Positions 1 through 21,091 of a stretch of 21,091 nucleotides of DNA are shown in pieces. The stretch spans positions 1 to 21,091 of IMG/VR virus record IMGVR_UViG_3300046460_000406. One strand, given 5' to 3'. The DNA is from a virus. The stretch's first letter is position 1. Every line of letters starts with the position of its first letter. The notes below the pieces were generated by a model. That model was not told the origin of the DNA. It did no database searches and was given only the letters and a program-made list of their open reading frames with translations. A program made the translations under genes and the position numbers.

Positions 1-942
1 ATGAATATTTGCCCACCACATTTTTCGCGCCACTTAAACACTAACGAAGTGCCCAACATGATAAACGACACACAAATAACTAATCACAAGAAATTATCTC
101 ACTCGTTGTATTTTTGGCTTGCTATGTTAATTCCAGCGCTTTTGGCAACCTTGGTAGCCACCACTATTTTTCTTTCGTCGCCAAGTATAAGCTTTTGCTT
201 TTCTTCTGAGTGCTGGGGTTACTTTTTTCAGCTTTACAAAATGCCTATCACCATAGCTGGAACGTCTATTCCTGCTGCCGCCATTATTGCCACACTTCAT
301 CGCTCCCACGAGACTGCAATTCAAATATCAATGTCGTTCCGACAGTATGAAGAAGCTGTAAACAACAATAGATTCGGTAATTTCCTTAAGCATCGTGAAG
401 GCTTTATAAAACACATGGAAGGGGTGGTTATTGGACTAGAACACAAAGGTGTAAAATGCAATGTCGATTCGGGGGCGCTCTATCATGCTGCGTTTCCAAA
501 AAACGGCTTTGAGAGTTTTGAATGGGCATCAGATATAAATCAAGCAATCTGGGTAGACTCACAGGAATCTATTTCCAAAATGGCCGATCTTTTCAATATA
601 AAAAACGGACCACCTACGGAAGAAGCTGTTCTCGCCGCATTTCAAATCCTGACCAAGCTACAGTATATCTTTAACTTCAGACATTCAGAGACGGTACGCA
701 TCCAACTTTCAGTGAAAGAAGGAACTTATTACATGTACAACTTCCCTAAAGTTAATGAGGAAATTGATCATGATAGGCGGGCAGCAATTGCGTTAATTTC
801 TTTTTTAGAGTTTATTCGAAAAACTGCTTCATTTTGCTTTGTCGATCTGGACATTTCGAAATTTGAAACATCTTTGAACCTGCCAAATATTATTGAATTT
901 ATTTCAGAAACCGAAATCGTGATTGAAGATTTCGAGTATTAA
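1..942 (+). CDS. Two-transmembrane membrane protein, possible retron Ec48-type effector
   Basis: This 313-residue protein has two clear hydrophobic segments, at about residues 36-58 and 79-98. A short Cys-containing loop (SFCFSSECW) separates them, and the rest is a soluble, probably cytoplasmic domain. The stretch from FFQLYKMPITIAG through HRSHETAIQI to FLKHREGFIKH recalls, from memory, the membrane effectors of Ec48-type retrons, which damage the inner membrane when the retron is triggered. No search was possible, so the family is an inference. A second possible start is the Met at residue 20 (position 58), which still precedes both membrane segments. The coding sequence is visibly more AT-rich than the phage late genes, which suggests horizontal acquisition. 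The partner reverse transcriptase and msr-msd RNA would have to lie left of the window, since none is inside it. The gene could instead be another abortive-infection or superinfection-exclusion membrane protein. Confidence 0.6.
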   Translation: MNICPPHFSRHLNTNEVPNMINDTQITNHKKLSHSLYFWLAMLIPALLATLVATTIFLSSPSISFCFSSECWGYFFQLYKMPITIAGTSIPAAAIIATLHRSHETAIQISMSFRQYEEAVNNNRFGNFLKHREGFIKHMEGVVIGLEHKGVKCNVDSGALYHAAFPKNGFESFEWASDINQAIWVDSQESISKMADLFNIKNGPPTEEAVLAAFQILTKLQYIFNFRHSETVRIQLSVKEGTYYMYNFPKVNEEIDHDRRAAIALISFLEFIRKTASFCFVDLDISKFETSLNLPNIIEFISETEIVIEDFEY

Positions 943-990
943 TGACTGTAACCGCGACATTTAATTGTGACGTCAACCCGGGGTTACGCG

Positions 991-1024
991 GGGGTTTGGC
1001 CTTTGAATTCAAGGGCCCAACCCC
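991..1024. repeat. 34-nt near-perfect palindrome centred on GAATTC
   Basis: The sequence pairs with its own reverse complement at 15 of 17 positions. One of the two exceptions would be a G-U wobble in RNA. The arms begin GGGG and end CCCC, and the centre is TTGAATTCAA. No T-tract follows on either strand, so it is not a standard intrinsic terminator. It does not look like the common Pseudomonas REP element. Protein binding, a cruciform or a structured RNA are all possible. Confidence 0.7.
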
Positions 1025-1060
1025 AAAGACTTCCCCGCCCCGCTCCGCCCTTTCCCGAAA

Positions 1061-1084
1061 AATTGGCCCAAGAATTGGCCCAGA
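1061..1084. repeat. Tandem pair of AATTGGCCCA, 12-bp period
   Basis: AATTGGCCCA occurs at 1061-1070 and again at 1073-1082, separated by AG. The second copy begins a little over one helical turn after the first, so the pair could be an operator half-site array. It could equally be chance in a GC-rich spacer. Confidence 0.4.
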
Positions 1085-1154
1085 CCTCTCCGGCGTTCTG
1101 CCACTCGAAACCACTCTCCGTCGCCTCCCCCTCGCGGAAAAGCCGCACCTCGAT

Positions 1155-1174
1155 TACTGTATATATAAACAGCA
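1155..1174. promoter_or_regulatory. LexA (SOS) box
   Basis: Positions 1157-1172 read CTGTATATATAAACAG, a perfect CTGT-N8-ACAG core with an AT-alternating centre and flanking TA on the left. This is the LexA operator pattern of gammaproteobacteria including Pseudomonas. It ends 18 bases before the ATG at 1191, where LexA would block RNA polymerase or the first part of the transcript. The TATATA inside the box may also be the -10 element. I see no convincing -35. Confidence 0.85.
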
Positions 1175-1190
1175 TCACCAAGGCTTGGAC

Positions 1191-1559
1191 ATGCACCCGT
1201 ACGAAATCGAAGACACCACCGACTGGCTCGGCAACCCGACACCGCTTGAAACCTGCCGACATCAGCTGCGGATGTATGAGAACGAATTTGAGGAGCTGAC
1301 CCTGCAACTGCGCCAGGGCCGGGAGAAGATCTTCAAGCTCGTTGAAATGCACGCAGAGATGGCAAGCGAACGGGATTCGCTACGGGCTCAGCTCACAAGC
1401 GCCAAGACGGAAGCAGCCGAAGCAAACCGACGGGCCACCGATATCGAGACAAAATCCAATTGGGAGCTGATGGCGAAAGGCAAGCAGATCAGCTTCCTGT
1501 ATTCGCGAATTCAAGAACTCATGGATAAACAGCCGCACGCTGATCGACTTGTTAAATAA
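1191..1559 (+). CDS. Small SOS-controlled coiled-coil protein, function unknown
   Basis: This is a 122-residue protein that I do not recognise. After an N-terminal segment (MHPYEIEDTTDWLGNPTP), residues of about 30-85 form a charged helix rich in Glu, Arg, Leu and Ala that is probably a coiled coil. There are no membrane segments and no catalytic motif. The start at 1191 is chosen because AAGG lies 7 bases upstream of the ATG and because the LexA box sits just before it. A longer in-frame form from 942 is unlikely. LexA control predicts repression in the lysogen and expression on DNA damage, when the prophage would also be induced. Known phage genes under LexA include antirepressors such as Tum of phage 186, but no similarity is claimed here. 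Confidence 0.75.
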   Translation: MHPYEIEDTTDWLGNPTPLETCRHQLRMYENEFEELTLQLRQGREKIFKLVEMHAEMASERDSLRAQLTSAKTEAAEANRRATDIETKSNWELMAKGKQISFLYSRIQELMDKQPHADRLVK

Positions 1560-1618
1560 GCTCAGTCTATTATTAAGGCGCAATTAATGTTCGGCGGCCT
1601 ACCGCAATACAGGCGTAA

Positions 1619-1654
1619 GACTGGACGATCAGTCGGATAGGGATATATAAATCT
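1619..1654 (+). promoter_or_regulatory. Possible promoter with inverted repeat before the HEPN gene
   Basis: A candidate -35 (TGGACG, 4 of 6 matches) is followed after 18 bases by TATAAA. The inverted repeat GACTG-N6-CAGTC at 1619-1634 overlaps the -35 and could be an operator. It is the best promoter-like signal in the 124-base gap between the small SOS gene and the HEPN-like gene. Otherwise the gene would depend on read-through from the LexA-controlled promoter. Confidence 0.3.
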
Positions 1655-1683
1655 CGTATACCCCTAAGGATTAAGAGGTTTCA

Positions 1684-2706
1684 ATGGAACGTTTTGCTGG
1701 GTTTTATACATCCGATCCATTTTGGGCATGCGAAAAAATAGATTTTCCATATAACACTTGGATTCATCCGCATAAATTTTACGACATCATGACTAAGGCG
1801 GCGTATGAAAAATCCACAAACGAAGCCACTTTAAGAGTTGATAGAGACGGCCTAATCTTATTAAGAATTTCGTCAATTGCAGAAGAAGAGCGGCAATACC
1901 ACGCCGAAAACAGAGTCAACATAAATGAATCGGTAGCACGCGCAAAAACTTACACTAATTACTTAAACTGCTTCTGCTTATTCCTTGACTCAGCAGCAAT
2001 CACAGTAGACCAGCGAGCATTCTTTAACTATCGCGAAGTAACTACACACGAAATGCTTAGAATGTCATTCAAGGATGGAAAATTCGCCTCAGCTGGACTC
2101 CCAAATACAGGCATTACTGCAAACCTCTTTAGCGGTCGACACCTGAGCGACTATGAGATTCAAGACTCGCTCGACCTCGACAAGAGAATATCTGATCGCT
2201 TTGTAGTTTCTTTCGACGCCATTGATTACGCCGCAAATCAGTTATTTAGTGTTTTTTCAAAAGAAGGATCAATCAATCACTTTACATCCATCGCCAAAAG
2301 CATTTCTGAGTACAAGATCGGAAACTACGACACCTCTATAATACTGGCTTGGTTTGTCATCGAATCCATAGTTAATAGCTTGTGGAAATCCCATCTAGAA
2401 TCGCTCGACACTGAAATCTCGGCTGGCAGATCTCGCATAAATCGCGTCCGGTATGATGACCTAACCGGCAGCTCGTTTGAAGCAGGCAAAACAATTCAAA
2501 TGCTTGAATTGTTCGGAGTGATAACTTTCGACACCTACGAAACGCTTACAAAAGTCCGCAAGAACAGAAACAATATCGCTCACGTTACTAAAATTGTATT
2601 AACCGCAGAAAAAGCTAGTGAAGCTATCAGCGCCGCCCGAGAGATGATTTCATTAAAGTGGGGTATCGATTTCACACCCAACCTTAATTACAACGTACTT
2701 GGTTAA
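1684..2706 (+). CDS. HEPN-like C-terminal domain protein, candidate defence ribonuclease
   Basis: This 340-residue soluble protein is of unknown family. The C-terminal third looks like an all-helical HEPN-type domain. A first helix (NYDTSIILAWFVIESIVNSL, residues 214-233) is followed by VRKNRNNIAH, in which R295-x4-H300 fits the Rx4-6H ribonuclease motif, and then by a final amphipathic helix. This arrangement is typical of Apea-like and abortive-infection HEPN proteins, many of which cleave RNA. Residues 1-200 form an unrecognised, possibly sensing, domain. GAGG lies 6 bases before the ATG. The gene is AT-rich compared with the phage late genes and lies at the end of the late operon, where cargo genes often sit. 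Its stop codon overlaps that of Rz on the other strand. The HEPN assignment rests on the motif and helix pattern alone. Confidence 0.65.
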   Translation: MERFAGFYTSDPFWACEKIDFPYNTWIHPHKFYDIMTKAAYEKSTNEATLRVDRDGLILLRISSIAEEERQYHAENRVNINESVARAKTYTNYLNCFCLFLDSAAITVDQRAFFNYREVTTHEMLRMSFKDGKFASAGLPNTGITANLFSGRHLSDYEIQDSLDLDKRISDRFVVSFDAIDYAANQLFSVFSKEGSINHFTSIAKSISEYKIGNYDTSIILAWFVIESIVNSLWKSHLESLDTEISAGRSRINRVRYDDLTGSSFEAGKTIQMLELFGVITFDTYETLTKVRKNRNNIAHVTKIVLTAEKASEAISAAREMISLKWGIDFTPNLNYNVLG

Positions 2707-3221
2707 TAATTCGACAATGCCTTAACATATGCTTGGCATGCGGTCAGCGCGATCAGTCCTTGGTCGCCGGCGTCGGTGATGGCGACAATTCGTTGAGCAT
2801 GCGCTGGGTCAAGTCGGGCGCGCGCTCCTCCATGAACCACGCCGCCGGCGCCGGTACCGGCAGGCACTGCACAACCATCGGCTGAACCCGTGGCGTCGAG
2901 TAAGACTGACAGCCGCAAATCAGCAGTGGCAAGGCGATCGCGTAGGCGTGCCTGGTTCGTTTGAGCATCGCTGAGTTCCTTATAGTGGGATTGTTCGCTG
3001 ACCGACAGGCGCTGCTCAAGCGCCAAGCGCTTGTCCTGATCGGTGCGGATCTGAGTGGCGGCAGCATTGCTGAGGATGCTCAGGTCGGACTGGTGCAGTA
3101 GCGCTTGAGCGGCGAGCTGGCCACCGTAGCGCCAGTCCTGCACCTTCCATACACCACCGGCTGTGGCCAGCACCAATGCCAGCAGTCCGGCCAGCATCAG
3201 TTTCATCGACGTTGGCGTCAT
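2703..3221 (-). CDS. Rz: Rz-like inner-membrane spanin
   Basis: This 172-residue protein has one N-terminal membrane anchor (about residues 7-24, LMLAGLLALVLATAGG). A periplasmic helical, coiled-coil-prone region follows (about 40-110), with a Cys-containing C-terminal part. This is the Rz spanin architecture. Together with the outer-membrane lipoprotein Rz1 it spans the periplasm and disrupts the outer membrane at the end of lysis. ATG at 3221 is preferred over an upstream TTG because GGGAGGA lies 6 bases ahead of it. It follows the DUF6527-like gene by 2 bases and contains the whole Rz1 frame. Its stop overlaps the stop of the converging HEPN-like gene by 4 bases. Confidence 0.85.
   Translation of the reverse strand: MTPTSMKLMLAGLLALVLATAGGVWKVQDWRYGGQLAAQALLHQSDLSILSNAAATQIRTDQDKRLALEQRLSVSEQSHYKELSDAQTNQARLRDRLATADLRLSVLLDATGSADGCAVPAGTGAGGVVHGGARARLDPAHAQRIVAITDAGDQGLIALTACQAYVKALSNY
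2753..2968 (-). CDS. Rz1: Rz1-like outer-membrane spanin lipoprotein, nested in Rz
   Basis: This 71-residue protein is encoded in another frame entirely inside Rz. A lipoprotein signal peptide ends at LLICGC, with C20 as the likely lipidated residue. The mature part is short and rich in Pro (PRVQPMVVQCLPVPAPAAW), as in lambda Rz1. The start at 2968 has AAGGA about 8 bases upstream. An earlier in-frame Met would put about 33 polar residues ahead of the signal peptide and is rejected. The nested arrangement and the lipobox together make the identification strong. Confidence 0.85.
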   Translation of the reverse strand: MLKRTRHAYAIALPLLICGCQSYSTPRVQPMVVQCLPVPAPAAWFMEERAPDLTQRMLNELSPSPTPATKD

Positions 3222-3223
3222 GG

Positions 3224-3529
3224 TTAATCCTCCCAAAGGGGAAGGTCTACGGTCTGGCCAGCAAGAGCGTGGGTGCAGTCGCCCAGGAACTGGATACGGC
3301 CATCGGTGACGAACGAGTGACAGACACGATCACCATCAGACCAGGGGTACTGCACCAGCACCGAAGGGGTGAAGGTCGGCTTATCGACGCTCCCATTCCA
3401 GCCCCAGCGCGGACTTGGTCCGGGACCGTGCATGACTCGATGCATCATCGTGCAGCCCGGGCACTCGAACCAAAGGCTGCCTTCCTCGGCAGTAGCCAAA
3501 ACAGGAGACAATCTGCTGAAAGCGGTCAT
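3224..3529 (-). CDS. DUF6527-like small Cys-rich protein
   Basis: This 101-residue protein has two CxxC/CH-type clusters: FECPGC (C23, C26), VCHSFV (C70, H71) and GDCTH (C85, H87). These suggest a zinc-binding fold. The blocks PRWGWNG, KPTFTPSVL and HSFVTDGRIQFLGDCTH are those I associate with the DUF6527 family, whose members are common in phage late regions. Older records sometimes mislabelled similar proteins as ammonia monooxygenase, which nothing here supports. The start overlaps the lysin stop as ATGA, so it is translationally coupled to the lysis genes. Its function is unknown, and it has no membrane segment, so it is not a holin. Confidence 0.7.
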   Translation of the reverse strand: MTAFSRLSPVLATAEEGSLWFECPGCTMMHRVMHGPGPSPRWGWNGSVDKPTFTPSVLVQYPWSDGDRVCHSFVTDGRIQFLGDCTHALAGQTVDLPLWED

Positions 3530-3951
3530 GGCACATCCTTAAAGAACACGTGGTGACCGAGCGCCAGCGTCTGCTTGGCACCTTTCTCCCAGACTGGCGG
3601 TTTGGGCATGGTGGTCGCGTAGTAGTGCGTGGCACCGCCGGTAGGATCCGGCACCTTTCCATCGACCACCTGGTCAGCGGCAATCCGCGCCTGCGCGAGC
3701 TCACGAAAAGGAATCTTCTTAGCGCCACTCAGGTAGGCGAAGTTCGGGTCGTTCCTGTTCCAGCAGCTGAACTGGTAAGGCTTCTGGCACACGCCGGCAT
3801 AGCCCTCCCCCCACCACGACTTGGTCTTGCCGTCGTTCACCCGGTTGCAGATGGTCCAGGCCACGGCGATCTGGCCGGCCAGGGATTCGCCGCGGGCTTC
3901 GCCCCACAACGTGCGAGCGAGGATGTCGCGGTCTTTCTCGGATACGGTCAT
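3526..3951 (-). CDS. SleB-like cell-wall hydrolase (endolysin)
   Basis: This 141-residue protein belongs to the SleB/CwlJ-type hydrolase family (Hydrolase_2). The N-terminal ILARTLWGEARGE block carries the conserved glutamate (E18) that is the presumed catalytic residue for glycan cleavage. The GQIAVAWTICNRV helix, the QFSCW block and the DPTGGATHYY block complete the family signature. There is no signal peptide, so it needs a holin or another export route, and none is seen nearby. The ATG at 3951 is chosen because GGAG lies 8 bases upstream and the family motif begins about ten residues in. An upstream in-frame extension would run through a terminator hairpin. The gene sits just after that hairpin and is coupled to the following gene by ATGA. 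Confidence 0.85.
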   Translation of the reverse strand: MTVSEKDRDILARTLWGEARGESLAGQIAVAWTICNRVNDGKTKSWWGEGYAGVCQKPYQFSCWNRNDPNFAYLSGAKKIPFRELAQARIAADQVVDGKVPDPTGGATHYYATTMPKPPVWEKGAKQTLALGHHVFFKDVP

Positions 3952-3992
3952 CACTTTTCTCCGGGCAAAAAAAATCCCGCACTTGGCGGGCC
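3952..3992 (-). terminator. Intrinsic terminator fused to the lysin ribosome-binding site
   Basis: On the minus strand, the perfect hairpin CCCGC-CAAGT-GCGGG (3976-3990) is followed by A and eight T residues. It lies 3' of the 86-residue gene that stops at 4011. Immediately after come CCCGGAGAAAAG and the lysin start codon. The same module, with identical loop and T8, stands before the tape measure gene. Confidence 0.8.
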
Positions 3993-4010
3993 TTGGTGTG
4001 CGCTTGGCAC

Positions 4011-4271
4011 TCAGGCTTCGTTGGACTCGGACGCTTCGGCACTCACCGGCAACGGGTACCGGGCTTTGATGGCGGCCACCGAGGCGAGCCACGCGGTGTA
4101 GTCAGGCTCCAGGCCTTGGGAGAGCGCGTCATAGTCAGCCTCCAAGCGCAACGGATCTGACTCGGCAAGGTAAGCGGTGCGACGCGCATTAAGCGCAGCT
4201 TCAAGCACCGCATTCTTGCGATCTTCCTGCTGCTGCTCGGCGGTGATCATTTGGCTGAAGTCGATGTTCAT
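4011..4271 (-). CDS. Small tail-fibre-associated protein
   Basis: This 86-residue acidic helical protein begins MNIDFSQMITAEQQQEDRK and contains a YTAWLASVAAIKARYPLP block. It lacks membrane segments. The combination of an N-terminal helix with that C-terminal block is frequent in small proteins, or assembly-chaperone tails, located directly after phage tail fibres. A role in fibre assembly is inferred from that and from its position. The start overlaps the preceding stop as ATGA (4268-4271). A terminator follows 18 bases after the stop, so this is the last gene of the fibre sub-operon. Confidence 0.7.
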   Translation of the reverse strand: MNIDFSQMITAEQQQEDRKNAVLEAALNARRTAYLAESDPLRLEADYDALSQGLEPDYTAWLASVAAIKARYPLPVSAEASESNEA

Positions 4272-4558
4272 TCTGGAAGCCTCACTTCACCATCGGGTGA
4301 GTTAACAATGTCGCTGGGGAAGCGGACCGCGATACTGGAATCCGCGTCGCAAGGAATCCCCAGGGCGATAATGAGATCCCCATTGCGACGGGTCACATCA
4401 CCCACCACATGCTGGCAGTGAACCGCCGACCAGGGCAGAACCGCACCCTCCGGCAGTTGCCGAAAGTCGAACGACTCCCCGTTGATGATCAGCACATCGC
4501 CGGATTTTTGAACTGAAAGCGGCGCCCGGCCGCCCTGCGGTGAAAGCTTGATGATCAT
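4268..4558 (-). CDS. Hypothetical protein in the tail-fibre module
   Basis: This 96-residue beta-rich protein begins MIIKLSPQGG and has a SVQKSGDVLIINGESFDF block. It contains a VVGDVTRRNGDLIIALGIP stretch typical of small phage proteins found beside tail fibres. No function is known to me, and a structural or assembly role with the fibre is inferred from position. The start at 4558 is chosen because it overlaps the fibre stop as TGATG. An upstream in-frame ATG would read back into the fibre gene and is unlikely. Confidence 0.7.
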   Translation of the reverse strand: MIIKLSPQGGRAPLSVQKSGDVLIINGESFDFRQLPEGAVLPWSAVHCQHVVGDVTRRNGDLIIALGIPCDADSSIAVRFPSDIVNSPDGEVRLPE

Positions 4559-5337
4559 CAGAACCACCTTCCTATTGCTAAATACCGGCCACCGGAGATT
4601 GTTTGAGCGGTCGGACCATTTCGGTAAACCGCCTTGCAAGACCAGTTGGCCCTTGAGTTATCTGTGATGTAGCCATACACATCAAGACTTGATTGAGGTG
4701 TGCCAAAGGCCTGATAGGTGTAGGTGGTGTCGGCAAACAGCACTGGGAACACGCCCAGCGGCGACACCGTCGCGATGGCACCGGCGGCCACTGCGAAGTC
4801 CGCAATCGGCCCCGTGCAAATCAGCCGGCCGTCTGCAAATTTCGTAGCCTCACCGTTCGCGTTCACCACCTTTTCAAAAATGGCGCCGGAAGGTACGCCG
4901 CCGCCTTGCGAGACGGTTCCGAGAATGGCCGCGACCGCAGCGGCGCCCAAGCCCAAGCCGGAACGGGCCAAAGCCTGAGTACTGCCACCCGTCCCGCCTT
5001 TTGCTACGGGCACCACGTTTTCGACAGAGACCGCGCCGAGCCCGGCCAACGTCGCGCCCCATTGATCGACCAATTGCCGCAGGCGGTCGGCGGACTCTTT
5101 CACGTAACCCTGTACCGGCACCAATGAATACGCCCCGGCAGGAGCGGTAGCACCTTGATAGGCGGGGAGAATCGACAGCACCGTGGTGCTGGCAATGTTC
5201 GAGACTTCGTACCAGCGCCCATCCGGGCCTTGAAATGCGTCACCAACGCGCGCGTTGGCGGCAAAGGATGTACCGGTGCCGGTCACGGTGGTGCTGCCGC
5301 TGGTGACGGCGACTGTTCCTGATCTGTACCAGGGCAT
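4558..5337 (-). CDS. Tail fibre protein
   Basis: This 259-residue protein starts MPWYRSGTVAVTSGSTTVTG. It continues with VGDAFQGPDGRWYEVSNIAS, a tail-attached N-terminal domain I know from Pseudomonas phage fibres. A short helical linker (YVKESADRLRQLVDQW) is followed by the glycine-rich VAKGGTGGSTQALARSGLGL block, which occurs in trimeric fibre shafts. The last 90 residues form a beta-rich tip (FADGRLICTG through YGYITDNSRANW) that probably contacts the host surface. It is short for a receptor-binding fibre. AAGGA lies ahead of the start. It is followed without a gap by two small coupled genes. Confidence 0.85.
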   Translation of the reverse strand: MPWYRSGTVAVTSGSTTVTGTGTSFAANARVGDAFQGPDGRWYEVSNIASTTVLSILPAYQGATAPAGAYSLVPVQGYVKESADRLRQLVDQWGATLAGLGAVSVENVVPVAKGGTGGSTQALARSGLGLGAAAVAAILGTVSQGGGVPSGAIFEKVVNANGEATKFADGRLICTGPIADFAVAAGAIATVSPLGVFPVLFADTTYTYQAFGTPQSSLDVYGYITDNSRANWSCKAVYRNGPTAQTISGGRYLAIGRWF

Positions 5338-5346
5338 GGCTGTTCC

Positions 5347-6204
5347 TTATCCGAAGGGAAATGGGAGATTTGCAGTTGTGATAATGAGAGCTACGGGGTA
5401 CCTGTCAGTTGGCACGTTGTACCAACCACCAGGCGCAGGAGCCACGCCGGACTGGACAGTTGTTCCACCAGATGCACCGAACAGAAAACTAATTCCACCC
5501 ACGCGTCCATACGCCCCCTCAATAACAGCGTAACGACATGGTGAACTTGAATGAGTATCCACAGTCGATGCCCCCCTAGACCAAGGCAAGTACACTGCGT
5601 ACTCAATACCCGCGGTTAAAGCGACATCAAAGCGGCAGTCTTGTTTAACCGTCTGCGGATCAACTGTTGTCATTCTCTCCGCCGCATACCCACCGGTGTA
5701 AGCGAGTTGCACACCATATGCTCCTGACGGTGCTGTTGGCCCCGGTGGTTGATATGTTCCGATCACATTCAATGGCGGTTGAAGCGAGTTAAAAGTGATT
5801 TGACCGGAAGAGTTGTATGTTTTCAGATAAGGCGATCCGACAATGTTATCGGCCATCAAATCAAAGCAGTAAAACTTGGTGCTCGCACTGGCGTTGGAGT
5901 AGTGATATGTGATGCTAGATCCTGATGTAGTGCTCCCATTCAAGCAGCCAGAACCAACTATAAACACGATTGGTGACTTAGCGTTGGTTACAGTGAAGCT
6001 CCACATCTGATCATATCTAGATGGATCGTTGACCGATGTCGAGGCTGTCCAGTTGGCCCCATCCGTGGGGTCTAGCTGGGCCGACTTTAGAAGCCGCCGG
6101 GTCCAGGACGAGCTATACGCCAGATATCCACTCTTAACCAACCCGTAAGTAATTTTGTCAGTATCGAACAAAAGTGCTCCATCTACTTTATTCACGAGCG
6201 GCAT
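5347..6204 (-). CDS. Tail-tip appendage protein, function unknown
   Basis: This 285-residue protein is rich in Ser, Thr, Gly and Tyr and probably all-beta. Aromatic repeats such as YLAYSSSW, ITYHYSNAS and GGWYNVPTDRYP are of the sort seen in phage surface-exposed tail proteins. It has no membrane segment and no catalytic motif that I recognise. It overlaps the preceding small gene as TAATG and precedes the fibre by 9 bases, so it probably belongs to the host-contacting tip. The DNA is visibly less GC-rich than J or the fibre, which suggests the gene has been exchanged as a module. Confidence 0.7.
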   Translation of the reverse strand: MPLVNKVDGALLFDTDKITYGLVKSGYLAYSSSWTRRLLKSAQLDPTDGANWTASTSVNDPSRYDQMWSFTVTNAKSPIVFIVGSGCLNGSTTSGSSITYHYSNASASTKFYCFDLMADNIVGSPYLKTYNSSGQITFNSLQPPLNVIGTYQPPGPTAPSGAYGVQLAYTGGYAAERMTTVDPQTVKQDCRFDVALTAGIEYAVYLPWSRGASTVDTHSSSPCRYAVIEGAYGRVGGISFLFGASGGTTVQSGVAPAPGGWYNVPTDRYPVALIITTANLPFPFG

Positions 6205-6503
6205 TAGTAGTACCCATAGTAGATTCGTGCATTAGCCGAGAAGAACCCCCAACCATTGGTAGCGTAAGAATAAGACCAAGACAGTGCGTTGCCTGACAAA
6301 GTCACACCCGGCAACTTTCCTGTCACGCCAGTAGTAACAAGCGGAACAACAATAAAGTATTGAGTTTTCCCTGCCGGTGGAGCTGGAATGGTAGCACCAC
6401 CATTCACAGCTCCTGTATCGACCGAACCCTGCGTTTGACTAATAAACATGGTCATATCAAGCAAAACTTGATTCGCCGCGTTTCTGAGTGTGATCCCCGT
6501 CAT
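6204..6503 (-). CDS. Small J-adjacent tail protein, function unknown
   Basis: This 99-residue protein is probably beta-rich. It begins MTGITLRNAANQVLLDM, and its C-terminus is strongly aromatic (LSWSYSYATNGWGFFSAN, then YYGYY). The start lies 2 bases after the J stop, and the stop overlaps the next start as TAATG. With the following gene it forms a pair inserted between J and the fibre. It shares that gene's lower GC content, so the two may travel together. No family is recognised. Confidence 0.7.
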   Translation of the reverse strand: MTGITLRNAANQVLLDMTMFISQTQGSVDTGAVNGGATIPAPPAGKTQYFIVVPLVTTGVTGKLPGVTLSGNALSWSYSYATNGWGFFSANARIYYGYY

Positions 6504-6505
6504 TG

Positions 6506-9500
6506 CTATAGGCTCAAGTCGATACCGAGTATCCCGTTAGGGTGGTAGAACTTCAAAGAGGTTGGTGTAAGTTGCATCCTGCCACCTGCGCTGGCCCCAT
6601 TCATTTCAAAGCCACCATTCTTGTTGATCGCCCAACCCTGCACACCTAACTGGTAGTTGTCAGATTGAATGGACTGACCAATCTTGGCGTTAGTTATGGT
6701 GCCGTCCTGAATGAACGCCGAGTTCATGAACACCTGCCCGCCAGTGACAGCAAACGGAGATGACAACGTGCCGTTGATGCCGTTAACCACGGCAAACAGA
6801 TCGGCGCTAATCAGGAACTTGCTTTGCAATCCAGCCGGCCCGTTCTCAATGCCCAGGCCGATGCCCGCCGCCACGTACTGACCTTGGCTGTTCAGCTGCA
6901 TTTTTACCGACCACATCGTGCGGGCCTTGCCGTCAAGCGATACCACCGCCTCACTGACTGTCTGCACGGCTGCGTTCGTACTGCCGATAGCTACCTCCAG
7001 CTGTTCCGAGCGCCGTGCCTGGGCTGTATCACCATCAGCCCTGACACGGGTTTCCTCGGCAAACTTCGCAGTAGATCCCCACGCCTGCAACGCTCCAGCT
7101 AGATCGCCCTCCGCATCATCATCCCGCCCGGCCGTGTAAACGGCCTCGACGGTTGTCCGCATCGAAGCCACCGCCGCGTCGGCATCAACCTGAGCGTCTT
7201 GTACTGCTTTGATCTTTGCCTTGTGGTCGTCGACCACCAAGTCAATCGTATCGATCCTTCTCCCGATCGCGTCATCAGCCCCAACGCGGGCCTCGGACTC
7301 AAAGCCGATGTCGGCAGTATTGCTGCCAACCTTTGCACTCAACAACTCCAGGCGGCTCGCTGATGCAATGCGGTCGGTAGCCAGCACCGTCTCCAGAGTA
7401 CGGATTCCGGCTTGGTTACCTGCGACCTGCGCATCGAGCGTGGTCAGGTGGATGGTCGTTGCCTCGCTTTCCGTAGCGCGGGTTCGCACTTCCTCCGCAA
7501 ATTTCGCGGCGCTGTCCCACCCACTCAGCGCCCCGGCCAAGTCCCCTTCCCCATCCTCATCCCGGTAGGACGCCTGCAGTGATTGCAGGGAAGACGATGT
7601 CGCCGTGATCTTGCCGTCCACCGTGCTGATGTCGCTCGTGTTTTTATCGATCTGCACAGTCTGGGCGTTGACCGTCGTCACGATGCCGCCGATGTCGAGC
7701 CAGTAGGTCGAATTAGGCGGCGCATTGGCCCCGCCGGCGTTGGCAGGCACGGCCTTGATGGCGGTATACAGGCGCTGGCCGCCGCGCACGTTGTCGTCTT
7801 TCAGGTAGCTTTTCGTCGGGACGTATTCCAGTGCATCAGTGATGCCATCGATCTGGTCCTGAAGCTCCTCCTTGGCCGCATCAATTCGACCATTTACTGA
7901 TTCCGGTCCGTCGCCAGAGATCTTGTCGATTTCACCCAGCAGGTGCTCGCCAAGCTCGGACTCGGTGATCTGGCCGGAGATCAGGTCCAGGATCGGGCCG
8001 GCTTCAGAACTGGCCTGCCCCATCACGCCGGCTACCACTGGATAGAACGGGCCGATGTTGCCGGTCCGGTCTACCAGGCGCGCCCAGAAGAAGAATCTCG
8101 CGCCGGCCAGCAGGCTCTGCATCGAATACTCGCTTTGCGGGTAGGCAAGGTCTGCCAGCTTCGTTGCTGCGCCCAGGTTGTTGGCCGGGCCATACCAGAG
8201 CTCCGTGCGCTGGGTGTCTTCGGCACCTGCCGGGAAGCCCCACTTCAGGCGAATGCCAAACAGCAACGCTGTCGCGGTCAGCGATGACACCGCCGGTGGC
8301 AGCCCCACTTTGCCCTTGAGCACAACCTCGTTGCTGGTGCCCCAGATGGAAGAAACATCCATGGCGTTGATCGCACTGACGCGCGCAACATACCGCCCGC
8401 TATAAATCCCCTCAACTTCAGCGCCGAGATTTCCGGTCCGAGGCAAGCGAATCCAGCTGCCGCTGTCCTTGCGCCACTCGACGTTGTACGCAATCGCTCC
8501 CGGTACCGACGCCCAAGTGATGCGCATAGTGCTGATCGCTATCCCCTGCGACACCACACTGCGAGACGCGATAGTTATACCTGTCGGGGCCGGCATTACA
8601 CCTGGCGGAATGATGCTGATCGGTTGCGGGTCGATCCTTGCACCGGTATCGATGGCGGCGTATTTCTGCGGCTCATGCTGAATTGCTGAGATTTTGAACT
8701 GATGCAGGCCTTGCGGCTCGATTGTCTGCACACGAAAGCGCATCACGGCGAGATCCGCACTTTCAACAGACCAACTGCACTCTGAGGCTGGCAACTCCGA
8801 ATAATCCGCCATCACGGTAATCTGGCGACCCAATACCGACTTGACGATGCGCCCTTCTGATTTGCCGCTCGGCAGGTTGATGATCAACCGATCCTCGGCC
8901 TTGATCTGCGCATCGGTGTCGATAGTGATCACGCGCTTGGTAGCAGCGCTGATCCTGCCGCCGTTGGGGCGACCAGACAGCAACTCGTCAGCCACGCAAA
9001 TGATCTGGCCTGGCTCGACGTTTCGACCTTCCATGCCGGTGGTGAAGTTGACCGACCAGCTTTCATATTGCTCGGACTTCAGCGCCCAGACACCATGACG
9101 CATGGCCTGGCCTTCCGATGTACAGCCAAAAGCCCCTACATCCAACATGCGGTGACCAAGCGGCCCGATCATTTCCTCATTGGTTACAGCGACCGGCTGG
9201 GTCTTGAACTCGTTGCTCGGGTTATCCCAGGCAACCTTTGCCCGGGTATGCCGATCTGGCCACGCCACAGCACCATACTCAAACTCGCCAATGACGTTCG
9301 ACCGAGTGAATACGTACCCGTCTTCATTGCCAGGGATGTCGGCGATCATCGTGACCATCGAACCGTTCCAGCAGCTACTGCCGTGGAACACACTGGCCAG
9401 ATCGGATAGCAAGGCGTACCCCTCAACCTGGTCCTGGATGTAGACGTTGGTAGTCATGCGCGGCTCTAGTCCGCCCTTCCCATTCGACAAAAGCACGTCG

Positions 9501-10501
9501 CAGTAACGACCGATCTCGTACAGTGTCCAGCGGTCAACCATATCTGCCGTAATACGGCGACCCAGCCCATAGCGACGGTGCAACAGCAGGTCGTACCAAA
9601 CCCATGCAGGATTATTTGAATAGGCCTGCTTGAAGGTACCATCCCAGTTGCCGACATAAGTGCGACTCTCTGGGTCATAGTTGTTCGGAACCCGAATGAT
9701 TCGGCCACGAGCGCGCAGGCTGAACTTCGGAGTGTCCTGAAACTGCTTGCCATCGAACTGCAAACCACCCAACGCCAAGTTCGGATAACGCAGCTTGGCG
9801 TCGATGACCTCAGTCAGCGACTTGATACGCATCAGGTCCGCCCAGTTGCTGTCGTTCCGGTTGGCTGTCAATCGGCGCACGCGCACCAGGGCGCTGGTGA
9901 AGCCTTCCGGCAGATCGATCCTATGGCTACGCTCGTATTCAGTGGTCCCTTTGTCGTTGAGCGTGGCGGAAAGCACTGTCTGATAGCTTGCGCCGTCGAC
10001 AGAGAGATCAATCGCGTAGTCGATCCGGTAACCCACTTGATCGCCATTACTCCTCAGCTCCCAGATCTGCGGCCACGACAAACGAATGCGTACCGCCGAC
10101 AGCTGCCGATCATTAATGGCACGCGTCCAGGCATTGCTCGAGGTCAATTCAACTGGCAGCCCCTGAGACGCTTCGTTCTCGACCGCTGGAAAGCCAGCAA
10201 TGTGTTCCTGATCTACTGTGCCCGGACGAAAATCCCAATGGGTGCCGGGAAAGTTTTCGCTTCCATCTGGAGAGATCAGTGGGGTGCCGTTGAGTTTTAC
10301 CGATTTCAGTCCGTCGACCGGACCAACGATTGGGCCCTCGCTGAGAATGTAGAGCAGCTTGACTGTAGCAATGGACAGCGCACTGTCTGGGGCCTTGTAG
10401 GGCTGATAAGGCTTTTTTTCTCCGCCTTTCGCCCCTGAAATCCGGGCAGCAGCAGGCCGGCGCCGACGTTTTGCAACGGGCACTGAAGCATTCTTGGTCA
10501 T
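6506..10501 (-). CDS. J: Tip attachment protein J (central tail fibre, host specificity)
   Basis: This 1331-residue protein forms the tip of the tail and determines receptor binding, as gpJ does in lambda. After a basic N-terminus comes the conserved J core (SIATVKLLYILSEGPIVG onward, about residues 40-620). Two fibronectin type III-like domains follow (about 635-835), then a long helical, coiled-coil region (about 840-1190) and a DUF1983-like C-terminal region ending in short beta repeats. The helical region contains a duplicated block of 34 residues. AAGGGA lies ahead of the start, 9 bases after the end of gene I. The variable C-terminus is the expected receptor-binding part. Confidence 0.93.
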   Translation of the reverse strand: MTKNASVPVAKRRRRPAAARISGAKGGEKKPYQPYKAPDSALSIATVKLLYILSEGPIVGPVDGLKSVKLNGTPLISPDGSENFPGTHWDFRPGTVDQEHIAGFPAVENEASQGLPVELTSSNAWTRAINDRQLSAVRIRLSWPQIWELRSNGDQVGYRIDYAIDLSVDGASYQTVLSATLNDKGTTEYERSHRIDLPEGFTSALVRVRRLTANRNDSNWADLMRIKSLTEVIDAKLRYPNLALGGLQFDGKQFQDTPKFSLRARGRIIRVPNNYDPESRTYVGNWDGTFKQAYSNNPAWVWYDLLLHRRYGLGRRITADMVDRWTLYEIGRYCDVLLSNGKGGLEPRMTTNVYIQDQVEGYALLSDLASVFHGSSCWNGSMVTMIADIPGNEDGYVFTRSNVIGEFEYGAVAWPDRHTRAKVAWDNPSNEFKTQPVAVTNEEMIGPLGHRMLDVGAFGCTSEGQAMRHGVWALKSEQYESWSVNFTTGMEGRNVEPGQIICVADELLSGRPNGGRISAATKRVITIDTDAQIKAEDRLIINLPSGKSEGRIVKSVLGRQITVMADYSELPASECSWSVESADLAVMRFRVQTIEPQGLHQFKISAIQHEPQKYAAIDTGARIDPQPISIIPPGVMPAPTGITIASRSVVSQGIAISTMRITWASVPGAIAYNVEWRKDSGSWIRLPRTGNLGAEVEGIYSGRYVARVSAINAMDVSSIWGTSNEVVLKGKVGLPPAVSSLTATALLFGIRLKWGFPAGAEDTQRTELWYGPANNLGAATKLADLAYPQSEYSMQSLLAGARFFFWARLVDRTGNIGPFYPVVAGVMGQASSEAGPILDLISGQITESELGEHLLGEIDKISGDGPESVNGRIDAAKEELQDQIDGITDALEYVPTKSYLKDDNVRGGQRLYTAIKAVPANAGGANAPPNSTYWLDIGGIVTTVNAQTVQIDKNTSDISTVDGKITATSSSLQSLQASYRDEDGEGDLAGALSGWDSAAKFAEEVRTRATESEATTIHLTTLDAQVAGNQAGIRTLETVLATDRIASASRLELLSAKVGSNTADIGFESEARVGADDAIGRRIDTIDLVVDDHKAKIKAVQDAQVDADAAVASMRTTVEAVYTAGRDDDAEGDLAGALQAWGSTAKFAEETRVRADGDTAQARRSEQLEVAIGSTNAAVQTVSEAVVSLDGKARTMWSVKMQLNSQGQYVAAGIGLGIENGPAGLQSKFLISADLFAVVNGINGTLSSPFAVTGGQVFMNSAFIQDGTITNAKIGQSIQSDNYQLGVQGWAINKNGGFEMNGASAGGRMQLTPTSLKFYHPNGILGIDLSL
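7025..7123 (-). repeat. Internal repeat in J, copy 2
   Basis: This copy encodes DDDAEGDLAGALQAWGSTAK and the 14 residues after it. It matches copy 1 at 22 of 34 residues, sharing EGDLAGAL, W, AKFAEE and R-x-RA. The two copies lie about 146 codons apart in the helical shaft of J. Confidence 0.75.
7463..7561 (-). repeat. Internal repeat in J, copy 1
   Basis: This copy encodes DEDGEGDLAGALSGWDSAAK and the 14 residues after it. It is the partner of the repeat at 7025-7123. The similarity extends to the DNA level around the GACTTGGCC-like stretch, which suggests an old duplication inside the shaft rather than convergence. Confidence 0.75.
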
Positions 10502-10510
10502 GGGTTTCCC

Positions 10511-11107
10511 TTACTGCTGATCTTCCGCGTAAATGCCGGCCGAGCCGAGAGCCCCACCGATGTCACGCTCACCGTAGAGCAGTGGCTTACAGCGGCCCTG
10601 TGCGGTCGTTGTAACCGCGCCACCAAAGGCATAGGAGGGTTTGTTGCCATCGCCCTCATTATTGAGAAGGCCCGCCGGCGACGGTGACATCGACATTGCA
10701 ATACCGCCTAACATCAGACCGGCACCAATGGCAGCCAGGTAATACTGGCCTGAGACCGCTCCGACAACGATGAGAGCCAACCCGGCAATGGTGGCAAAGA
10801 TGCCGCCTGACTTACTGCCGATTACGATCGGGGCGATGCGAATCGGCTCAACGCTGTCCGACCGCATTTCGACCTCATCACCAGCCAGGTTCTGTTTGCC
10901 TCGAAATACTGCGTAGGTCAGACCACGCTCTTCGGAAAATCTCAGGAAGCGCTTGAAACCCGGGATCGTTACGCACAGAGCGTGGATCGCCTCCGCACCT
11001 GAAGCTACAGCCAGCCGATGCTCACGACCGAACCTTGCACCGAGTACTCCGTACAGCAGCACCTCCACAACCAACGGCTGTGCCGCGATCATCGTTCTCA
11101 TCGCCAT
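10511..11107 (-). CDS. I: Tail tip assembly protein I
   Basis: This 198-residue protein matches the lambda tail I family. It has an N-terminal ubiquitin-like beta domain (VVEVLLYGVLGARFGREHRL), a central hydrophobic Gly/Ala-rich segment (about residues 103-140, FATIAGLALIVVGAVSG onward) and a C-terminal region ending near the J start. In lambda, I is required early in tip assembly with J, K and L, and is not found in the finished tail. GGAGG lies 8 bases before the start, which overlaps the K stop as TGATG. A second ATG two codons in is possible. Confidence 0.9.
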   Translation of the reverse strand: MAMRTMIAAQPLVVEVLLYGVLGARFGREHRLAVASGAEAIHALCVTIPGFKRFLRFSEERGLTYAVFRGKQNLAGDEVEMRSDSVEPIRIAPIVIGSKSGGIFATIAGLALIVVGAVSGQYYLAAIGAGLMLGGIAMSMSPSPAGLLNNEGDGNKPSYAFGGAVTTTAQGRCKPLLYGERDIGGALGSAGIYAEDQQ

Positions 11108-11859
11108 CAGTCAACCTCCGGCATACGCTGATGCCGAAGAATCAGCACGGTGTGATCAGCCCACATTCCGCCGTAAACATCGCGGGCGGACTTCTTGTTG
11201 TAGCGGTGATGTAGGAAGGTGTTCGGCGCCGGATGCAGGTCCGGATCACTCGATAGCAGGCCATCACCGAGGTAAATACCTGCGTGATTTGGCGCCCCGG
11301 CGTTGATCTGCATGACGATCATGTCGCCCTTGCGCGGTACAGACACAGGGTAGAACCCAGCCTCCTCGTAATACTTCACGTAGAGGCTTTCTCCCTCGTT
11401 CCACCAACCATCCCGGCGCGGGTAGTTCGGCAGGTCGATGCCATGCTCGCGACTGTAGTAGTCGCGGCACAGCGCGTAGCAGTCCAGCAGGCCGTGACCA
11501 AATTCGCGACCGGTCAGCGGCGCCTGGTAGCCGCACGGTTTGAATTCGAAGTACTCGGCGGACGGCCAGCTGATGATGCCCCATGGCATTTCGTGAAGTT
11601 CGCAACTCACTCGGTCTGCCATGCTTGGCTGCGGCGGCACGTCGGGGTGACTGTGCACGATCATCACTACTTCGCCGCGATCTTCGGCAGCGCATTTGTC
11701 CTCTGGATTGATCATGAAATGCTCGCTTGGAGTCAGCGCGTCGTTACGGCATGGCACGTACTTCCGACGACCGTTCTCCTTGATCACTACGCCGCAACTC
11801 TCCTTCGGGTACTGCTCGGCAGCGTGCGCTTGAACCTGTTTCAATAGCGTCTTGTTCAT
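11107..11859 (-). CDS. K: Tail tip protein K: JAMM peptidase plus NlpC/P60 domain
   Basis: This 250-residue protein has two enzymatic domains. The N-terminal Mov34/JAMM domain carries E20 and an intact HxH-x7-S-x2-D zinc motif (H69, H71, S79, D82). The C-terminal NlpC/P60 domain has the Cys in LLDCYALC (C127) and the His in PNHAGIYLG (H192), with a possible third residue near H217-H218. Both domains appear complete. This is the lambda K arrangement, in which the protein helps assemble the tip and may cut peptidoglycan during DNA entry. It begins 3 bases after L and is coupled to I. Confidence 0.92.
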   Translation of the reverse strand: MNKTLLKQVQAHAAEQYPKESCGVVIKENGRRKYVPCRNDALTPSEHFMINPEDKCAAEDRGEVVMIVHSHPDVPPQPSMADRVSCELHEMPWGIISWPSAEYFEFKPCGYQAPLTGREFGHGLLDCYALCRDYYSREHGIDLPNYPRRDGWWNEGESLYVKYYEEAGFYPVSVPRKGDMIVMQINAGAPNHAGIYLGDGLLSSDPDLHPAPNTFLHHRYNKKSARDVYGGMWADHTVLILRHQRMPEVD

Positions 11860-11862
11860 AGC

Positions 11863-12552
11863 TCATCCATCAATCAGAGAGGCACCGGGAGCTCCCCCGA
11901 AGGACAAGGGATTGCCCTTGCCAAAACGAATTTCGCAATCACTGACCCGACCACCACAACGATCCAGTGCAGGGTCGTCGACCGGATGACCGTCAAGGTC
12001 GAACATCTTGATGCCGGTGTAGTTGCAATCAGCGCCGCGATACTCCCCCCACAAGCACCATTCGCACCGGTTCATGATCAGCCCGGCTGGGAGCATCTGC
12101 CCTTTCACCGCCGTTGGAGGCGCCAGAGCGAACACCACCTCGGTTCGGTTGATGCTGGTGGCCTGATTGATGTACGAAATATCGACCCGTTCCATCGTGC
12201 TTGCGCCTGGATTCCCACCGGGGAAGTTCGCGGCATCCAGGTATTTGGCATAGGTTTGGCGGACTGTCAGCTTGATCCCGCTCAGGTGCTGGAACTGAAT
12301 GCAAAGCGCGGTGATTAATCCGTCGATGTTGCTGATCTTCAATGAAGGCGAAGAGCTGTTGCCCTCGATGCTTCGACCAAACCCTGAGGTTTCATAAGGT
12401 CTCGGGAGGTAGGTTTCGCCCTTCCAGATGATCGGCGTCGATTGCTGGTGAGCGTGGTACCGCAAAAAGCCCATGCCCCGGGATTCACCATCCAGCTCGA
12501 TCAGTTGGATCAGCGCACCCGGCTCGAGTTTTTGGTCGTCCAACGTGATCAT
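11863..12552 (-). CDS. L: Minor tail protein L, iron-sulfur type
   Basis: This 229-residue protein matches the lambda L family. The N-terminal domain (from MITLDDQKLEPGALIQLIEL) binds to the tube end. The C-terminal domain carries five Cys: C163 and C166 (NRCEWC), C176 (GADC), C199 (LDRC) and C206 (SDC). In lambda gpL, four C-terminal Cys hold an iron-sulfur cluster, and the spacing here is compatible with that. Either C163 or C166 could be the first ligand. The start at 12552 overlaps the M stop as ATGA. A longer in-frame form reading back into M is rejected. Confidence 0.92.
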   Translation of the reverse strand: MITLDDQKLEPGALIQLIELDGESRGMGFLRYHAHQQSTPIIWKGETYLPRPYETSGFGRSIEGNSSSPSLKISNIDGLITALCIQFQHLSGIKLTVRQTYAKYLDAANFPGGNPGASTMERVDISYINQATSINRTEVVFALAPPTAVKGQMLPAGLIMNRCEWCLWGEYRGADCNYTGIKMFDLDGHPVDDPALDRCGGRVSDCEIRFGKGNPLSFGGAPGASLIDG

Positions 12553-12887
12553 GGATTGAATACCTGCTGAAAAGTGGTGCTGAGGGTGTACTTCTTGTTG
12601 CCGTGCGTTTGAAGCTGCCAACCACCGGTGGTGATAAAAGCGCCCTGCACCTCCAGAGGAGGCGTCCACAGAAAATGGTTCGCCCCTTTATGCCTTTTGA
12701 AAAAGTCGCGAATCGGCTTGATGTAGGCTTCGCCCCCGGTGAACGACACTGAGTAGGAGCCGGCAACATTGTTGATCCCAACCGACAAGCGCTGGCTGTA
12801 ACCGTTGCCATATTTGGATTCGAGGGTGTCAGGCTGGTCATCGCCCGACGAACCGACCCGGGGTGACCAGTTGAAAACTTCGGCCAT
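12549..12887 (-). CDS. M: Minor tail protein M
   Basis: This 112-residue protein is of the lambda M (Phage_min_tail) family. The signature includes FNWSPRVGSS at the N-terminus and IRDFFKRHKGANHFLWTPP in the middle. A GGWQLQ...YTLSTTFQQVF end completes it. It caps the distal end of the tube at the tape-measure/tip interface. GGAGG lies 9 bases before the start, which overlaps the tape measure stop as TGATG. Confidence 0.93.
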   Translation of the reverse strand: MAEVFNWSPRVGSSGDDQPDTLESKYGNGYSQRLSVGINNVAGSYSVSFTGGEAYIKPIRDFFKRHKGANHFLWTPPLEVQGAFITTGGWQLQTHGNKKYTLSTTFQQVFNP

Positions 12888-15800
12888 CAGCCATTCCTCC
12901 GATTGCTTGGATCAAGCAGGCCGTTTTGGCCTTTCTCCTGGACGATTACTCCGCGGGCAATTTTCGGCATCTCTGCACGAACAGTCGCCAACAGCGCCTG
13001 ACCCAGTTCTTCGTAGCCCTCAGTCGAGCTGACAGAGCCACCAGAGCCGTCACCGCTTATATGCAAATGGATCTCCGGCGCACCTCCGGCACCACCAGTG
13101 GATACTTGGGGAGCGGCAAAGGAAGGCACCCCCGCCGTGCTACCTACGTAACCACCGGAGGCGTAGCCGCGCTTGTTGAGCCCAACCAGGTAATCCTTCA
13201 TCCCGGGCTGATCCACTACTTCTTTTCGGATAACAACCTCGCCCCCGTGCACCACCCCTTTCGGCTCGAATTTGCCGCCCGGGCCGGTGTAGCCGCCCTC
13301 GGAGAATCCAGCCAGCGCCATGCCGGCGACCATGCCCGCATTGGCATATCCGGAAGCGAGCAACGCGGCACCGACCGGTATACCGCCGAGAATGGTCAGC
13401 TCGGCGGGGGCTTTGGCGGCAGCGATCTGAGCGTTCATGATGATCGAAGCGACCGCGAACGCCTTTTGTGCAATGAAAAGCGACTTGTACGCGCCAGATT
13501 GCTCACCGGCGATTTTGCCCACCATGTCCGCGGCTTGCCCTGAAAGCTCACTGAAGGTGCCCATCACGGCGACCTTGTAAGCACCCTGGATATCCGAGAG
13601 CCTGGATTGGTTGGTCTGGTTAATCTCAACGACGCGATCTAGATACTGCTGCTCTGCCGCCAGCTTTTGATCGTTGGTCGACTGCTGATCGGCCAGGATC
13701 TGGTCACGCAGGTCAGCCTGCATGGATAGCTGAGTGTCGTGCCATTTTTTGAGTGCAGACTCTGCCTCGGCAATTTTCACCAACTCACCGGATGGGCCAC
13801 CTACCGACGAGTCAATACCTCCGAACTGAGGTGCCTCAGTAACGGTCGCCTTCGAGATAGCATCGGCACCCGCACGGTAGTCGTCCGAGCTGAGCTTGCC
13901 TGCACGGTTCGCTGCTTCCAGCACGTGCATGCGCTCTTTGGTCGTCGACAGCAGTGCCTGTTCTTTGGTTTGCAAGCTGGACATCAGGCCGTCGTAAGCC
14001 TTTCGGGCATTGAGCGCATCCAGCTCAATCGCCTTGCCTTCGAGCATCACCTTATTTTTGTCAGTTAGCTTGGAGAGTTCACCGGTGACCAGGTCATAAC
14101 GAAGCCGCCCCAGCTCCGTTGTTTCGCCGTAAAGCGCTACTTGCTGGGTGAGGTTTGAAAGGGTTTGCTTGTAAGCACTGTTTAACTGCTCGGCCTGACG
14201 CTGTATGTCTTCAGAGGCTTTTTTGGCCTTCTGTTGCGCTTCCTCAGAAGCCTTGGCGGCAGCCTCTGAACCTTTGATCGCACCGGCCAGAATTCGCCAA
14301 CCTTCAGCAGTGCTGGAATCAACGCTTTCTCGCTCAATCCGGCGATTCACCTCTCCAACCAGGTCACCACCGTCACGAACAGAATTGAGTCGCTCGACAA
14401 GGTTCTTGGTGTAGGTGCCCCAGCCATCGATGGTTTTTTGGTCAGGTCCTTGAATCGTTTTTAGACCTGCTCCAGCCTGCCCCGCGGCAGTAGCAACATC
14501 GTTCAAACGACCAGTGAGCATCATAGCAACGTCGCCGTAGTCTCCAGAGGCCTTAACGGCTTCTCCGTAGGCAGCGGACGAGGCATTGATTGCCTTGGTC
14601 ATTTCCTCATTTGGACCGATCGCCGCGACGAGCTGTTGGCTCGCCGAGTCGATATCTTGCCCTGCGGCAATGCGGCGATTGAAGTCCGTAACTGCACGAT
14701 CACGCTGGAAGGGATTGGCCTTATAGGTGTCACCCCATTTGTCATTGCCCTGTGCCGCTGCACGGATGTCCCGCAGCGCTTTCTGCGCAGCAACCTGCGC
14801 GTCAGCCTGCTGTTGAATTACTCCGCCCAACTTATAACGGGCCTGCTCTTTGCCAAGCTCAGCAAACTCCTTGCGCAACTCCTCGACTGGGCGCTTCAAA
14901 TCGACGGTCGACTGCCTAGCTTTTTCACTGTTGTCGCTGAACAGCAGATAACTGGCGGCCACTGCGCCAGCCGTCACTGCAAGGCCTACGGGCCCACCAA
15001 GAATCCCAAGGAGCCCTGCGCCAGCTCGCCCCGCCAGCGAGGTCGCTGCCGTCTGCGCCGCCTGGGCAGCCGATTGCGCTATGGTCGCCTGAGTATCGGC
15101 GAGCCTAGCCAAGCGCAGACGGCTGAGCGCGGCGGCATGTGCGTCAGTAAATTTGGTTGCTGCGACTTCGGCTTCTGCAGCGACGACCTCGGCAGCCGCG
15201 CGACGTGCAGCGGCAGTCGCTGCGTCAAATTGCGCCTTGGTTCGGCCGATTTCGGCAGACTGCGCTTCTCGCAATGCGAGTGTTTGATCCTTCAGCCCCT
15301 TGACCAACTCGCCAACTTTCAGGCCACCATAAGCTGCGCCGGCGATCAAAAGAGAAGCGGCCAGAGCATCCATGTGCTTCGTGACAAAATCTATTGATCC
15401 TGCCAGCACGGCCGTGCTACCCGTGGCCGCATCCGCGCCACCAATCCAAGCTTGGAAGGCATTACTCAGCGCTGTCGTTGATCGACTTACCGAGGGTGGC
15501 ATTTTATCGAACTCATCGTTCAGCACGCCCAGCTGGCTAATTAAAGCCGGCACAAGCCTATCGATGGTGATCAACCCATCATCCGCCATTGCTTTGAGAT
15601 CTTTCCGAGCAACCCCCATTCCGGCCGCAAGAGCCCGCAGAACTCGGTCACCGCTATCCGCAATGGAGTTGAACTCCTCGCCTCTGAGCACTCCCTGAGC
15701 AAGGGCCTGTGAAAACTGCATAATGGCCGCCGATGCTCCTTCAGAACTTGCACCAGAGACCTGCAACCCCACAGAAAGCGCCTCTGTAACCCCAAGAACA

Positions 15801-16252
15801 TCAGAGGTTGAATAGCCAAACTCGCGCATAGAGGAAGCGGAACGACTGAACAGGCCGGCATTGTCTGAAAAAGTTGTTCCAGTCCGCTGACTGAGATCGA
15901 ACAAAGCCTTCTGGCTGACAGCGAAGTCTTCCGTGCCTGTAGTGGCTTGCTTCAATCGAGCATTGACCTGGTTCCACGCGTCAGCTTGGTGGATGACATT
16001 TCCGACTGCCAGCGCGCCAGCCATGGCTGCTGCATAACTCCCAACCGTGGACGTAAGCGACTGCATCGCCGCGCCCTGGGCGCGCACGGCGGCCTCTTGA
16101 GATCGCCACGAACTGGTCGCATCCCGATTTCCGGATGTGATTGTCCGAAGGTAGCTCTGCCCCATGCGTCCAGCTCTGGCCATTTCACGCTGGTAGGCGC
16201 TTGTCTCGGCAGACACGCTGACAATCAAAGAGCGAAGGGTCTGTCCCGCCAT
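12887..16252 (-). CDS. H: Tail length tape measure protein
   Basis: This 1121-residue protein has an N-terminal tape-measure domain (residues 1-270, including FDLSQRTGTTFSDNAGLF and GVLRGEEFNSIADSG). A long Ala-rich helical middle follows, with hydrophobic stretches near residues 295-315 and 410-435. The C-terminal part holds a hydrophobic patch (about 950-1020) and the lambda-type C-terminal motif FSEGGYTGPGGKFEP with GGEVVIRKEVVDQPGM. Tape measure proteins set tail length at roughly 1.5 angstroms per residue, which would give a tail of about 165-170 nm if unprocessed. The ATG has GGAG 7 bases upstream and directly follows a hairpin-T8 element. Confidence 0.95.
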   Translation of the reverse strand: MAGQTLRSLIVSVSAETSAYQREMARAGRMGQSYLRTITSGNRDATSSWRSQEAAVRAQGAAMQSLTSTVGSYAAAMAGALAVGNVIHQADAWNQVNARLKQATTGTEDFAVSQKALFDLSQRTGTTFSDNAGLFSRSASSMREFGYSTSDVLGVTEALSVGLQVSGASSEGASAAIMQFSQALAQGVLRGEEFNSIADSGDRVLRALAAGMGVARKDLKAMADDGLITIDRLVPALISQLGVLNDEFDKMPPSVSRSTTALSNAFQAWIGGADAATGSTAVLAGSIDFVTKHMDALAASLLIAGAAYGGLKVGELVKGLKDQTLALREAQSAEIGRTKAQFDAATAAARRAAAEVVAAEAEVAATKFTDAHAAALSRLRLARLADTQATIAQSAAQAAQTAATSLAGRAGAGLLGILGGPVGLAVTAGAVAASYLLFSDNSEKARQSTVDLKRPVEELRKEFAELGKEQARYKLGGVIQQQADAQVAAQKALRDIRAAAQGNDKWGDTYKANPFQRDRAVTDFNRRIAAGQDIDSASQQLVAAIGPNEEMTKAINASSAAYGEAVKASGDYGDVAMMLTGRLNDVATAAGQAGAGLKTIQGPDQKTIDGWGTYTKNLVERLNSVRDGGDLVGEVNRRIERESVDSSTAEGWRILAGAIKGSEAAAKASEEAQQKAKKASEDIQRQAEQLNSAYKQTLSNLTQQVALYGETTELGRLRYDLVTGELSKLTDKNKVMLEGKAIELDALNARKAYDGLMSSLQTKEQALLSTTKERMHVLEAANRAGKLSSDDYRAGADAISKATVTEAPQFGGIDSSVGGPSGELVKIAEAESALKKWHDTQLSMQADLRDQILADQQSTNDQKLAAEQQYLDRVVEINQTNQSRLSDIQGAYKVAVMGTFSELSGQAADMVGKIAGEQSGAYKSLFIAQKAFAVASIIMNAQIAAAKAPAELTILGGIPVGAALLASGYANAGMVAGMALAGFSEGGYTGPGGKFEPKGVVHGGEVVIRKEVVDQPGMKDYLVGLNKRGYASGGYVGSTAGVPSFAAPQVSTGGAGGAPEIHLHISGDGSGGSVSSTEGYEELGQALLATVRAEMPKIARGVIVQEKGQNGLLDPSNRRNG

Positions 16253-16294
16253 GCTTTTCTCCAGGTAAAAAAAAGCCCCGCACTTGGCGGGGCT
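16253..16294 (-). terminator. Intrinsic terminator fused to the tape measure ribosome-binding site
   Basis: On the minus strand the hairpin AGCCCCGC-CAAGT-GCGGGGCT, a perfect 8-bp stem, is followed by a run of T. It ends transcription of the lipoprotein gene that stops at 16313. ACCTGGAGAAAAG and the tape measure ATG follow at once. Transcripts coming from the head genes must pass it to reach the tape measure, which implies antitermination or partial read-through. Confidence 0.85.
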
Positions 16295-16312
16295 CTGGTA
16301 GCTCTCTGTATC

Positions 16313-16672
16313 CTAAACTCGGCTTGCACACCCCTGACGCGAGGTGTCGATAAGCAAATCGCCTTCGACGCGGAACCCGATCATCCCGAACAGGAATGAG
16401 TGGTTTAATTGGCTCATCACGACATCAGTCAGGCCTACCGCGCAGCTATCTTGTTGGATGGCGTTATCCATCGCGGTCTTCATATTCGGAATACCCAAAG
16501 GGAAGATAATTACTGGGTAGTTATCCTCGCCAGTGACACGCTTTCCTTTTACGAACTTCGAGGAATTTACGTTGTAATTCTTGGTACTTGCGACAGTCAT
16601 GTCGGCGACTCGAATGGTGCAGCCAGAAGCAACAACGGCGCCAAGAAGCATTGCGATAACGGCTTTTTTCAT
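16313..16672 (-). CDS. Lipoprotein inserted before the tape measure gene (moron)
   Basis: This 119-residue protein has a lipoprotein signal peptide (MKKAVIAMLLGAVVASGC, with C18 as the lipidated residue). The mature part begins TIRVADMTVASTKNYNVNSS and includes PVIIFPLGIPNMKTAMDNAI. It is not a structural tail protein by position or signal peptide. GGAGG lies 7 bases ahead of the ATG. The gene has its own promoter-like sequence upstream and a strong terminator downstream, and it is less GC-rich than its neighbours. Those are features of a moron expressed from the lysogen. Small phage lipoproteins such as lambda Cor block superinfection, and that is a plausible but unproven role here. Three Cys residues fall in the mature part or at its start. 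Confidence 0.8.
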   Translation of the reverse strand: MKKAVIAMLLGAVVASGCTIRVADMTVASTKNYNVNSSKFVKGKRVTGEDNYPVIIFPLGIPNMKTAMDNAIQQDSCAVGLTDVVMSQLNHSFLFGMIGFRVEGDLLIDTSRQGCASRV

Positions 16673-16696
16673 GGGTCCCTCCGGAAATTTGGCCGC

Positions 16697-16726
16697 AATA
16701 TAGCAGGTCGCCACCATTACAATCAG
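16697..16726 (-). promoter_or_regulatory. Possible moron promoter before the lipoprotein gene
   Basis: TATATT at 16697-16702 (minus strand) is a 5-of-6 match to the -10 consensus. CTGATT, a weak -35 candidate, stands 18 bases upstream. The element lies in the 66-base gap after T, an unusually large gap for this tightly packed operon. Confidence 0.35.
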
Positions 16727-16738
16727 AGATTTTCCTAA

Positions 16739-17053
16739 TTAGGTTTCCTTTGCCTTGACCATCAAGAAAGCTTTGAACAGCTCTGCTCCCTCCTCGGCCT
16801 GAACAGCCTCATCAACGACTTGCTCCGGTTCAACCTTCCACTTCGGCAACAAGTCCACGGCCGAAACCTTCGCACCCTGGGCCTGAAACACTGATGCAGC
16901 GATGATCGAAGCCTGGATATCACCTCGCGTGTCACTGAGTGGCGACTCTTGGTTGTAGGCCATCCAGAGGAACAACTCCTCGGCAGTCATCCTTGACCGC
17001 AAATCCTGCAATGTCATACCGAGCCGGAGGGCCAGAGTCAGCATAAATGCCAA
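16739..17053 (-). CDS. T: Tail assembly chaperone T (DUF4035-like), made as a G-T frameshift extension
   Basis: This 104-residue frame contains LRLGMTLQDLRSRMTAEELF and LWMAYNQESPLSD, the signature of DUF4035/T-type chaperones. In lambda, T is made only as the C-terminal part of a gpG-T fusion after a -1 frameshift, and gpG-T recruits tail tube protein to the tape measure. Here the slippery heptamer upstream of the G stop leads exactly into this frame, giving a 267-residue fusion. The only in-frame start candidates are TTG at 17053, which has AGGAGG 8 bases upstream, and ATG at 17044. Separate translation is therefore possible too. The downstream neighbour is the lipoprotein moron, not the tape measure directly. 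Confidence 0.88.
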   Translation of the reverse strand: MAFMLTLALRLGMTLQDLRSRMTAEELFLWMAYNQESPLSDTRGDIQASIIAASVFQAQGAKVSAVDLLPKWKVEPEQVVDEAVQAEEGAELFKAFLMVKAKET

Positions 17054-17059
17054 CTCTGG

Positions 17060-17080
17060 CTCCTCCTTCAGCCGTTTCCC
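17060..17080 (-). promoter_or_regulatory. -1 frameshift heptamer GGGAAAC followed by Shine-Dalgarno-like AGGAGG
   Basis: Read on the minus strand, G GGA AAC (17080-17074) is an X-XXY-YYZ heptamer in phase with G, close to the GGGAAAG of lambda. A slip to GGG AAA bypasses the TGA at 17070-17068 and enters the T frame. The sequence AAGGAGGAG directly overlaps and follows the stop codon. Confidence 0.88.
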
Positions 17081-17541
17081 GCAACGTCCACCGGGTCTTC
17101 TGCATCAGCTCCCGCCGCAACACCACTGAGCTCGAAAGCCTTACCCACCAGCCGGTCGTGGACAGGACTGAAAGCCTCGGCAACCGCGGCGACATCCTCG
17201 TCGGCGAACACCCGGGAGTTGGACTCGTCAAACAGGGTGCGAACCAGGACGAAGGCATAAAGTGGTGACGACTGGATTTCCACCAGCGGCTCCGTCGGCG
17301 GAACCCCATCACCTTCAACTTCGACAGGCTGTGCGGTAAGTCCAGCAGCGAGGCGTGCAGAGGTAACGATTTCGGACGCCCGTCGACGATATTCGACCCA
17401 ATCACCAGCGCTCATTGCGCGGACTACTACCTTTGCCCCGCCCCACTCTGGCACCGGCACAGCTTCATGCTTGAAGTTGCGCATGGGGTCGAGCGCCATT
17501 GATCGCAGGTCCATTGCCCCCGATGCTTTTACCTTCGCCAT
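17068..17541 (-). CDS. G: Tail assembly chaperone G
   Basis: This 157-residue protein fits the lambda G-type chaperone that coats the tape measure during tail assembly. It has a central LVEIQSSPLYAFVLVRTLFD block followed by an acidic, Ala-rich C-terminus (GADAEDPVDVAGNG). It starts as TAATG with the tail tube stop. Its last codons, GGA AAC GGC TGA, hold the frameshift site that joins it to T. The family name is inferred from position between tube and tape measure, from the frameshift, and from the T partner. Confidence 0.88.
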   Translation of the reverse strand: MAKVKASGAMDLRSMALDPMRNFKHEAVPVPEWGGAKVVVRAMSAGDWVEYRRRASEIVTSARLAAGLTAQPVEVEGDGVPPTEPLVEIQSSPLYAFVLVRTLFDESNSRVFADEDVAAVAEAFSPVHDRLVGKAFELSGVAAGADAEDPVDVAGNG

Positions 17542-18008
17542 TACGGAATCACCGGCAGGTCGAAGGAGACGGCACCGGTGATGCGCACGTTGAAGGTGCC
17601 ATTGACCGTACCGTTCGGCGCGGCGTCCCAGGTGAACTGGGTAACCAGCCCCAAGAAGCTCGAGGACGAACCGTCCTTGAATACCGACTTGAACGCCCGA
17701 GGTTCGCCGTCGTCACGAGCGGTCCGCAGTACGGTCTGGGCTTCGTCATCAGCTTTCCAGTTGCCGGACATGCTGAACGTGCCGTTGTCAGCCAGACCTA
17801 CGGTGAACTCCTTGGCCTCACTGGCCAGCACCGTGACTTCAATTTCGTCAGACTGGCCGCCCTGGAACTGCGGCTGCTTGATGGTGACCGACAGATCCGC
17901 CCAGGTCAGGCCAGCCTCTTTCGGATCAGTGGTGGTGAGCTTGGAAACGCTGAGAGCGGTGCCCTGCGTTTTGACAAACTTCGCTTTCGTTGGGGATTGA
18001 ACGGCCAT
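17541..18008 (-). CDS. Major tail tube protein
   Basis: This 155-residue, beta-rich protein forms the tail tube. It has MAVQSPTKAKFVKTQGTALS at the N-terminus, TWADLSVTIKQPQFQGGQSD in the middle and FTWDAAPNGTVNGTFNVRI near the end. That is the lambda V-type/HK97-type tube fold. It lacks the extra Ig-like C-terminal domain of lambda gpV and so is shorter. GGAGG lies 5-6 bases before the ATG. It stands between the tail completion protein and the G/T chaperones, the expected place. Confidence 0.88.
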   Translation of the reverse strand: MAVQSPTKAKFVKTQGTALSVSKLTTTDPKEAGLTWADLSVTIKQPQFQGGQSDEIEVTVLASEAKEFTVGLADNGTFSMSGNWKADDEAQTVLRTARDDGEPRAFKSVFKDGSSSSFLGLVTQFTWDAAPNGTVNGTFNVRITGAVSFDLPVIP

Positions 18009-18016
18009 GAGGCCTC

Positions 18017-18364
18017 CTATGGTTGCAGGGTGTATTCCCAGCTCACGCTGTGGAGTTTGGTGTCATCTTCAAAAACGTCTGGCAGTCGATCAGCACTGCC
18101 GGTGGTGAAGTCGTCGCCGTCGGCAGTCATGGCGGCGAATGCCAGCCCAGCCAAGGTCAAAGCCTGTAGGAAGCTTTCGCCCCAAGCGTCCAGCTGGATG
18201 GTTAGTTCGCTGGAACCATCCCAGCCGGCCAGCGTAAAACCACTACTGCCGCTTACCGTTTGAATGACGAGTCGCGGTTGCGCGGCATCTTCAGGGGCAA
18301 CGCCGAAGTAAACGCGCCCGTCGACCAGAGGCGAGAGCCTGTCGATGAGGGATTTCTCAATCAT
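18017..18364 (-). CDS. Tail completion protein (DUF3168)
   Basis: This 115-residue protein fits the DUF3168 family. The opening IEKSLIDRLSPLVDGRVYFG is followed by PRLVIQTVSG, LTIQLDAWG and a C-terminal SVSWEYTLQP. It forms the terminator ring at the head-proximal end of the tail. The start follows the gp10-like stop by 5 bases without a clear Shine-Dalgarno, so translation is probably coupled. It precedes the tail tube gene by 8 bases. Confidence 0.87.
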   Translation of the reverse strand: MIEKSLIDRLSPLVDGRVYFGVAPEDAAQPRLVIQTVSGSSGFTLAGWDGSSELTIQLDAWGESFLQALTLAGLAFAAMTADGDDFTTGSADRLPDVFEDDTKLHSVSWEYTLQP

Positions 18365-18369
18365 TGGGG

Positions 18370-18798
18370 TTACCGGGTGATTGCGTTATCGATGCCTTCG
18401 GCCAACTTGTCAGTGGTGGCCTTCTCGATTTCGGCGATGTTGCTGTCCCACGCAGGGCGAATGAATGGAGCAGCCGGCATTTTCGACGTGCCTTGCTCGA
18501 TGAACTTCCAATAGAAAGGTGACTCGCCGGCCTTGGCTTTCTTTCCATTGGACTTTTTCACCCGGACGCCAGCCGTTGCGCCACCAGGCGTATCGGACTG
18601 TTTGAGTCGAACCGCTGTGACGTTCTTTTTAAGGATTCCCGTGCGAACTGGCGTTTTCTCCCGAGTTTTGTCCCGAGCTACACGAGCACCGGTCATGACG
18701 GCATCCCGCACAATTTTATTACCCATGGACCTGGCCAAGCTTTCGAAGTCCGCCTGAAGCTCTCCGAAACCCGTCACGCTGATTGTTCCATTGCTCAT
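18370..18798 (-). CDS. HK97 gp10-like head-tail protein
   Basis: This 142-residue protein has the HK97 gp10 family signature. KTPVRTGILKKNV, then SPFYWKFIEQGTSKMPAAPF, are followed by IRPAWDSN and a C-terminal helix. Members complete the head-tail or tail-terminator interface. The start overlaps the previous gene as ATGA (18795-18798). A basic segment (RVKKSNGKKAKAG) falls in the middle. Confidence 0.92.
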   Translation of the reverse strand: MSNGTISVTGFGELQADFESLARSMGNKIVRDAVMTGARVARDKTREKTPVRTGILKKNVTAVRLKQSDTPGGATAGVRVKKSNGKKAKAGESPFYWKFIEQGTSKMPAAPFIRPAWDSNIAEIEKATTDKLAEGIDNAITR

Positions 18799-19115
18799 TT
18801 GGGCTTCACCGTTTTACACATGAGCTTGAGCATGTCCCGCTGATTGGTCGCCAACGGGGCAATGATTTCGTAGGAGATGCCGTCGTGCACCAAGTGCTGG
18901 CCCGCCACAACATCCTTGCGGTAGCGGATGTTGATCTCGGCGTTGACCGTGACCTGCATCTGTGACGCCGCTTCGTACATCCGCCCAGAAGGAATGTTGA
19001 TCTCTGCCCAGATCTGGCCGAGGTCGCCCCACGTTTTCGATGGTTGGCCAAGGGCGTCCTTACCTTCAACGTAGCCCCGGAGAACACAGAGGTGACGCAA
19101 AGGACCGGCTCTCAT
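18795..19115 (-). CDS. Head-tail joining protein (head closure)
   Basis: This 106-residue protein is of the Phage_H_T_join family. LRHLCVLRGYVEGKDALGQP and TWGDLGQIWAEINIPSGRMY are followed by INIRYRKDVVAGQHLVHDG and YEIIAP. It closes the capsid portal after DNA packaging and gives the docking surface for the tail. The start at 19115 is chosen because it overlaps the gp6-like stop as ATGA. A start nine codons earlier is less likely. Confidence 0.9.
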   Translation of the reverse strand: MRAGPLRHLCVLRGYVEGKDALGQPSKTWGDLGQIWAEINIPSGRMYEAASQMQVTVNAEINIRYRKDVVAGQHLVHDGISYEIIAPLATNQRDMLKLMCKTVKPK

Positions 19116-19429
19116 ACGTTCGCCCAACGGTGTGGTGCCCAAAGTGCATTGGTAGCCATGGGAAGCTCAGCAGTGATCGTCCCGACCACTACCGCTTCAC
19201 GACTCGCGTACCAATGTCCAATCAACAGCAAGGCACCCTGCCGAATCGACTTGGTGATGAGCAGTGCCTTCCCGACCGGATCAGGCAGCGTGCCGCCCGC
19301 TTCGATCAGCTTGCGATTGGTCAAGAGCTCGAAGGTATCCAGGGCTGCTTCCGCGTAGCCCTGAATCAGATCGTCCTCCTCATCGTGAGTAACGCGCAGG
19401 TGCGCCTTCACGATGGCGAGATCAATCAC
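19112..19429 (-). CDS. gp6-like head-tail connector (adaptor)
   Basis: This 105-residue helical protein is of the gp6-like/QLRG connector family. DLAIVKAHLRVTHDEEDDLI is followed by IQGYAEAALDTFELLTNR, an amphipathic hairpin and a C-terminal LLLIGHWYASREAV helix. It forms the ring under the portal. GTG at 19429 is preferred: it gives the usual family N-terminus directly before the first helix and overlaps the preceding stop by 8 bases. The upstream in-frame ATG would add 18 atypical Cys-containing residues. Confidence 0.85.
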   Translation of the reverse strand: MIDLAIVKAHLRVTHDEEDDLIQGYAEAALDTFELLTNRKLIEAGGTLPDPVGKALLITKSIRQGALLLIGHWYASREAVVVGTITAELPMATNALWAPHRWANV

Positions 19430-19847
19430 TTTCCGGCACCAGAGCTTGCAGTGCAGGCTTGTTCGCAGAGGGGTCGAAAGCAATGCCCTTAGCGGCGAGC
19501 CACTCTTTCAGCTTGGGTACCGTCATCTTGAGCGGGTCGGTTTCGGTCTCTGCCTCTTTCTGCGCTTCGATTGCTGCTTCGATCTCTTCTTGCGAGCTGC
19601 GCGATGCATAGCCCTCAGGTGGATAGTTCGACGCCAGATACCCAGCCTCGATGAACTCGGCGAGGGTTGGGCCATCTTCGCGCAGAACTGACTGCAACTG
19701 CCTGTCGAGATATTCGGCCACGCCCAGATGCTCAACCGCTACCAGAGCGCAGCGCTCCGACACTTCCTGCTCGCCAGCCTGGATCTCAACTACCTGGTTG
19801 CCGTCCACTGCGAACGGGAACGGCTTCTTCACGGAAATAATTGGCAT
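19422..19847 (-). CDS. HeH/LEM-domain protein next to the capsid gene
   Basis: This 141-residue protein has a small beta-rich N-terminal domain (MPIISVKKPFPFAVDGNQVV, then GEQEVSERCALVAVEHLG). An acidic helix rich in Glu, Ala and Gln follows (about residues 75-105). The C-terminal domain is a HeH/LEM-like helical hairpin, MTVPKLKEWLAAKGIAFD followed by NKPALQALV. Such hairpins bind nucleic acid or partner proteins, and in this position they are usually uncharacterised head proteins, possibly decoration or connector-associated. The start at 19847 has GGAGG 4 bases upstream. An earlier in-frame ATG would add 13 residues and has no such site. Confidence 0.85.
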   Translation of the reverse strand: MPIISVKKPFPFAVDGNQVVEIQAGEQEVSERCALVAVEHLGVAEYLDRQLQSVLREDGPTLAEFIEAGYLASNYPPEGYASRSSQEEIEAAIEAQKEAETETDPLKMTVPKLKEWLAAKGIAFDPSANKPALQALVPESD

Positions 19848-19888
19848 ACATCCTCCGGTGAACGGGCGCCCGAAGACGCCCGCCACGA

Positions 19889-21091
19889 TTACGCAGCGCT
19901 GAGGGTCAGAACCTTCACAGCCTGAGAGTCGACCAGCATGCCGCCGACACGTTTGGTGGTGTAGAAGCCAACGTATGGCTTGTTGGTGTAGGGGTCGCGC
20001 AGCACGCGGGTACCGATGCGGTCCACGACCAGGTAACCGCGCTTGTAGTCACCGAACGCGACCGCATTGGCATCCGCCGCCGCATCGGGCATGTCTTCGT
20101 TTTCAGTAATGCCATAGCTCAACAGACTGGACGGCTGACCCAACTCCAGGCCCGGACGCCACAGGTAGTTGCCCTCCACATCCTTGAGCTTTCGCACCAT
20201 GCCAACGGTAAGGTTGTTCATCATGAACGTGGCGTTCTGGCGGTAGCCGGCCTTGAGCGATTGCACCAAGTCGATCAACTTGTCGCCGGTGATGCCACCC
20301 GCTACGCCAGAAATCAACTTTTGCAGCTTGCCGAAAGCGCGAACCTTATCGACTTCCAGTGTCATTTCATAAGCCAGCAACCCCTTGGGTTTGTTGACAC
20401 CGTTGCCCAGCAGGAACGCATTGGCTTCCTTCTCGGAGAACTCGCGCGACACTTCGTCGTTCAGCCACTTCTCCGGATCAAAGAACATGTCATCCAGGCT
20501 TTTCTGCGTGGCTTGCGGGTTGGCATAGATCTCGCCCATGAACGCCGACAGTGGCGCCAAGGTCGGGGTGCTAGTTGCAGGGCGCGCATCGGTTTCACCG
20601 ACCCAGCCCGAACCGGCGCCGCCCAGGCTAACCAGCTTTTTGTAGTCCTCGGTACCAACCGTAATCTGTCCGCACACCTGGCGCATCGGCGATGCATCCC
20701 GCAACAGCTCGATGATGGTACGGTCGAGCTCTTCCGGAACCGCATAACCGCCATCGGCTTCAACACCAATCTGCAGCGCCTTGGCTTGCAGCTCTCCCAG
20801 CCCGGCGTCGACACCCTTACGCACAAACTGCATGAACGCGGCCTTGTGCTCACTGGCCGCCTTGGTACCGGTTCCGTCTGGGCGCTTGAGAGCCAGCAGC
20901 TCTTTTTCCAAGTTGCTTTTCAGCTCGTCCAGTTCGCCCAGCTTTTCGTTGAGCGTATCGACCTGGCCGGACAGCTTGCCCTTTTCTTCTTCCAAGCCGT
21001 CAATGCGCTTGTCGTTGGTCTTTTTGAACTCGTCGAACTTCTTGCCCAGGGCTTCGGCGACGTCTTCGATATCTTTCTTTTCAACAGCCAT
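19889..21091 (-). CDS. HK97-type major capsid protein
   Basis: This 400-residue protein is complete, with its ATG at the last base of the window. Residues 1-70 form a charged coiled coil (DFKK-type heptads such as LGKKFDEFKKTNDKRID), the scaffold-like delta domain removed by the prohead protease in HK97. The mature capsid domain begins near residue 80-100 and includes GGYAVPEELDRTIIELLRD, the E-loop region LGGAGSGWVGETDA, and the C-terminal LRDPYTNKPYVGFYTTKRVG block. Portal, protease and terminase genes are expected to the right, outside the window. A 41-base gap separates it from the HeH-domain gene. Confidence 0.94.
   Translation of the reverse strand: MAVEKKDIEDVAEALGKKFDEFKKTNDKRIDGLEEEKGKLSGQVDTLNEKLGELDELKSNLEKELLALKRPDGTGTKAASEHKAAFMQFVRKGVDAGLGELQAKALQIGVEADGGYAVPEELDRTIIELLRDASPMRQVCGQITVGTEDYKKLVSLGGAGSGWVGETDARPATSTPTLAPLSAFMGEIYANPQATQKSLDDMFFDPEKWLNDEVSREFSEKEANAFLLGNGVNKPKGLLAYEMTLEVDKVRAFGKLQKLISGVAGGITGDKLIDLVQSLKAGYRQNATFMMNNLTVGMVRKLKDVEGNYLWRPGLELGQPSSLLSYGITENEDMPDAAADANAVAFGDYKRGYLVVDRIGTRVLRDPYTNKPYVGFYTTKRVGGMLVDSQAVKVLTLSAA

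Follow-up and report, generated by a model that had tools for sequence, protein, structure and literature searches.

Gene content of the prophage locus

The window, the whole 21,091-nt stretch of DNA that was analyzed, is a piece of a Pseudomonas prophage whose nearest phage record is VW-6S (78% over 2 kb). Its late operon lies on the minus strand and terminates with an endolysin-like hydrolase followed by an Rz-like spanin. The focal gene runs on the opposite strand, convergent with this operon, and its stop codon (positions 2704 to 2706) overlaps the spanin stop codon (2705 to 2703, minus strand). A sequence-only reading had placed the gene at the end of the late operon; it lies outside the operon, tail-to-tail with it. 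The same reading had called the gene AT-rich cargo, and its GC content is indeed about 0.41 to 0.42, versus about 0.58 to 0.62 for most phage genes. The ORF list contained no minus-strand ORF of at least 60 aa within the focal gene, and the window had no tRNA and no substantial Rfam match. The features of the locus are collected in Table 1.

Table 1. Features in and around the focal gene
Feature	Position	Strand	Remarks
Focal gene, 340 aa	1684-2706	+	ATG to TAA, intact ORF
N-terminal region, family-specific	about residues 1-175 of the focal protein		Basis: relatives L002, L003, L004
Putative C-terminal HEPN domain	about residues 196-325 of the focal protein		Basis: hhalign to DUF4145
Stretch used for HEPN tests, residues 177-329	2212..2670	+	Conserved W223, E227 in predicted second helix
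Codons of R295-N-N-I-A-H300, conserved RNxxxH motif	2566..2583	+	
Upstream gap, 124 bp	1560..1683	+	Plausible ribosome-binding site AAGAGG
Small conserved coiled-coil prophage gene, left border of slot	1191..1559	+	21 viral relatives; convergent with Rz in 43 loci
LexA/SOS-box-like CTGTATATATAAACAG	1157..1172	+	18 nt before coiled-coil gene
Rz-like spanin, final late-operon gene, right border of slot	2703..3236	-	phrog_2466, 8e-53
DUF6527 protein between spanin and endolysin-like hydrolase	3227-3529	-	

An SOS-box-like sequence precedes the small coiled-coil gene upstream of the focal gene. The pattern CTG-N10-CAG was found 16 to 22 nt ahead of the start in 41/41 distinct upstream regions of relatives of the coiled-coil gene, and CTGT-N8-ACAG matched twice in the window versus 0.27 matches expected. 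Promoter and terminator scans gave results at chance level. Because the gap before the focal gene is only 124 bp and contains no plus-strand terminator-like site, read-through from the SOS-boxed gene is possible. Judged from sequence, SOS-induced transcription of the coiled-coil gene may thus extend into the focal gene, and the convergent late transcript may silence the focal gene during the lytic cycle of the prophage itself.

A conserved RNxxxH motif in the C-terminal region

The sequence-only reading had identified R295-N-N-I-A-H300 in the focal ORF as the mark of a HEPN ribonuclease, and the motif is located exactly as it stated. The hallmark of HEPN domains is Rx4-6H with N, D, or H following the arginine. 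A generic Rx4-6H was present in 76% of shuffled versions of the focal protein, so the motif by itself means little. The narrower pattern R[NDH]x3-5H occurred in 18% of shuffles, and RNxxxH within the C-terminal 140 residues occurred in 1.1%. RNxxxH is more than chance here because R, N, and H are kept across relatives: all four full-length family members (focal protein included), at 23 to 30% identity, have them. Three remote profile matches also keep the three residues, and these matches are partly circular because the search profile itself contained the motif. When the C-terminal regions of these seven sequences were aligned, the columns of R, N, and H were the only ones without variation. 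Conservation of the motif among homologues, on which the HEPN assignment depended, was thus observed. The four full-length members also retain W223, E227, and R292. Helix 2 of HEPN domains carries an acidic residue, often in the form Ex3[KR], upstream of the motif. In the focal protein, position +4 from E227 is neither K nor R, and one remote match lacks the glutamate.

Profile evidence for a HEPN domain

No Pfam model scored above its cut-off for the focal protein. DUF4145 (PF13643) reached 13.8 bits versus a curated cut-off of 23.1, and the weak matches consisted of DUF4145 and RiboL-PSP-HEPN, both at the motif region, and one unrelated model. Weak HEPN-clan matches were also obtained for relatives L003 and L004, and L003 matched HEPN models only. 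The Pfam matches of Tha-1, a proven HEPN RNase, were equally weak. Apea, LA2681, and Abi_2, families proposed earlier for comparison, gave no match with the focal protein up to an E value of 10, and 0 families of PADLOC-DB 2.0.0 matched it at the same limit.

With a profile of the family C-terminal region as the query and 14 usable DUF4145 domains as the target set, hhalign gave 95.7% probability and a score of 55.7 over 108 columns. One hundred column-shuffled queries peaked at 0.8% (score, 16.4), the reversed query gave 0.13%, and two unrelated phage families used as targets gave at most 0.25%. When the nine motif columns were masked, the match to DUF4145 still reached 67% with a score of 34. 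In a profile search of the PDB, the top match was Dandelion-HEPN (E, 0.0035), followed by CRISPR-associated proteins aligned at RNSVAH, HepT, and Csm6; the matches were mostly to HEPN proteins, and a few chains were unrelated. The profiles agree with the HEPN-like assignment of the earlier reading, and the prediction of a C-terminal HEPN domain whose catalytic-type motif is conserved is well supported.

HEPN domains fold into four helices, the third of which ends in the motif. AlphaFold, for which only two sequences were usable as input, returned models with pLDDT values of 36 (full length) and 50 (domain). The domain model was entirely helical and put the motif close to a helix end; that the motif lies between two helices is seen in low-confidence models only. 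Foldseek and VIA-align searches with these poor models retrieved PI3K coiled coils and other proteins (Z at most 5.3) and no HEPN structure. The structure searches were uninformative and said nothing against HEPN.

A rare and patchily distributed family

Searches with tblastn identified full-length relatives on a Paraburkholderia caribensis replicon (29.5% identity) and a P. fungorum plasmid (23% identity), and a genome scan identified a third in Marinifilum (30% identity). The family profile gave the three distant matches noted above in 395 Bacteroidota genomes, and no additional full-length match came from three partly overlapping draws, each of about 395 Bacteroidota genomes. Scans of viral contigs yielded no second copy of the protein or the family, and neither was found in the phage collection or the E. 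coli genomes. The family is rare and patchy, comprising a Pseudomonas prophage, two Paraburkholderia replicons, and one Bacteroidota genome.

BREX genes lie next to relative L004, and the neighborhood of L003 includes a TIR-domain gene and an Abi_2-like gene. The Marinifilum relative has ordinary chromosomal neighbors, none of them defense related, which we counted against a role in defense. No neighbor gene is consistently common to the three full-length relatives; a single-gene system is favored because of this, as the sequence-only reading had supposed.

The spanin-side slot is an accessory-gene site

To place the focal gene in context, we retrieved 80 viral loci that encode a related spanin and 21 in which the coiled-coil ORF at 1191 to 1559 has a relative. 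Both genes were present, and convergent, in 43 loci. The gap between them was 15 to 139 bp in 22/43 loci, 210 to 261 bp in 3/43, and more than 700 bp in 18/43; one contig accounts for two of the 43 loci, and some gaps appear larger than they are because the alignments are partial. The slot is thus empty in about half of these related prophages; in the window, the focal gene occupies a gap of about 1.1 kb. Elsewhere the slot held unknown proteins of high AT content, genes for a DNA methyltransferase and an SRAP-like protein, an O-acyltransferase-like gene, and a protease-like gene, names that rest in part on visual inspection.

PADLOC models also matched genes in the broader stretch downstream of Rz: a CBASS cyclase accompanied by a 2TM effector (L027:9010-10539), Septu PtuB (L033:10572-11228), a PtuA/AriA-like ATPase (L023:2636-4549), a retron-type reverse transcriptase (L020:9211-9723), and a 2TM effector (L072). 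The earlier description of the gene as prophage cargo held up in this survey: the content of the slot varies, and CBASS, Septu, and retron-type reverse transcriptase genes lie in or beside it. Overall, the slot receives accessory genes, among which defense functions are common but not exclusive. Since it houses nondefense genes too, position alone is only moderate evidence for the function of an occupant.

Several other genes of this region were recorded. Another probable HEPN protein lies by the spanin in L086 (7641-8375), with the motif RNKVSH, a weak Apea match, and no PADLOC match. A slot protein of 282 aa in L071 (807-1652), very AT-rich (37%), has a possible caspase-like H/C arrangement, seen by eye, and no convincing Pfam match. 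In the window itself, positions 1 to 942 (plus strand), at the contig end, encode a protein like the two-transmembrane effector of retron Ec48 and PADLOC 2TM_IV that scores below the NCBIfam cut-off. No reverse transcriptase to go with it was found in the window; a 33% relative of it sits downstream of Rz in L072/L073.

Comparison with known systems

Tha-1 and Tha-2 are prophage-encoded HEPN defense proteins of Staphylococcus aureus phages, and Tha is activated by a minor tail protein (PMC11087260). Like the focal protein, Tha is the product of a single prophage gene, is about 300 aa long, has no recognizable N-terminal domain, carries a C-terminal HEPN domain (RNSIMH in Tha versus RNNIAH in the focal protein), and matches DUF4145 equally weakly. 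In contrast, the two have no sequence similarity outside the motif region, and their genetic settings differ: Tha is encoded within the cI operon together with the antisense inhibitor ith, whereas the focal gene is tail-to-tail with lysis genes. BLASTP of the focal protein against Tha-1 gave an E value of 1.3 over the motif only, and hhalign gave 1 to 3%, with 0.06% for the N-terminal regions. By sequence, then, the focal protein does not belong to the Tha family.

DUF4145 (HEPN clan CL0291) is the best-supported relative of the C-terminal domain, although the N-terminal region of the focal protein lies outside the DUF4145 model and its score falls under the Pfam cut-off. The HEPN domain of Dandelion (PDB 9wx2 and 9wxf), the best PDB profile match, spans most of the HEPN region, but the match is weak and the motif position reads RHLSAH in the alignment shown. 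For the slot, the closest parallel is the small variable locus between two conserved genes of P2-like prophages, which often contains antiphage genes (PMC9122126). Both sites hold variable cargo between conserved phage genes; the slot described here belongs to another phage type, occupies a different position, between Rz and an SOS-boxed coiled-coil gene, and has mixed content.

Proposed function and alternative explanations

The focal protein, accessory cargo of a Pseudomonas prophage, is probably a stand-alone HEPN-superfamily abortive-infection ribonuclease that acts as Tha does. The observations behind this reading are the intact ORF, the conserved RNxxxH motif, the HEPN profile matches, the defense systems inside or close to the cargo slot, and the defense genes close to some relatives. 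From these we infer that the protein would have nuclease activity, dimerize, sense a signal through its N-terminal region, and act in phage defense. By analogy with Tha, the most likely arrangement would be an N-terminal sensing region joined to a C-terminal HEPN RNase. The N-terminal region probably detects a product of an incoming phage and would keep the enzyme off until then. Upon activation, two subunits would pair via their C-terminal HEPN domains, and R295, N296, and H300, perhaps with E227, would form the RNA-cutting site of the dimer. Cleavage of cellular and phage RNA would then lead to growth arrest or death and stop the infection. As a whole, the sequence-only reading was partly supported: its HEPN domain, prophage cargo, and single-gene components held up, and its placement of the gene at the end of the late operon was wrong in detail.

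Other explanations account for parts of the data. That the protein is not a HEPN protein and its motif is coincidental is extremely unlikely: the generic motif is frequent by chance and the AlphaFold models matched no HEPN structure, but the profile-profile match covers the whole domain and persists with the motif masked, and the PDB profile matches are mostly HEPN. Very little likelihood attaches to a noncleaving HEPN fold that acts by binding RNA or protein or to a superinfection-exclusion factor that works independently of the motif. Some HEPN domains do not catalyze, but the families presumed to be noncatalytic have lost the motif (PMC3710099), and catalytic-type R, N, and H are present in every relative found.

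We also consider it improbable that the protein is the HEPN toxin of a toxin-antitoxin pair, neutralized by a neighboring gene and serving prophage maintenance and not defense. HEPN/MNT is named as a common toxin-antitoxin type (PMC7641770), and the small coiled-coil gene lies directly upstream of the focal gene. However, no MNT nucleotidyltransferase is adjacent (the neighbors encode the coiled-coil protein, Rz, and the 2TM protein), and the three full-length relatives lack a common neighbor. Pairing with the coiled-coil gene is itself unlikely, as that gene often occurs without the focal gene, adjoining Rz in its absence in about 22 prophages. A lysogenic-conversion or accessory RNase with no antiphage role, acting in RNA processing, the stress response, or the prophage lytic cycle, is unlikely as well. 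The clearly nondefense genes of the slot (O-acyltransferase-like gene and methyltransferases) and the SOS box on the neighboring gene would fit such an enzyme, whereas the CBASS, Septu, and retron-type genes in or beside the slot and the relatives near BREX and TIR genes argue against it. The abortive-infection reading can be extended, with rather little expectation that the extension is correct, to a new single-gene HEPN defense family whose expression is tied to the prophage cycle by its position behind the conserved LexA-boxed gene and against the end of the late operon, so that the slot would act as an on/off switch and prevent self-attack on induction.

Implications for prophage defense

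HEPN domains were present in 6 of 21 newly found defense systems in one functional selection (PMC9519451), and one part of a second screen had them in 4 of 31 (PMC13092281). With HEPN domains so frequent in new systems, the kind of protein described here is already known, and it is the family that is apparently undescribed: as had been suggested, no library searched names it. The finding adds a rare, patchily spread HEPN family that has no name in these libraries. Further, the spanin-side cargo slot of Pseudomonas prophages, with its known and unknown defense genes, is a source from which more may be mined, and the SOS box at its border makes the regulation of its cargo open to testing.
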